In this document: in pieces, positions 1 through 51,654 of the stretch
Layout: every line of letters begins with the position of its first letter
How positions within the stretch are numbered: position 1 is the stretch's first letter
Assembly (NCBI RefSeq): GCF_008326305.1
Contig: NZ_BIXY01000051.1
Coordinates: forward strand, 1-51,654
Direction of reading: 5' to 3'
Length of the DNA stretch: 51,654 bases
DNA from: Dictyobacter arantiisoli
Lineage (GTDB): Bacteria > Chloroflexota > Ktedonobacteria > Ktedonobacterales > Ktedonobacteraceae
The notes under the pieces: generated by a model
What the model was told of the DNA's origin: nothing
The model's input: the letters and a program-made list of their open reading frames with translations, nothing else
Databases searched by the model: none
Program-made: the position numbers and the translations under genes

Positions 1-1
1 A

Positions 2-358
2 TCCACACTGACCCCGACGCCCACCCCGACAAGCGGTGCGACCTGCTCGGTGCAATACGTGGTCACCAACCAGTGGACCGGCGGCTTTGGTGCCAGTGTG
101 ACGATCAACAATACCGGGAGCACTCCTATAAGCGGATGGACCCTGGGGTGGACCTTTGCCAATGGACAAACGATCACGCAGCTCTGGAACGCGAGCTACA
201 CCCAGTCGGGCAGCTCTGTGTCGGTGACCAATAGCTCCTACAATGGCACAATTGCCCCGGGAGGCAATGCCAACGTTGGCTTTAACGGCTCCTGGAATGG
301 CAGTAATCCAGCACCAGCTTCCTTTACCCTCAACGGGCAGGCGTGTACGACGGTGTAA
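2..358 (+). CDS. CBM2 domain, C-terminal end of a secreted carbohydrate-active enzyme (5' truncated by window)
   Basis: The reading frame is already open at the window edge and ends at 358. It starts with a Thr-Pro linker (TPTPTPTSG), then a domain of about 100 residues with the features of carbohydrate-binding module family 2: VQYVVTNQWTGGF, an Ig-like beta pattern, conserved Trp residues (W at WTGGF, GWTLGWTF, SWNG) and a terminal NGQACTTV. A Cys after the linker and the Cys near the end fit the usual CBM2 disulfide. CBM2 binds crystalline cellulose, xylan or chitin and is commonly attached through a Pro/Thr linker to a secreted glycoside hydrolase or LPMO. The catalytic part lies upstream, so the enzyme class cannot be told. 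Family call is strong; substrate is inference. Confidence 0.9.
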   Translation, partial: STLTPTPTPTSGATCSVQYVVTNQWTGGFGASVTINNTGSTPISGWTLGWTFANGQTITQLWNASYTQSGSSVSVTNSSYNGTIAPGGNANVGFNGSWNGSNPAPASFTLNGQACTTV

Positions 359-380
359 TCGAAAATGTAAGTGCTTAAGC

Positions 381-408
381 ATCCAGAGAATGGGCAATCT
401 CTCTGGAT
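381..408. terminator. Small hairpin after the CBM2 gene
   Basis: A perfect 9-bp stem (ATCCAGAGA at 381-389, TCTCTGGAT at 400-408) with a 10-nt loop lies 22 bp after the CBM2 stop codon. No T-run follows, so it could be a weak terminator or only an RNA-stabilising hairpin. Confidence 0.4.
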
Positions 409-479
409 GAAGTTTCAAAGGAGGTGAGGCTTTTCTTTTAATAGATGTACCATCCCTACAGGTGGGCTAGCAGTCTTCA

Positions 480-536
480 CTCAACGAATTGATCGAACAG
501 CAAAGCACGGATTTGCTGCTCGATCAATTCGTTGAG
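480..536. terminator. 25-bp stem hairpin between convergent genes
   Basis: Arms 480-504 and 512-536 pair over 25 bp with a single G-T mismatch and a 7-nt loop (GCACGGA). It sits between the 3' ends of the CBM2 gene (+) and the membrane protein gene (-), where a bidirectional transcription stop is expected. It lacks the flanking T/A runs of a classical intrinsic terminator, so a mobile hairpin or RNA-processing site is possible. Confidence 0.5.
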
Positions 537-584
537 CCAGGTGACTGGTTCAACTACAAGGCAACTGGTTACTATCAGGAATGG

Positions 585-1376
585 TTAGATTTTGACTGGG
601 TAGTTCAGACGGAGGATTTTGATGATGGAGATGATGGCACCAACGAGCAGGAATATGGCCCAGATGATGGCAATGATGCCGAGAACGATTGCTCCGATGG
701 CATCGGTAATGCTTACGAGAAATCCTGGCACAAGACCAAAGAGAAAACTGACAATGATATTGCCCAGGAGAGATGTGAGGATCAGTAAGATGAGCCCTAT
801 GTTCTCTATGTTACGCTGCTGTGCCAGGAAGAGACTGATCACTATTCCCAACTTGAGTAGCATGAGAATTCCAAGTACTATCTCCGCTCCACCACGATTA
901 AATGCCCCATATACGATCAGATAGACAATGGTGCCAAAAGGGAGCGCGAGCAGGAGCGAGATCATGAGAATCAGTGCAGCGAGTGCAATAAATATTTGCC
1001 GTAGCGCAACACCGATCAGTAGGATCGAGAAGATGAGGGTGGCAATTCCCTGGATTCTACCCAGTAGGCGTGCGGGAATGAGTTGCGCACTTCCCATCAG
1101 AACAACGGTAAAAAACAGGATGATATCGATCAGCGCCAGGTTCGGTGTGCTCTGTCCAACTGGACGCTCTTGCTTGCTCACTTGATCCACTACACGTTGC
1201 TGGTCACTGGTCAGCGTTGCTGTTGCCGTACTGACTTGCGCTGGCACATGGAAATTTTGTAGGGGAACTGGATTACCACGCAACACCCCTGGCAGCGCTG
1301 TCCCCGTCTCAATAAAGATCAGCACTACCACTAACACAATAGCTAAAATCAAGAATGGAGTACGTAAGCGATCCAT
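585..1376 (-). CDS. Multi-pass membrane protein of unknown function
   Basis: A 263-residue protein. The N-terminus (MDRLRTPFLILAIVLVVVL) forms one hydrophobic segment. A polar stretch at about residues 30-75 is probably outside the membrane. Four or five further hydrophobic segments (about 80-100, 110-150, 150-180, 185-215, 220-255) are rich in Ile/Leu/Val, and a short basic tail ends the protein. This is a small integral membrane protein with an N-terminal anchor and a C-terminal helical bundle. No catalytic motif, Cys pair or transporter signature is visible and I do not recognise the family. The start is followed by an AT-rich region and the gene is transcribed away from the injection-system operon. 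Confidence 0.65.
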   Translation of the reverse strand: MDRLRTPFLILAIVLVVVLIFIETGTALPGVLRGNPVPLQNFHVPAQVSTATATLTSDQQRVVDQVSKQERPVGQSTPNLALIDIILFFTVVLMGSAQLIPARLLGRIQGIATLIFSILLIGVALRQIFIALAALILMISLLLALPFGTIVYLIVYGAFNRGGAEIVLGILMLLKLGIVISLFLAQQRNIENIGLILLILTSLLGNIIVSFLFGLVPGFLVSITDAIGAIVLGIIAIIWAIFLLVGAIISIIKILRLNYPVKI

Positions 1377-1434
1377 AAATTCCTACTCATCTGAATATCA
1401 GGAAATATCACACGATCTATTGATCAGTATAACT

Positions 1435-1473
1435 GAAGATTCTTTGTCCGGTCAAGCATGTGAAGATTCTTTG
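1435..1473. promoter_or_regulatory. Pair of 12-bp direct repeats in the divergent intergenic region
   Basis: GAAGATTCTTTG occurs at 1435-1446 and again at 1462-1473, 27 bp start to start. They lie in the 335-bp AT-rich gap between the membrane protein start (1376, -) and the injection-system operon (+). Identical direct repeats here suggest a regulator-binding site. No regulator can be named. The rest of the gap to 1711 holds no gene that I can see. Confidence 0.35.
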
Positions 1474-1711
1474 AACTGCACAATTAAAATAACATGTAAT
1501 CAACTCTATACTTCTCTATAGCAGATTTTTTGATAAAATTCATCTACGAAAATTTAGCCAGTCAATCGTTCTTAATTATATCTATACAACAAAAGGAGAT
1601 AGAAGATAGCTTTCTGATAATAGTGATCAGAATTGGTATGGGGTTGTCGTAGATCAGGATACCTCTATCTAGACCGAGATACCTTGATTCTTAATAATGA
1701 GAGGATATATC

Positions 1712-2398
1712 GTGATTGATCAAGCAGATAAAGCTCTACGTGATTGGGTGAAGAGTGTGATCTCTGAAGTTGATGTTCTGCTCGGCCCACCTCACCAGCT
1801 AATTGGCAAACAAGGAGTAAGCTTGTATCTTTTCGCGTTGGTTCCTCCCTCTACAGCCTGGATGAATCGGGCATCCGCGACACAGATTGCACTCCGCTAT
1901 CTGGTAACAACCTGGGCCGATGAGGAAGAGGAGGCCCACCGGCTCCTGGGTCATTTGATCATGGCACTGCTGGGGAAGCACGAATACGAACTTGAGTTGA
2001 CCGATCTGCCAGCTTCTCTCTGGACTGCTTTTGGGCTAGTTCCGCGACCTGCTTTTATGCTCCGTGTACCACTCTACTTTGAACATTCTGCCCCAACACC
2101 TCCACTGGTACGGGGACCGTTAGTCGTTCGTGGTGCTCCAGCCGTTAGTCTTCATGGCACGGTCCTGGGCCCTGGCAAAGTCCCCGTTGCCGGAGCCCGG
2201 GTGGAACTACCTGCTCTCCAACTTATAGCTCATACGAACACACGAGGACGGTTTCACTTCTCTACTGTGCCGAGCGAGCCTCGTGGCATCCAGCTCCTGG
2301 TGAAGGCACGAGGATGTACACAAACCGCACTTATAGAAGAGCCTATTTCAGATAATAATCCGCTTGAGATATGTTTCGATTCATTTGATGCGAGGTAG
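1712..2398 (+). CDS. CIS cap/terminator protein, Pvc16-like (DUF4255) with C-terminal carboxypeptidase-regulatory-like domain
   Basis: First gene of the contractile injection system operon. The N-terminal 130 residues match the Pvc16/Afp16 N-terminal family (DUF4255): IDQADKALRDWVKS, GVSLYLFALVPPSTAWMNR, ALRYLVTTWADEEEEAHRLLG, then LPASLWTAFGLVPRPAFMLRVPL. In the family this protein caps the sheath and tube at the end distal to the baseplate. Residues about 145-225 form a beta-rich carboxypeptidase-regulatory-like fold (SLHGTVLGPGKVPVAGARVEL, TNTRGRFHFSTVP). I chose GTG 1712 because GAGAGGA ends 6 nt upstream and the protein then starts MIDQADKAL, as the family does; ATG 1697 is in frame. The stop is 5 bp before the sheath gene. 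Confidence 0.85.
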   Translation: MIDQADKALRDWVKSVISEVDVLLGPPHQLIGKQGVSLYLFALVPPSTAWMNRASATQIALRYLVTTWADEEEEAHRLLGHLIMALLGKHEYELELTDLPASLWTAFGLVPRPAFMLRVPLYFEHSAPTPPLVRGPLVVRGAPAVSLHGTVLGPGKVPVAGARVELPALQLIAHTNTRGRFHFSTVPSEPRGIQLLVKARGCTQTALIEEPISDNNPLEICFDSFDAR

Positions 2399-2403
2399 AA
2401 AGT

Positions 2404-3645
2404 ATGGCGACCTATTCGACACCCGATATCTATATTGAAGAAGTTGCGGGTGGTGCGCGACCGATTCAGGCAGTTGGCACCAGTACTGCTGGCTTCGTCG
2501 GCGAAGCATCAGATCCAACAAGGCTTGTGAATGAAGCAGTGGCGATCAATAACTGGTCTCAATTTGTGCGCTTCTTCGTTCCAGAAGGAAGTAAAAGCAC
2601 GCCACTCTCACAGGCGGTCTATGGTTTCTTCCAAAATGGCGGCAGCCGCTGTTTCGTGGTCAATGTTGGCAAAGGTGGGGCAATTGCAGGAGGTGGACGG
2701 ACTCGCGCTGGCCTGGATGTGCTGGAACAGGTTGATGAAATTGCCATCGTTGCTGCCCCAGGCTACAGTGATGCGGCATCTTACGAAGCACTCCTCACAC
2801 ACTGCGAAAAGCTGCGCGACCGGGTGGCGCTATTGGATACACCCCATAATGTTACAAATATTTCCCTGTTGACACAGGTTGCTACAGTGACCGCAACCTC
2901 CTCAATAAAAACAAGCGACAAAACGGATAACACAAAGGAAGCCGATAGCTCTGCTCCTGCTGGCTTACGTCCGCGTCAATCGGATAGCGGCTTCGGGGCA
3001 CTCTACTTCCCATGGATTACGGTACGCGATCCGCTCTCACTCAATGATCTTGTAGATGTTCCACCTTCTGGTCATCTTGCTGGCATCTGGGCTCGCACGG
3101 ATGCTACGCGAGGTGTACATAAAGCACCTGCCAATGAAGCAGTACGAGGGGCACTCAATCTTACCTATCAGCTTACACGCGACGAGCAAGGAATACTTAA
3201 TCAAAGTGGTGTCAACTGTATCCGCTCGTTCGCTCGTGAGGGAATTCGTGTCTGGGGTGCCCGCACCATTAGTGATGGGAGTAGCGAGTGGCGCTACCTG
3301 AACGTGCGCCGCCTGTTCAATATGATCGAGGAATCAATTGCTACAAGCACACGCTGGATTGTCTTTGAGCCCAATGATCGCACTTTGTGGAAATCGATCC
3401 GCCGTGACATCTCTGCTTTCTTGACTCGCCTCTGGCGCGACGGAGCCTTGATGGGTCGCACTCCACAGGAGGCATTCTTTGTAAAGTGCGATGAGGAAAC
3501 CAATCCATCAGAGGTGATTGACGCGGGCTCGGTCGTCACACTTATCGGGATTGCCCCAGTCAAACCTGCAGAGTTCATCGTGTTTCGTATCAGTCAGTAT
3601 GAAAGCGGCATTGAAACAGAGGCAGTAGGAGGTTCCAATGGCTGA
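2404..3645 (+). CDS. CIS contractile tail sheath protein
   Basis: 413 residues, with the hallmark start of phage and CIS sheaths (YSTPDIYIEEVAGGARPIQ, then GTSTAGFVGEA). The internal pattern FFQNGGSRCFVVNVG and the C-terminal block (IRVWGARTI, WRYLNVRRLFNMIEESI, WIVFEPND, FLTRLWRDGALMG, ECD-type end) is the conserved sheath C-domain that forms the mesh between subunits. The sheath wraps the inner tube and contracts to drive it through a membrane. It is the only sheath gene here, whereas Afp/PVC-type systems usually have two or three. Residues about 155-185 are a polar, Thr/Ser/Lys-rich insertion (TSSIKTSDKTDNTKE), probably surface exposed. The stop overlaps the tube gene by 8 bp, suggesting translational coupling. 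Confidence 0.95.
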   Translation: MATYSTPDIYIEEVAGGARPIQAVGTSTAGFVGEASDPTRLVNEAVAINNWSQFVRFFVPEGSKSTPLSQAVYGFFQNGGSRCFVVNVGKGGAIAGGGRTRAGLDVLEQVDEIAIVAAPGYSDAASYEALLTHCEKLRDRVALLDTPHNVTNISLLTQVATVTATSSIKTSDKTDNTKEADSSAPAGLRPRQSDSGFGALYFPWITVRDPLSLNDLVDVPPSGHLAGIWARTDATRGVHKAPANEAVRGALNLTYQLTRDEQGILNQSGVNCIRSFAREGIRVWGARTISDGSSEWRYLNVRRLFNMIEESIATSTRWIVFEPNDRTLWKSIRRDISAFLTRLWRDGALMGRTPQEAFFVKCDEETNPSEVIDAGSVVTLIGIAPVKPAEFIVFRISQYESGIETEAVGGSNG

Positions 3646-4120
3646 TGCTGGTAGCGCAGCCCCTGACGCTGGACAATCCGGCTCACAACCTAGCGTATTC
3701 AATGATCCATATCGCGCCTACAATTTTAAGCTGGTGATTCAGGGCGTCACGGAGGGCCACTTCACAGCATGTAGTGGACTGGGGATCAAAGTTCAGGTGA
3801 TCAAATATCGTGAGGGTGGAACAAGTCAGGTCGTGCATTGCATTCCTGGCCCCGTAGAATATGCGGATGTCACTCTACGCTATGGGCTGACCGCTTCGCA
3901 TGAAATCTGGGATTGGCTGCTGGCCTCCGTCTCAGGAAGGGTTGAGCGCAAAAATGTCTCGATTCTGATTCTCGATAGCGATGGCGTAAGCGAAGTGATG
4001 CGCTGGGATCTCATCAATGCCTGGCCTTCCGAGTGGCATGGTGCTCCTCTGGATGCACTGAACCGCGAGGTCGCCATCGAAACGCTGATATTAGTTTACG
4101 AAACACTCCAGCGGGCTTAA
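3638..4120 (+). CDS. CIS inner tube protein (gp19/Hcp-like)
   Basis: 160 residues. After a flexible Ala/Ser/Gly-rich leader (about 25 residues) come the diagnostic motifs of phage tail tube (gp19 family) proteins: DPYRAYNFKLVIQGV, FTACSGLGIKVQVIKYREGG, VEYADVTLRYGLT and a C-terminal RWDLINAWPSEWHGAPLDA, then EVAIETLILVYE. Subunits stack as hexameric rings to form the tube inside the sheath. ATG 3638 sits within the end of the sheath gene, preceded by GGAGG, so the two are coupled. Only one tube paralog is present; the long leader is a little unusual for this family. Confidence 0.95.
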   Translation: MADAGSAAPDAGQSGSQPSVFNDPYRAYNFKLVIQGVTEGHFTACSGLGIKVQVIKYREGGTSQVVHCIPGPVEYADVTLRYGLTASHEIWDWLLASVSGRVERKNVSILILDSDGVSEVMRWDLINAWPSEWHGAPLDALNREVAIETLILVYETLQRA

Positions 4121-4122
4121 TA

Positions 4123-4992
4123 ATGAAAAAGCAAAGTTTCAAGTTTTTTATCTTGCGTGCGTTTGTACATCAACTCCAGGATCTGGAGGATTTTGTGCGC
4201 TCTCAAATAGATGAGAATGAGTACATTACACATGAGCATCCGGAATCCTCAGGGCTAGCTGCAATAAGTGATACAAATGACGCTCATCTAAGGACGCCCT
4301 TACCTCCCGTAGCCGCTACTGCACCTGAAGGTGCAGCAGTGAGCCAGAATGCTGATATTGCGTCAACATCCTGGCTCACTACTACTCAGCCTCCCGCTCA
4401 CTGGCTGAAGCGCGTGCTGCAAGGTGCTCCAGAACTGGTGGAACCGGGCGATACTCCTCGACAACAAGTAGTATCCAACTCTCGTCCGTCGTCAGCCCAA
4501 CCTGTAGCTACGCAACCCTCTGGCAATACATATAAGGCACCAGCCCAATTGAGTAAGTCCCACAACCAGCGTGACCGGGCAAACGGCGTCGAGAGTTTCA
4601 AGCCAGTCAACAAGCAAACCGGCAGCCCGATTGACAATCAGTGGATACACACAGATAGACCCATGGACATCCATTTGCAGCCGGGTAAGCCTATAGAAGC
4701 AAGCCATCGTCCAGAGAACGTTGAACACCAGGGATCAGAAAATCAAAGAGAGGCAAGCCATCAGTTTTCAGCAAAAAAAAGAGAGCATGGATACGAATTT
4801 GGCTTATCTTCGACACAGCGGTTCCCCAGCGCGTTACCTCGAAAATCTCTGGGAACGTATCCCGAGATGCACTGGCCGTCACTTCCCGATGAAGAGATAG
4901 CTGAGCAACAGGATTGGGAGATGATGCAGCGGACCTGGGAACGACAGCAACGATTGAATGAAGAACAGCGAGGCATCGCATGGAACGCGTAG
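4123..4992 (+). CDS. CIS-locus protein of unknown function, Pro/Gln/Ser-rich middle
   Basis: 289 residues, start ATG 4123 two bases after the tube stop; an upstream in-frame ATG at 4033 lies inside the tube gene and is unlikely. The N-terminus (MKKQSFKFFILRAFVHQLQ) looks like an amphipathic helix. Residues about 45-235 are low-complexity and hydrophilic, rich in Pro, Ser, Gln, His and Asn, and likely disordered. The C-terminus (MHWPSLPDEEIAEQQDWEMM, then QRTWERQQRLNEEQRG) is a compact helical, acidic and Trp-bearing segment. No known domain is recognised. Its slot between the tube and the LysM hub is occupied in other CIS loci by small assembly proteins. It overlaps the next gene by 13 bp. 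It is too short and too disordered to be called a tape measure. Confidence 0.6.
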   Translation: MKKQSFKFFILRAFVHQLQDLEDFVRSQIDENEYITHEHPESSGLAAISDTNDAHLRTPLPPVAATAPEGAAVSQNADIASTSWLTTTQPPAHWLKRVLQGAPELVEPGDTPRQQVVSNSRPSSAQPVATQPSGNTYKAPAQLSKSHNQRDRANGVESFKPVNKQTGSPIDNQWIHTDRPMDIHLQPGKPIEASHRPENVEHQGSENQREASHQFSAKKREHGYEFGLSSTQRFPSALPRKSLGTYPEMHWPSLPDEEIAEQQDWEMMQRTWERQQRLNEEQRGIAWNA

Positions 4993-5735
4993 CTTTTTTA
5001 TTAGAGGAGACAAATGAGCGGATTGGCTGCTTGCTGAATCCCGATAGTCTGGTAATGCGTCGCGTGGCAGGCGTATCTCCTCGCCGCTCGTCTGGTGGAC
5101 CACTGACCGGAGCCGGATTACGAGATGATCCCCTCCTCTACACCGGAGGAGGTCGGACGGAATTGGATCTCAATCTACTCTTCGATGTCTCTCTGGCCGG
5201 ATCTTCGATTCAGACTGATGATGTACGTGATCTCACTGCGCCTCTCTGGAATCTCGCTGAAAATACCCTTAGTGCCAGCGGTTCCCAGAGACCACCCCTG
5301 ATCCGTTTTGTCTGGGGCAAATCGTGGAATATTCCCAGTATTGTAGCTGCGGTTGCGGAATATCTGGAACAGTTTACTGCGAACGGGGTGCCGCAACGCT
5401 CCTGGTTGAGCATGCGACTCTGGCGCGTCAATGAGCCACTGAAGGAGGCAACCTCAGAAAGCCGGCCTTTCCCAACACGCTCACTCCCTCCCAAAGACAT
5501 GAACATGCCGCCGGAGGACGTGCCAGCGGAGCGGGTCCGGGTCCATATCGTGAGTAAAGGTGAACGCCTCGACAGCATCTCAGCTCAGTACTATCCAAAT
5601 ACGCCTACCGCTGACATGCCATCTCTTTGGCGACTGCTCGCCTCGTTTAATAACATTCAGGACCCGCTTCATATCCCGGCTGGCTTCTTGTTGCGTATTC
5701 CACCGCTCTCGGCACCTGGAGGATTAACGATATGA
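4980..5735 (+). CDS. CIS baseplate hub/tube-joining protein with LysM domain (Afp7/Pvc7-like)
   Basis: 251 residues. The N-terminal 150 residues match the CIS tube/hub adaptor seen with LysM domains: EETNERIGCLLNPDSLVMRR, GRTELDLNLLFDVSL, DVRDLTAPLWNLAEN, PPLIRFVWGKSWNIPSIVAA, and VPQRSWLSMRLWRVNE. Residues about 190-245 are a LysM module (VRVHIVSKGERLDSISAQYY, then PSLWRLLASFNNIQDPLHIP). In phage P2 gpX and Afp7 this module attaches the hub to the tube. The start ATG lies in the last codons of the upstream gene and the stop overlaps the next start as ATGA, so all are translationally coupled. Confidence 0.88.
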   Translation: MERVAFLLEETNERIGCLLNPDSLVMRRVAGVSPRRSSGGPLTGAGLRDDPLLYTGGGRTELDLNLLFDVSLAGSSIQTDDVRDLTAPLWNLAENTLSASGSQRPPLIRFVWGKSWNIPSIVAAVAEYLEQFTANGVPQRSWLSMRLWRVNEPLKEATSESRPFPTRSLPPKDMNMPPEDVPAERVRVHIVSKGERLDSISAQYYPNTPTADMPSLWRLLASFNNIQDPLHIPAGFLLRIPPLSAPGGLTI

Positions 5736-7252
5736 ATCACCTGCAATCCTTGCCTGAGGTTTGGCTGGAAGTAGACGGAACTCCACTTGCTAGTGCCGAT
5801 CTGCCAGCATTGCGCGAGGTTCGCGTCCAACAATGCTTATCACTCCCCACCCTCTGTGAGCTGACCTTTGCTAATCCACCAGAGCCGCTGACCAGGGTGG
5901 CTCAGCTCGTGCCAGGAACCAGGTTGAAGGTGCGGGTCACAGAACATCAAGAGCCGTTATTCGTGGGCCAGGTGACTGCCGTCGAACATTACTATGGACC
6001 TGCACGCAGTCACGAGATCCGCGTCCGTAGCTATGATCTACTGCACCAGTTACGCAAACGCCAATCGGTACGAGTTCGTGTACAGGTGAATACACGCGAT
6101 CTGGCACAAGAACTGGTGACCGATCTCGGCCTGACTGTTCAGGCTGCGGAGTCTGGACCATTATGGCCCAGGCTGATCCAGCATCGTCAATCGGATCTCG
6201 AACTCCTCCAGGAAATCGCTGCACGTTGCGGCTTGTACCTGACGGTTCGAAGGAACGTCTTGCACTTGTTAACGCTGCAAGGTATTGGTGAGCCACTGCC
6301 ACTTGCACTCGGAGAGACGCTACTGGAAGCTCGTGTCGAACTGAATACAGATACGATATGTCACTCGGTCGCGGCGACCGGCTGGGATACCTCGCGTGTC
6401 GAGACGCATGCGGGCCAGATTTCACAGGCCCGTGTCGGATACACACAAACAGCCAGAATTACGCCAGCTAGCGTTGGAACTGACGGCAAGCATATGCTCG
6501 TCAATGAAGGGGTGTTGAGCGATGACCACGCGACAAGCCTTGCTCAGGCGGAACTGGATCGGCGTGTAGCACGTGAGGTGACAATCTGGGGCATGGCGGA
6601 AGGCGATCCCCGCTTGCGCCCGGGTACAACAGTAGTAATCACAGGAGTAGACGATGCACTGGCAGAACGCTATGTGCTTGCGACGGTAATCCATACTATT
6701 GATGCTCGCCATGGCTTCATTTCTGAGCTTTCCAGCACTCCGCCCACACCAGTAGCGCGAGCACGTGGGAGTATCGCGACACCAGGAGTGGTAACGCAGA
6801 TAGATGATCCAGAGAAGCTAGGGCGCGTTCGTGTCTCGCTCTCAACTTATGACAATATTGAGACTGATTGGATGGGCGTGCTCAGCGCGGGTGCAGGCGT
6901 TGGCAAGGGCTTGATGGTCCTACCCGATATTGGCGACCATGTGCTGGTTCTCTTAGCACACGAAGATCCTGCTCAGGGCATCGTCCTCGGCGGTCTCTAT
7001 GGTGCGAAACAGCCACCCGATGCGGGCATTGACGGCGGTGCCGTGCGTCGCTATACCTTGCTTACTCCCGGCGGACAACGCATTCGCCTGGATGATGGAC
7101 AGCACACCATCCGCCTGGAGAATAGCATCGGCAGTTTTTATGAACTTTCCCCCGAGAAGGTGCTTGTGCATGCCACCACTGATCTAGAGATTGAAGCACC
7201 TGGACAAAGAGTGGTCATTCGGGGGAAAAATATCGATTTTGAGAGGGGATAG
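5732..7252 (+). CDS. CIS central spike protein, VgrG/gpD-like (Afp8/Pvc8-like)
   Basis: 506 residues. Residues 1-330 follow the gp27/phage late-control gpD fold (PEVWLEVDGTPL, PGTRLKVRVTEHQEPLFVGQ, YDLLHQLRKRQSVRVRVQV, LIQHRQSDLELLQEIAARCG). Residues about 348-425 are the gp5-type OB-fold (ATPGVVTQIDDPEKLGRVRV, then DWMGVLSAGAGVGKGLMVLP, GDHVLVLLAHEDPAQGIVLG). A beta-repeat tail follows (RIRLDDGQHTIRLEN, APGQRVVIRGKNI) that would form the trimeric needle. The trimer sits at the baseplate centre under the tube. No extra enzymatic effector domain is fused to the C-terminus. Overlaps the hub gene by 4 bp and is followed after 5 bp by the tip gene. Confidence 0.92.
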   Translation: MNHLQSLPEVWLEVDGTPLASADLPALREVRVQQCLSLPTLCELTFANPPEPLTRVAQLVPGTRLKVRVTEHQEPLFVGQVTAVEHYYGPARSHEIRVRSYDLLHQLRKRQSVRVRVQVNTRDLAQELVTDLGLTVQAAESGPLWPRLIQHRQSDLELLQEIAARCGLYLTVRRNVLHLLTLQGIGEPLPLALGETLLEARVELNTDTICHSVAATGWDTSRVETHAGQISQARVGYTQTARITPASVGTDGKHMLVNEGVLSDDHATSLAQAELDRRVAREVTIWGMAEGDPRLRPGTTVVITGVDDALAERYVLATVIHTIDARHGFISELSSTPPTPVARARGSIATPGVVTQIDDPEKLGRVRVSLSTYDNIETDWMGVLSAGAGVGKGLMVLPDIGDHVLVLLAHEDPAQGIVLGGLYGAKQPPDAGIDGGAVRRYTLLTPGGQRIRLDDGQHTIRLENSIGSFYELSPEKVLVHATTDLEIEAPGQRVVIRGKNIDFERG

Positions 7253-7257
7253 ACAGA

Positions 7258-7602
7258 ATGAAGTGGCTTACTGAGGCTGCTGTTATTCTTTGCCAGCATG
7301 AAATAGGCGTGGTTAAGCTCACTCCTGTTCAACAGGATCTGGTGACGATTGGGCACGTGAAGGTTCTGGTGGAACATGACCCGGAACTGAAGCCGATCGC
7401 GGGTTGCCCTAATAGTGGTGCAACGATCAAACCGTGCATGTTGACGCAAAAGGTTGAGGTCGGCTATTCAGATTTCCTGCGCATCGATGGTCAGCGTATC
7501 TGTTTGGATACCGTGACTGGACTGACCGATGGCACACCTCCAGGTCTGGTTAAATATACAGTGCATGCTCCTGGTCAGGAGCTGGTGACGGAGGTTTCAT
7601 GA
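7258..7602 (+). CDS. CIS PAAR-like spike tip protein (DUF4280-like)
   Basis: 114 residues, beta-rich. The pattern AAVILCQHEIGVVKL ... HVKVLVEHDPELKPIAGCPN ... ATIKPCMLTQKVEVG and the terminal beta hairpin resemble DUF4280/PAAR-repeat tips that sharpen the VgrG-like spike. Conserved Cys and His (C12, H14, C-P, K-P-C) could bind the metal that these cones carry; this is inferred from residue spacing. The position directly after the spike gene, overlapping the gp25 start as ATGA, supports the call. No toxin extension. Confidence 0.75.
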   Translation: MKWLTEAAVILCQHEIGVVKLTPVQQDLVTIGHVKVLVEHDPELKPIAGCPNSGATIKPCMLTQKVEVGYSDFLRIDGQRICLDTVTGLTDGTPPGLVKYTVHAPGQELVTEVS

Positions 7603-8030
7603 ACATACCACGCTATCGCACCTGGAAATTTATCCATCCTGACATGGATGAGGCGGAAGGTCCTGCTGGTCTCGCGCTCTCGCCACAGGGCAGCATTGCT
7701 CTGGTCGATGAGCTTGCATCAGTGCGCCAGGCCATCTTGCTCTTGCTTACAACGATGCCTGGTGAGCGCGTGATGCGACCAAACTACGGCTGTCAATTAC
7801 ATCGCTTAATGTTCTCTCCCAACGATCAAACAACGGCTGGCTTAGCCATTCACTATGTACGCCAGGCCCTGAATCTTTGGGAACCGCGCATTGAAGTATT
7901 GCGACTGGATGCAGAGTACAATGCTGATGCGCCAGAACAGCTCGTCATTGGCCTCGAATATCGCATTCTGGCTACCCAACAGCTTGATGCCACCACTTTT
8001 TCCTTCAATCTTTCAGCAGGAGATCTCTAA
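7599..8030 (+). CDS. CIS baseplate wedge protein, gp25-like
   Basis: 143 residues. The gp25/gpW core is clear: ALVDELASVRQAILLLLTTM, PGERVMRPNYGCQLHRLMF, then TAGLAIHYVRQALNLWEPRI and VLRLDAEYN. The Pro-Gly-Glu-Arg motif before a Gly-Cys-x-Leu turn is characteristic. gp25 links the baseplate wedge to the first sheath ring and starts sheath assembly. Start ATG overlaps the PAAR gene stop, and its stop overlaps the next start (TAATG). Confidence 0.93.
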   Translation: MNIPRYRTWKFIHPDMDEAEGPAGLALSPQGSIALVDELASVRQAILLLLTTMPGERVMRPNYGCQLHRLMFSPNDQTTAGLAIHYVRQALNLWEPRIEVLRLDAEYNADAPEQLVIGLEYRILATQQLDATTFSFNLSAGDL

Positions 8031-10624
8031 TGCCACTTGTGTCACCTAATCTGGATGATCGTAATTTCCAGCAGTTGCTGGATGAAGCCAGTAGCCGCAT
8101 TAAACAATCTTGTCCTGATTGGACCGATTTTTCACCTGCCAATCCAGGTATGACGCTGATTGAGCTTTTCGCGTATCTCACGGAGACAATGATCTATCGT
8201 CTGAATCGTGTACCGGAGAAGATGTATATCGAGTTTTTGCGCCTGATCGGTATCCGGCTACAACCTCCGTCGGCTGCTAGTGTAGCTCTGCTCTTCACTC
8301 GCGCACGAGCAGAAGAGCAGCCTCTTCAGATTCCTCGCGGAACACGCGTGACGCTGTCTCGTCCTGATAGTGCCAGCGATGCCCTTGTCTTTACGACGGC
8401 AGAGGATGCAACGATTACAGGAGGTTCAACACAGGTGGAGGTACGGGCTCAGCATTGCGATCTGGTGGAGGGCGAACTGGCAGGCGTTGGCACTGGTCTG
8501 CCAGGTCTCGTTGTCAATGCGCAACGTTCACCGATTGTGGCTTCAACCGGGGATGCTCTGGACCTGGTCGTCGGCGTCGAGGCGAACCCTAACGAATTAG
8601 GAGGACGTATTCCGGCTATCGAGTATGCGGGTAAAACGTATCGGGTGTGGCGACAGGTGGAAAACTTTACTGCGACCATTATAGGCGCTGATCAATATGC
8701 TTATCTGGTCGATCGCATGTCAGGGATGATAATCTTTGCTCCTACGGCCCGGCTTGAGAAGCAGAATGGGCAATTGACGACGACTCCCGAAGCGCTGGCT
8801 GCCATTCCCCCTAAGGGACGCGAGATCCGCCTGTGGTATCGGCGGGGGGGTGGACCGGAGGGGAATGTTGAGGCGAATACGCTTACCAGGCTGAAAGATG
8901 CCTTAAATGGTCTTCAGGTCACAAATCCTGCTCCGGCCGTAGGTGGCCGTGCAGCTGAGACGTTAGAAAATGCTCTGATTCGCGGTCCTCAGCAATTGCA
9001 CTCATTGCAGCGTGCGGTGACTGCCCGCGATTTCGAGCTGGTCGCTCTCTATGATTCACAGGTGGTGGCACGCACGAAGGCGATGACCCAGGCGTCGTTG
9101 TGGTCATATGCCCTGCCAGGCACGGTCGAGGTTCTGCTTGTTCCTTTTATACCCGAGGAGATGCGAAGTGGCGGCCAGGTCACAGTAAAAGCTCTCCAGG
9201 ATCGTCAGACAAATGAAGCACTGCAACACGTTCGACAAACATTGGATGAGCGCCGTCCTCTTGGTACAACCTGCGTGGTCAATTGGGCTCACTACAAAAC
9301 GGTGCGCGTAGCTGCGAAGATTGCGGTACGACGAGAAGAAGATCTTCTGGCTGTTCGGCAACGCGTTATTGAGCGTTTATATCAGACAATTAATCCACTT
9401 CCAACTCAATTTAGCTCAACAGGCTGGCCTTTCAGTCAGGCTTTGCGCGTCTCTCATATCTACGATGTGGCATTAGCGGAACCAGGCGTGCTTTGGGTAG
9501 AACAGGTTCGTCTGTTGGTGGATGAGGTCCCCAATAACAATGTTTCTGTGATTACTGCTGATGCGACTCAGCGGCGTACCTGGTATGCTGGCAGCGGCAG
9601 CACACTGTTCCGCTCGTTTAATGATGGCGATGGTTGGGAGCTGGCAGCCCGTTTTACCGATGAGGAGATTACGGACGTAAAATCCCATCCTGACCGCGCT
9701 GGCTTTGTGGTCATCGCTACACGTTTACCCAACAATGCAGGATCACGGGTCTATGTTTCCCGCAATTGCGCTGAGACCTGGGACGCTACCATCTACTCAT
9801 TATCATTTCAGGTACAGGATCTGGCCTGGCTCCTCCACGGAGGCGAACCTCTTCTTCTGCTGGCTACCAATGTTGGACTCTATGAACTCACGATACAATC
9901 CGGAAGTAGTCCGGTGCCGGTGCTGGTTGATAAAACCAACCAGACGCTCGGTTTTTACGCTGTGGTCGCCGGTTCAGATGTTCGAGGTAATGTCAATGTA
10001 GCAGTCGCAGCTCAGAACAATGGGGGGATCTACTTTTCTAATACAGGAGGCTCAACCAACACATATCGACAGATCGGATTAAGCGGTCAGGCGGTCCGCG
10101 AGTTGGTGATGGAGAACGATGGCCCCCGTTCGTTTCTATGGGCGGGTACGGCATCTGCTGGTGGGGATGATCCCGGTAAAGGCTGCTTTACCTGGGAAAT
10201 ACTTGGCTCGGAAAATCCACAAGAAGGATGGCAAGGATTCGGGAAAAACTGGACCGGGGGGACCTGCCATGCGATTACTTTTGTTGGGAATCAAGCTCTG
10301 GCTGCCTCTCATCGCTCTGGCGTGCTTCGTCTCGATCTCCATAATCGCGATGCTGCCTGGCAGGCCCCCACTGTTGGTAGTGGCCTCCCGATGCGGGATC
10401 AAGGTCGCTTCCTCCCTGTCCTGGCTCTGGCCACTGATCCAGATGCACGCTTGCTTCTTGTTGGCGGAGGCAACGGGGTTTTGCGGAGAATGGATGCCGG
10501 GGAAAAATATGTTTCGTTGTCTGAAAAAGAACTCGATAAAGTGACACTGCCTCCGACCTGGTTGTTTGTCTCTGGCGCACATGATATCACTGTGGAGAGC
10601 GAAGATGAAGCGAACCGAAATTGA
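8030..10624 (+). CDS. CIS baseplate J-like protein fused to a C-terminal beta-propeller
   Basis: 864 residues. The N-terminal 75 residues (LVSPNLDDRNFQQLLDEASS, then TDFSPANPGMTLIELFAYLT, ETMIYRLNRVPEKMYIEFLR) are the signature of CIS baseplate J proteins (Afp11/gp6-like wedge). The J domain continues to about 500, with HSLQRAVTARDFELVA and VRLLVDEV. From about 510 to 855 the sequence changes to WD40/BNR-type repeats: RTWYAGSGSTLFRSFNDGDG, SRVYVSRNCAETWD, LLLATNVGLYELTI, GGIYFSNTGGSTNTY, ALAASHRSGVLRLDL. This fits a six- or seven-bladed propeller of Ycf48/BNR type. Typical J proteins in these loci end near the 500-700 mark without it. The junction is in frame with no stop. The propeller could bind a surface or another baseplate part; that is inference. 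Confidence 0.88.
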   Translation: MPLVSPNLDDRNFQQLLDEASSRIKQSCPDWTDFSPANPGMTLIELFAYLTETMIYRLNRVPEKMYIEFLRLIGIRLQPPSAASVALLFTRARAEEQPLQIPRGTRVTLSRPDSASDALVFTTAEDATITGGSTQVEVRAQHCDLVEGELAGVGTGLPGLVVNAQRSPIVASTGDALDLVVGVEANPNELGGRIPAIEYAGKTYRVWRQVENFTATIIGADQYAYLVDRMSGMIIFAPTARLEKQNGQLTTTPEALAAIPPKGREIRLWYRRGGGPEGNVEANTLTRLKDALNGLQVTNPAPAVGGRAAETLENALIRGPQQLHSLQRAVTARDFELVALYDSQVVARTKAMTQASLWSYALPGTVEVLLVPFIPEEMRSGGQVTVKALQDRQTNEALQHVRQTLDERRPLGTTCVVNWAHYKTVRVAAKIAVRREEDLLAVRQRVIERLYQTINPLPTQFSSTGWPFSQALRVSHIYDVALAEPGVLWVEQVRLLVDEVPNNNVSVITADATQRRTWYAGSGSTLFRSFNDGDGWELAARFTDEEITDVKSHPDRAGFVVIATRLPNNAGSRVYVSRNCAETWDATIYSLSFQVQDLAWLLHGGEPLLLLATNVGLYELTIQSGSSPVPVLVDKTNQTLGFYAVVAGSDVRGNVNVAVAAQNNGGIYFSNTGGSTNTYRQIGLSGQAVRELVMENDGPRSFLWAGTASAGGDDPGKGCFTWEILGSENPQEGWQGFGKNWTGGTCHAITFVGNQALAASHRSGVLRLDLHNRDAAWQAPTVGSGLPMRDQGRFLPVLALATDPDARLLLVGGGNGVLRRMDAGEKYVSLSEKELDKVTLPPTWLFVSGAHDITVESEDEANRN

Positions 10625-11171
10625 ACAACTCCTTCCTGGTGTCTTTCAGCGCACAATGCAAGAAGGCACGCTGCTATTCGCCCTTCTGGAGGTCATGGAA
10701 GCACTACCTGCGCCAGACGAAGCTATCTTAGATCATCTCGATATGTACTTTAACCCTTATCGTACACCCGATGCGTTCGTGCCGTTCCTGGCAATCTGGC
10801 TCGATCTCGACCGACTCTTATTGGAGATTCCTGAGGAATTTAAAGATCAAGCTCCTCCGCCCCTTCCAAGTGGCATGGGACGACTGCGCGAGCTAGTCGC
10901 GGCCGCTCCATTCCTGACACAATGGCGTGGGACAGCAAAAGGACTGCTGCGCTTCCTGGAAACGGCCACCGGCATACAGGGCTTTACTCTGGATGAACAT
11001 GCACCAGGACCTGATAGCCGTCCGCACCCGTTTCATCTTCTTGTTCGTATACCATCGGCTGCAAGCGTCTACCGCGTGTTGATTGAACGCATCATTGAAT
11101 CAGAGAAACCTGCCTATGTCACCTACGAACTCCAGGTACAGAGGGAACAAGGTACAACTGCTTCTTCTTAG
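10605..11171 (+). CDS. CIS baseplate protein, phage tail gpI-like (Afp12-like)
   Basis: 188 residues. ATG 10605 is used because GAGAGCGAAG precedes it and the protein then starts MKRTEIEQLLPGVFQRTMQ, as gpI/TIGR02242-type tail proteins do. Diagnostic stretches: FALLEVMEALPAPDEAILDH, LDMYFNPYRTPDAFVPFLAI, MGRLRELVAAAPFLTQWRGT, KGLLRFLETATGIQGFTLDE. In phages and CIS it joins J in the outer baseplate wedge. The start lies 20 bp inside the J gene. It is the last recognisable structural gene; no tail fibre, tape measure or AAA+ ATPase follows. Confidence 0.88.
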   Translation: MKRTEIEQLLPGVFQRTMQEGTLLFALLEVMEALPAPDEAILDHLDMYFNPYRTPDAFVPFLAIWLDLDRLLLEIPEEFKDQAPPPLPSGMGRLRELVAAAPFLTQWRGTAKGLLRFLETATGIQGFTLDEHAPGPDSRPHPFHLLVRIPSAASVYRVLIERIIESEKPAYVTYELQVQREQGTTASS

Positions 11172-11189
11172 AAAGGAGGCCATCCCTTT

Positions 11190-11672
11190 ATGCGCAACAA
11201 AAAAATTCTTATTTTTATCTTATGTCTTCTTGTCCTACTGTTCATCATTAGTATCACCATCGGAACCACACACTCAGATGATCAAACCTTTCAGGAACCT
11301 GATTGGCTCAGTAGTCTCGGCAATCTTATGGCAAAACCCCAACCATTACAGCTAGCCGATCTTAAACCGAGCACTGCGAGTTGCCTCCAGCAAGGGAAGC
11401 TCGTCGTGCCTGCTGGTACAACATGTATCTTTGCAATCCAGCAATCATCTTTCACTCAACGCGTCATCTCATTGCGTCTCATCCAGGGCACATCTGCCAG
11501 ACTCATACTCACAAACCAGGAAGGAATACCTCCAATGCAGCAAACCCTTCCCGACACGGGTGCACAGACGAATACCGACCTGAATATCTATCCAGGCAAG
11601 GAATATGGTCAGCTCAGTATCCAATGCCTCAATCCAGAAGGAGCATCCGCATGCCTACTGGCACCAAAATAA
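11190..11672 (+). CDS. Membrane-anchored protein of unknown function at the CIS operon end
   Basis: 160 residues. One strongly hydrophobic N-terminal segment (ILIFILCLLVLLFIISITIG, about 5-27) is an uncleaved anchor or signal. The rest is a small beta-rich extracytoplasmic domain with four Cys (SCLQQGK, TTCIF, IQCLN, ACLLAPK) that could form two disulfides, and a pattern like a jelly-roll or C2-type sandwich (SSFTQRVISLRLIQGTSARL, DTGAQTNTDLNIYPGKEYGQ). AAAGGAGG lies 11 nt upstream. Eighteen bp separate it from the gpI gene on the same strand, so it is probably in the operon. No family recognised. Possible roles: membrane anchor or immunity; not shown by sequence. Confidence 0.6.
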   Translation: MRNKKILIFILCLLVLLFIISITIGTTHSDDQTFQEPDWLSSLGNLMAKPQPLQLADLKPSTASCLQQGKLVVPAGTTCIFAIQQSSFTQRVISLRLIQGTSARLILTNQEGIPPMQQTLPDTGAQTNTDLNIYPGKEYGQLSIQCLNPEGASACLLAPK

Positions 11673-11783
11673 CGCTTCGGACAAGAGAAGAAATAAGCCC
11701 CTGCGACCAGGATATTTTTTCCTTATCGATACCTTCAAACAATTCTGTGAACCAGAGATAAGCCGAAGAGAAGAGGACTAATT

Positions 11784-12689
11784 ATGTCGAGTCTATTTGC
11801 CATCACAACTGCAACCAACACAGTCCTTCTGGACAATAATCAGCAAGGGCAAACTTCCTTCATCGTTTCCAATACCACAGCACAGACCATTCATAGCCGT
11901 GTCCATATCGTAGCCCAACCTGAAGCCTGTATATCCTGGCTGACCTTACAAGGAGAAGCCGAACGCGATATTTCAGCTTCGGGTAGCCAGCAATATACCA
12001 TCCATATCGCGGTCCCGACAAACTCCCCGGCAGGCGATTATACCTTTCGCTTAAATGCAGCAGACCAGGCTAACCCCGATGATAATTTTAGCGAAGGCCC
12101 AACCGTCAAGTTCACGGTGACTGTACCTGACCCCGTCAAAAAAGCCTTTCCCTGGTGGATTGTAGCTGTTGCCGTGGCTGCATTAGTGGTAATCACAGGC
12201 ATCTCCTTCAGCATTTATAAAATCACCTATAAAGCCCCAACACCTCCCCCAACTCCTGTACTACCTACGCCTACTTCGACGCCGACTCCTTTTGTCGCTA
12301 CTGTAGGAAACTGGCAGGGCCAATTCGCTTACAGTGGAGGTGGGTCATTTCGGGGCGTATTGAGTCTGAATTCACAGCCAAACAGCGCTGTTGAAGGCTC
12401 TCTCACTGAACTCGATTATAATAGCGTTGTCAGCGTGTCTGGGAGCGAAGGACCTCTGAACCACTTTAACATCATCAAACAGAATCGCCTGCAAGCTCTC
12501 ATCAATGCTTATGGCAAGGGCAGTGGGACGTTCCTGTCATTCACTGATCCTAAAGCCTTACAGGGCAATCAGGTTCTATTGAACTGTACATACGATGCCG
12601 TCATTTTTCCCGATGGGAGCCTGCACGGCATCTGGTACACCCGCGGTGCTACTCAGCCCAGCGGCACCTTTCTCTTGATCAAAGCATAA
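11784..12689 (+). CDS. Single-pass membrane protein with N-terminal Ig-like domain and C-terminal beta domain
   Basis: 301 residues. Residues 1-118 form an Ig/NEW3-like beta-sandwich without a signal peptide (SFIVSNTTAQTIHSRVHIVA, SGSQQYTIHIAVPTNSPAGD, YTFRLNAADQ). One membrane helix follows (FPWWIVAVAVAALVVITGIS, about 124-146), then a Pro/Thr linker (PTPPPTPVLPTPTSTPTP) and a C-terminal beta domain (about 172-301; GNWQGQFAYSGGGSFRGVLS, ... GSLHGIWYTRG) resembling lipocalin-like stress domains. The N-terminal half would be cytoplasmic and the C-terminal half outside if the basic SIYKITYK side follows the usual rule poorly, so topology is uncertain. Location just after the CIS genes suggests a membrane partner for the injection particle, as CisA is in Streptomyces; no sequence similarity is claimed. 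Confidence 0.6.
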   Translation: MSSLFAITTATNTVLLDNNQQGQTSFIVSNTTAQTIHSRVHIVAQPEACISWLTLQGEAERDISASGSQQYTIHIAVPTNSPAGDYTFRLNAADQANPDDNFSEGPTVKFTVTVPDPVKKAFPWWIVAVAVAALVVITGISFSIYKITYKAPTPPPTPVLPTPTSTPTPFVATVGNWQGQFAYSGGGSFRGVLSLNSQPNSAVEGSLTELDYNSVVSVSGSEGPLNHFNIIKQNRLQALINAYGKGSGTFLSFTDPKALQGNQVLLNCTYDAVIFPDGSLHGIWYTRGATQPSGTFLLIKA

Positions 12690-12811
12690 TTTTGTATTGT
12701 GTAATGGTAAATGTCCAGGGAGAGATGATCTATTCGGCCCGCCGGAGAAATTTACAACGCTAAGCCCTCAACAAGCCCAGAAGTGAGAGATCTCCCCAAC
12801 GCTAAGCTTCT

Positions 12812-13237
12812 TTAGAACAGTGGAGGTGTGGTCCGCAAGGGGCGCAGTTGCCCTTTCCGCTTTTGGGGAGCCAGTAAGTCCAAATGATGCGAGCCATGTA
12901 CGTTGATATGGACCGAAGTGATTGGCGACAGATGTTCCAGGTCACTATCCTGGGCTGGATACCCGGTGGCTCGCAGGTGATCGAGCGCCGCCTGCATGTA
13001 GCGGGTATTCCAGGCGGCAATAATATTGAGCAGGAGACTCAGGCAGGTTGCGCAGTTGAGTTGACTGGCAAAATCGCGATCGGTGAGCACTCCGCGTTGC
13101 CCATAGGCGATATCGCGGGCCAGGCTCATGAGTTCCGTAAACTCCGCAGTATCGACCAGCATTTCCGTGATGGGCAACTCTGTCTCGTGATGCAGCATGG
13201 CGCGCCAGATGTGATCCAACTTTCGCTCCAAACCCTA
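12812..13237 (-). pseudogene. Tn3-family transposase (TnpA) C-terminal fragment
   Basis: About 140 residues survive: LTDRDFASQLNCATCLSLLL, NIIAAWNTRYMQAALDHLRA, DLEHLSPITSVHINVHGSHH, KGQLRPLR. These are the last conserved blocks of Tn3-type transposases (CLSLL...WNT, HLSP...HIN). A full TnpA has about 1000 residues, so some 85% is missing; the upstream break is at the end of the DUF2089 gene. A Tn3-end-like sequence (GGAGAAATTTACAACGCTAAG-type inner end, 12744-12764) lies just downstream. Relic of an insertion between the CIS operon and the next genes. Confidence 0.85.
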
Positions 13238-13603
13238 TCTCTTCAACAAATCTAAAGCATCCTCGAAGCTGATCTCACCTTCAGAAAGCTGCTCAAGGAC
13301 GTTCACACGCGCAGAATCGTCCTCATCCTCAGGTGGATACTCCAGGGCGGCGACGATTTCATCGAGATGATTGCGCGCGGTATTATACGCAACATTCAAT
13401 TCTGCGGCCAGGCGCTGGATATTCCCGCGATGCTTGACAAGCAGCCCCACGAATGTGAGTTGTTGCGGAGTCAGGCGCCCCATCCAATCAAGGCTAAACT
13501 TTCCTTCGATCACAATCCCACTTCGTCGGCCTTCCAGACGTGTCACAATCAACTCGTCGCCATTTACCGGATCTTGCGTGATTAGTGGATTAAGCGCATC
13601 CAT
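13235..13603 (-). CDS. DUF2089-type DNA-binding regulator
   Basis: 122 residues. DPVNGDELIVTRLEGRRSGI then GKFSLDWMGRLTPQQLTFVG, LLVKHRGNIQRLAAELNVAY and NTARNHLDEIVAALEYPP match DUF2089, a small protein with a zinc-ribbon-like head and a sigma-like helix-turn-helix. In this copy the usual Cys of the ribbon are replaced (PVNGDE, EGRRSG), so zinc is probably not bound. The last 25 residues (RVNVLEQLSEGEISFEDALD, LLKR) form the SHOCT-like two-helix motif also found at the N-terminus of the neighbouring protein. It is the downstream partner of that gene (67-bp gap), suggesting one regulatory unit. Confidence 0.8.
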   Translation of the reverse strand: MDALNPLITQDPVNGDELIVTRLEGRRSGIVIEGKFSLDWMGRLTPQQLTFVGLLVKHRGNIQRLAAELNVAYNTARNHLDEIVAALEYPPEDEDDSARVNVLEQLSEGEISFEDALDLLKR

Positions 13604-13670
13604 CTGCCTTCCCTTTCGAGATTTGAGAATGAAAACAATATCTTTTCAGTGAAGTTGCTATGGCAACTCA

Positions 13671-14408
13671 TCATTCGCCTTCTTTATTCAAGTACGATGC
13701 GGCGAAGAGAGGATCTATTCCATGATTCTTCAAGTGGATGATTTTCTTCACCGTCAGATCGCTTAATCCCGTTTCGAGCAAGCCTCTCATATACGCTGCA
13801 TCTATTCCATAGTTGTACAAGGAGATGATCTGATCCACTGACAGATCGCCAAAGCCTGTTTCGAGCAAATCCCTGACATACTCGGCGCTCACCCCATGGT
13901 TGTACAAGTGGATGATTTGTTTCATCGTCAGATTATCCAATCCAGTCTCTAGCAGCGCCCTCACGTAGTCCGCATCTATCCCATAGTTGTACAAGGAGAT
14001 GATTTTCTTCACCGTCAGATCGCCTAATCCTGCTTCTCGCAAGGCTTTGACATAGTTTGCGCCTATTCCATACATCTTCAAAGCGCCTATTTCCTCCGCT
14101 GTAAGATGCGTCAACCCCGTCTCTCGCAATGCTCTGGCGTAGCTTGCGCCTGCTCCATACATCTTATCTGGTTTGTCCCACTTTAGCCCTGCTGCTCTCA
14201 GGCCCCTATCAAGAGTCTTTCCGTAACCTCTGATCCTCCCCATGGCCTCCTGATTGTATTCGCCTGCTCGTTGTCCCTCCTCTGGTCGCTGCTCCGCGTC
14301 CGTCACGCTTTTCTCGGCAAGTATATCCATCAACTCGCCAGCCTGCTCAACGGAAAGCTTCCCGGCGGCTACCATCTCAAGTATCTTGATGCGTTCCTCT
14401 TTGGTCAT
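13671..14408 (-). CDS. SHOCT-like protein with five 29-residue helical repeats
   Basis: 245 residues. Residues 1-32 (TKEERIKILEMVAAGKLSVE, QAGELMDIL) are the SHOCT-like/YvlB-type N-terminal helix pair. After a polar linker, residues about 83-227 hold five tandem 29-residue repeats with consensus YNYGIDAxYVRxLLETGLxD followed by LTVKKIIxL, plus a partial sixth (KNHGIDPLF). Similar repeats (HGV-x-PEYI-x-x-LR-x-x-GY) occur in bacterial anti-sigma or envelope-stress proteins. Repeats 3-5 are nearly identical, which implies recent tandem duplication. Cytoplasmic, no membrane segment. A protein-binding role with the DUF2089 partner is inference. Confidence 0.75.
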   Translation of the reverse strand: MTKEERIKILEMVAAGKLSVEQAGELMDILAEKSVTDAEQRPEEGQRAGEYNQEAMGRIRGYGKTLDRGLRAAGLKWDKPDKMYGAGASYARALRETGLTHLTAEEIGALKMYGIGANYVKALREAGLGDLTVKKIISLYNYGIDADYVRALLETGLDNLTMKQIIHLYNHGVSAEYVRDLLETGFGDLSVDQIISLYNYGIDAAYMRGLLETGLSDLTVKKIIHLKNHGIDPLFAASYLNKEGE

Positions 14409-14447
14409 CTGCCTTTCTCCTTATTGAGAACTGTCAAGATTATTTCG

Positions 14448-14482
14448 CCATAGTGATTAGCACTCTCTGCCAATCACTATGG
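14448..14482. promoter_or_regulatory. Operator-like palindrome upstream of the repeat-protein gene
   Basis: CCATAGTGATT (14448-14458) and AATCACTATGG (14472-14482) form a perfect 11-bp inverted repeat with a 13-bp spacer, 40 bp upstream of the repeat-protein start. The gap to 14620 also repeats ATGGCAA-type and AATTTGGTC motifs (14499-14505, 14549-14556 region). A regulator site, possibly for the DUF2089 protein, is likely; the rest of the gap to 14801 has no convincing gene. Confidence 0.5.
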
Positions 14483-14801
14483 CAATAATACCTTTTAATT
14501 TGGTCATATGTCAAGCTATTACAAATTAATATGGCAAATTTTACTATGAATTTGGTCTTTAATGCCAAAACGCTTGACAAGTTTCCCTCTGATCAGTAAT
14601 ATGTCACTTATTAGTTAGCAAATATTGCTAAAAGTGATGGCAAGAAAGTTACAGGTAGCAAAAGAACGGCGAAAGGTCGGGCGGGGTACACCTGATCCCG
14701 GCAGAACACAAGAAAAACTAGCCATAACCGATAGGTATGAGTTCTTCAAGGCATGGCGGCTGATGTCTCGGAGGCGACTGCTCTATCAGAAGGAGAATAT
14801 T

Positions 14802-15566
14802 GTGCAAAATATCGCGATTCAGGTCAAAGATCTACAAAAATCCTACAAGAAGCTCAACGTCTTAAAAGGCGTGAATTTCACCGTGGAGCAGGGCAGCATT
14901 TTTGCCCTGCTTGGCTCCAACGGCGCGGGCAAGACCACGCTTATCAACATTCTCACCACGCTGCTCAAACAGGACAGCGGAACCGCCATCGTCAACGGCT
15001 TTGATGTGGCATCCAAGCCCGACCATGTGCGGCAGTCGCTCAGTCTGACCGGACAATCTGCTGCTGTGGATGAGATATTGACCGGGCGAGAAAATCTCAT
15101 CATGATCGCCAGGCTCCGCCACCTCAACCAGCCACGCCAGGTGGCCGATGAATTGCTGACCCGCTTCGGGTTAACCGATGCCGCCACTCGCCGTGTGTCA
15201 ACCTATTCAGGCGGGATGCGCCGCAGGCTTGATCTGGCCATGAGCCTGGTGGGAACACCGCCGATCCTGTTCCTTGACGAGCCGACCACCGGGCTTGACC
15301 CCGAGGGACGCATCGAGGTGTGGAAAGTGATGAAAGAGCTTGCTGATGGGGGCAGAACCGTCTTCTTGACCACGCAGTACCTGGACGAGGCGGAACAGCT
15401 GGCGGATCACATTGCCATTCTCCATGAGGGCAGGATTCTTGCCAGCGGCACGCTCACAGAACTCAAAAAGCTGTTTCCCCCTGCGAAGACGGAGTATGTG
15501 GAAAAACAACCGACCTTGGAGGAGATCTTTCTGGCCATCATTGGCAAAAAGGAGGTATTACAGTAA
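14802..15566 (+). CDS. ABC transporter ATP-binding protein, DrrA-like
   Basis: 254 residues from GTG 14802, chosen because AAGGAG lies 6-7 nt upstream and the protein then starts MQNIAIQVKDLQKSYKKLNV; upstream extensions to 14625 show no domain. Walker A GSNGAGKTT, Q-loop SLTGQSAAVDEILTGRENL, signature YSGGMRRRLDLAMSL, Walker B ILFLDEPTTGLDPEGR, H-loop switch TTQYLDEAEQLADHIAIL. The TGQSAAVDE..TGRENL block is characteristic of daunorubicin-type (DrrA) exporters. It would form an efflux complex with the permease that starts at the next base. The short C-terminal tail (FPPAKTEYVEKQPTLEEIFL) also fits the family. Confidence 0.92.
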   Translation: MQNIAIQVKDLQKSYKKLNVLKGVNFTVEQGSIFALLGSNGAGKTTLINILTTLLKQDSGTAIVNGFDVASKPDHVRQSLSLTGQSAAVDEILTGRENLIMIARLRHLNQPRQVADELLTRFGLTDAATRRVSTYSGGMRRRLDLAMSLVGTPPILFLDEPTTGLDPEGRIEVWKVMKELADGGRTVFLTTQYLDEAEQLADHIAILHEGRILASGTLTELKKLFPPAKTEYVEKQPTLEEIFLAIIGKKEVLQ

Positions 15567-16355
15567 ATGGGAATGACACAGAAACAGGAAACGATACACA
15601 AGCACTTTTTCAGCGATATGAGCGTGATGCTTGGTCGTTCCATGCGCCATATCTTCCGCAGTATGGACACCATCATCACGGTCACGATCATGCCGATTGC
15701 ATTTATGTTGCTGTTCGTGTATGTGTTCGGTGGCGCCATTCAAACCGGGACCGCGAATTATGTGAATTACTTATTACCTGGGATCCTCCTGATTGCGATT
15801 GCGAGCGGGATATCCTATACGGCGTTCCGTCTATTTACCGATGTGCAACGGGGGATCATTGAGCGCTTTCGCTCCATGCCGATTGCCCCGTCCACCATGC
15901 TGTGGGGACACGTCCTGACCTCGCTGGTCTCCAACGCGATTTCGGTGGTAGTCATCATTCTCGTTGCGTTGATCATGGGCTTTCGTTCGTCGGCGGGCAT
16001 CCTGTCCTGGCTGGCCGTCTTTGGCATTCTCGCGTTGTTTACGCTAGCCTTAACCTGGGTGGCGGTGATTCCCGGACTGACCGCAAAATCGATAGACGGT
16101 GCATCTGCCTTTTCGTATCCGCTGATCTTCCTGCCCTTTATCAGCTCGGCGTTTGTGCCCACCAGGTCGATGCCGCTGGTCGTCCGCGTCTTTGCCGAAA
16201 ACCAGCCCGTGACGGCGATCGTGGATACTATCCGTGCGTTACTGGCTGGGCAGCCTGTCTCTCAGGAGATCTGGGTGGCGCTTGCCTGGTGCGTCGGCAT
16301 TCTGCTGGTGGCCTACATCTTTGCAATGAGGGCCTATCGCAAGCGTGTGTCATGA
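15567..16355 (+). CDS. ABC-2 type permease, DrrB-like
   Basis: 262 residues with six membrane segments (about 32-52, 65-88, 110-135, 140-165, 170-195, 230-252). The ABC-2 signature region FVPTRSMPLVVRVFAENQPV and TAIVDTIRALLAGQPV is characteristic of DrrB-like exporters. Starts immediately after the ATPase stop, with AAGGAGG upstream inside the ATPase gene. Exports an unknown, probably hydrophobic, drug-like compound. MarR and MerR genes downstream suggest a drug-response neighbourhood. Confidence 0.92.
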   Translation: MGMTQKQETIHKHFFSDMSVMLGRSMRHIFRSMDTIITVTIMPIAFMLLFVYVFGGAIQTGTANYVNYLLPGILLIAIASGISYTAFRLFTDVQRGIIERFRSMPIAPSTMLWGHVLTSLVSNAISVVVIILVALIMGFRSSAGILSWLAVFGILALFTLALTWVAVIPGLTAKSIDGASAFSYPLIFLPFISSAFVPTRSMPLVVRVFAENQPVTAIVDTIRALLAGQPVSQEIWVALAWCVGILLVAYIFAMRAYRKRVS

Positions 16356-16584
16356 ACATGGGTCATCCGTTGAGCCTCTGGTGCCGCGGAGACTGGGCTT
16401 TCCGCAACGGCGCGAGACGGCCTTCTGGTATCTCTTCCCTATCGATCTCTATGACGCCCATGGGAACCGATTGATGCGGTTGTTGAACCCGGTTGACACC
16501 GCTATGGCCAACTCCGGTCTGGTCAAAACGGCGGCGCTAATACGGTCACAGGTGAAGGAGAAATTGCACCTGCTCAGAGGCTAG
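16345..16584 (+). CDS. Small ORF of doubtful status after the permease
   Basis: 79 codons overlapping the last 11 bp of the permease gene. The C-terminal half (FWYLFPIDLYDAHGNRLMRL, ... LVKTAALIRSQVKEKLHLLR) looks protein-like, the N-terminal part does not. It could be the tail of a lost gene. No family recognised. The stretch 16585-16779 after it has no gene that I can support. Confidence 0.2.
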   Translation: MCHEHGSSVEPLVPRRLGFPQRRETAFWYLFPIDLYDAHGNRLMRLLNPVDTAMANSGLVKTAALIRSQVKEKLHLLRG

Positions 16585-16779
16585 ATGACTTGCCTTCTGC
16601 TGGCATCTTTGTATTGACCACATATTTGTAGAAGGTGGCTCAGCTCTTGAAGCCGGTGAGCGCCATCGTTTTCTGGACTCTTCCACCTCTTTTGAAGAAA
16701 GCCTCTGAGGAACATCGGCTCTCCTTCACTTTGCGTGAATCGAAAAGGTCCCAAAACAGAGCCCTGAAACATGCGAGAT

Positions 16780-17226
16780 CTACTCGCCGAGGTCTTGTGC
16801 AAGCCACCCTGAGGTATCGAGGCGAAGGGGATCAGTGCCAACCAGCACTGCCAGATGTTTCTCTATTTCCTCGATCTGGGTGGTACCGATCTGCCGAGCC
16901 CATGTATTGCGTAACTCATCAAAGATCTCTTCAGCTTCTCGCAGCATGTCGAATCCGCGTGCGGTGACACAAAGGCGTTTGCGGCGAGCGTCTACTGGAT
17001 CTACTTCACGCACAACGTATCCGCGCTTTTCAAGTACCCCAATGGTTTTCGCCGCCGCTTGTTTTGAGACCGCTAGACGCCGACTTAGCTCTGAAGCGTT
17101 GTCAACGCCCGAGGCAATGGCCCGAATTGCGAAGTCGTGAACGGGACGAACATCCTCGTAGCCGCGGGCGGCAAGCTCAACGTGCGCGGCGTCCACCAGT
17201 GAACGATAACCGCCAATTAAAAGCAT
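16780..17226 (-). CDS. MarR-family transcriptional regulator
   Basis: 148 residues from ATG 17226. Winged-helix core: HDFAIRAIASGVDNASELSR, RLAVSKQAAAKTIGVLEKRG, YVVREVDPVDARRKRLCVTA, RGFDMLREAEEIFDE. The D-x-R-x-x-R wing motif (DARRKR) is typical for MarR proteins, dimeric repressors that release DNA on ligand binding. The in-frame extension up to 17565 runs through the opposite-strand hydrolase remnant and is not used. Divergent from that remnant with only a few bases between, so the original promoter region has been lost or is shared. Confidence 0.85.
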   Translation of the reverse strand: MLLIGGYRSLVDAAHVELAARGYEDVRPVHDFAIRAIASGVDNASELSRRLAVSKQAAAKTIGVLEKRGYVVREVDPVDARRKRLCVTARGFDMLREAEEIFDELRNTWARQIGTTQIEEIEKHLAVLVGTDPLRLDTSGWLAQDLGE

Positions 17227-17227
17227 A

Positions 17228-17855
17228 GTGAGAGTAGCACCTGAACGAGAGCTCAACGTTGGTCCAGTACATCTCACAGGCCAGGGCATCAGTGGGGCGA
17301 CCGTCTTCCGCCTCGCGGCCACCCATCCGGAAGACGTGCTCAGCTTTACCGCGATCGAGACGGGCCTGCCCGGGTTCGGCGCGGAGAGGCTGGCCGACGT
17401 CACACACGGGGGCACCTGGTACATCGGCGTTCTTGTCGCTCCGCATATTCCCGAGATGCTGCTCACTGGCCGCGAGCGCGAGTTCTTTGGACAATTCATA
17501 TTCCCAGCCATGAGCGTGACACCAGGAGCGATCACCAAAGCTGACATCGACGAGTTCGTACGCACCTACTCCCGCCCCCGCAGGCTGGCGCGGAGCGATT
17601 GGCCTCTACCAGTCGATGCTCCAGGAGGGCGCAGACATTACAGCTCTCGTCGCCACTCACAAACTGAGCATGCCTGTGCTGGCAATCGGAGCCAGAGGCG
17701 GTGAGTTCACCTTCGCAACGATGAGCCAGGTAGCATCGGGCCAGGTCCGGTCGGTCTCCCTCGATGGCGTTGGCCACTATGCAGCTCTGGAGGCACCCGA
17801 GAAGGTGGCAGATGCTCTTCTCGAATTCTTCAACAGCATCGATGCTGATCGATAA
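17228..17855 (+). pseudogene. Alpha/beta hydrolase (epoxide hydrolase-like), 5' truncated and frameshifted
   Basis: The first frame encodes VGPVHLTGQGISGATVFRLA, ATHPEDVLSFTAIETGLPGF, GQFIFPAMSVTPGAI, matching the middle of epoxide hydrolase-like proteins, but the nucleophile Asp normally found in the GHD-x-GG turn is GQGIS here. Around 17570-17590 (a C-rich run) the reading frame shifts; the second frame continues GAIGLYQSMLQEGADITALV, VLAIGARGG and SLDGVGHYAALEAPEKVADA to the stop at 17855, with the catalytic His in GVGHYAALE. About 100 N-terminal residues are missing. Not functional. Confidence 0.8.
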
Positions 17856-17947
17856 ATCGAATTGTCGTTGGCCCTTGAGATTGAACGGACCAGATGACAA
17901 TGCGAAACGCTTCGTGTTGCAGCCCGGTTTGTTCATTCTCAAGGGTC

Positions 17948-17976
17948 TTGACAGAATGCTAGCGTCGCTCTATACT
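17948..17976 (+). promoter_or_regulatory. Sigma-70-type promoter of the MerR gene
   Basis: TTGACA (17948-17953), 17-bp spacer, TATACT (17971-17976): near-consensus. It drives the MerR gene starting at 18012. Just downstream, TAACGTTTACGTCATG (17984-17999) resembles the palindrome before the oxidoreductase gene. Confidence 0.7.
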
Positions 17977-18011
17977 ATAAATGTAACGTTTACGTCATGT
18001 TTTGAGGAGAA

Positions 18012-18405
18012 ATGATGAAGCAACGTATGCGGATCGGTGATCTGACAGAGCAGGCCAGAGTGACCCCAACGTACCGTTCGCTACTACGAGAGTATCGGGC
18101 TGCTCCCTCCCGCAGAACGTGAGGGGCACGGTCACCACTACTATAGCGAGGAAACGCTTGCCCGCTTGCGGAAAATCGACCAGCTCAAGCAACTCGGACT
18201 GAGCCTGGACGAGATCTGCGATGTCATTGATCTCTACTTTACCGATCCCAGCGGCATTCAGCCAAAACAAAAAGTCTTTGCCGTTCCCAGAAAACACCTT
18301 GCCGAGGCTAGCAGGAAAATTGGCGATTTGCAGCAATTTCGCGCAGATTTGCAGGCCAACATCGAACGCTTCGAGTGCTTCCTGGCCGCAAAGCAACAGC
18401 TCTAG
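18012..18405 (+). pseudogene. MerR-family regulator with a one-base frameshift
   Basis: Starts ATG 18012 behind GAGGAG. The first frame reads RMRIGDLTEQARVTPT; after an extra base at 18071-18072 the MerR signature resumes in the next frame as TVRYYESIGLLPPAEREGHG, HHYYSEETLARLRKIDQLKQ, LGLSLDEICDVIDLYF, and ends 18405. Joined, it is a complete 130-residue MerR/SoxR-like protein with helix-turn-helix, wing and dimer helix. No effector Cys cluster is seen. Either a recent mutation or a sequencing error, since everything else is intact. It probably controlled itself and the oxidoreductase at 18509. Confidence 0.8.
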
Positions 18406-18423
18406 TTTTTTTCTTTAAAATAC

Positions 18424-18435
18424 GACGTTAACGTC
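18424..18435. promoter_or_regulatory. MerR-type operator-like palindrome before the oxidoreductase
   Basis: GACGTTAACGTC is a perfect 12-bp palindrome followed by AACATCATG. The same ACGT-TTACGTCATG theme is at 17984-17999 upstream of the MerR gene, suggesting one regulator binds both. Confidence 0.5.
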
Positions 18436-18508
18436 AACATCATGTTCTCATTTCTCCAGAGAACCTTGCTCGCAGACGATTGCGAACAAACAGCCTGGAG
18501 GGATGAAT

Positions 18509-19483
18509 ATGGTAAGAGAAAGAGAGAAAACAACGATGAAAGCAATAGGTGTGACGACGTTCGGCGGGCCAGAAGTGCTGCACGTCGTAGAGCTTCCTGA
18601 ACCTCATGCAGGCCCTGGTGAGGTGCGCATGCGCGTCCACGCGGCATCAGTCAATCCGACTGACTTGCTCTTTCGTGCCGGTTCACAGGCTGCGCGACTC
18701 AGCGGGCGCCCTGGGCCGTATATCCCAGGTATGGACGCCGCAGGTGTCATCGATGAGCTTGGTCCTGGCACGGACAACCACCTTCAGATCGGAGATCGGG
18801 TTGTGGCCTTCGTCATCCCTGCCGGTCCACACGGTGGCGCATATGCTGAGTTCATCATAGTGCCAGCGGCCTGCGTGGTGCTCGCGCCAGCGGGCGTGGA
18901 CTTTCCGGCGGCCTCCACACTGCTCCTCAACGGTCTGACCGCGCGACTTGCTCTCGATGCCCTCGCGCTTAATACCGGGCAAACGGTGGCGGTGACCGGT
19001 GCCGCTGGCGCATTCGGTGGTTATGTCGTACAGCTCGCGAAAGCAGACGGCCTCACAGTTATTGCAGATGCCTCACGCTCCGATCAGACGCTGGTGCATG
19101 CTCTGGGGGCCGACTACGCTCTTGATCGTGGTGAGGCCTTCGCCGAACGTGTTCGCCTGCTTCTTCCGCAAGGAGTTCCCGGCCTGGCTGATGGGGCCAT
19201 GCTCAATCATCTAGCGTTGCCCGCGATCGCCGACGGCGGCGCGATGGCCGTCATTCGCGGATGGGACGGGCCCTCCGAACGTCGCATCACGTTGCATAAG
19301 ATCTCCTCGACCGTCTTCGCAACGAACACGACCTTGTTCAACCAGTTGGTCCAGCAGGTTGAGCAGGGTATTCTGACGCTGCGCGTGGCCGATGTTCTTC
19401 CTGCCAATCGGGCTGGCGAGGCTCATCGCCGCCTCGAAGCCGGTGGGGTGTGCGGGCGTCTGGTATTAGATTTCACCTCATAG
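18509..19483 (+). CDS. Zinc-independent quinone oxidoreductase (MDR family)
   Basis: 324 residues from ATG 18509 (GGAGGG 6 nt upstream); ATG 18536 (MKAIGVTTFGGPEVLHVVEL) is the conserved start and an equally good choice. GroES-like domain: HAGPGEVRMRVHAASVNPTD, PGMDAAGVIDELGPGTDNHL, GDRVVAF. Rossmann domain: VTGAAGAFGGYVVQLAKADG with the nucleotide-binding A-x-G-A-x-G pattern, then YALDRGEAFAERVRLLL. No zinc-binding Cys/His. Uses NADPH to reduce quinones or enones. Follows the MerR gene and its operator, a common arrangement for redox or drug stress. A paralog lies at 48691. Confidence 0.88.
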   Translation: MVREREKTTMKAIGVTTFGGPEVLHVVELPEPHAGPGEVRMRVHAASVNPTDLLFRAGSQAARLSGRPGPYIPGMDAAGVIDELGPGTDNHLQIGDRVVAFVIPAGPHGGAYAEFIIVPAACVVLAPAGVDFPAASTLLLNGLTARLALDALALNTGQTVAVTGAAGAFGGYVVQLAKADGLTVIADASRSDQTLVHALGADYALDRGEAFAERVRLLLPQGVPGLADGAMLNHLALPAIADGGAMAVIRGWDGPSERRITLHKISSTVFATNTTLFNQLVQQVEQGILTLRVADVLPANRAGEAHRRLEAGGVCGRLVLDFTS

Positions 19484-19529
19484 GCCTCTGGCAAGGATTA
19501 GTTCCCAGAACAGCCATATGTAATGAATT

Positions 19530-19543
19530 TGCAAACGCTTACA
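19530..19543. promoter_or_regulatory. LacI/cre-like operator 1
   Basis: TGCAAACGCTTACA matches the LacI-family pseudo-palindrome around a central CG. It lies 560 bp upstream of the LacI gene in a 600-bp gap (19484-20089) that otherwise holds no supportable gene. Confidence 0.55.
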
Positions 19544-19910
19544 ATCTCTGTTCCATTAATACCATAGACTCTCGCTTGAGTCAAGACTTTTTGCGGCTCT
19601 TTTCCCGCATAGCACAAAGAAATCATAAAAAGGCCAAAATCGGTTTCCCTACATGACCACCTTTGGCAGCGGGTTGAACGCCAAAACTCGCTGAGGAGAC
19701 ATAATGGCTCTTTCTCAATCTGGTAGAACAATTTACAGCCGCTATAGCGGAATTTGTGATGTTTTTGTATAAGAGGTATCATAAAGATTACTGAAAAAAA
19801 GGCGGCCAGCGTACTAGTACTGCGTTACCCTTCATTTGAAAAGCAGGGCTGCAAGGGGCTGTGAAGCCTTGCCAGTAAGCAAAAATCCATGCTGTGAATG
19901 GAAAAGAATT

Positions 19911-19924
19911 TGTAAACGCTTGCA
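19911..19924. promoter_or_regulatory. LacI/cre-like operator 2
   Basis: TGTAAACGCTTGCA, near-identical to the site at 19530 read on the other strand, 166 bp before the LacI gene. The 380-bp spacing between the sites would permit looping. Likely autoregulation. Confidence 0.6.
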
Positions 19925-20089
19925 CAGTAAATTCATGCTTCTTTTGTACACTCTTCTCCAGCATGTTTTTCCTCACAAGCAGAAAAATCTTTCCTTTTGT
20001 TTCCACTTGACTTTCTAATAGGAAGCATGTTATCTTTGAATGAAAGATGGTTTCCTTTCCGAAGGAAAGTTTTCCTTGATGGTTGATAT

Positions 20090-21166
20090 ATGTATGAAGA
20101 GCAAAAAAAGGGCGCCGATGAGGCTGAGGCTGAGCAAAGATCGCAGACGCCATCATCGACCAGAGGAGCAACATTAAAGGATGTTGCGCTTGCGGCTGGT
20201 GTAACACTCGGCACAGCATCCAAGGCAATCAATGGGCGTGGAAAACTAAGCCAGGAGACGCGCGAACGGGTACGTGATGAGGCTCGTCGACTAGGTTTTC
20301 GTTTTCGCAAACTCGAACAGGACACACTGGTGGATCAGCATATGATGATTGGAGTGCTGACCTCTGATGTGTATGGGCGCTTCAGTCTTCCGCTACTCTC
20401 GGGAATTGAAAAGGCCTTCGACATGCGCCCTGTATCGGCTGTTCTCTGCTCGGCGAGTGATCAGAGGAAGGAACAGGCTCATCTTCAGACCTTACTAGAA
20501 CGACACGTGGATGGCATTGTGGTTTCAGCCCGACGGGAAGATCCACGTTTGCCAATAGATCTGGGTCAGGTTCAGCTTCCCGTCGTCTATGCTCATACTC
20601 AGGTGACAGATCCAAATGCGCTCAGCATACTCCCAGACGATGCACAGGGCGCGCGCCTGGCTGTTGAACATCTTATCAGCATCGGCAGGCGTCAATTCGC
20701 CCATATTACCGGTCCAGGCTATTTCGAAGCGGTACGTTTGCGAGAGAGTGCCATGAGCCAGGTGCTGGCCGAACACGACATCCCTTTTTCTATGAATCGT
20801 GTATTATCTGGTCCCTGGCAGGAAAGTTGGGGCTATACTGCCGCGAAATATCTTATCAAGCAAGATCTCTCTATCGACGCGCTCTTTTGTGGTAGCGATC
20901 AATTGGCACGTGGAGCTGTTGATGCACTTCATGAGATGGGTATACGGATTCCTGAGGATGTAGCAGTGGTCGGATTCGATAACTGGGAACCAATCGCGTG
21001 CGCCACACGTCCTGCTCTCACGACAATTGATATGAATCTCGAAGCGGTTGGGCACTATGTTGGACAATGTTTACTGGACCTGCTGGCAGGAAAACTGTTA
21101 TCAGGGACGGTACGCCTCCCGTGCAAGCTGATTGTCCGCGAGTCTACTGTCCCAATACCCATCTGA
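20090..21166 (+). CDS. LacI-family transcriptional regulator of the arabinoside operon
   Basis: 358 residues. After an 20-residue charged leader comes the LacI headpiece: ATLKDVALAAGVTLGTASKA, INGRGKLSQETRERVRDEAR, RLGF. The periplasmic-binding-protein-like core follows (MMIGVLTSDVYGRFSLPLLS, LERHVDGIVVSARR, LGQVQLPVVYAHTQV, IDALFCGSDQLARGAVDALH, PEDVAVVGFDNWE, RPALTTIDMNLEAVGHYVGQ). The usual hinge-helix Ala-Leu is replaced by KLEQ, slightly atypical. Expected to repress the downstream transporter and GH127 genes until an L-arabinose-type sugar binds. Confidence 0.92.
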   Translation: MYEEQKKGADEAEAEQRSQTPSSTRGATLKDVALAAGVTLGTASKAINGRGKLSQETRERVRDEARRLGFRFRKLEQDTLVDQHMMIGVLTSDVYGRFSLPLLSGIEKAFDMRPVSAVLCSASDQRKEQAHLQTLLERHVDGIVVSARREDPRLPIDLGQVQLPVVYAHTQVTDPNALSILPDDAQGARLAVEHLISIGRRQFAHITGPGYFEAVRLRESAMSQVLAEHDIPFSMNRVLSGPWQESWGYTAAKYLIKQDLSIDALFCGSDQLARGAVDALHEMGIRIPEDVAVVGFDNWEPIACATRPALTTIDMNLEAVGHYVGQCLLDLLAGKLLSGTVRLPCKLIVRESTVPIPI

Positions 21167-21286
21167 TCGAGAGGCTACATTTATCAACAATATTCCATGA
21201 TTGATTCTGTTTGATCCAGGCGCTCATTTTTGAGAGCCAGAGAAACGTGCTATGTTCTTTAACAGAGAACAGAAAGAGGTCCAGCA

Positions 21287-22615
21287 ATGCAGCAACAACC
21301 TCGTCTTTTTATGGACAAACAAGGCAACCTTCATTCTTTTAAGCATATTCCCCAGCTTTTTTCATTCGGATGTACGCTGTTGTTAATCCTGAGCATTGTT
21401 GCAGCGTGTGGAGGCTCCACGCCAGGTTCTTCCACCGGTAATAGCAACGGAAAAATCACCCTGACCGAGATGGATTACTGGAGTGTCCCGGCGCAAGGCG
21501 CAACGCTCAATAAGTTATTTGGACAATACCAGAAACTCCATCCGAACATTGTCATTCAGCGAAATGCTGTTCCTTTCGCGAACTTATTACCAAAAGCAGA
21601 TCAGGAAGCAGCTTCTCATACCCTTCCTGATATTATGGCCCTCGATAATCCTGATGTCGCTCAATTCGCAGCGACCGGCGCATTGACTCCCCTCGATTCC
21701 TACATGCAAGGAAACTTCAATGCTTCCGATTTTTATGCTGGTCCCTTGACTACCATGAAATATCAAAGCAAGACCTATTCCATCCCGGTCGGCAATAATG
21801 ACCTGGCACTTTACTATAACAAAAAAGCCTTCACTGCGGCAAAGCTTCAGCCTCCAACAACCTGGAGTCAACTTGAGGCCGATGCGAAAGCATTGACTCA
21901 TGGCAATACCTATGGCTTCGCCTTCTCTGCACCGGCCAATGAGCAAGCAACCTTCCAATTTGAACCCTTCTTGTGGTCGAATAATGGAGATCTCTCGAAA
22001 ATCGATTCGAGCACAAGCGTGGCAGCGTTGCAGGTGTTAGTGAATATGATTCAGCAAGGTTCTGCCTCAAAGGGTGCACTCAACTGGGGACAGGTGGATG
22101 TCGCAACCCAGTTTGGCGAGGGCAACGCCGCCATCATGGAGAATGGTCCCTGGGAACTTCCCGCTCTGGAGCAGCAGTACAAGATGAAATTTGGTGTAGA
22201 CTTCGGTGTTGTGCCGATGCCTGTTCCGCAGACTGGCGCTGCGCCTGTCGTTCCACTGGGCGGTGAAGCCTGGACCATTCCGGTCAATCGCAATCCCGCA
22301 GTGACGAAAGCCAGTTGGGATCTGGTGAACTGGTTGGAACAACCTGACCAGTTGCGTCAGTTAGACGAGGGCTTCGGCTATATTCCGGCGCTCAAAAGCA
22401 CGGCTCAACTGGTTCTGAAGGACAACCCCGAACTGCAAGTTTTTGCGGATGAGTTCAATACCGCCCGTGCTCGTACTGCGCAATTGGGAACAAAGTATCC
22501 AAAAGTATCGCAGGCTATCTGGACGGCGGAGCAGGCTGCCTTGACAGGAGGTAGCTCATCCCAGGCTGCTTTAACCCAGGCTCAACAACAAATCGCTACC
22601 ATCCTCAATAGCTGA
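21287..22615 (+). CDS. Sugar ABC transporter substrate-binding lipoprotein
   Basis: 442 residues. Signal peptide with lipobox LSIVAAC (Cys41), so a lipoprotein tethered to the membrane; Met9 is an alternative start. Family 1 solute-binding features: ITLTEMDYWSVPAQGATLNK, LFGQYQKLHPNIVIQRNAVP, DIMALDNPDVAQFAATGALT, PLDSYM, YSIPVGNNDLALYYNKKAF, PTTWSQLEADAKAL, AAIMENGPWELPAL, VPLGGEAWTIPVN. Captures an oligosaccharide, by context arabinofuranosyl-containing. Downstream 22636-22698 forms a hairpin that could protect this more abundant transcript part. Confidence 0.93.
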   Translation: MQQQPRLFMDKQGNLHSFKHIPQLFSFGCTLLLILSIVAACGGSTPGSSTGNSNGKITLTEMDYWSVPAQGATLNKLFGQYQKLHPNIVIQRNAVPFANLLPKADQEAASHTLPDIMALDNPDVAQFAATGALTPLDSYMQGNFNASDFYAGPLTTMKYQSKTYSIPVGNNDLALYYNKKAFTAAKLQPPTTWSQLEADAKALTHGNTYGFAFSAPANEQATFQFEPFLWSNNGDLSKIDSSTSVAALQVLVNMIQQGSASKGALNWGQVDVATQFGEGNAAIMENGPWELPALEQQYKMKFGVDFGVVPMPVPQTGAAPVVPLGGEAWTIPVNRNPAVTKASWDLVNWLEQPDQLRQLDEGFGYIPALKSTAQLVLKDNPELQVFADEFNTARARTAQLGTKYPKVSQAIWTAEQAALTGGSSSQAALTQAQQQIATILNS

Positions 22616-22635
22616 ACAATCTGAAGTGTCATGCC

Positions 22636-22698
22636 GAGGAACATTTCAAGGAACCGGATAGAAATCTCATCTGTTCCGATTTTGGTGAAATGTTCCTC
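22636..22698. promoter_or_regulatory. Intercistronic hairpin between binding protein and permease genes
   Basis: GAGGAACATTTCA (22636-22648) pairs with TGAAATGTTCCTC (22686-22698), 13 bp perfect. An inner stem (GGAAC/GTTCC) gives a two-level structure. This position typically carries an mRNA-stabilising or attenuating structure so that the binding protein is made in excess. Confidence 0.55.
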
Positions 22699-22762
22699 TT
22701 ACCATCGTCTCCGACAAACAGTGAGACAGTGATAAGCGAAAAGCTGAACTGAGGAGTATGCA

Positions 22763-23734
22763 ATGTTGTCTACCCAAAAAACTTCCGTGGTACGCGCTGG
22801 TGCGGGAGAAAGAAAACGCTCTTTATTAACGCGGCTACGCCGTATCAGGTATATGCGTATAGTGTTTGCGCGTCTCATATTCCTTCTCCCGCTGGTTGTC
22901 TATCTGGCGACCTTTTACGGCTATCCGTTATTCTATAGTATCCAGATCAGTCTAGAAAAATACGATTTGCAGTCCGAAATTACGGGCGTAACCTCTTTTG
23001 CTGGCCTGGCAAATTATATGGCGGATTTTCACGATCCTACCTTTAAAACGGCAGCTTTGCATACGCTGCTGTTCACTATGCTGTCTATTGTGCCGCAATT
23101 TCTGATTGGTCTGGCATTGGCGGTTTTTTTCTCACGCCGCTTTCCCTTGAGCCGGACTCTGCGCGTTCTGTTTATTTTACCCTGGCTGTTACCGTTGATC
23201 GTATCTGGCACAATCTGGAAGTGGTTGTTTAATGAAGCGAATGGATTGATCGATCTGGTTTTATCTGGCCTGCATCTTGTTCCAGCTCATTTTAGCTGGC
23301 TAACCACACCTGGATGGGCCTTTGCATCTATTATTTTTGTTAACATCTGGCTTGGTATCCCTTTCAACATGGTGATCCTGTATAGTGGACTGCAAACTAT
23401 CCCACAGGAATTTTATGAGGCGGCATCGATAGATGGAGCGAGCTCCTGGCAAAGGTTTCTCTATATTACCATCCCAATGTTGGAGCCCGTGATTGGCATC
23501 GTCCTGATGTTGGGCTTCATTTATACCATAAAAGTCTTTGACATTATCTATGTTTTGACGCAAGGAGGACCAGCAAATGATACCCAGACATTCGCGACCT
23601 GGTCCTATAATCTGTCGTTTGGCCAGCAATTGTTCGGACAAGGCGCCGCACAGGCCAATATGATCCTCTTGATTTCACTGGTTGTGGCCGTGTTTTACCT
23701 GCGGTGGTCGCGCTACAGTACCCGGTCGATCTAA
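22763..23734 (+). CDS. Sugar ABC transporter permease (MalF type)
   Basis: 323 residues, six membrane segments. Motifs: RLIFLLPLVVYLATFYGYPL, FTMLSIVPQFLIGLALAVFF, the EAA loop (FYEAASIDGASSWQRFLYIT then IPML) and TQGGPANDTQTFATWSYNLS. Preceded by GAGGAG. Pairs with the next gene to form the channel. No ATPase gene is in the cluster; a shared MsmX-like ATPase elsewhere is the usual solution. Confidence 0.93.
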   Translation: MLSTQKTSVVRAGAGERKRSLLTRLRRIRYMRIVFARLIFLLPLVVYLATFYGYPLFYSIQISLEKYDLQSEITGVTSFAGLANYMADFHDPTFKTAALHTLLFTMLSIVPQFLIGLALAVFFSRRFPLSRTLRVLFILPWLLPLIVSGTIWKWLFNEANGLIDLVLSGLHLVPAHFSWLTTPGWAFASIIFVNIWLGIPFNMVILYSGLQTIPQEFYEAASIDGASSWQRFLYITIPMLEPVIGIVLMLGFIYTIKVFDIIYVLTQGGPANDTQTFATWSYNLSFGQQLFGQGAAQANMILLISLVVAVFYLRWSRYSTRSI

Positions 23735-23747
23735 TGGAGGGATGCTC

Positions 23748-24617
23748 TTGAAAAAACCAGTTCAACGCTACTCAGCTGGAAACAGGACGTTGCACAACAG
23801 AAAAGCTATTACGATGGGGGGAGCTACTATTTTGGGTATCCTCATCACTTTTCTTATGCTCTTTCCCGTCTACTGGATGGTGGCGAATTCGTTTGAAACT
23901 ACCGCTGAGATGTTTCGCAATCCGGTATCGGTGGTACCGACTCAGCTTACATTTGACCCATATATCACGGTCTGGCAATCGCAATTTCCGCATCTGATAA
24001 CCAGCCTGGTCGTGTCTATCGGGGCCGCATGCCTGGCAATCGTGATTGCCACTCCGGCGGCGTACGCACTCGCACATTTCCGTTTTCGCTTCACTATCGT
24101 GCTCATGTTTTTTCTCTTGCTCGCGCAAATGATTCCTACCGTCACTCTGGCGACGCCCATGTTTTTGATTTTCAATCAGTTTGGATTGCTCAATAGCACA
24201 TTTGGACTGATTCTGGCGGATAGCACTTACGCGGTTCCGTTTGCGGTGTTGATCTTGCGCACGTTCTTTCTCTCTGTTCCCTATGAGTTGGTCCAGGCTG
24301 CGTTTGTAGATGGCACCGGTGAGTGGGGAGCCTTTTTCAGGGTGGTGCTCCCGCTCGTCGTGCCAGGCGTGATTACGGCGGGATTGTTTGCATTTCTGTT
24401 TGCCTGGGGCGATTTTATCTATGGGTTAACGCTCACCACCAACGATACAATCCAACCGATTTCCTTGAGCATCTATTCTTATATTGGTCAGTTTAGCGAT
24501 TACTGGAATAATGCGATGGCTGTCGCTGTGCTGGCGTCCATACCAGCGGCGATTTTGCTTATCCTATTCCAACGCTACATCACCGCTGGCCTGACAGCTG
24601 GCGCAGTAAAAGGCTAG
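23748..24617 (+). CDS. Sugar ABC transporter permease (MalG type)
   Basis: 289 residues from TTG 23748 (MKKPVQRYS), 7 nt behind GGAGG; ATG 23742 is only one base from that site and less likely. Six membrane segments; FPVYWMVANSFETTAEMFRN, then VVSIGAACLAIVIATPAAYA, EAA loop LVQAAFVDGTGEWGAFFRVV and LPLVVPG. Fourteen bp after the first permease gene. Second half of the heterodimeric channel. Confidence 0.92.
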   Translation: MKKPVQRYSAGNRTLHNRKAITMGGATILGILITFLMLFPVYWMVANSFETTAEMFRNPVSVVPTQLTFDPYITVWQSQFPHLITSLVVSIGAACLAIVIATPAAYALAHFRFRFTIVLMFFLLLAQMIPTVTLATPMFLIFNQFGLLNSTFGLILADSTYAVPFAVLILRTFFLSVPYELVQAAFVDGTGEWGAFFRVVLPLVVPGVITAGLFAFLFAWGDFIYGLTLTTNDTIQPISLSIYSYIGQFSDYWNNAMAVAVLASIPAAILLILFQRYITAGLTAGAVKG

Positions 24618-24710
24618 CGTCAGTTGTCAGTTACGTGCGGCCAAGCGTGCATACGATTGTTCTATGCTCGTAATTATAGCTATAACACTTACCTGATCAA
24701 TCTCTAAATG

Positions 24711-24737
24711 AGAACAGGACAGGTAAATATCTGTTCT
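24711..24737. promoter_or_regulatory. Inverted repeat at the GH127 leader
   Basis: AGAACAG (24711-24717) and CTGTTCT (24731-24737) just before the ribosome site of GH127. A TGTTCT/AGAACA pair at 21253-21271 precedes the binding-protein gene, so a shared operator or leader hairpin is possible. Confidence 0.3.
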
Positions 24738-24754
24738 TCATGAAAGGATCACAC

Positions 24755-26677
24755 ATGACCTCATCATCATATTCCCTGGCGCAGGGGGATGCACAGATGC
24801 CGTTGCGCTCATCTTCCGTCGCACATACCTCGATACTCTTTGAAGATGCGTTCTGGGGACCTCGCTTGCAGGCTCTCCGTGAGCAGACCTTGCCTGCAAT
24901 TTATCAACAGATGCAACAGGATGGGCATTTTACGGCTTTTCGTGAGGAATGGCACGCAGGAATGTATCCCATTCCTTATGTGTTCTGGGAATCTGATATT
25001 GCCAAATGGATAGAGGCTGCGAGCTATAGCCTGGCAACACATCCAGATGCTCACCTTGAGACGCTCATTGATGAGGCCATTGCGTTTCTGCTTACACTGC
25101 AGCAGCCCGATGGCTATCTCAATCTCTGGTTTACACAGGTTGAACCGGAACAACGCTGGGCCAATCTACGCGACCACCATGAACTTTATTGCGCTGGCCA
25201 TCTGATTGAGGCTGCTGTAGCGCATTTTCAGGCGACTGGAAAACGTGTGCTCCTGGACGCGGTCTGTCGCTATGCCGATTATATTGATGCTACCTTTGGC
25301 CCGGAGGAAAGCAAGCAGCATGGCTATTGCGGACATGAAGAGATCGAACTTGCATTAATCAAGTTGTATCACGCGACAGAGGAGCGCCGTTATCTACGCC
25401 TGAGCCAGTATTTTATTGAGGAGCGTGGCAAACGTCCTCCTCATTATTTCGACGTGGAGGCTGAGAAGCGTGGGGAACCGCCCGCTGACTTCTGGGCCAG
25501 CACATATGAATATAACCAGTCACATGTGCCGGTGCGTGAACAACATGAGATTGTGGGACACGCCGTACGTGCTATGTATCTGTTCAGCGCAGTTGCTGAT
25601 CTTGCGCGTGAGCTGAATGATGAAAGTCTCTATGAAACGTGCCAGGATATCTGGCATCATCTCAATTCAAAACGCCTGTATATCACGGGTGGACTGGGTT
25701 CCTCGGAAGGTAATGAGGGCTTTACTGCCGATTACGACCTGCCCAATTCATCGGCATATGCAGAGACATGTGCGGCAATCGGTCTGGTTATGTGGAGTCA
25801 GCGCTTATTGCAACTGGATGCCGATTCCCGCTATGCCGATGTCCTGGAACAGGCCCTCTACAATGGCGTCTTGAGCGGAATCTCGCTCGATGGCACCTCT
25901 TTTTTCTATGTGAATCCTCTGGAAAGCCATGGAACGCATCATCGTCAACCCTGGTACAAGTGCGCTTGCTGCCCACCTAATATTGCACGCCTGCTCCTCT
26001 CGCTGGGGAGTTATCTCTATAGCGTGACCGCTAACGATATTCTGGTGCATCTGTATGCACAATGTACCGCTACGCTCTCCGTCGGCGCGCATCGGATCAT
26101 CTTGCATCAACAAACCAACTATCCCTGGGATGGTGAGGTGAGTTTTGAGATAGAGTTGGATAAACCGGCTGAATTTGGGCTACACCTGCGTATTCCAGGC
26201 TGGTGCCAGCACGCTCGCCTGACACTGGCTGGCGAGGATATTCCCTTCGAGGTGCGCAAAGGATATGCGTATGTTACCCGTACCTGGCAATCTGGCGATA
26301 GCGTGGTTCTCCACCTGGATATGCCTGTCGAGCGCATCTATCCTCATCCAGCCATACGCGAGAATGTAGGCAACATTGCTCTTCGCTCAGGCCCGTTGCT
26401 CTACTGCCTGGAAAACAGCGATAATCCGCTTCCACTCTACCAGATCTGTATTCCAGACAGCGCGACCTTTGAGAAACAATTTGTCCCTGACCTGCTCGGC
26501 GGAATCGCCTTACTCAAGGGTGAGGTCCAGGCTCTGGAACGCACCGATGGCATTGATACGCTCTATCACACGACACCGCCCACAACGAAACCTTATCTGC
26601 TGACGGCAATTCCCTATTATGCCTGGGATCATCGCGAACCGGGGGAAATGCGCATATGGTTACGTGCATGTCTGTAA
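24755..26677 (+). CDS. Glycoside hydrolase family 127, beta-L-arabinofuranosidase
   Basis: 640 residues from ATG 24755 (GAAAGGA upstream; in-frame ATG 24740 overlaps that site). Family GH127 is shown by FEDAFWGPRLQALREQTLPA, WESDIAKWIEAASYSL, QQPDGYLNLWFTQVEPEQRW, ELYCAGHLIEAAVAHFQATG, ITGGLGSSEGNEGFTADYDL and the catalytic zinc-cysteine block WYKCACCPPNIARLL (Cys403, Cys405, Cys406 by count). In the family a Cys nucleophile bound to zinc with Glu and Cys ligands removes beta-L-arabinofuranosyl units. No signal peptide, so it acts on sugars imported by the transporter just upstream. A C-terminal beta-sandwich (about 460-640) is present. Confidence 0.93.
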   Translation: MTSSSYSLAQGDAQMPLRSSSVAHTSILFEDAFWGPRLQALREQTLPAIYQQMQQDGHFTAFREEWHAGMYPIPYVFWESDIAKWIEAASYSLATHPDAHLETLIDEAIAFLLTLQQPDGYLNLWFTQVEPEQRWANLRDHHELYCAGHLIEAAVAHFQATGKRVLLDAVCRYADYIDATFGPEESKQHGYCGHEEIELALIKLYHATEERRYLRLSQYFIEERGKRPPHYFDVEAEKRGEPPADFWASTYEYNQSHVPVREQHEIVGHAVRAMYLFSAVADLARELNDESLYETCQDIWHHLNSKRLYITGGLGSSEGNEGFTADYDLPNSSAYAETCAAIGLVMWSQRLLQLDADSRYADVLEQALYNGVLSGISLDGTSFFYVNPLESHGTHHRQPWYKCACCPPNIARLLLSLGSYLYSVTANDILVHLYAQCTATLSVGAHRIILHQQTNYPWDGEVSFEIELDKPAEFGLHLRIPGWCQHARLTLAGEDIPFEVRKGYAYVTRTWQSGDSVVLHLDMPVERIYPHPAIRENVGNIALRSGPLLYCLENSDNPLPLYQICIPDSATFEKQFVPDLLGGIALLKGEVQALERTDGIDTLYHTTPPTTKPYLLTAIPYYAWDHREPGEMRIWLRACL

Positions 26678-26875
26678 TAGAGATACAAATATAAATTTGA
26701 GAAGAATGGAGGAATAGCACGAGCTATTCTGAAAATGCCGCCACAATTGTTTCTCCTGTGTGTACTTCTTGCCATATTGATCGGTAGTGAGATCATCTCA
26801 TTTCTTTAGATGAGCAGAGCCACAAGAGATTTGTCATCTATTCAAAAAAAATTGACAGTTGCCCCAAATAAGACC

Positions 26876-26919
26876 CTCTCTCAGCATAAGCATCACACAC
26901 GTTGCATATGCTGAGAGAG
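26876..26919. terminator. Hairpin after GH127
   Basis: CTCTCTCAGCATA (26876-26888) and TATGCTGAGAGAG (26907-26919), 13 bp perfect with an 18-nt loop, between the convergent GH127 and 197-residue protein genes. No T-run; possible bidirectional stop. Nothing else seen in 26678-26986. Confidence 0.5.
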
Positions 26920-26986
26920 AGCCTGCCACGCTGCCTGGGGGCGCGTCATATTTAGCAGGATCAAACGAGAATCAGGACAGTGATCT

Positions 26987-27580
26987 TCACATTTGGATGG
27001 TTGGATGAGGTGAGACTGTATCTAAGTTTGCTTCCTCATTCTTACGGCGCGACATTTGCATGAGAAAAAAACCACCCAGTATATAAAAGGGAAGAAATCC
27101 GACCAGCCAGCCAAGCCAGATGGGAATAGCCGGGAGTGTCGTGGCTGGAAATGACACAATCGCTACGCTTTGTCCTTGCGAACCGTTCACGGTGATCTGG
27201 AGTGTCCAGGGGCCTTGTACGGTGATTTCTGCCGCACCTTTTATGCCATTATGAACATTTGGATCAGGACTAAATGTTGCTCGGACCGGGGTGGCATCGA
27301 CACCTGAACCGGGTACTGAATACACCTGATAGGTCGGTGAACCACTGGTTGCACTGGATGGCGCAACTGCAAACGGTAAGCCGTAGCCTGCGCTCGCGGG
27401 ATAGCGATACAAACTGACTGTGAGTTGATAAGGACCAGCCTTCACCTGTTCTACGCGTGCGGGTGTCGTACTCGGGATTGTTGCTGCGATTGAGATTCCA
27501 AGATCTATCAGCACGACAATCAAGGCAATGACCCCCAATACAAGCATGAGTCTTTGTAAGAGCAATTTTGACATCTCCAC
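26987..27580 (-). CDS. Membrane protein with extracytoplasmic beta domain (FixH/YtkA-like topology), function unknown
   Basis: 197 residues. Membrane helix at about 8-33 (LMLVLGVIALIVVLIDLGIS), an outside domain of about 120 residues (KAGPYQLTVSLYRYPASAGY, ... GAAEITVQGPWTLQITVNGS) and a second helix near 150-172 (IWLGWLVGFLPFYILGGFFL) with a polar tail. The KAGPYQLTV and GPWTLQITV beta pattern resembles YtkA/FixH-type domains linked to copper or oxidase biogenesis, but no metal-binding Met/His cluster is seen. Four bp after the upstream membrane protein gene, so one operon. Confidence 0.55.
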   Translation of the reverse strand: MEMSKLLLQRLMLVLGVIALIVVLIDLGISIAATIPSTTPARVEQVKAGPYQLTVSLYRYPASAGYGLPFAVAPSSATSGSPTYQVYSVPGSGVDATPVRATFSPDPNVHNGIKGAAEITVQGPWTLQITVNGSQGQSVAIVSFPATTLPAIPIWLGWLVGFLPFYILGGFFLMQMSRRKNEEANLDTVSPHPTIQM

Positions 27581-27583
27581 TCA

Positions 27584-28771
27584 CTATCCTTCCAGGGTGC
27601 GCATCGTTTTCCCGATGCCCTGCCCAAGCTGTACACCCATGAATGTCCCTAGAAAACCAAGTGCAAACGACAGGATAACCCCTGCGACACCCAGGATACT
27701 TATCAGATTGAGTACCGCTAAAGGAGATCTGACCGTGACGGGAATGGTGCACAGAAAAGTTGCCACAACCAATCCTGTCAGCAGTTGCCGCTTTGACCAG
27801 TTCTGCTTCTTTGCTCTTTGTATGACAAGGTCGATCAATACAGCAGCAACAATTGTCAAAAGAGGCCATGATACTGACACGATAGATATCTGAGGCGGAG
27901 TAGCATGCTGCTCCTTCAGAAAGGTCAACTGTTCAAGTTGCATCAGGAGCGTTAAGGCTGGCGGGATCGCTAATTGATCAATGATCACAAAGAGCGCACT
28001 CACTCCAAATACGCTGGTGGCAGCCCACTGCCATGGGAGGAGAGAAGCAGCGGCAATCAGGATACAACCTACAAGCAGACCAATTAAGCATGGAAAGAGA
28101 CTCAGGGAAATAAATCCCAGATTGATCGTGTAATCAGGCTGCAATCCATTAAACACCAGAAGCATGAAGAGGGAGAGCGTGGTTGCAAAAGCGACCACCA
28201 TGCCCGCATAGGCAGTCCGCTTCGAGCCAGGCGCATGAATACGGCTAGCGAGGTTGGCCGCTGATGCGAACAGATACGCAGCTCCCAGACCAGTCAAGGC
28301 CATCCCGCTGATAATCATGACGTGAAAGGGTGCCCAGAGCGTCACATCGATACCATAGAGCGAATGCCAGTAGGTATCCAGGGGAAAAGCCACGGCGGAA
28401 TTGAGCGCTGCATAGCCAGCAATGTAGGCCCCTAAAGGCGCGGAAAAGAGTCCTGCAAATGGAGTCACCTGTTTGGTGCTACTGCGATTTTGTCGTGCCC
28501 AGATCGTCTCGGTCACGACGAGTAGCAGAGCCGCGATGCCGCTCAGCCCAATTCCTGATAACATCATCTCGTGTGGTGGGATCAGTGTACGATCACGTCC
28601 GACAAATGCATGCCATTGAATATCCCAGCTTGTTCCCAGAAAACAGATCAACGAACTCAACGAGATAATTAAAGCTGAAATGAAGCGTACCTTGACGACT
28701 GTGTACAATGACAGGGTGTGCGAGGTAGAACTACGTGCCAAACGTGTCTCACCAATGCTCTGTTGTGCCAT
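27584..28771 (-). CDS. Polytopic membrane protein of unknown function
   Basis: 395 residues from ATG 28771 (AAAGGAT upstream); 54 in-frame bases further upstream look non-coding. About ten membrane segments. Conserved-looking His in membrane-facing motifs: TSWDIQWHAFVGRDRTLIPP, HEMMLSG, FPLDTYWHSLYGIDVTLWAP and FHVMIISGMAL. Paired W-H and P-H-E-M motifs suggest a metal or heme role; in sequence terms only. With the YtkA-like partner downstream it may belong to a copper or respiratory accessory pair. No family recognised with confidence. Confidence 0.6.
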   Translation of the reverse strand: MAQQSIGETRLARSSTSHTLSLYTVVKVRFISALIISLSSLICFLGTSWDIQWHAFVGRDRTLIPPHEMMLSGIGLSGIAALLLVVTETIWARQNRSSTKQVTPFAGLFSAPLGAYIAGYAALNSAVAFPLDTYWHSLYGIDVTLWAPFHVMIISGMALTGLGAAYLFASAANLASRIHAPGSKRTAYAGMVVAFATTLSLFMLLVFNGLQPDYTINLGFISLSLFPCLIGLLVGCILIAAASLLPWQWAATSVFGVSALFVIIDQLAIPPALTLLMQLEQLTFLKEQHATPPQISIVSVSWPLLTIVAAVLIDLVIQRAKKQNWSKRQLLTGLVVATFLCTIPVTVRSPLAVLNLISILGVAGVILSFALGFLGTFMGVQLGQGIGKTMRTLEG

Positions 28772-29117
28772 CTGAATAATCCTTTTTGTTTTTGTGTATT
28801 TTCTATCTTCTCGTGTGTCCCTCAAAAAACAACGCTTACCATCTCCATCTCAGAAGATACAGCAGGGACACACAAACGTGTCCAAAGATCGCAACTATGA
28901 GAACTGCGGTTTGTTGCGATACATTCAGGATACGTGTCTTTCCTGAAGCTCATATGAAGTGAAGATAAAGATTGCATAAAGGGCCCTCGTTGCGCCCCGA
29001 AGTCAGCCCGTAAATCCTATGGAGAAGCAGCAGCAGTGTGATATGCTTCTATCCATGGAATGAGAAGAAGCAGCAATGGATTGGAGAGCGCTATCCTATG
29101 GCGCGAGGATTTTTTTG

Positions 29118-29786
29118 ATGGCGACACGTGTCTTACTGGTGGATGATGATCAGAAAATCATCTCTTTACTTAAACGAGGTCTGGCCTATGAAGGCTTTGA
29201 GATCTATACGGCTCCGGATGGTGAGGCAGGTCTGGCGGCGGCCAAAAAATATCAGCCACAACTGGTACTCCTGGATATTACGATGCCCGGTATTGATGGT
29301 TTGGAACTCTGTCATCGCCTGCACCTGCTCACTGATAGCGCTATTATTATGTTAACTGCCCGTGATGAGGTTGCCGATAAAGTGCAGGCTTTGGGCCTGG
29401 GAGCAGACGATTATGTCCCCAAACCATTTTCCTTTGATGAATTAGTCGCACGGATGCGAGCGGTGCTGCGTCGACATACCGGGAATCATGAACTGCTGGT
29501 GTACCGAGATCTAGAATTAAACCAGGGCTCCCGCGAGGTACACCGGTAAGGATCGCTGATAGAACTCACGACACGCGAGTACGATCTGCTACTCATACTC
29601 ATGCGCCATCCTCGGCAAGTATTAACGCGTACCCAACTCCTGGAGCAGGTCTGGGGCTATGATGCAACGCTGGAGACAAATGTATTGGAGGTCCATATGG
29701 GACACCTGCGTCAAAAGTTGGAAGCAAACGGCGGTTCGCGCTTGATCAAAACGATTCGCGGCGTCGGCTATGTGATGAAAGGATGA
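29118..29786 (+). pseudogene. OmpR-type response regulator interrupted by an in-frame TAA
   Basis: ATG 29118 (GCGAGG upstream). Receiver domain: VLLVDDDQKIISLLKRGLAY, phospho-Asp53 in LVLLDITMPGIDGLEL, Thr in IIMLTARDE, Lys in YVPKPFSFDELVARM. After residue 143 (REVHR) codon 29547-29549 is TAA; the same frame then continues GSLIELTTREYDLLLILMRH, TRTQLLEQVWGYDATLETNV and IKTIRGVGYVMKG, a full winged-helix domain, to 29786. No frameshift is needed: one base change (CAA, AAA or GAA to TAA) explains it. The product would be a stand-alone receiver unless the stop is read through. The kinase gene starts within its last codons (ATGA). Confidence 0.85.
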
Positions 29787-31228
29787 TCCTCATGCTTGCG
29801 CAGCATCCTTTTACATCCAAAATCAACCTTATCCGTACTCGTCTCACGCTGTGGATCATCGGTATTCTCGCAATCGGGTTCCTCCTGTTGGTTCTCATCA
29901 CCTTTCTCATCGCGCATTCACTCCTGGTGAGATTGACGATAGAACGTCTGCAACAAAATGTTACCTCTTTGTCAGATGCTTTCGGGCAGGAGAATCCAGG
30001 AACCAATCTCACGCTCGTTCATAACCAACTCGATGCCTTCAGCACTTCCAAGTCCTATTTGCAATATCAGAATCTGCAAGGCAGGCCGATTGCCAGCTCA
30101 AAGAATATGGGCAAACTTATCTTACCACTCGCCCAACTCAAATCAGCCATACAGGCAAATCGCGTTATCCAGGATGTCCCTTTTAATAAAAGCTCCTTTA
30201 TGATGTATGGCCATGTCGTTGTGGTGAAAGGGAAGGTACAGGGATATATTCTGTCTGCATACAATATCACCGACAACAACGCCATCGATCTGCTTTTAAC
30301 GCTCCAGTACAGTGGTATCGTGATTATACTCACGCTAGCCGCTATCTCCGTCTGGCTATTGGTGCGCCATATTATGCTACGTCCCCTGGAACATCTGGCG
30401 AACGCGGCCTCGCAGATCGCTATGACCAGGGATCACTCCCTACGCTTGCACATTGGAAAACGCCCCGACGAAATCAATCGTCTTGCCCAGAACATCAATA
30501 GCATGCTGTACTCCCTTGAAGATGCCTATCAACAAATGCAACACATCAATGATCTTCAGCGCAGCTTTCTCGCCGACGTCTCACACGAACTACGTACACC
30601 ATTGACGATCATGCTCTCCTCGCTGGATCTGATGAAAAAAGAACAAGGGCGTGATCCCGAATTCCAGGCCAACGCACTGGAAAATATCCATAGCGAAACG
30701 GAACGTATGGCTCGTATGGTCACGCGCTTGCTTATGCTCGCTCGTACCGATGCTGGCGCATCATTTGCGCGTGAACCACTGCTGATTGTCGATATTATCA
30801 ACGAAGCATGCCGTCAGAGTTCTCCATCCAGCAGGACCATCCAGCTTGAGTGTCAAGGATTTGAGATCATTGAAGATGCCGTTGTTGCAGGCAATGCTGA
30901 TTATCTCAAACAGGTCTTTCTGATTCTGCTGGAAAACGCCTATAAATATACACTCGATGACGGGAAGGTGACGGTTATCGCAGCGATACAAAGGCAACAG
31001 GTAGCCATAAGCATCTCAGACACCGGGATCGGCATCCCCTCCGATGATCTAGCCAGTCTCTTCGAACGCTTTTACCGCGCAAAAAACGCTCGCACCCAGC
31101 CCGGGATGGGGCTGGGGCTCTCTATCGCTAAGAGTATCATCGAGCAACACAACGGAACGATTCGCGTCGAGAGCATACTCACGCAAGGAAGTTGCTTTAC
31201 CATCTCACTCCCACTCTTAAATGAGTGA
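29783..31228 (+). CDS. Sensor histidine kinase of the OmpR-partner type
   Basis: 481 residues. Helix 1 at about 15-42 (LWIIGILAIGFLLLVLITFL), an outside sensor domain of about 130 residues, helix 2 at about 172-195 (GIVIILTLAAISVWLLV), HAMP (MLRPLEHLANAASQIAMTRD), HisKA with the H-box SFLADVSHELRTPLTIMLSS, N-box LILLENAYKYTLDDGKV, G1 ISDTGIGIPSDD, F-box LFERFYRAKNAR and G2 GMGLGLSIAKSII. All catalytic boxes intact. Its response regulator gene, overlapping by 4 bp, has a nonsense codon. Confidence 0.93.
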   Translation: MILMLAQHPFTSKINLIRTRLTLWIIGILAIGFLLLVLITFLIAHSLLVRLTIERLQQNVTSLSDAFGQENPGTNLTLVHNQLDAFSTSKSYLQYQNLQGRPIASSKNMGKLILPLAQLKSAIQANRVIQDVPFNKSSFMMYGHVVVVKGKVQGYILSAYNITDNNAIDLLLTLQYSGIVIILTLAAISVWLLVRHIMLRPLEHLANAASQIAMTRDHSLRLHIGKRPDEINRLAQNINSMLYSLEDAYQQMQHINDLQRSFLADVSHELRTPLTIMLSSLDLMKKEQGRDPEFQANALENIHSETERMARMVTRLLMLARTDAGASFAREPLLIVDIINEACRQSSPSSRTIQLECQGFEIIEDAVVAGNADYLKQVFLILLENAYKYTLDDGKVTVIAAIQRQQVAISISDTGIGIPSDDLASLFERFYRAKNARTQPGMGLGLSIAKSIIEQHNGTIRVESILTQGSCFTISLPLLNE

Positions 31229-31320
31229 GATGAGCGCCACGGAACGCATTTCCATCTGTCACTGGGTCTCCATCCTTTAGGGTCAATACCGTTTCAATAA
31301 GCCATGCTCCTATGGGAGCA

Positions 31321-31464
31321 CCCCAATACGGTTCACATAAAAGGAATGATGATGAAAAACGTAGGTGTGTCCCGAGGTCGCAACCGAGGTGCGCTTTCCC
31401 GTTCACGTACCACCATCTCGCCCCAACACGCTGTGACGCCCCTGGTATGACAGTTGTGGTAAGG
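31321..31464 (+). repeat. 144-bp direct repeat, copy 1 (left arm of a foldback element)
   Basis: 31321-31464 and 31611-31754 are the same 144-bp sequence with only a few differences, starting CCCCAATACGGTTCACATAA and ending CAGTTGTGGTAAGG. Each contains the arm AACGTAGGTG...GAGGTGCGCTTTCCC. Part of the dispersed repeat family described in the findings. Confidence 0.85.
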
Positions 31465-31543
31465 ATGAGCCTACGGGTGCGCTTCTCGTACGTGATGAGG
31501 AAAGCGCACCTCGGCTGCGGCCTTGGCACGCACCTACGTTTTT
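31355..31543. repeat. Foldback (MITE-like) element, about 189 bp
   Basis: Begins AAAAACGTAGGTG and ends CACCTACGTTTTT. The left arm (31355-31400) and right arm (31499-31543) are inverted copies (GAGGTGCGCTTTC versus GAAAGCGCACCTC). No coding capacity. Confidence 0.75.
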
Positions 31544-31610
31544 GTTCATTTTATGCGCTATTGGGCATGTTTCTCCTGAAATTGCTTCCAACCTCCTGAT
31601 TCAGGGTGCT

Positions 31611-31754
31611 CCCCAATACGGTTCACATAAAAGGAATGATGATGAAAAACGTAGGTGCGTCCCAAGGTCGCAACCGAGGTGCGCTTTCCCGTTCACGTAC
31701 CACCATCTCGCCCCAACGCGCTGTGACGCCCCTGGTATGACAGTTGTGGTAAGG
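31611..31754 (+). repeat. 144-bp direct repeat, copy 2
   Basis: Second copy of the 31321-31464 sequence, 290 bp downstream in the same orientation. It carries the left arm only, without the inverted right arm. The gap 31229-31922 consists mainly of these repeats. Confidence 0.85.
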
Positions 31755-31814
31755 CCCAAATTTGACCAGGTTCATCTCAAAAATTCCACTTGCGCCTGGC
31801 GGTGCTTCCTGACT

Positions 31815-31870
31815 GACGAGCCGTCGCCCTCTGCCGCACAACCTTGTGTGGCAGAGGGCGACGGCTCGTC
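31815..31870. terminator. Very strong 56-nt hairpin
   Basis: GACGAGCCGTCGCCCTCTGCC (21 bp; 31815-31835) is perfectly inverted at 31850-31870, with a second short inner stem. It lies 53 bp beyond the 3' end of the sigma factor gene (-). Likely terminator for that operon or a mobile palindrome. Confidence 0.55.
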
Positions 31871-31922
31871 TTCAACAACAGAGGGAGTGGAAATATCTGC
31901 TCCGCTTTGGTTCTCTTCAGAT

Positions 31923-32786
31923 TCAGACCCGTGCGAGTTTTTCCGGGTTGGCAATGATCCGAAGCGCCAGAATCTTCCCTTCCTCCACATCAATGGTCAG
32001 GACGGAAAACACTTGATCTCCAGCGCGGACAATCAGGGCAGCTTTACCGTTGACTTCCTCTAGCTCGACACGAGCGTTCTCGGGCCAAAAGCGCCTCGTT
32101 CCCAGACTAAAGCGTGCCACGGCTTCACGTCCTTGGATCGGGCGTAGCGCAGCCTGTTTGATTTTCCCACCTCCATCAGCCCACAGGATCACATTTTCTG
32201 AGAGCAAATTCTTCAAGGGGTCCATCTCACCCGTCTGCACCGCCTGGAAATACCCATTGAGTAACTGCCGGTGAGTTTCGTGAGAAGCAGGGAAGCGTGG
32301 GCGATGCTCACGGAGATGAACCTTCGACCGGCTAAAGGAGCGGCGACAGGCTGCTTCACTTTTTCCTAGCATGGATGCTATCTCGGCAAATTCGTACTCG
32401 AAGACTTCGCGCAGTAGGAAGACAGCTCGCTCGAACGGTTGGAGCTGCTCCAACAAGACTAGAAATGCCAGCGAGATCGATTCCTCCGTCTCGACGTGCT
32501 TTTCAGGATCGACTACGTCTGGAGTTGTGGCTGTGAGGATCGGCTCCGGTAACCAGGGACCCACGTATAGCTCGCGCTTTCTGCGCGCTAACTCGAGTTG
32601 ATCTATACACAAACGCGTGAGGATGGTGGTGAGATACGCTTTGAGCGAGTGAATGATCTCCGGCTTTGCACCCTGATAACGTATATAGGTCTCCTGCACC
32701 ATATCCTCGGCATCCATCGCACTACCGAGCATACGGTAGGCGATGGCAAAGAGGTAGGATCGGTAGGGCTCAAACGCGTCTTCCAT
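31923..32786 (-). CDS. ECF41-type RNA polymerase sigma factor with SnoaL-like C-terminal domain
   Basis: 287 residues from ATG 32786 (GAGGAGG upstream). Sigma region 2: YRSYLFAIAYRMLGSAMDAE, DMVQETYIRYQ. Region 4: LQPFERAVFLLREVFEYEFA, EIASMLGKSEAACRRSFSRS. The linker PWLPEP and the C-terminal NTF2/SnoaL domain with DGGGK and the terminal NPEKL are hallmarks of the ECF41 group, in which the C-terminal domain, not an anti-sigma factor, controls activity. Downstream of and on the same strand as a Ddn-like reductase gene, the kind of oxidoreductase neighbour typical for ECF41. Confidence 0.92.
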   Translation of the reverse strand: MEDAFEPYRSYLFAIAYRMLGSAMDAEDMVQETYIRYQGAKPEIIHSLKAYLTTILTRLCIDQLELARRKRELYVGPWLPEPILTATTPDVVDPEKHVETEESISLAFLVLLEQLQPFERAVFLLREVFEYEFAEIASMLGKSEAACRRSFSRSKVHLREHRPRFPASHETHRQLLNGYFQAVQTGEMDPLKNLLSENVILWADGGGKIKQAALRPIQGREAVARFSLGTRRFWPENARVELEEVNGKAALIVRAGDQVFSVLTIDVEEGKILALRIIANPEKLARV

Positions 32787-32886
32787 GCTCCTCCTCTTAT
32801 CGTACAAGACGTACTACATTCATAAAAAAACTCCTTCTAGCAAAGGGAACGCTCACAAGGATAAGACGGCTCTCGTGCCACTCCTG

Positions 32887-33330
32887 TCACACAACTCTCT
32901 CCAGAGAAAACACCGGATGATGTACTGCCGCCTGTTCAAAATCCTCACGTGAAGAGTTCGCAGTCACTTCAAAGTACTTTTCCAGAAAAGAAGGGATACC
33001 CCCCTCTAGAACTGTTTTGAGGATCAAGCCCGCCTCACCGGCAGGGAGTTCTATTGCACGGATCGTCTCCGCATGGCGTCCACGTGTGATGATCGCTTCT
33101 CCTGCGGCCCGCAGATTGCGTACCCAATCCACGACTCCATAGGGCGTAATCACATAGCGTTTCCCATCCTTCTCAACAATGGCTATCGGTGTCGTACGCG
33201 GCAACCCACTTTTGCGCCCGCGTACCGTGAGCAGATACATCGCTCCCAATTTGAAGCCAGCACGCAACAGGGTGATGGTCAGCACATTGAATACACGTAC
33301 ACCAAATGGAACTGGAGATGCTTTTGCCAT
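32887..33330 (-). CDS. Deazaflavin (F420)-dependent nitroreductase-family protein
   Basis: 147 residues. Ddn-like split barrel: MYLLTVRGRKSGLPRTTPIA, IVEKDGKRYVITPYGVVDWV, RNLRAAGEAIITRGR. The RGRKSG-x-x-R and W-V-x-N-L motifs bind F420 in the family. The tail (FEVTANSSREDFEQAAVHHP, VFSLERV) is typical. Adjacent (100 bp) to and upstream of the ECF41 sigma factor, probably its regulated target gene. 33331-33828 upstream has no gene, only an AT-rich segment and a hairpin. Confidence 0.88.
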   Translation of the reverse strand: MAKASPVPFGVRVFNVLTITLLRAGFKLGAMYLLTVRGRKSGLPRTTPIAIVEKDGKRYVITPYGVVDWVRNLRAAGEAIITRGRHAETIRAIELPAGEAGLILKTVLEGGIPSFLEKYFEVTANSSREDFEQAAVHHPVFSLERVV

Positions 33331-33719
33331 GACTTTCTTCCCTTCTCTTTCTATCTTATTTCTACAATCATGTGATGCTTTTTCTATAAGTAGAGGCAGC
33401 TTTATGAAGACTACTTATATATGGTCATCATAAAGGCTACTATACATAAAGAAAGAGGGTGAAGGGAGCCTTTTTGGGACAACTTTCCTTGTGCTTTCCC
33501 CATTTATGTACAAAGAGCAAATAGGTTCAAATATAGTCGAAACGAAAATATTAATAACTACTATTTGATATATTTATTGACTTATATATATAAACATTGT
33601 TATAGTAACACTATCACGTTCCTGTTTTGTCTTGAATCCCATCCAGGAGCAAGAGCGAATGGCAGATAGATAAGCTCTTTTCCTTCCTGGTTGCCCACAG
33701 CACCAATGTCTCGCTAGAG

Positions 33720-33750
33720 CCTGATGCCCATCAGGCAGATGGGCATCAGG
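33720..33750. repeat. 12-bp palindrome, loop 7
   Basis: CCTGATGCCCAT (33720-33731) inverted at 33739-33750 (ATGGGCATCAGG). No T-run. Could be a terminator remnant or a small repeat. Confidence 0.35.
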
Positions 33751-33828
33751 AATAGACTATATCTATCAATATCATTAAAATACGCTTGTAGAGCATGGTT
33801 ACAGCGACGCAAGCAAAAGGATCCAGCT

Positions 33829-34275
33829 ATGTCACAGACAGCATTCGAGCAAGATATTTTTATTCATGCCGCACCGGAAAAAGTGCATGCGTTTCTCTCA
33901 GCTCTGGATAATCATACCCAGATTCATCCACTCATCGTCGCGATTCGGCATACACAAACCAGCGCGGCTTCTGATGGAACTCCGATCAACCATTATGTGA
34001 TTCGCGACCGCATGAAACAGGGCCCTTTTATGATGACGTTCTCCTATCGCGTTGAGATGAGCATCACTCCGCAGGGAATGATTGTCTATGATGCGCACCA
34101 GTTCCCGGCTATTTATCTGCATAACACCACTATGTGCGTACCCGAGGACAACGGGACACGTTTAAAAGAACGCGTCGAGATTACCGCGCCACGACTGATG
34201 GTTAACACGGTCTACTCACAGGCCCTGGCATCTCATCAGGAAATGTTTGCAAAGCTGAAAACAATACTCGAGTGA
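33829..34275 (+). CDS. SRPBCC (START/Bet v1-like) lipid or polyketide-binding protein
   Basis: 148 residues from ATG 33829 (AAAAGG 8 nt upstream). FEQDIFIHAAPEKVHAFLSA then LDNHTQIHPLIV, a beta-rich middle (FMMTFSYRVEMSITPQGMIV) and a final helix (ASHQEMFAKLKTILE). This helix-grip fold binds hydrophobic ligands or acts as a cyclase-like enzyme. Not close enough to any named subfamily to assign a substrate. Confidence 0.75.
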   Translation: MSQTAFEQDIFIHAAPEKVHAFLSALDNHTQIHPLIVAIRHTQTSAASDGTPINHYVIRDRMKQGPFMMTFSYRVEMSITPQGMIVYDAHQFPAIYLHNTTMCVPEDNGTRLKERVEITAPRLMVNTVYSQALASHQEMFAKLKTILE

Positions 34276-34335
34276 TTTCTCTACGCCAGAGACACACGTA
34301 TTCATAGCAATGCAATGGCCGTTTAGAAAGGATTC

Positions 34336-35454
34336 GTGAGAAGAATGCAAGTTTCTAACAATAAACCACCAACACAAGGAGAAAAGCAACCAACAGCACC
34401 TGCCGTTCCCACCAAACTGAATTTCTGGTTACGCCTGACCAGTACTGGCTGGGATCAGCCACAGAATACGATCGAACAACGCGAAAAGGTTCGTCGCAGT
34501 CGACTTACCTCGTGGATTCTGCTGGCCGAGATTATTGCACTGATTGCCTTTGTGCCTGCAACCTTGAGTGATCGGGCATCTGGCTTTGCGGTTCTTTTTG
34601 CAACCATCACGCTCGTCATCGAGATCATCTTGAATCGCAAAGGATTGGTCACGCTCGCCGGAACGATCCTGGTAGTCATGACGTGCCTGGCGGTCGTTGG
34701 AGTAATCATTGGTTCCACTGATGGGCAGATCCATCTCGTTTATCTTCCGGCCTACGATCTGCTGGTTATCGCGGTGATTCTTGGTGCCTCTATTTTGCCA
34801 CGTAGTGCCGCATTTGTGATTGCCTTTGCGAATATCGTTCTGATCTATGGTGACCTCTTGCTACAACCCTGGTCACCCGATCTGCATCAAGCCATCAACC
34901 AGTACGGTATGGCGGTCATCGCCGGACGACCAGTAGCGATCCAACTTGTGGCTGCTATCATTTCTTTTCTCTGGGTCAGAGGTATGGATCAAGCTATTAG
35001 ACGGGCTGACCGCGCGGAAGAATTGCGCAGCCTTGAGCAACGCTTCCTGGAAGTAGAAGCTGAACGAACTGTCCTCATCGAAGAGTTCGTGCGCAGCATC
35101 ATTACATCCATCGAAGCGTTAGCGAATGGACAGGAGGGAGCAGTCCAACTGCCACCTCAACATCCACTACAGCCGCAGGCTACCTTTATCAATACACAGC
35201 TCAAGCAATTCTATAAGCTGAAGCAATCCAACAGTGTCACCAATGAGCAAATCAATTATGCCGCGAGAATGCTCCTGACCATGCTCCAACGTATCAACAC
35301 TAACCAGAGCACGGTCAGTGGACTCGATCCGCGCCAATTCTCAACGCAAGTGCCAATCATTGACGAAATCGCCATCTATCTCTTCTTCTTCCTCCAGGGG
35401 AAGCATATGCCAAGACCATCATCAGAGGTACAACGACCGCCCTGGCGTTCATAA
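34336..35454 (+). CDS. Membrane protein with cytoplasmic coiled-coil tail, unknown function
   Basis: 372 residues. A cytoplasmic Pro-rich leader of about 50 residues, then five or six membrane segments (about 56-76, 80-98, 103-125, 138-158, 162-180, 195-215), then a charged helical stretch with coiled-coil character (DRAEELRSLEQRFLEVEAER, TVLIEEFVRSIITSIEALAN). The layout resembles the sensor half of a signalling protein without kinase domain. GTG 34336 and ATG 34345 are both possible starts. Followed by a strong terminator. Confidence 0.55.
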   Translation: MRRMQVSNNKPPTQGEKQPTAPAVPTKLNFWLRLTSTGWDQPQNTIEQREKVRRSRLTSWILLAEIIALIAFVPATLSDRASGFAVLFATITLVIEIILNRKGLVTLAGTILVVMTCLAVVGVIIGSTDGQIHLVYLPAYDLLVIAVILGASILPRSAAFVIAFANIVLIYGDLLLQPWSPDLHQAINQYGMAVIAGRPVAIQLVAAIISFLWVRGMDQAIRRADRAEELRSLEQRFLEVEAERTVLIEEFVRSIITSIEALANGQEGAVQLPPQHPLQPQATFINTQLKQFYKLKQSNSVTNEQINYAARMLLTMLQRINTNQSTVSGLDPRQFSTQVPIIDEIAIYLFFFLQGKHMPRPSSEVQRPPWRS

Positions 35455-35458
35455 TTAA

Positions 35459-35510
35459 TTAAAAAGGGTGGATAAAGTGTACTCTGGCACACTTTATCCA
35501 CCCTTTTTAA
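35459..35510. terminator. Bidirectional-type intrinsic terminator
   Basis: TTAAAAAGGGTGGATAAAG (35459-35477) perfectly inverted at 35492-35510; stem 22 bp with loop ACTCTGGC, A-run before and T-run after. Terminates the membrane protein gene. Confidence 0.85.
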
Positions 35511-35539
35511 TCTTTGTGACAAAATGTCTGAATTCCATC

Positions 35540-35929
35540 ATGAGCAGGTTATTACGCGCTTGCAAGCAAGTGCTCACACCTTTTTTTAGTAGCATGAGTC
35601 GTCCTGGATTTTCAGAAAAGATATTCAATGGCCAAAGAGGCAAAAAGGCCGCCTCCTTCCTGATTGTATTGATCGCTGTCGCTTTACTCCACTACCGTGA
35701 AACAGGCCGAAGCGCACACATGACGGCGGTCCAGATGATACTGGCCCTGGGAGGACCACAACTGGGCGAGGTGGAGTCAGGACTCTTAGCAGCCGTCATG
35801 GGAACATCCTTCACCATCTTCACTGGTGGAATGCTTACCTTCCTAATGATTGGCTGCTTCACCTATCGCTTTCCTGCCTTAAGTAGGTATGTCCATAGCC
35901 AGGAAATATCTACTTATCCTATGGTATAG
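35540..35929 (+). pseudogene. C-terminal remnant of an MFS-type transporter
   Basis: LALGGPQLGEVESGLLAAVM followed by GTSFTIFTGGMLTFLMIG and FPALSRY matches the last two membrane segments of DHA3/EntS-like exporters (GGPQLGE-x-E-x-G is diagnostic). The N-terminal ten helices are missing; the preceding 50 residues fit poorly. Decayed. Confidence 0.5.
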
Positions 35930-35993
35930 TAGAAGTGACAGAGCCTGTTCGCCTGTCCCACTCAGTGTGGTGTCCCACTTAGCATCGAAAAGG

Positions 35994-36410
35994 ATGGTCC
36001 CTTTGCACTATCACTATCTCGACACACCGGTCACAATCCTTCCTCACCAGTTGCAGGGATTTTTTATCGGCTGGTCTCAGCCTCCGACGCCAGAAAAACA
36101 TCATGAAGTATTGCGCAAAAGCGATTACTGTATCCTGGCACTTGACGAAAATAACAGGGTGGTCGGTTTCATTACCGCCATCACGGATCATGTGCTAACG
36201 GCGTATGTTAACTTCCTGGAAGTCCTCCCTGAACACCAGAATCAGGGCATCGGCGTGCAACTGGTGCAGCGCCTGCTCGAAAAATTGCATGGTATCTATG
36301 CTGTCGATATCATCTGCGATCCTGAATTGATACCCTACTTTGAGAGTATCGGCTTTACCAGGGCCGTTGGCGTGGTGCAAAGAAACGAGAAACGACAAGC
36401 GGGCTTCTAA
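35994..36410 (+). CDS. GNAT-family N-acetyltransferase
   Basis: 138 residues from ATG 35994 (AAAAGG adjacent, close for a ribosome site; a GTG further up is possible). GNAT core: YCILALDENNRVVGFITAIT, AYVNFLEVLPEHQNQGIGVQ then LVQRLLEKL with the acetyl-CoA loop Q-N-Q-G-I-G, and YFESIGFTRA. Uses acetyl-CoA to acetylate a small molecule or protein; substrate unknown. Confidence 0.85.
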   Translation: MVPLHYHYLDTPVTILPHQLQGFFIGWSQPPTPEKHHEVLRKSDYCILALDENNRVVGFITAITDHVLTAYVNFLEVLPEHQNQGIGVQLVQRLLEKLHGIYAVDIICDPELIPYFESIGFTRAVGVVQRNEKRQAGF

Positions 36411-36418
36411 AGCGCTCC

Positions 36419-36456
36419 TTTATAGTCCCCTGACATTGATGCCAGGGGACTATAAA
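36419..36456. terminator. Bidirectional terminator-like hairpin
   Basis: TTTATAGTCCCCTG (36419-36432) inverted at 36443-36456, 14 bp perfect stem, between the convergent GNAT and LLM oxidoreductase genes. Confidence 0.7.
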
Positions 36457-36467
36457 GCAGATCTCCA

Positions 36468-37334
36468 TCAATTGCTCTGCTTGAGCGGTTTGATGATTTG
36501 ATCAAGTACACGTGGGATAACCTCTTCCTGCTGGTAGAATGCAGCAATATTCACAACAATATGAGTTGCCCCGGCCTCGATAAAGCTTTGTGCTGTCTCA
36601 CGTGCTTGATGAAACGTCATATCAACTGGATGGATCAAGAAGGAGGCTAAACGTTCAAGTGTGCTGGGATCACGCCCGATGGCTTCACAGTACTGAGTCA
36701 GACGAGCGTTCTTCTCGCGAAAATCCTCGGCGGTATGAGCCGTAGAACACCACACATTCGCCTGTGAGGCAACGACGCGCAGCATGTGCTCGCCTCCTGC
36801 GGCAATAAAGATCGGGGGGAACGGACTTTGCAGGGGCTTCGGTTCGCTATGGGCCTCGTGTAATTGATAGTAGCGGCCCTCAAAGGTTGGGGTGGTCTCT
36901 GTCCAAAGCTGCCGAATGACCTGGCAGGATTCATCGAGCCGTCTGACTCGTTCAGCGGCACTCGGAAAGGTCAGGCCATAACCCTGATGTTCTTGTTCAT
37001 GCCAGGCAGCACCTATACCAAAATTGAGTCTCCCTTTGGAGATATGGTCCACCGTGACGGCTTGTCTGGCCAAAATGGCGGGATGACGATAGGTATTGCC
37101 TGTCACCAGATGTCCCAGACGCACCCGCTCTGTCTGTGCGGCAAGTGCTGCGAGCAAGGTCCAGCTTTCAAAGCAGGGGCCATCTGTCGGCTCGCTCAAG
37201 GGCATAAAGTGGTCGAAGAGCCACATATGGTCAATCAGAGGTTCACGGTCTGCCTCTAACCAGAGTTCAAGAAGTTGTTGATAGCTGATATGCTGTTGCG
37301 GAGCATGAATGCCGAAGTGTAATTGGTTGTTCAT
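36468..37334 (-). CDS. LLM-class (F420/flavin) oxidoreductase
   Basis: 288 residues, luciferase-like TIM barrel: LHFGIHAPQQHISYQQLLEL, DHMWLFDHFMPL, ESWTLLAALAAQTERVRLGH, LVTGNTYRHPAILARQAVTV, DHISKGRLNFGIGAAWHEQE and PFPPIFIAAGGEHMLRVVAS. The GIGAAWHEQEH motif is typical of the F420-dependent clade. Probable oxidoreductase of an unknown compound; with the Ddn-like gene at 32887 it supports an F420-using organism. Confidence 0.9.
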   Translation of the reverse strand: MNNQLHFGIHAPQQHISYQQLLELWLEADREPLIDHMWLFDHFMPLSEPTDGPCFESWTLLAALAAQTERVRLGHLVTGNTYRHPAILARQAVTVDHISKGRLNFGIGAAWHEQEHQGYGLTFPSAAERVRRLDESCQVIRQLWTETTPTFEGRYYQLHEAHSEPKPLQSPFPPIFIAAGGEHMLRVVASQANVWCSTAHTAEDFREKNARLTQYCEAIGRDPSTLERLASFLIHPVDMTFHQARETAQSFIEAGATHIVVNIAAFYQQEEVIPRVLDQIIKPLKQSN

Positions 37335-37398
37335 CGATGCTTTCTTTCTCTTCTTCCAAGTGCCCCATCGTTTCCAGTGGAAAGCGATAAAGCAGTAC

Positions 37399-37947
37399 TC
37401 AAAAATAATAATCTGTTAGAACTTCACCTGGATTCAATTCGACCCACAGGTCCTCTCCCACTCCTCCCTCTGGATCGAGGACGCGTGCGCCCAGCAGCAT
37501 GCTCGCCGTCTGACCACCCCAGGAGTGTCCAGCTGCAACGATGCGGCTTCGATCCAGACGTCCACTGAGGCCGGGAACGGAGGCTTCCAGAAGATCAAGC
37601 CGGTCGAGGATGCGCTTCATGTCCTCGACTCGGAAACGCCAGATGCGTGGCGTACGGGGATCGTCAGCAGGAAGGTTCAAAGTCCTTGAGTCGAGATGGG
37701 TGGGTTGCATGACCACGAAACCGTGAGCAGTCCAGAAGTCGACTAACGGGGCGTAGCTGTCTAACGACAAGCCAAAGCCGTGTGAGAATACAATTATTGG
37801 TAATTCGCGCCCGGTCACCGGGGCCGACACTCGTACCTGCAAATCCTCGCCACGGCCCGGGGCTGCTAGCACTACCGGCTTCACCGAGACGACCGAAATA
37901 GGCGCGTTGATGGATACGTCCGTCATCGCTATGTCCGATTGGTTCAT
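37399..37947 (-). pseudogene. Alpha/beta hydrolase, C-terminally truncated
   Basis: 182 residues. Oxyanion region PIIVFSHGFGLSLDSYAPLV then DFWTAHGFVVMQPTH, and nucleophile elbow IVAAGHSWGGQTASMLLGAR (GHSWGG). After VGEDL the sequence changes to unrelated residues and stops; the family continues for about 100 more residues with the catalytic Asp and His. So an inactive remnant. Fourteen bp after a similarly truncated aldo/keto reductase fragment and under the same promoter. Confidence 0.75.
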
Positions 37948-37961
37948 AGAAAGCTCTTCCT

Positions 37962-38093
37962 TTAAGGTAGAATAATGTGGTTAATCTGGATTGACTCGTT
38001 GTGATCGGGATTGCCGAAGGCTCCAAACCTCATCGCGCCGAGGCATAGCTGGCTGACCGTGATGCCGGTGCGGCCCAGAGTGCGGTATTGCAC
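37962..38093 (-). pseudogene. Aldo/keto reductase N-terminal fragment
   Basis: GTG 38093 with GGAGG upstream. VQYRTLGRTGITVSQLCLGA then MRFGAFGNPDHNESIQI is the clear N-terminus of an aldo/keto reductase (NADPH enzyme, usually about 320 residues). After about 35 residues it becomes unrelated and stops. Only the start of the gene survives. Confidence 0.8.
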
Positions 38094-38125
38094 GATTGTA
38101 TTCCTCCATAGTATACTGATAAAAT

Positions 38126-38174
38126 GGAGCACTGCTCCGATACTCATTATACGGAGCATTGTTCCGTTTGTCAA
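38126..38174 (-). promoter_or_regulatory. Consensus promoter with two TetR-type operators
   Basis: On the minus strand: TTGACA (rc of 38169-38174), 17-bp spacer, TATAAT (rc of 38146-38151), both perfect consensus. GGAGCACTGCTCC (38126-38138) and GGAGCATTGTTCC (38153-38165) are matching palindromes, one inside the spacer and one downstream, as in TetR-repressed promoters. The regulator gene is no longer beside it. Confidence 0.75.
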
Positions 38175-38309
38175 GCTACTATTTGTGAGGAAATGAAACA
38201 AAGCTTATAGAAACCCTCTCTCAACAAAGAAGGCCGCACCTTTACGGTGAGGCGCGGTGAATCGTACCGCAACCTCACCCAACGCCCGGTATGGTGCCAG
38301 AATAGAGAG

Positions 38310-38400
38310 AATGGGCGAGGAATGACCTCCGGGCGGGATAGTCGTACGACCCTGAAGACCCGACCGCAAGGGTTCGGGCCTTCTTTGCGAAGATAATTGA
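38310..38400. ncRNA. GC-rich structured stretch, possible RNA or terminator
   Basis: A stem-loop with GCAA tetraloop (GAAGACCCGACC, GGGTTCGGGCCTTC, 38351-38383) and further short stems lie in the gap 38175-38460 downstream of the fucosidase gene. No coding frame is convincing. Could be a terminator or a mobile-element fragment; low confidence. Confidence 0.2.
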
Positions 38401-38460
38401 GCCATTCATCGGATAACCATCTTCCCCTGTATGTAGCTACATACACTTCTTGCTGAAAGG

Positions 38461-39780
38461 CTACTCTTCGTCTTTCAGGAAAAGCTCGATAACGGGGACG
38501 AGGACGTCGGGACGTTGAATGGGTAGTTCCAGAGTCAGGGTATCAGGGCGCATACCATCCTTACCGCTGACGTGTCCCCCCTCGTCTGGAATGCCTTCTT
38601 GAAAACGGATCTCGGAGCCGTCATTGAGGAGATGAGCATAGGTAACGCGTCCCGCCAGGCCATCCAGGTGCAGGTGTTGCATGGGCCAGGCAAAAATATG
38701 CAGATAGAGTCGCTTTCCACGCCGGGTGAAACGACAATCCTCAGGGGCGCTATAGGTGCTCTGCGTCGCGCCATAGACTGCTCGCCCATGCACATGTGTC
38801 CATTCACCCAGTGCTTGCAAGGTAGCTACGGCCTGGGGATCGAACTCGCCGCGTGCGGTGGGGCCAACATTGAGAATCAGGTTCCCTCCTTTGGAGACGG
38901 TATCAATCAACATACGCACCAGCAAATCAGGAGATTTCCAGTTCTGATTGTCTCGATCATAGCCCCAACTCCCGTTCAATGTCTGGCATACCTCCCACGT
39001 GACCCGTTTCCCCTGCTCGCTAATCCAGGTACGAGGCTGATACTGCTCTGGCGTCTGGAAATCTCCCTCGACCTCCAGTCGATTATTGAGCAGGATGTCT
39101 GGTTGGAGTTCACGAATCATGGCTACCAGCTTTTCAGATTGCCAGTCGTCTTTACCCTTCCCTTTTGCCCAATCCCAATCCATAAAGGTATACGAGAAAT
39201 CGAGCCACATGATGTCAATCTGCCCATAGCCGGTCAATAGCTCGCGCACCTGGCCGTGAAGATATTCAGCATATTTGTGCATGTCCCGGCCTTTTTCGCG
39301 CTCACGAAACTCCAGATCCTCGCGTCGAGGATGAAAACCATCAATTGTGAACTCGGAATGATGCCAGTCGATCAAAGAATGATAGAAGCCAATCTTCAAG
39401 CCCTCGGCGCGGAAGGCATCGACCCATTCACGCAACAAATCACGACCGGCCTGCGTATTGGATGCTTTATAGTCCGTCAAGGCGGAATCCCAGAGGCAGA
39501 AGCCATCATGATGCTTGGTCGTAATCACCGCATAGCGCATCCCCGCCTGCTTCGCCGTACGCGCCCACGCCCTGGGATCGTAGAGGTCAGGATCAAAGGC
39601 GTCGAAATAATCCTGATATTTCTCTTCGCTGATCTTATCGGTGCTCTTGGACCATTCAGCAAGACCACCGCGACCATAGCGAGCAATCGCTGAATAGAGT
39701 CCCCAGTGGATAAATAAGCCAAATCGATCTTGCACAAACCATGCGCTACGCTGCGCTGACAACTCTTTGTCCTCAACCAT
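38461..39780 (-). CDS. Alpha-L-fucosidase, glycoside hydrolase family 29
   Basis: 439 residues. RFGLFIHWGLYSAIARYGRG, GMRYAVITTKHHDGFCLWDS and LLTGYGQIDIMWLDFSY with the nucleophile Asp194 are GH29 landmarks; RDNQNWKSPDLLVRMLIDTV and SKGGNLILNVGPTARGEFDP close the barrel, and a beta-sandwich with VTYAHLLNDGSEI ends it. Retaining enzyme that removes alpha-L-fucose. No signal peptide, hence intracellular. A lone gene with no transporter beside it; it could serve together with the GH127 locus in glycan use. Confidence 0.93.
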   Translation of the reverse strand: MVEDKELSAQRSAWFVQDRFGLFIHWGLYSAIARYGRGGLAEWSKSTDKISEEKYQDYFDAFDPDLYDPRAWARTAKQAGMRYAVITTKHHDGFCLWDSALTDYKASNTQAGRDLLREWVDAFRAEGLKIGFYHSLIDWHHSEFTIDGFHPRREDLEFREREKGRDMHKYAEYLHGQVRELLTGYGQIDIMWLDFSYTFMDWDWAKGKGKDDWQSEKLVAMIRELQPDILLNNRLEVEGDFQTPEQYQPRTWISEQGKRVTWEVCQTLNGSWGYDRDNQNWKSPDLLVRMLIDTVSKGGNLILNVGPTARGEFDPQAVATLQALGEWTHVHGRAVYGATQSTYSAPEDCRFTRRGKRLYLHIFAWPMQHLHLDGLAGRVTYAHLLNDGSEIRFQEGIPDEGGHVSGKDGMRPDTLTLELPIQRPDVLVPVIELFLKDEE

Positions 39781-39857
39781 TGAAGGCCCCTTTCATACAT
39801 ACCCAAAAGTTCCGTGATAATCATCTCAAACGGGCAAAACGCTCACATACAATAATA

Positions 39858-39929
39858 ATCAACGAAAACGTAGGTGCGGCACGAACGCACGTGAGTCCCG
39901 CTTTCCCATCCATCGTACCACCATCTCGC
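39858..39929 (+). repeat. Degenerate single arm of the dispersed foldback family
   Basis: GAAAACGTAGGTGCGGCACG, ... CGTACCACCATCTCGCC: the left-arm sequence of the elements at 31355 and 51319, diverged. It abuts the 43-bp inverted repeat that starts at 39930. Confidence 0.7.
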
Positions 39930-39972
39930 CTATAGGGATCACTAAATTACGGCGGGTAAAACATACGCTAAG
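39930..39972. repeat. 43-bp inverted repeat, left member
   Basis: Starts CTATAGGGATCACT, ends CGGGTAAAACATACGCTAAG. Matched with two mismatches in the inverted orientation at 51218-51260, 11.3 kb away. Confidence 0.85.
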
Positions 39973-40025
39973 GAAGTTGGACCTGCCAATGATCGCTCAT
40001 GGCCTAATAGATCTTTAGAGAAAAA

Positions 40026-40062
40026 GGGCTCTCAACATTTCCCCCCGAAATCTTCGCTAAGG
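40026..40062. repeat. Tn3-like terminal inverted repeat, left end
   Basis: GGGCTCTCAACATTTCCCC then CCGAAATCTTCGCTAAGG: outer GGG and inner GCTAAGG as in Tn3-family ends. The inverse orientation occurs at 40888-40929, 45528-45569 and 51001-51036. Confidence 0.6.
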
Positions 40063-40112
40063 ATGTGTTGAGAGAAATCGAGCTTGTTTTCTCCCCGCTA
40101 AAACAGGGAAAA

Positions 40113-40128
40113 GAAAACGATCGTTTTC
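40113..40128. repeat. Perfect palindrome upstream of the resolvase
   Basis: GAAAACGATCGTTTTC, 16 bp, extended with matching GGAA/TTCC flanks. A possible res-site core or operator for the resolvase gene; no proof. Confidence 0.35.
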
Positions 40129-40238
40129 CTTGCCTCTTTTCGGACACGAAAAGCACTGGCATTTTTATCCAAAAACGGGTAAAATAACCCTACCAAATGA
40201 GGTTTTTATTCCCACTACTCATGAAACGAGGAACAAGC

Positions 40239-40841
40239 ATGCCAGGACAGACGTTTGCCTATCTCCGCGTGTCCAAATTGGACCAGGATCTGGAAAAGAA
40301 CAAACTCGATATTTTGAAGCTGGCCAATGAGACGCACCTGGGGCATGTTCAGTTCGTAGAAGAGAAAATCTCTGGCAAAGTCTCCTGGCGCAAACGCCAG
40401 ATTGCAACCATTCTGGAGCAGGCGCAAGAAGGCGACGCGATCATTGTCAGTGAACTGTCTCGCTTGGGGCGGAGCATGCTGGAGTGCATGGAGATTCTCT
40501 CCCTGGCCATGCAAAAAGGTATCCGCATCTATGCCGTCAAAGGCAACTGGCAGCTCAACAATAGTATCCAGAGCAAGATTGTGGCCATGGCCTTTGCGAT
40601 GGCCGCAGAAATTGAGCGGGACCTGATCTCCCAGCGGACGACCGAAGCACTTGCTACCCGCAAACAACAGGGGATGTTATTGGGTCGCCCTAAAGGCGTG
40701 GGCAAGAGTAAATTGGACGCGTATCACGTGGAAATCACGGCATTACTCAAGAATGGGGCGACCAAGACCTGGATCGCTACGAAATATGGGACCACGCGTC
40801 GCAATCTAAGTCATTGGATGAAGCAGCATGGAATCGTGTAA
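40239..40841 (+). CDS. Serine recombinase (Tn3-type resolvase)
   Basis: 200 residues from ATG 40239 (GAGG 8 nt upstream; an in-frame ATG 40197 is less likely). Catalytic Ser in FAYLRVSKLDQD (Ser12), then VEEKISGKVSWRKRQIATIL, DAIIVSELSRLGRSMLECME, AAEIERDLISQRTTEALATR and the linker GRPKGVGKSK before a C-terminal helix-turn-helix (TKTWIATKYGTTRRNLSHWM). Resolves cointegrates in Tn3 transposition. It lies between two Tn3-like ends (40026 and 40929), making a 0.9-kb resolvase-only element. Confidence 0.92.
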   Translation: MPGQTFAYLRVSKLDQDLEKNKLDILKLANETHLGHVQFVEEKISGKVSWRKRQIATILEQAQEGDAIIVSELSRLGRSMLECMEILSLAMQKGIRIYAVKGNWQLNNSIQSKIVAMAFAMAAEIERDLISQRTTEALATRKQQGMLLGRPKGVGKSKLDAYHVEITALLKNGATKTWIATKYGTTRRNLSHWMKQHGIV

Positions 40842-40887
40842 GTCAGGCGAAGCCGGGGAAAAACCAGGCCGAATCGCCTCGTAGAAT

Positions 40888-40929
40888 CCTTCGTGGGGAT
40901 TTTGGGGTGAGCAAAAATGTCGGAACCCC
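40888..40929. repeat. Tn3-like terminal inverted repeat, right end of the resolvase element
   Basis: Reverse-complement reads GGGGTTCCGACATTTTTGC, ... CCCCACGAAGG: outer GGGG, inner AAGG. Same family as 45528-45569. Confidence 0.6.
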
Positions 40930-40938
40930 TGGTTCTTG

Positions 40939-41020
40939 CTTCCCTCTCAAGTATGAGCGGAAATCCCCCGCAGGGTTGATCTCTTCTGTTGTTTCGTTTG
41001 GTATGCTCTTGCTGCTACTT
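40939..41020 (+). promoter_or_regulatory. Promoter region copy 1, duplicated before the ABC transporter
   Basis: CTTCCCTCTCAAGTATGA...TGATCTCTTCTG...GCTCTTGCTGC aligns with 42855-42930 over about 75 bp. The shared bases (AAGTATGA, AATC-CCC, TGATCTCT, TGCTG) suggest a common response-regulator site, here before the kinase gene (autoregulation). Confidence 0.55.
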
Positions 41021-41068
41021 TGTCGTACAGTAGAAGAGAAGAGCTTATTGCCGGAAAGATGAAGCTTG

Positions 41069-42157
41069 ATGTCACATCCGTTTCTCCCGCTCCGTCATCA
41101 GAAGAGACACCACAAACCGCCTCGTGACAACTCGTTGCCCCGTCTGGGGCTAGCAAGCCTGCAAGTCCGCATGGGTTGTGCTTATATGTGGACCAATGTA
41201 CTCTTCCTCCTGGTCGTGATCGCTATTACAACCGTTGCTTTTCTCTGGGAAAATCCTTCTCAGATCTGGCCCTGGTCATGGATTTTGGGTTCCGCAATGT
41301 TCTTGGCTGGCTTCTTCTTTTTGATCTATGCACCCCTCGGCGCAATCTTTGGCTTGCTCACTGCTCGCAAACTGGCACAGCGCTTACGCAGTCTCGTCCA
41401 GGCAACGATCATCATCGCCAATGGTGACTACCATCTCCGCGTCCCTGTTCAGCGCAAAGACGAGGTGGGCCTTCTCGAAGAGCAATTTAACGCGATGGCG
41501 CAACGCTTGGCCGAGAGCCGGCACCGGGAACAGGCGTTGGTGGCCCGGAATGTCCGTCTGGCCGAGCGGACGCGCATCGCTCGCGAGTTGCACGATGCCA
41601 TTTCACAGAATCTGTTCTCGCTGAGCTTGCTGGCGAGTGGAATGCAAACCGCTTTGCCCGCTGATTCCCCGCTCCAGACAAAAATCGCGCGATTTGAAAA
41701 AACGACTGAGACAATGACGCGCGAAATGCGAGCGCTCCTCTTAGAGTTACGCCCGGTCCAATTGGAGGAACTGGGGCTGAAAGAAGCCCTGGAGGAGATC
41801 GCGGTAGCCTACAGCACCCGGCTTGATCTGGAGATCATCACAGAAATTACCGTCGTTCTCCTGCCTGCTGCGATGGAACATGCACTCTTTCGGATCACGC
41901 AAGAGGCGCTCTCCAATGCCATCCGCCACGCGCAGGCCACGAAAATCACTCTCACCCTCACTCCTTCCCACGGTCGCATCGAACTGGCGATCACCGATAA
42001 CGGGCACGGCTTCGATCCGCAGGCGAGAGATGACCGACGTGGGTTAGGCTTACAGCTGATGCAGGAACGAGTCCAAGAACTCAACGGCACGATGAGCATC
42101 CAGAGCCAGCTTGCGACGGGAACATGCATCCTGGTTTCTTTTCCACGAGAGGAGTAA
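41069..42157 (+). CDS. Sensor histidine kinase, NarL/LiaS type
   Basis: 362 residues from ATG 41069 (TTG 41066 directly before is possible). Two N-terminal helices (LFLLVVIAITTVAFLW, MFLAGFFFLIYAPLGAIF) with almost no sensor loop, HAMP (RLRSLVQATIIIANGDYHLR), HisKA_3 H-box TRIARELHDAISQNLFSLSL, and HATPase: ITQEALSNAIRHAQATKITL, ITDNGHGFDPQA, GLGLQLMQERV. The short-loop intramembrane-sensing layout is that of LiaS/BceS-like kinases for cell-envelope stress. Response regulator follows after 5 bp. Confidence 0.92.
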   Translation: MSHPFLPLRHQKRHHKPPRDNSLPRLGLASLQVRMGCAYMWTNVLFLLVVIAITTVAFLWENPSQIWPWSWILGSAMFLAGFFFLIYAPLGAIFGLLTARKLAQRLRSLVQATIIIANGDYHLRVPVQRKDEVGLLEEQFNAMAQRLAESRHREQALVARNVRLAERTRIARELHDAISQNLFSLSLLASGMQTALPADSPLQTKIARFEKTTETMTREMRALLLELRPVQLEELGLKEALEEIAVAYSTRLDLEIITEITVVLLPAAMEHALFRITQEALSNAIRHAQATKITLTLTPSHGRIELAITDNGHGFDPQARDDRRGLGLQLMQERVQELNGTMSIQSQLATGTCILVSFPREE

Positions 42158-42162
42158 AAAAC

Positions 42163-42819
42163 ATGATCCGCGTTGTCATCGTCGATGATCATGCCATCGT
42201 GCGCGAAGGGCTACGCTTCCTGTTTGAGCAGCAGTCCGATATCGAAGTGGTCAGCGAAGGAGAAGATGGCCTCCAGGCGATTGCGCTGATCGAGGAGCAG
42301 CATCCTGATGTCTTGCTCCTGGATCTCCTGATGCCCAAATTGCATGGTGTCGAGGTCATCCGCCAGATCAAACGGCTCAGCCCGCAGACTCAGATCCTGG
42401 TGCTTACCTCGTACTCGGAGGATGAACTGCTCTTCGGCGCCATTCAAGCAGGCGCGCTCTCGTACCTGCTCAAAGATACCCGGCCGCAAGATCTGGTCGC
42501 TGCCGTCCGGGCGGCGGCGAAAGGGGAGAGCATCTTGCATCCGCTCATCGCCAAACGTGTCTTGCGCGAGATGCGGCAAACAAAGCGTTCCTCGCTCCAG
42601 GATCTGACGGCGCGCGAGCGAGACGTCCTGACTAGGATTGCCCGTGGCCGCTCTAATCGCGAGATCGCCGCCGATCTCTGTCTCGGTGAACAGACCATCA
42701 AAACCCATGTCTCGAATATCTTAGCCAAATTACACCTGGCCGATCGCACACAGGCCGCCATTTATGCTTTGCAGCAACGCCTGGTGCCCCTGGACGAAAC
42801 GCTGAATCAGGAGGATTAA
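42163..42819 (+). CDS. NarL/LuxR-type response regulator (LiaR-like)
   Basis: 218 residues from ATG 42163 (GAGGAG 8 nt upstream). Receiver: IRVVIVDDHAIVREGLRFLF, phospho-Asp54 in VLLLDLLMPKLHGVEV, Thr in VLTSYSEDELLFGAIQAGAL, Lys in SYLLKDTRPQDLV. LuxR helix-turn-helix: DLTARERDVLTRIARGRSNR, EIAADLCLGEQTIKTHVSNI, LAKLHLADRTQA. Partner of the kinase 5 bp upstream; its likely targets are this promoter and the ABC operon promoter. Confidence 0.94.
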   Translation: MIRVVIVDDHAIVREGLRFLFEQQSDIEVVSEGEDGLQAIALIEEQHPDVLLLDLLMPKLHGVEVIRQIKRLSPQTQILVLTSYSEDELLFGAIQAGALSYLLKDTRPQDLVAAVRAAAKGESILHPLIAKRVLREMRQTKRSSLQDLTARERDVLTRIARGRSNREIAADLCLGEQTIKTHVSNILAKLHLADRTQAAIYALQQRLVPLDETLNQED

Positions 42820-42854
42820 CACTAAATCACCTGGATGCTCCTGACGACTTTCGA

Positions 42855-42930
42855 CTTCCCTCTAAAGTATGAACTCCAATCACCCACGCGTGTGATCTCT
42901 CCCGCAGCCTTTCTATGATACGCTCCTGCT
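42855..42930 (+). promoter_or_regulatory. Promoter region copy 2, before the ABC transporter
   Basis: CTTCCCTCTAAAGTATGA...TGATCTCTCCCG...GCTCCTGCTG; homologous with 40939-41015. Evidence that the two-component system controls the transporter. Confidence 0.55.
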
Positions 42931-42996
42931 GTCCCACAAGGGATAACAGGAGTATCCGAAAGTTTCAACGATAAGAAAGAAGGGCGGTACATTTTG

Positions 42997-43959
42997 ATGC
43001 CCCATCAGCAACACGTTATGTTTCCCAATCCCCAGTATCGTTCGCAAGAGAGCGTATTACGAACGATCAACCTGACCAAACAATTTAAACAGCGCACTGC
43101 TGTCAATGCTCTTCATCTGGACATCCGCCGAGGCGAAATATACGGTTTCCTGGGTCCCAACGGTGCCGGGAAAACCACCACCATTCGCATGGTGCTTGGT
43201 CTCATCACCCCAACCTCTGGGAGGGTAGAAATCCTGGGTCAGGATGCCCGCGCGCGCAGGGCCGTCGTGCTGCCTCACGTCGGTGCGCTTATCGAGCAGC
43301 CAGCCCTCTATCACTCCCTCTCAGGACGCAACAACCTGCGAGTCTTTGCAGATGTCCTTGGCGGAGTCCCTACAGCGCGCCTTGACGAGGTGCTGACGCT
43401 GGTGGGATTGCAAGAGCGGCAACGAGACAAGGTCCAGACCTATTCGCTAGGGATGAAGCAACGGCTGGGCATCGCCGTGGCCTTGCTCCACGATCCGGCG
43501 CTCCTGATCCTCGATGAGCCCACCAATGGCCTCGATCCTGCTGGCATCGCCGAGATGCGCGAGTTCCTGCACCGTCTCTCCGCTACCGGAAAAACGGTGC
43601 TCATCTCCAGCCACCTGCTCTCAGAGATCCAGCAGATCTGCACGCGAGTCGCCATCATCAATTTCGGCAAACTAGTCATCGAGACCGCAGTCGGCGAACT
43701 GACGAGTGGCGAAGGGAGATTTGTCATTCGGATGGAGCATGTCACCGACGCGCTCACGCTGATACGCGCCCAACCCTGGGGGACCGATGTGTGTCTGGAC
43801 GATCATGGCCGTCTGATTACGGCAGCGCCAGGCGGCGTCGGGCGCGACCTGATCGCGTTTCTGTACCAACATGGCTTTGCCCCAGAGGAGGTCAGTCAAG
43901 CCAAGCTCGATCTCGAACAGGTCTTCTTGCGCCTGACCTCTGGTTACTCCGGCAATTAA
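42997..43959 (+). CDS. ABC transporter ATP-binding protein, BcrA-like
   Basis: 320 residues from ATG 42997 (TTG 42994 in frame). LRTINLTKQFKQRTAVNALH, Walker A GPNGAGKTTT, Q-loop HVGALIEQPALYHSLSGRNN, signature TYSLGMKQRLGIAVALL, Walker B ALLILDEPTNGLDPAGI, ISSHLLSEI. The VGALIEQPALY block is typical of bacitracin/lantibiotic-type BcrA/LiaF-regulated exporters. Works with the permease at 44424. Under the promoter copy 42855. Confidence 0.93.
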   Translation: MPHQQHVMFPNPQYRSQESVLRTINLTKQFKQRTAVNALHLDIRRGEIYGFLGPNGAGKTTTIRMVLGLITPTSGRVEILGQDARARRAVVLPHVGALIEQPALYHSLSGRNNLRVFADVLGGVPTARLDEVLTLVGLQERQRDKVQTYSLGMKQRLGIAVALLHDPALLILDEPTNGLDPAGIAEMREFLHRLSATGKTVLISSHLLSEIQQICTRVAIINFGKLVIETAVGELTSGEGRFVIRMEHVTDALTLIRAQPWGTDVCLDDHGRLITAAPGGVGRDLIAFLYQHGFAPEEVSQAKLDLEQVFLRLTSGYSGN

Positions 43960-44056
43960 ATCACTGAGGAGAACGCGGAGACCCAGGAGGAAAAAACTCC
44001 GGTCTCATGCTCATTCGTCAGCTTAGAACATAACAAGAAAGGTTGTAATAGCTACT

Positions 44057-44311
44057 ATGCGTACTTTGTCAACCGTGCATAAATCAGGCTTCTTTACAGA
44101 TGCTGATGGGCGACTCCGTCTCTTCTGGCGTGTCTTTCTTTACACGCTGGCCCAGGCGCTCATCTATGCCTTTATCCACATGGGACTCCAACCACTCCTC
44201 TATAATAAGTTGCATGTCATGGATATTATCACGTTTCTCGTCGATGGGGTGCTTCATCTTGCGCTTATTCTTCTCACCACCTCCCTCTTCTGGCGCTACG
44301 TCGATAGCTGA
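44057..44311 (+). pseudogene. CPBP-type membrane protease, N-terminal fragment
   Basis: 84 residues: SGFFTDADGRLRLFWRVFLY then TLAQALIYAFI, and LVDGVLHLALILLTTSLFWR YVDS. The DADGRLR-x-x-WR pattern and two hydrophobic segments match the start of CAAX-protease-like (CPBP) proteins, but it stops where the R-x-DRRP motif and the catalytic Glu/His domains should follow. Broken; sits between the ATPase and the permease genes. Confidence 0.55.
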
Positions 44312-44423
44312 AGGTGAAGAGGCCTGATCGAATAGCCTTTTACAACGCATCTCCTCTTTCGCTCTAAGACACAGTGATACAAGTAGTTGATACAAATAGA
44401 TACAACCAAAGGAATAACCATTT

Positions 44424-45317
44424 ATGGACACTATTGCACTAAGATCCTCTCTTTCCGCTTTGACTACCGGTGTTCGCCCCAGCTTTCCCGGCCTGGTTCG
44501 TAGCTCGCTGCGTAAAATATGGTACTTGCGGATGACATGGGTTATGCTGGCGATCTGCTTGGCTATCACCCTGCTCATGCTCGTGATACAGCCTACCACT
44601 TCTACCGTCACTGGCAAGCCTCTCCCTGCACTTAGCCGTCTTTATACCATAGCCAGCGGCCCCTGGATCATCACGCGCGGCTGCGGCGGCATCTTCTTGA
44701 TGGTCATCACCGCTTACCTGATTGGAGGAGAGTATCAGCGTGGCACCATTCGCATTATTCTCGCGCGTGGCGTCGGACGAGTGCAACTCTTTCTCTCACA
44801 ACTGACTGCCGTCCTGATCATTATGCTGCTGCTCCTCCTTGGCTGGGCCATCATCAATATTCTGAGTAGTTTCCTCTTCGCCCAATCTGCCGATGTGCTC
44901 AAAGCTGCTACCACCGAGTTCTGGCGTGAAATGGGCCTATATATGCTCACCATCTTGATCAATATGATCATAAGTATTCTCATGGCGGCGGCTATGGCCG
45001 CTGTAGGACGCTCGCTCACCTTCAGTATGACCGCTGCCCTGTCCTGGTTCGCCGCCGATAATGTGATCGGTTTCGCCTTGCAAAACATTGCCACCACCAC
45101 TCACAACGACGTCTTGAGCAGGCTACCAGGCTACCTGCTCGGCCCAATCCTGAATGACCTGCCAACGCAAGTTGGGCTCAACCAGCTCCCCGAGCAGGGG
45201 AATCTGGTACAGCTCATGATGAGCGGAACTCAAACGCTATTGGTGATTCTGGCGTATGGGATCATCTTTCTGGTAGTCTCGCTACTGCTGACGTGGAAAA
45301 AGGATATCAAAGAATAG
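44424..45317 (+). CDS. ABC-2 family permease, BcrB-like
   Basis: 297 residues with six membrane segments (about 42-60, 88-108, 128-158, 178-205, 215-235, 270-290). LRKIWYLRMTWVMLAICLAI, GGIFLMVITAYLIGGEYQRG, TIRIILARGVGRVQLFLSQL: the GGEYQRGTIRI motif identifies ABC-2 permeases that pump peptides or antibiotics. It follows the ATPase after a 465-bp gap holding the broken protease. Confidence 0.92.
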   Translation: MDTIALRSSLSALTTGVRPSFPGLVRSSLRKIWYLRMTWVMLAICLAITLLMLVIQPTTSTVTGKPLPALSRLYTIASGPWIITRGCGGIFLMVITAYLIGGEYQRGTIRIILARGVGRVQLFLSQLTAVLIIMLLLLLGWAIINILSSFLFAQSADVLKAATTEFWREMGLYMLTILINMIISILMAAAMAAVGRSLTFSMTAALSWFAADNVIGFALQNIATTTHNDVLSRLPGYLLGPILNDLPTQVGLNQLPEQGNLVQLMMSGTQTLLVILAYGIIFLVVSLLLTWKKDIKE

Positions 45318-45322
45318 GAAAA

Positions 45323-45358
45323 CGAGCAGAAGCACTTTTTTTTTCGTGCTTCTGCTCG
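45323..45358 (+). terminator. Terminator after the ABC operon
   Basis: CGAGCAGAAGCAC (45323-45335) inverted at 45346-45358 (GTGCTTCTGCTCG), 13 bp, with a nine-T loop. Five bp after the permease stop. Confidence 0.8.
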
Positions 45359-45392
45359 CTGCAAAAGAATATGCGATCTAAGAATACGTAGT

Positions 45393-45530
45393 CTACACAA
45401 CAACGGTCACTTTCCGAGCTTTCCCCCCATGTACAAAACTGAGTACGATCTTATCTCCGGCTTTGTGCTTCTGAACGATGCGCTGGAGGTCTCGCGGTTC
45501 AGAAACGGGCTCGCCATCGACGGAAACTCC
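45393..45530 (-). pseudogene. C-terminal PDZ-domain fragment (HtrA-type)
   Basis: Reverse-strand frame without a start codon: [45 protein letters not shown]-stop. This is the end of a PDZ domain (VDGEPV...DLQRIV...AGDKIVL) as at the C-terminus of HtrA/S1C proteases. It ends abruptly at the Tn3-like end (45528), so its N-terminal part is lost. Confidence 0.75.
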
Positions 45531-45569
45531 TTAGCGGGGATTTTGGGGGGCAAAAATGTCGGGACTCCC
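45528..45569. repeat. Tn3-like terminal inverted repeat next to a cut tnpA
   Basis: Reverse complement: GGGAGTCCCGACATTTTTGC, ... AAATCCCCGCTAAGG. The outer end faces right and touches the tnpA fragment, as if the element had inserted into it. Confidence 0.6.
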
Positions 45570-46339
45570 ATATGGTGGATGGTCTGCTTTATCACGAAAC
45601 TGATCTGGCTATTCATGAGCATTACTCAGATACGTGGGGGTTTACGGATCAGATTTTTGGAATCACACGTTTGCTCGGTTTCGAGTTTGCCCCACGGATA
45701 CGAGATCTGGGCGAGAAACTCATCTTCCATTTTGACAAACCGGCATCCTATCCCACCCTGGGACCACTCCTGGGGGGAACCATCAATGTCAAGCAGATTG
45801 AGAGCCATTGGGATGATCTCCTGCGTCTCACCAGCTCGCTTCACAAGGGCACCGTCACCGCCTCACTCATTTTGGGAAAACTGGCTTCGTATCCTCGGCA
45901 AAATGGCCTGGCCTGGGCACTGCGAGAATGTGGACGCATTGAGCGCAGTATTTTTGCCTTGAAATGGCTGCAAAGTCCCCCATTACGGCGACGGGTGCAA
46001 GTCGGATTGAACAAAGGAGAAGCACGCAATAAATTGGCACGTGCGGTCTGTCACTACCAACTGGGAGAGATCCGTGATCGGTCCTACGAAGATCAGCAAT
46101 ACCGAGCCAGTGGACTCAATCTTGTCATTGCCGCCATTATTTTATGGAATACGGTGTACCTGGCCGAAGCCGTGGAGCAATTGAAACGCGACGGAGTAAC
46201 GATCAAGGAAGAGTACCTCCAGCATGTGTCTCCCCTCGGCTGGGAACATATCAACTTGACGGGCGATTTCCAATGGAATGTGAAGCATATTCCACCCACT
46301 GGGCAACTGCGTCCACTACGAACGAAGCAGCACCGATGA
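45569..46339 (+). pseudogene. Tn3-family transposase (TnpA) C-terminal fragment
   Basis: About 255 residues: [136 protein letters not shown]. The Tn3 DDE-type C-terminal core with its Glu in LNKGEAR. The first 700 or so residues are absent because the Tn3-like end at 45528-45569 abuts the sequence. Subfamily differs from the fragment at 12812. Confidence 0.9.
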
Positions 46340-46341
46340 GG

Positions 46342-46484
46342 AGCTCTTAGTACTACAGTGCCACTTACAACGAGAAAAGCGAAGTAACACAGCTTGAGAG
46401 GCCGATTGGCGATTCATATCAGTAAATGGATGAAGGCGCTCCAAGAGCCATCTCATATGCTAAGTGGCACTGCAGTATTAGAGC
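46342..46484. mobile_element. 143-bp MITE with 24-25-bp terminal repeats
   Basis: GCTCTTAGTACTACAGTGCC (46342-46361 and on to CACTTA) is inverted at 46461-46484 (TAAGTGGCACTGCAGTATTA, GAGC). Starts 3 bp after tnpA ends. No ORF. Confidence 0.6.
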
Positions 46485-46603
46485 GTGTTTTGTAAATGAC
46501 CCCCAGAGCGAGAGCCAAGACCGACCGCTATTGAGCATGAGTTTACAGCCACCTGCCTCATACGTAGACAGAGCGTCTCAGAAAGCGACTTTAGCTGCAA
46601 TCG

Positions 46604-46650
46604 CCTGTCAGTGTGATTTTGACGAAAAGATACGACGTACCATATAACTG
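46604..46650. repeat. 47-bp inverted repeat, left member of the 3.3-kb segment
   Basis: Starts CCTGTCAGTGTGATTTTGAC and ends CGACGTACCATATAACTG. It matches 49891-49937 inverted at 46 of 47 positions and contains the GTACCATATAA half site (46637-46647). Confidence 0.85.
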
Positions 46651-46818
46651 ATAAAAATCACACACCTTTCTCTTCTGCTTCCAGCAATGAGAGTTGGGCA
46701 GGTATTATATCCTCTTCCTCTTGCGCAGAAACAGCATCCACTTCTATCTCAGTGGGATGGGACAGACGTGTGGGTGAACCGTGATACTCACGTAACGGGC
46801 GAAAATCACCTTCCAAGG

Positions 46819-47004
46819 TCACATCCTTAAAGGAGTATGAAGTTCTGAAGTCACGATTGTGAGATCAGCAGGCACGGCCTGAAGAAACAAGTGCAAATCA
46901 TGGGCATATGACTTGATGGTGTTTCTGGGAACAGAACGCTGGCGCAGGCTTGCCACAAAGGTTTCGATAGCGTCGAGCGTGGGAATAGCAATCTGGTCGG
47001 ACAT
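46819..47004 (-). pseudogene. Tyrosine recombinase N-terminal fragment
   Basis: 61 residues: TLDAIETFVASLRQRSVPRN, TIKSYAHDLHLFLQAVPADL. This is the SAM-like core-binding domain of XerC/D- or TnpI-type tyrosine recombinases (FVASLRQRS...T-x-x-SYAHDL-x-x-FL). The catalytic domain with R-H-x-x-R-Y is missing. Its upstream region (47032-47169) holds repeated half sites. Confidence 0.75.
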
Positions 47005-47141
47005 GTTTGTTTTTCTCTCTCATTCTTTCAAGTACCATATAACTAGGAAAACTCTCTATGAGTTTACTCAGTAACAAGAGAAGAAAAATCGGCCATTGAA
47101 GCCTATTGACGACCAATAGGCTTCTTCCATTTCTGCTTTAA

Positions 47142-47169
47142 GTACCATATAACGCTCATTATATGGTAC
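47142..47169. other. dif-like 11-6-11 recombination core site
   Basis: GTACCATATAA (47142-47152), central CGCTCA, TTATATGGTAC (47159-47169): a perfect 11-bp dyad with a 6-bp spacer whose inner ends are ATAA and TTAT, as in dif sites. The half site also occurs at 46637, 47032 and, inverted, 49894. Confidence 0.7.
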
Positions 47170-47189
47170 CTCTGGTCTTTTCCCTGGGA

Positions 47190-47843
47190 TCATATCGAGA
47201 GGTTGACCACCTCCGCAGTTGTTACTCCTGCTCGCCACGCAGCACACAAGTACGTGAGAAGCCAGGCAAAGCTTTGTTCCCCAGAAGCACGCTCATGGCC
47301 AGATGGGGAAACCATGGGAGAAAGGGCATCGGTAAAGTGCATGGTGACCACCCCATGCATCACCTGGAAACGCCAGGCAAATTCCTCGTCTGAGAGGTGT
47401 GGGACGGCCTGACGAAAGGCTGAAAAATATTTTTCAGCTATCGGGCCGAAGATCCGGGCTATCTCCGCCCTCACCTCCTGGTCAGGCTCGCTCGCCAGTC
47501 TGCTAAAGATTTGTCGGCGCCGTTTTCCCGTTTCCTCTCGATCATCAAGATACTGAAAAAACGGGACATAGTAGGCCTTGAGCAACTCTTCCAGCAAAGG
47601 AGCCCTTCCACCGGCGGTGATCTGCTCCAGGTTACGCAGCCGCTCTTCAACCAGTGGGGTGAACATCTGCTGGAGCACCAGCGAGATCAAGGCGGCCTTC
47701 GTGCCAAAATGATAATTCACGGCGGCTAGATTGACCCCCGCAGCAGCAGTGATCTGCCGCAGGGATGTCGCGGCAAAACCCTGTTCGGCCAGCGTTTGCT
47801 CAGCCGCAGCGAGGATCGCGGGTTTACAACTCGTTGCTTTCAT
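47190..47843 (-). CDS. TetR/AcrR-family transcriptional regulator
   Basis: 217 residues. N-terminal helix-turn-helix: ILAAAEQTLAEQGFAATSLR, QITAAAGVNLAAVNYHFGTK, AALISLVLQQMF. The ligand-binding half (about 75-217) includes the C-terminal pattern of the YbjK/CecR-like group (HLSDEEFAWRFQVMHGVVTM). Divergent to the promoter at 47882 and to the MFS and oxidoreductase genes, hence likely repressor of them. Confidence 0.9.
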   Translation of the reverse strand: MKATSCKPAILAAAEQTLAEQGFAATSLRQITAAAGVNLAAVNYHFGTKAALISLVLQQMFTPLVEERLRNLEQITAGGRAPLLEELLKAYYVPFFQYLDDREETGKRRRQIFSRLASEPDQEVRAEIARIFGPIAEKYFSAFRQAVPHLSDEEFAWRFQVMHGVVTMHFTDALSPMVSPSGHERASGEQSFAWLLTYLCAAWRAGVTTAEVVNLSI

Positions 47844-47881
47844 GACGTTTCACGGTCCTTTCAAAAAAAAGTGGTTCCCTC

Positions 47882-47911
47882 TTGACATAGTATATCATAC
47901 ATACGTATAAT
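47882..47911 (+). promoter_or_regulatory. Consensus promoter divergent from TetR
   Basis: TTGACA (47882-47887), 18-bp spacer, TATAAT (47906-47911). The spacer and downstream bases contain AT-rich palindromes (ATACATACGTAT, TATATCATACATA) that could be the TetR operator. Leader 47912-48188 carries no convincing gene. Confidence 0.7.
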
Positions 47912-48188
47912 TCAAACAGCCGCTTGATACAGGTGATAAAAACGATAATTTCAATTAACTGTTTGAAAGTTAGAGAAGGGATATCACACTCGTGACAACG
48001 CTCCAAGAAATGGTACCGGAGGCCGATCGCGTGGCTTCTCCACTCATCCATGCATTGCGAACTCCCGTCTGGGGGTCGGCAGACTCTTTCCCTGAAATGG
48101 CAACTTCCAACGAAGATGTGCTGGTTGCTCCATCGTTGAAGCACCTCTTTTTTTCGTGCGGCATCGTATGCGTTCGTGGAGATGTACA

Positions 48189-48534
48189 ATGATTTCACCT
48201 GTTTCCCTGTCGCTTGAGACGCGGCGGCGTCAGATGGTAGGGCTGGTGGCGGTCAGCCTTGGTTACTTTATGGTGTTGCTCGATACCATGATTTTGAATG
48301 TGGCTTTGCCGGATATTGAAGCGCAGTTACATGGCACGATGACTGGTCTGCAATGGATTGCTAATAGTTACACCCTAGATGGGGAGCGCGCTCGGCGTGG
48401 CAATCCTGGGGGCAGCACTCGGCAGCAAGCCCACAACTGGAGCCATGCAGGCAGCCATTGAAATGTTGCTGGTGGCCTTTGTCCTGGGCTTTGCGCTCAG
48501 CGCGAGCGCCTTGAGAAAGAGCGCACACTCTTGA
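48189..48534 (+). pseudogene. EmrB/QacA-type MFS exporter with a large internal deletion
   Basis: N-terminus MISPVSLSLETRRRQ, then VGLVAVSLGYFMVLLDTMIL, NVALPDIEAQL, GLQWIANSYTLD (first helices of DHA2 exporters, D-x-T-I-x-N-V-A-L-P). At about 48379 the frame shifts into the C-terminus: GSALGVAILGAALGSKPTTG and VLGFALSASALRK. Ten or more membrane helices are missing. Nonfunctional. Confidence 0.8.
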
Positions 48535-48690
48535 AGGACAAAAGAGCGTGGATATACAAATGTGCAACTGGTTGGTTTTTCCCCACGATGATCCTGGTGA
48601 ATCGCTAGCAGGCCCACCAGGGGTATGGTGTGATTTTCCATAGAAGAACGTTTGAAGTTACAGAGAATAGAGAAAGAGAGTTTTTATACC

Positions 48691-49680
48691 ATGATGAAAG
48701 CCGTGGTTATTCCCCGCTTTGGCGGACCAGAAGTGCTCGAGGTACGTGAAGTACCTGTGCCACAGCCTAAAGCGGGTGAGGTCTTGATCGAGGTCGCCTA
48801 CGCAGGTGTCAATTATTCTGACTTGATGGGACGCAGCCGGGGTGGAACGTATGCCCGTGAGCTGCCTTATACCCCTGGTTACGAGGTTGCGGGAGTCATC
48901 CAGGCGCTCGGTGAAGGAGTGGAGGGCTTGCAGATCGGGCAGCGGGTCGCTGCGATGAGCATTTTTGGTGGGTACGCGGAGTTCGCGGTAGCCCAGGCTG
49001 CTCTGACCTTTCCCCTGGACAGCTTTGCCAACGCTATAGAGATGGAGCAGGCAGCTGCCTTTCCGATGGTTGCTATCACCGCCTATGATCTTCTCACGCG
49101 AGCTGGGAGGATATGCGAGGGGGAAAGCGTGCTTATTCACTCGGCTGCGGGTGGAGTTGGGACTGTGGCAGGCCAGATTGCACGTGCGCTGGGAGCGCGG
49201 CTCGTGCTGGGTGTCGTCAGCAAGGCAGAGAAAGTTGCCGAGGCGCGTTCGTTTGGATACGACCAAGTTTTCCCAGTGGCGGATTTTGAGCAGAAGGTGC
49301 TGGAAGCCACCCATGGCAAGGGCATTGATATCGTGCTGGATGCAAGTGGTGAGCCGATACGTAGCCGGAACCTTCCCTTGCTGGCTCGTTTTGGACGTCT
49401 GGTCGTCTTTGGCAATGCCAGCGGCAATCCTGAGAAGGCGCTGGCACCTGGCGAACTGTTGCGGTTGAATTGTTCTGTCGTGGGCTATAGTGTGAGCGCA
49501 CTTATGAAGACCTCTCCCCATGTTGTCGCCGAGACGGCTCAACAGGTGATTCGCTTGATCGCCGAAAGCAAGCTCAAGCCTGTGATTTCCGAGGTCCTTC
49601 CTCTGGAACAGGCAGCAGAGGCGCATCGGCGCATTGAAGCGCGTTCACACGTTGGCAAACTGCTGTTGTGTGTGAAATAG
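48691..49680 (+). CDS. Zinc-independent quinone oxidoreductase (QOR-like, MDR family)
   Basis: 329 residues from ATG 48691 (ATG 48694 equally possible). MKAVVIPRFGGPEVLEVREV, KAGEVLIEVAYAGVNYSDLM, PGYEVAGVIQALGEGVEGLQ, GQRVAAMS, then nucleotide binding at SAAGGVGTVAGQIARALGAR and HGKGIDIVLDASGEPIRSRN. No zinc ligands. NADPH-dependent quinone or enone reduction. Behind a deleted exporter and under TetR control; paralog of the gene at 18509. Confidence 0.9.
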   Translation: MMKAVVIPRFGGPEVLEVREVPVPQPKAGEVLIEVAYAGVNYSDLMGRSRGGTYARELPYTPGYEVAGVIQALGEGVEGLQIGQRVAAMSIFGGYAEFAVAQAALTFPLDSFANAIEMEQAAAFPMVAITAYDLLTRAGRICEGESVLIHSAAGGVGTVAGQIARALGARLVLGVVSKAEKVAEARSFGYDQVFPVADFEQKVLEATHGKGIDIVLDASGEPIRSRNLPLLARFGRLVVFGNASGNPEKALAPGELLRLNCSVVGYSVSALMKTSPHVVAETAQQVIRLIAESKLKPVISEVLPLEQAAEAHRRIEARSHVGKLLLCVK

Positions 49681-49779
49681 AAAGGAAATGAGCAAACGTG
49701 CTATCAGGGGCAGGGGATCATATGTGCCTATGACTCCTGAGACACCTCTGGGCCATTGCGCCTTTCGAATTCTTTTTTA

Positions 49780-49839
49780 GAGGCCACAAGATTACCAAGG
49801 GCTTCGCGTAGGTTTTCCCTGCGGTAATCTTGTGACCTC
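49780..49839 (+). terminator. Hairpin after the oxidoreductase
   Basis: GAGGCCACAAGATTACC (49780-49796) inverted at 49823-49839, 17 bp with one mismatch, 26-nt loop. Probable terminator or small foldback. Nothing else in 49681-50030 apart from the inverted repeat. Confidence 0.45.
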
Positions 49840-49890
49840 ACTCAGCTCTCCTTGTTTTCGGAAGAGGAGAATGATCTGTAGCCACTTTGA

Positions 49891-49937
49891 CAGTTATATG
49901 GTACGTCGTATCTTTTCGTCAAAAACACACTGACAGG
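49891..49937. repeat. 47-bp inverted repeat, right member of the 3.3-kb segment
   Basis: CAGTTATATGGTACGTCG... to ...CACACTGACAGG, inverse of 46604-46650. Carries the TTATATGGTAC half site (49894-49904). Confidence 0.85.
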
Positions 49938-50030
49938 CCCAATGAGCGATGAAAGAGAGTGGGAGAGCACTCATACCTGCTGGCTCCTCGGTTGTAGCTT
50001 TCCCTTGGTGGTCATTTGCAAAATACGCTC

Positions 50031-50648
50031 TTATATACAGCGTGTGTATGGTAAGCGAGTAAGAACAATGCTATTGCTTTTTTCCTTTCGGGTGAAGCGA
50101 TCGAGAACGATATTTTTTCCGGTACGTTTAGGCAAGACCCATCTTGAGCCACTATTCTCATCAGTAACCATTGCCTTGAGATCGTTGTGAAAATTAGCAA
50201 CAAACTCAACGCCCATGCTCGCTGCGATAAAATCATCATGAAATGGCTGTTCATCCATCTGTTTATTAATAATATCTGTCGTTTTATCGTAAAGTGTCTG
50301 AATATAGTCGTCGATATCACAGTCATCAGGTGGAACCAGATCATTGATTTGTAATCCAAACGACAAATCTAGACAATTGTCTTCAAACGATGTAATAAGA
50401 GAACATTTATACCTTTGGTTGATGGTAAAAAGCATGAGCGTAAATTTTTGTAGGAAGATGTCACTAGCATCCAGATCTATAACACTTGGCTCAATGTGGA
50501 CCTCATTGGTATAGTGCCAATCATCAAATATACTCATGTGCTCGATACTGCTTACCTGTAATCCTTCTCCAGCGAGTAAAGAAAAGAGTTGCTGAAATGA
50601 AAAATTCGTTTTCCGAAGAAAAATATTCATCTCCATAAGTGCGCCCAT
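50031..50648 (-). CDS. Hypothetical protein, acidic, lower GC
   Basis: 205 residues from ATG 50648 (GAGGG 8 nt upstream). No signal peptide or membrane segment. Acidic, Asp/Ile/Phe-rich (VPPDDCDIDDYIQTLYDKTT), with a mixed alpha/beta look. AT content is clearly higher than in its neighbours, pointing to acquisition from elsewhere. No family recognised; an accessory or immunity-type protein in a mobile region is possible but unproven. Confidence 0.55.
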   Translation of the reverse strand: MGALMEMNIFLRKTNFSFQQLFSLLAGEGLQVSSIEHMSIFDDWHYTNEVHIEPSVIDLDASDIFLQKFTLMLFTINQRYKCSLITSFEDNCLDLSFGLQINDLVPPDDCDIDDYIQTLYDKTTDIINKQMDEQPFHDDFIAASMGVEFVANFHNDLKAMVTDENSGSRWVLPKRTGKNIVLDRFTRKEKSNSIVLTRLPYTRCI

Positions 50649-50749
50649 ACATTTGCCCTCTTTTTCCTCTATTATGGCATTTCCTCTTAACACTTCTTCC
50701 CATTATTGTAACCAAAAACATATTTTGTAATTATTAGGCATTCTGAGCT

Positions 50750-51074
50750 AGGGGTGAAATGCGCGAAGCTGTCACTAGGGGCAAAGTAGCATTTGAGAAA
50801 GCCGTCATTTTATTATGATGGATACCGCTTCAGCCCTCTTTGATCCTAGCTTCACTGGCTTTTCTGATAGCATAGCTCGTACTAGAAATCTCGTAGTAGA
50901 TACTGAGATCTAGTACGAGCTACTTCAGAGACCAGGGGGTGTTTACGTAAGTTTTTCGGCATGCATAAACACACTTTACATGCACAAAAGTCTCATTTTT
51001 GGGCTTAGCGGGGAAGGCAAAAATGTGATGACCCCTACTTTGCCCCTGGTGACAGCTTCGCGCATTTCACCCCT
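50750..51074. mobile_element. 325-bp MITE with 40-bp Tn3-like terminal repeats
   Basis: AGGGGTGAAATGCGCGAAGC (continuing to 50789) is inverted at 51035-51074, 39 of 40 bp. GGGG at the outer ends fits a Tn3-derived MITE. Inside, AGCTCGTACTAGA (50874-50886) is inverted at 50909-50921, and a Tn3-like end abuts the right repeat (51001-51036). No gene. Confidence 0.75.
51001..51036. repeat. Tn3-like terminal repeat inside the MITE
   Basis: Reverse complement AGGGGTCATCACATTTTTGC, ... CCCCGCTAAGCCC; related to 40888 and 45528. Confidence 0.5.
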
Positions 51075-51217
51075 TGTAGACACTCCCACTCTGCATCAGA
51101 AAGATTGCTCGGATAACTTGTACTCATCCTTCCAGTCTATCACATGAGCTCTCCTCTTCGATTTCCCAAACAGGCTCTTAGCGTGGTCAAATAGGGAGCA
51201 TTGACGAGTACGACTGG

Positions 51218-51260
51218 CTTAGCGTATGTTTTACCCGCCGTAATCGAGTGATCCCTATAG
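51218..51260. repeat. 43-bp inverted repeat, right member
   Basis: CTTAGCGTATGTTTTACCCG... to ...GATCCCTATAG; inverse of 39930-39972 with two mismatches. Confidence 0.85.
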
Positions 51261-51318
51261 ACTCCTTCGTCCCCCTTCGTCCCGCAACCGTCCTGCCAGG
51301 GAACGTCAAAGAGTGCTG

Positions 51319-51500
51319 GGCAACGATGTAGGTGCGTGCCAGGGCCGCAGCCGAGGTGCGCATCCCTCTTCATCGTACCCCCATCTCGCCACTGTCTCCT
51401 GTCTCAATACCATTTGTGGGATCGATAACCTACGGGCGAGATATCGATGCGTGAACGAGAAAGCGCACCTCGGCTGCGGCCTGTCTGTTACCCACATTTT
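51319..51500. repeat. Foldback element of the dispersed family
   Basis: Left arm GTAGGTGCGTGCCAGGGCCG then CCGAGGTGCGC..., right arm (51449-51490) inverted GAAAGCGCACCTCGGCTGCG. Same build and size as 31355-31543. Confidence 0.75.
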
Positions 51501-51565
51501 TGGAGTGAAGAAATGATAGAATAGAAGAAAGGAAAAATGAAGAAAAGAGAGAGAGAGAAGAAAAA

Positions 51566-51654
51566 ATGGAGCAAGAGCGCATACAAACCGCTGAACAGTG
51601 GGCCGTCCTGAACTATGGGACAGCATTGCTGGCTGATACACGACACACCGCCCG
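51566..51654 (+). CDS. IS4-like transposase, N-terminal start (truncated by window end)
   Basis: 29 residues visible: MEQERIQTAEQWAVLNYGTA, LLADTRHTAR. The pattern W-x-x-x-x-[FY]-G-x-A-x-L-x-D-x-R-x-T-x-R is the Tn5/IS4 DNA-binding N-terminus. GAGAGAGAAG precedes it. The rest lies beyond the window. Confidence 0.6.
   Translation, partial: MEQERIQTAEQWAVLNYGTALLADTRHTA

Follow-up and report, generated by a model that had tools for sequence, protein, structure and literature searches.

The window, a stretch of 51,654 nt from Dictyobacter arantiisoli, carries two terminal inverted repeats (TIRs) of 48 bp that enclose gene relics, recombination half sites and passenger genes. The left TIR (46602-46649, + strand) has its outer end at 46602 and the half site GTACCATATAAC (46637-46648) as its inner end; the right TIR (49892-49939, - strand) runs from an outer end at 49939 to a half site at 49893-49904. 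They belong to an inverted repeat pair of 53 nt, 94% complementary and 3,230 nt apart, that contains the half sites at 46637 and 49894, and they score 74.9 and 79.4 against a TIR profile with a maximum of 80.6. Tn3-family TIRs measure about 38 bp or more and often start with GGGG; those of the window start with CGCC/GGCC.

The left side of this unit holds what remains of two genes on the - strand. The first is the C-terminal tail of a Tn3 transposase, TnpA (46658-46852, about 64 aa, LEGDFRPLRE...), with 21/53 identities to residues 980-1032 of the TnpA of a relative, L038 (E=7e-7 in an 800-bp search). Its stop codon lies 8 bp from the left TIR, as expected if the TIR is the end of a transposon. 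The second covers the start, ~54 codons, of tnpI, a gene for a tyrosine recombinase (46843-47004, E=9e-20; Phage_int_SAM_1 scores below the cut-off). Upstream of the tnpI relic lie an accessory half site, DR (47032-47043, + strand), an 11-bp, terminator-like hairpin (47098-47124, unstranded) and a predicted core recombination site (47142-47169, unstranded), composed of IR1 (47142-47152), the centre CGCTCA and IR2 (47159-47169). IR2 is also the start of a remnant of the original right TIR, of which an inner portion is left (47159-47182, - strand; repeat D5). The passengers follow: a TetR family regulator (47190-47843, - strand; PF17939, PF00440), an N-terminal fragment weakly matching MFS transporters (48156-48461, + strand; PF07690, E=0.008, below the cut-off) and a gene of the zinc-type alcohol dehydrogenase/quinone oxidoreductase family (48652-49680, + strand; PF00107, PF08240). 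The unit has a tnpI/tnpA relic with a truncated TIR on its left side and a single TIR on its right.

A repeated half site and a symmetric dyad

The 11-mer GTACCATATAA occurs exactly five times in the window, at 46637(+), 47032(+), 47142(+), 47159(-) and 49894(-). When the window was shuffled, copies with at most one mismatch averaged 0.34 and never exceeded three, so that five were reached in 0/100 shuffles; in the 7.2-Mb genome the 11-mer has 18 copies, compared with five for a control read backwards. Two of the window copies form the dyad GTACCATATAA-CGCTCA-TTATATGGTAC at 47142-47169, symmetrical at 11/11 positions around its 6-bp centre. These positions and this symmetry agree with an earlier note on the same DNA, whose recombinase gene remnant is likewise real: the tnpI relic matches residues 1-53 of P0001, an intact tyrosine recombinase encoded by the relative L026, at 70% identity. 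The same note had described three satellite half sites beside the dyad. The one at 47032 is indeed accessory, as the DR, but those at 46637 and 49894 form the inner TIR ends and are not free satellites. An Rfam search gave no match, and a scan of the tnpI region of the window found no promoter. At the place equivalent to the strong hairpin 47098-47124, L037 has a comparable but different hairpin, and L038 has no obvious one.

Elsewhere in the window, 45572-46504 (+) holds the C-terminal portion of a different Tn3 TnpA, with 86% identity to a gene of genome G032. We weighed the relic of this TnpA at 45572-46339 as a possible partner transposase but rejected it, since it falls beyond the TIRs and shares only 43% identity with the cognate L038 TnpA. 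The sequence downstream, GGGGGTCATTTACAAAACACGCTC..., resembles that other element's own end, and a similar stretch begins in the opposite sense at ~50011. Inverted repeats of 40 nt (98%), 245 nt apart, mark 50750-51074; L037 and L038 share parts of this sequence, which is therefore probably another miniature element. The window further contains a serine recombinase at 40197-40841 (Resolvase domain, E=1.9e-28) and, judged by eye from translations, a cluster resembling a contractile tail or injection system at 1697-11171 (sheath, tube, spike and baseplate-like ORFs).

Relatives with intact recombinase genes

We searched 47 genomes of the order for the core pattern, allowing up to two mismatches, and found it in six, the window's own genome included. 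The relatives have a common layout of TIR, core, DR, tnpI and tnpA. In L026 (G022, a Ktedonobacterales metagenome assembly), the same core and the same DR, 110 bp apart, adjoin an intact tnpI followed by the 5′ end of tnpA; window positions 46862-47182 align with L026 8674-8991 at 69% DNA identity, the alignment stopping inside the TIR expected after the core. The layout is repeated in L038 (G032), whose intact tnpI is collinear with a complete TnpA of 1053 aa, and in L122 (G102, outside the order), whose recombinase is 65% identical and whose tnpA is partial. L037 (G025) retains an intact tnpI with DR and IR2 and has lost IR1. The gene tnpI lies next to and collinear with tnpA in L038, where both are intact, and in L026, L037 and L122, where tnpA is partial, while the window keeps relics alone. 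Two inverted half sites lie upstream of tnpI in the window, L026, L038 and L122; between tnpI and the core, each of these four has one DR, with no second accessory repeat. The DR stands 110 bp from IR1 in the window, with equal DR-to-core spacing in L026, L031 and L038, and 100 bp from the core in L122.

All tyrosine recombinase catalytic residues (R, K, HxxR, H, Y) are kept in the tnpI products of L026, L037 and L038, and intact products match Phage_integrase with E-values down to 3.8e-32. The L038 TnpA reaches 834 bits against the NCBIfam model transpos_Tn3 and matches the Tn4430 TnpA structure (PDB 7qd8) with E=6.6e-139; it is a large DDE transposase with DUF4158 and DDE_Tnp_Tn3, of which the window has the tail relic only. 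With core and DR upstream of intact tnpI, and with tnpA, in these relatives, the earlier note's proposal of a TnpI/Xer-type resolution site from a Tn3 transposon gains support. The outcome that the note had named as a refutation, a site never found beside recombinases in other genomes, is contradicted by these loci.

An 11-6-11 layout with inner ends ATAA/TTAT is also found in dif sites, whose recombinases share the fold family, and the recombinases here do score against XerC/XerD models, though far below the cut-offs. That the dyad is a chromosomal dimer-resolution site serving the host XerC and XerD is nonetheless vanishingly improbable and already contradicted. It is perfectly symmetrical and associated with one recombinase and an accessory DR; it is borne on a transposon and adjoins tnpI and tnpA; most genomes of the order lack it; and its half site recurs in transposon ends, both in its own genome and in several relatives.

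The half-site sequence itself differs between elements, and it does so jointly at separated positions. In L038 the code is GTGCGATATAA in both DR and core, the core halves reading GTGCGATATAT and GTGCGGTATAA. L122 carries a third version, GTACCAGATAA, at DR and core, with one core half reading CTACCAGATAA. Such joint change within an element is what a common binding protein requires, and it weighs against taking the palindrome for only a transcription terminator or the operator of a regulator. A hairpin or repressor role does have points in its favour: in Tn5401, TnpI bound to its site modulates expression as well (PMC7157771), and the one exact match to the core in viral contigs, from a phage and set aside as unrelated, places identical letters inside a longer hairpin that is apparently a terminator. 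Lone half sites, at a fixed distance as DR and within TIRs, cannot however form hairpins, and we regard this explanation as extremely unlikely.

Transposon ends, miniatures and the window unit

TIR copies collected by the TIR pattern yield the consensus GGCCTRTCAGTGTTTTTTTGACGAAAAGATACGACGTACCATATAACT, with the half site as inner end; the L122 TIR starts with GGGGTC, the classical Tn3 GGGG start. In L026, L027, L030, L038 and L122, the outer core half doubles as the TIR half site, which means that core and end overlap. Two miniatures, L027 8832-9049 and L030 8868-9085, are 218 bp long and consist of both TIRs and a tyrosine-type core; in others, of 266-364 bp, TIRs are present but no complete core. 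A further miniature with TIRs and a tyrosine-type core lies at L029 8993-9174, 218 bp being the length of complete copies; in L027, L030 and L029, 120 bp separate the far TIR half site from the core.

Because the outer half of the dyad equals the TIR half site, and because many copies are miniatures or solo ends without a recombinase, these could be simple MITEs with a transposase site in each TIR, the dyad arising where two inverted ends happen to abut and no resolution site existing at all. We judge this very unlikely. The DR and the core are conserved upstream of tnpI over three half-site versions, the 6-bp centre is kept in the window, L026, L027 and L122, and the dyad survives in the window, where the TIR is truncated.

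We conclude that the dyad is very probably the core of an internal resolution site belonging to a Tn3-family transposon with a TnpI-type tyrosine recombinase. Counting against this reading are the loss of IR1 in L037 despite its intact tnpI, the missing target duplication and the end of homology at 47182. Binding and cleavage by TnpI, resolution and mobility are what we infer from the arrangement of sites and genes. Replicative transposition by TnpA would produce a cointegrate with two cores, on which two pairs of TnpI would act, exchanging strands at the 6-bp centre, while TnpI on the DR, 110 bp away, would help to assemble the synapse. Since the half site of 11-12 bp is also the inner end of each TIR, TnpI would be placed next to TnpA at both transposon ends. 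In this lineage, a single half site is both IR2 of the core and the half site of the TIR on the tnpI side.

The window copy is a dead relic that has kept both ends around the TetR and oxidoreductase genes. As the start of tnpI is joined to the tail of tnpA, the remainder of tnpI and the greater part of tnpA have been lost, most simply through one deletion; a second event would have truncated the TIR on the tnpI side, leaving its inner 24 bp, and a further complete TIR, at a distance of 2.7 kb, now closes a unit of 3,338 bp. The last 100 bp up to and including this right TIR resemble the end of another element, L104 (78%). The outermost TIRs are nearly identical, so a transposase might still use them in trans, and the unit would be mobile only with both TnpA and TnpI so supplied. 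The end of homology to the intact relative at 47182 means that the passenger region may stem from a later rearrangement, in which case the unit perhaps never moved.

Neither the window unit nor five TIR-bounded miniatures are flanked by a 5-bp target duplication, the window showing CAAT/CAAT only; recent insertion by the standard Tn3 reaction is therefore undocumented for these six units. A 15-bp near-repeat (13/15) around L094 is not common to the other units. Gene-bearing TIME-COMPs without flanking repeats are on record (PMC13367494), so the missing duplication is not decisive here, though the expected mark of insertion is lacking. The passenger genes were rejected as conserved cargo: oxidoreductases near several ends are only 25-37% identical and partly outside the element. 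Other TIR copies have distant relatives of the window's genes on their inner side, namely TetR, oxidoreductase and MFS genes in L095 (4259-7881) and an oxidoreductase gene in L105 (2346-4038).

Known tnpI transposons and a possible wider group

Tn5401, TnBth4 and Tn4430 are Bacillus elements. They alone carry tnpI among 190 Tn3-family members in a 2020 survey (PMC7157771). Tn4430 has an IR1-IR2 core with DR1 and DR2 upstream of tnpI, which is collinear with tnpA; Tn5401 repeats the TnpI site of DR2 once more near each of its ends (Fig. 4 legend), the only element for which end-proximal half sites are mentioned there (PMC7157771). By layout and TnpA, the features compared, the element described here resembles Tn5401 and Tn4430. 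With Tn5401 of Bacillus thuringiensis, in which tnpI and tnpA point the same way, it has in common a Tn3 TnpA with a tyrosine recombinase, an internal site upstream of tnpI and a half site near each end, which in the window lies at the inner ends of both TIRs. It differs in having one DR where Tn5401 has two, in showing no ParE-ParD pair and in its host phylum, Chloroflexota. The Tn5401 half-site consensus is ATGTCCRCTAAY, from which the half site here also differs. In papers by Baum, TnpA binding in Tn5401 reportedly depends on TnpI. The coincidence of the outer core half with the inner end of the TIR is stated here for the present elements. With Tn4430 the element shares collinear tnpI-tnpA, an IR1-IR2 core upstream of tnpI and a homologous TnpA, but Tn4430 has both DR1 and DR2 and a different TIR sequence; as this TnpA is related to many Tn3 subgroups, the match alone does not place the element in the Tn4430 subgroup.

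The miniatures also recall TIMEs and TIME-COMPs, the miniatures and composites derived from Tn3 elements (PMC4133298, PMC13367494): short, TIR-bounded and transposase-less, some with a resolution site, alongside gene-bearing composites that need transposase in trans. The resolution sites described in PMC13367494 are those of the serine resolvase TnpR, and neither TnpI nor tyrosine recombinases are mentioned there, whereas the 218-bp miniatures of L027 and L030 carry a tyrosine-type core. The window unit, for its part, has passenger genes between two outer TIRs but lacks the two full TIME copies that bound the passenger DNA of a TIME-COMP. What appears new is the Chloroflexota hosts, the fusion of core and TIR, the single DR and the miniatures that carry the core.

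There are also more distant candidates. In L123 and L124, from other Chloroflexota, a recombinase 37-38% identical is divergent from an adjoining Tn3 TnpA; a 51-bp inverted repeat encloses L123. The intergenic regions of these two contain half sites of the type TCCTGYGATAA, which also lie upstream of recombinases in L125, L126 and the Deinococcus locus L061. They form a dyad with a 6-bp centre, mostly imperfect, in L123, L124, L126 and L061, and none that we saw in L125. In all five loci one half site stands exactly 77 bp from the next, which is the near half of the dyad where a dyad is present; this fixed distance suggests a wider class with one DR at a set spacing.

Other searches led further afield. 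Viral contigs hold six distant recombinases related to TnpI (24-30% identity). Plasmid relatives from Nocardia and Rhodococcus (35-37%) have no annotated Tn3 transposase within the stretch examined. Among the plasmid elements with the nearest TnpA, that of Cytobacillus has a recombinase family protein and that of Alicyclobacillus has, on the opposite strand, a short site-specific integrase; that of Rubrobacter has none. A search of plasmids with the Tn4430 end sequence gave no TnpI element; the three stretches retrieved were L107, from Klebsiella, in which a Tn3 transposase is accompanied by a serine-type recombinase, L108, without an annotated Tn3 transposase, and L109, an unannotated record.

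There is a broader reading that we hold tentatively and rate somewhat short of probable. Core and transposon end may use one half site, so that the same TnpI-bound subunit would serve both resolution and end recognition by TnpA. TnpI-bearing Tn3 elements may form a wider group in Chloroflexota, and perhaps Deinococcota, rather than a peculiarity of Bacillus, with two gene orders, collinear (DR 100-110 bp from the core) and divergent (DR at 77 bp), each with a quickly changing half-site code.

The presence of the TnpI module in Chloroflexota, in at least three half-site versions, would provide natural specificity variants, with which one could ask directly which bases are recognised by which residues of the recombinase. 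The miniatures that have a tyrosine-type core would represent a further kind of TIME, not mentioned in the papers cited. The half site common to core and TIR, finally, makes it possible to test whether cointegrate resolution is linked to end recognition; such a role has so far been discussed only for Tn5401.
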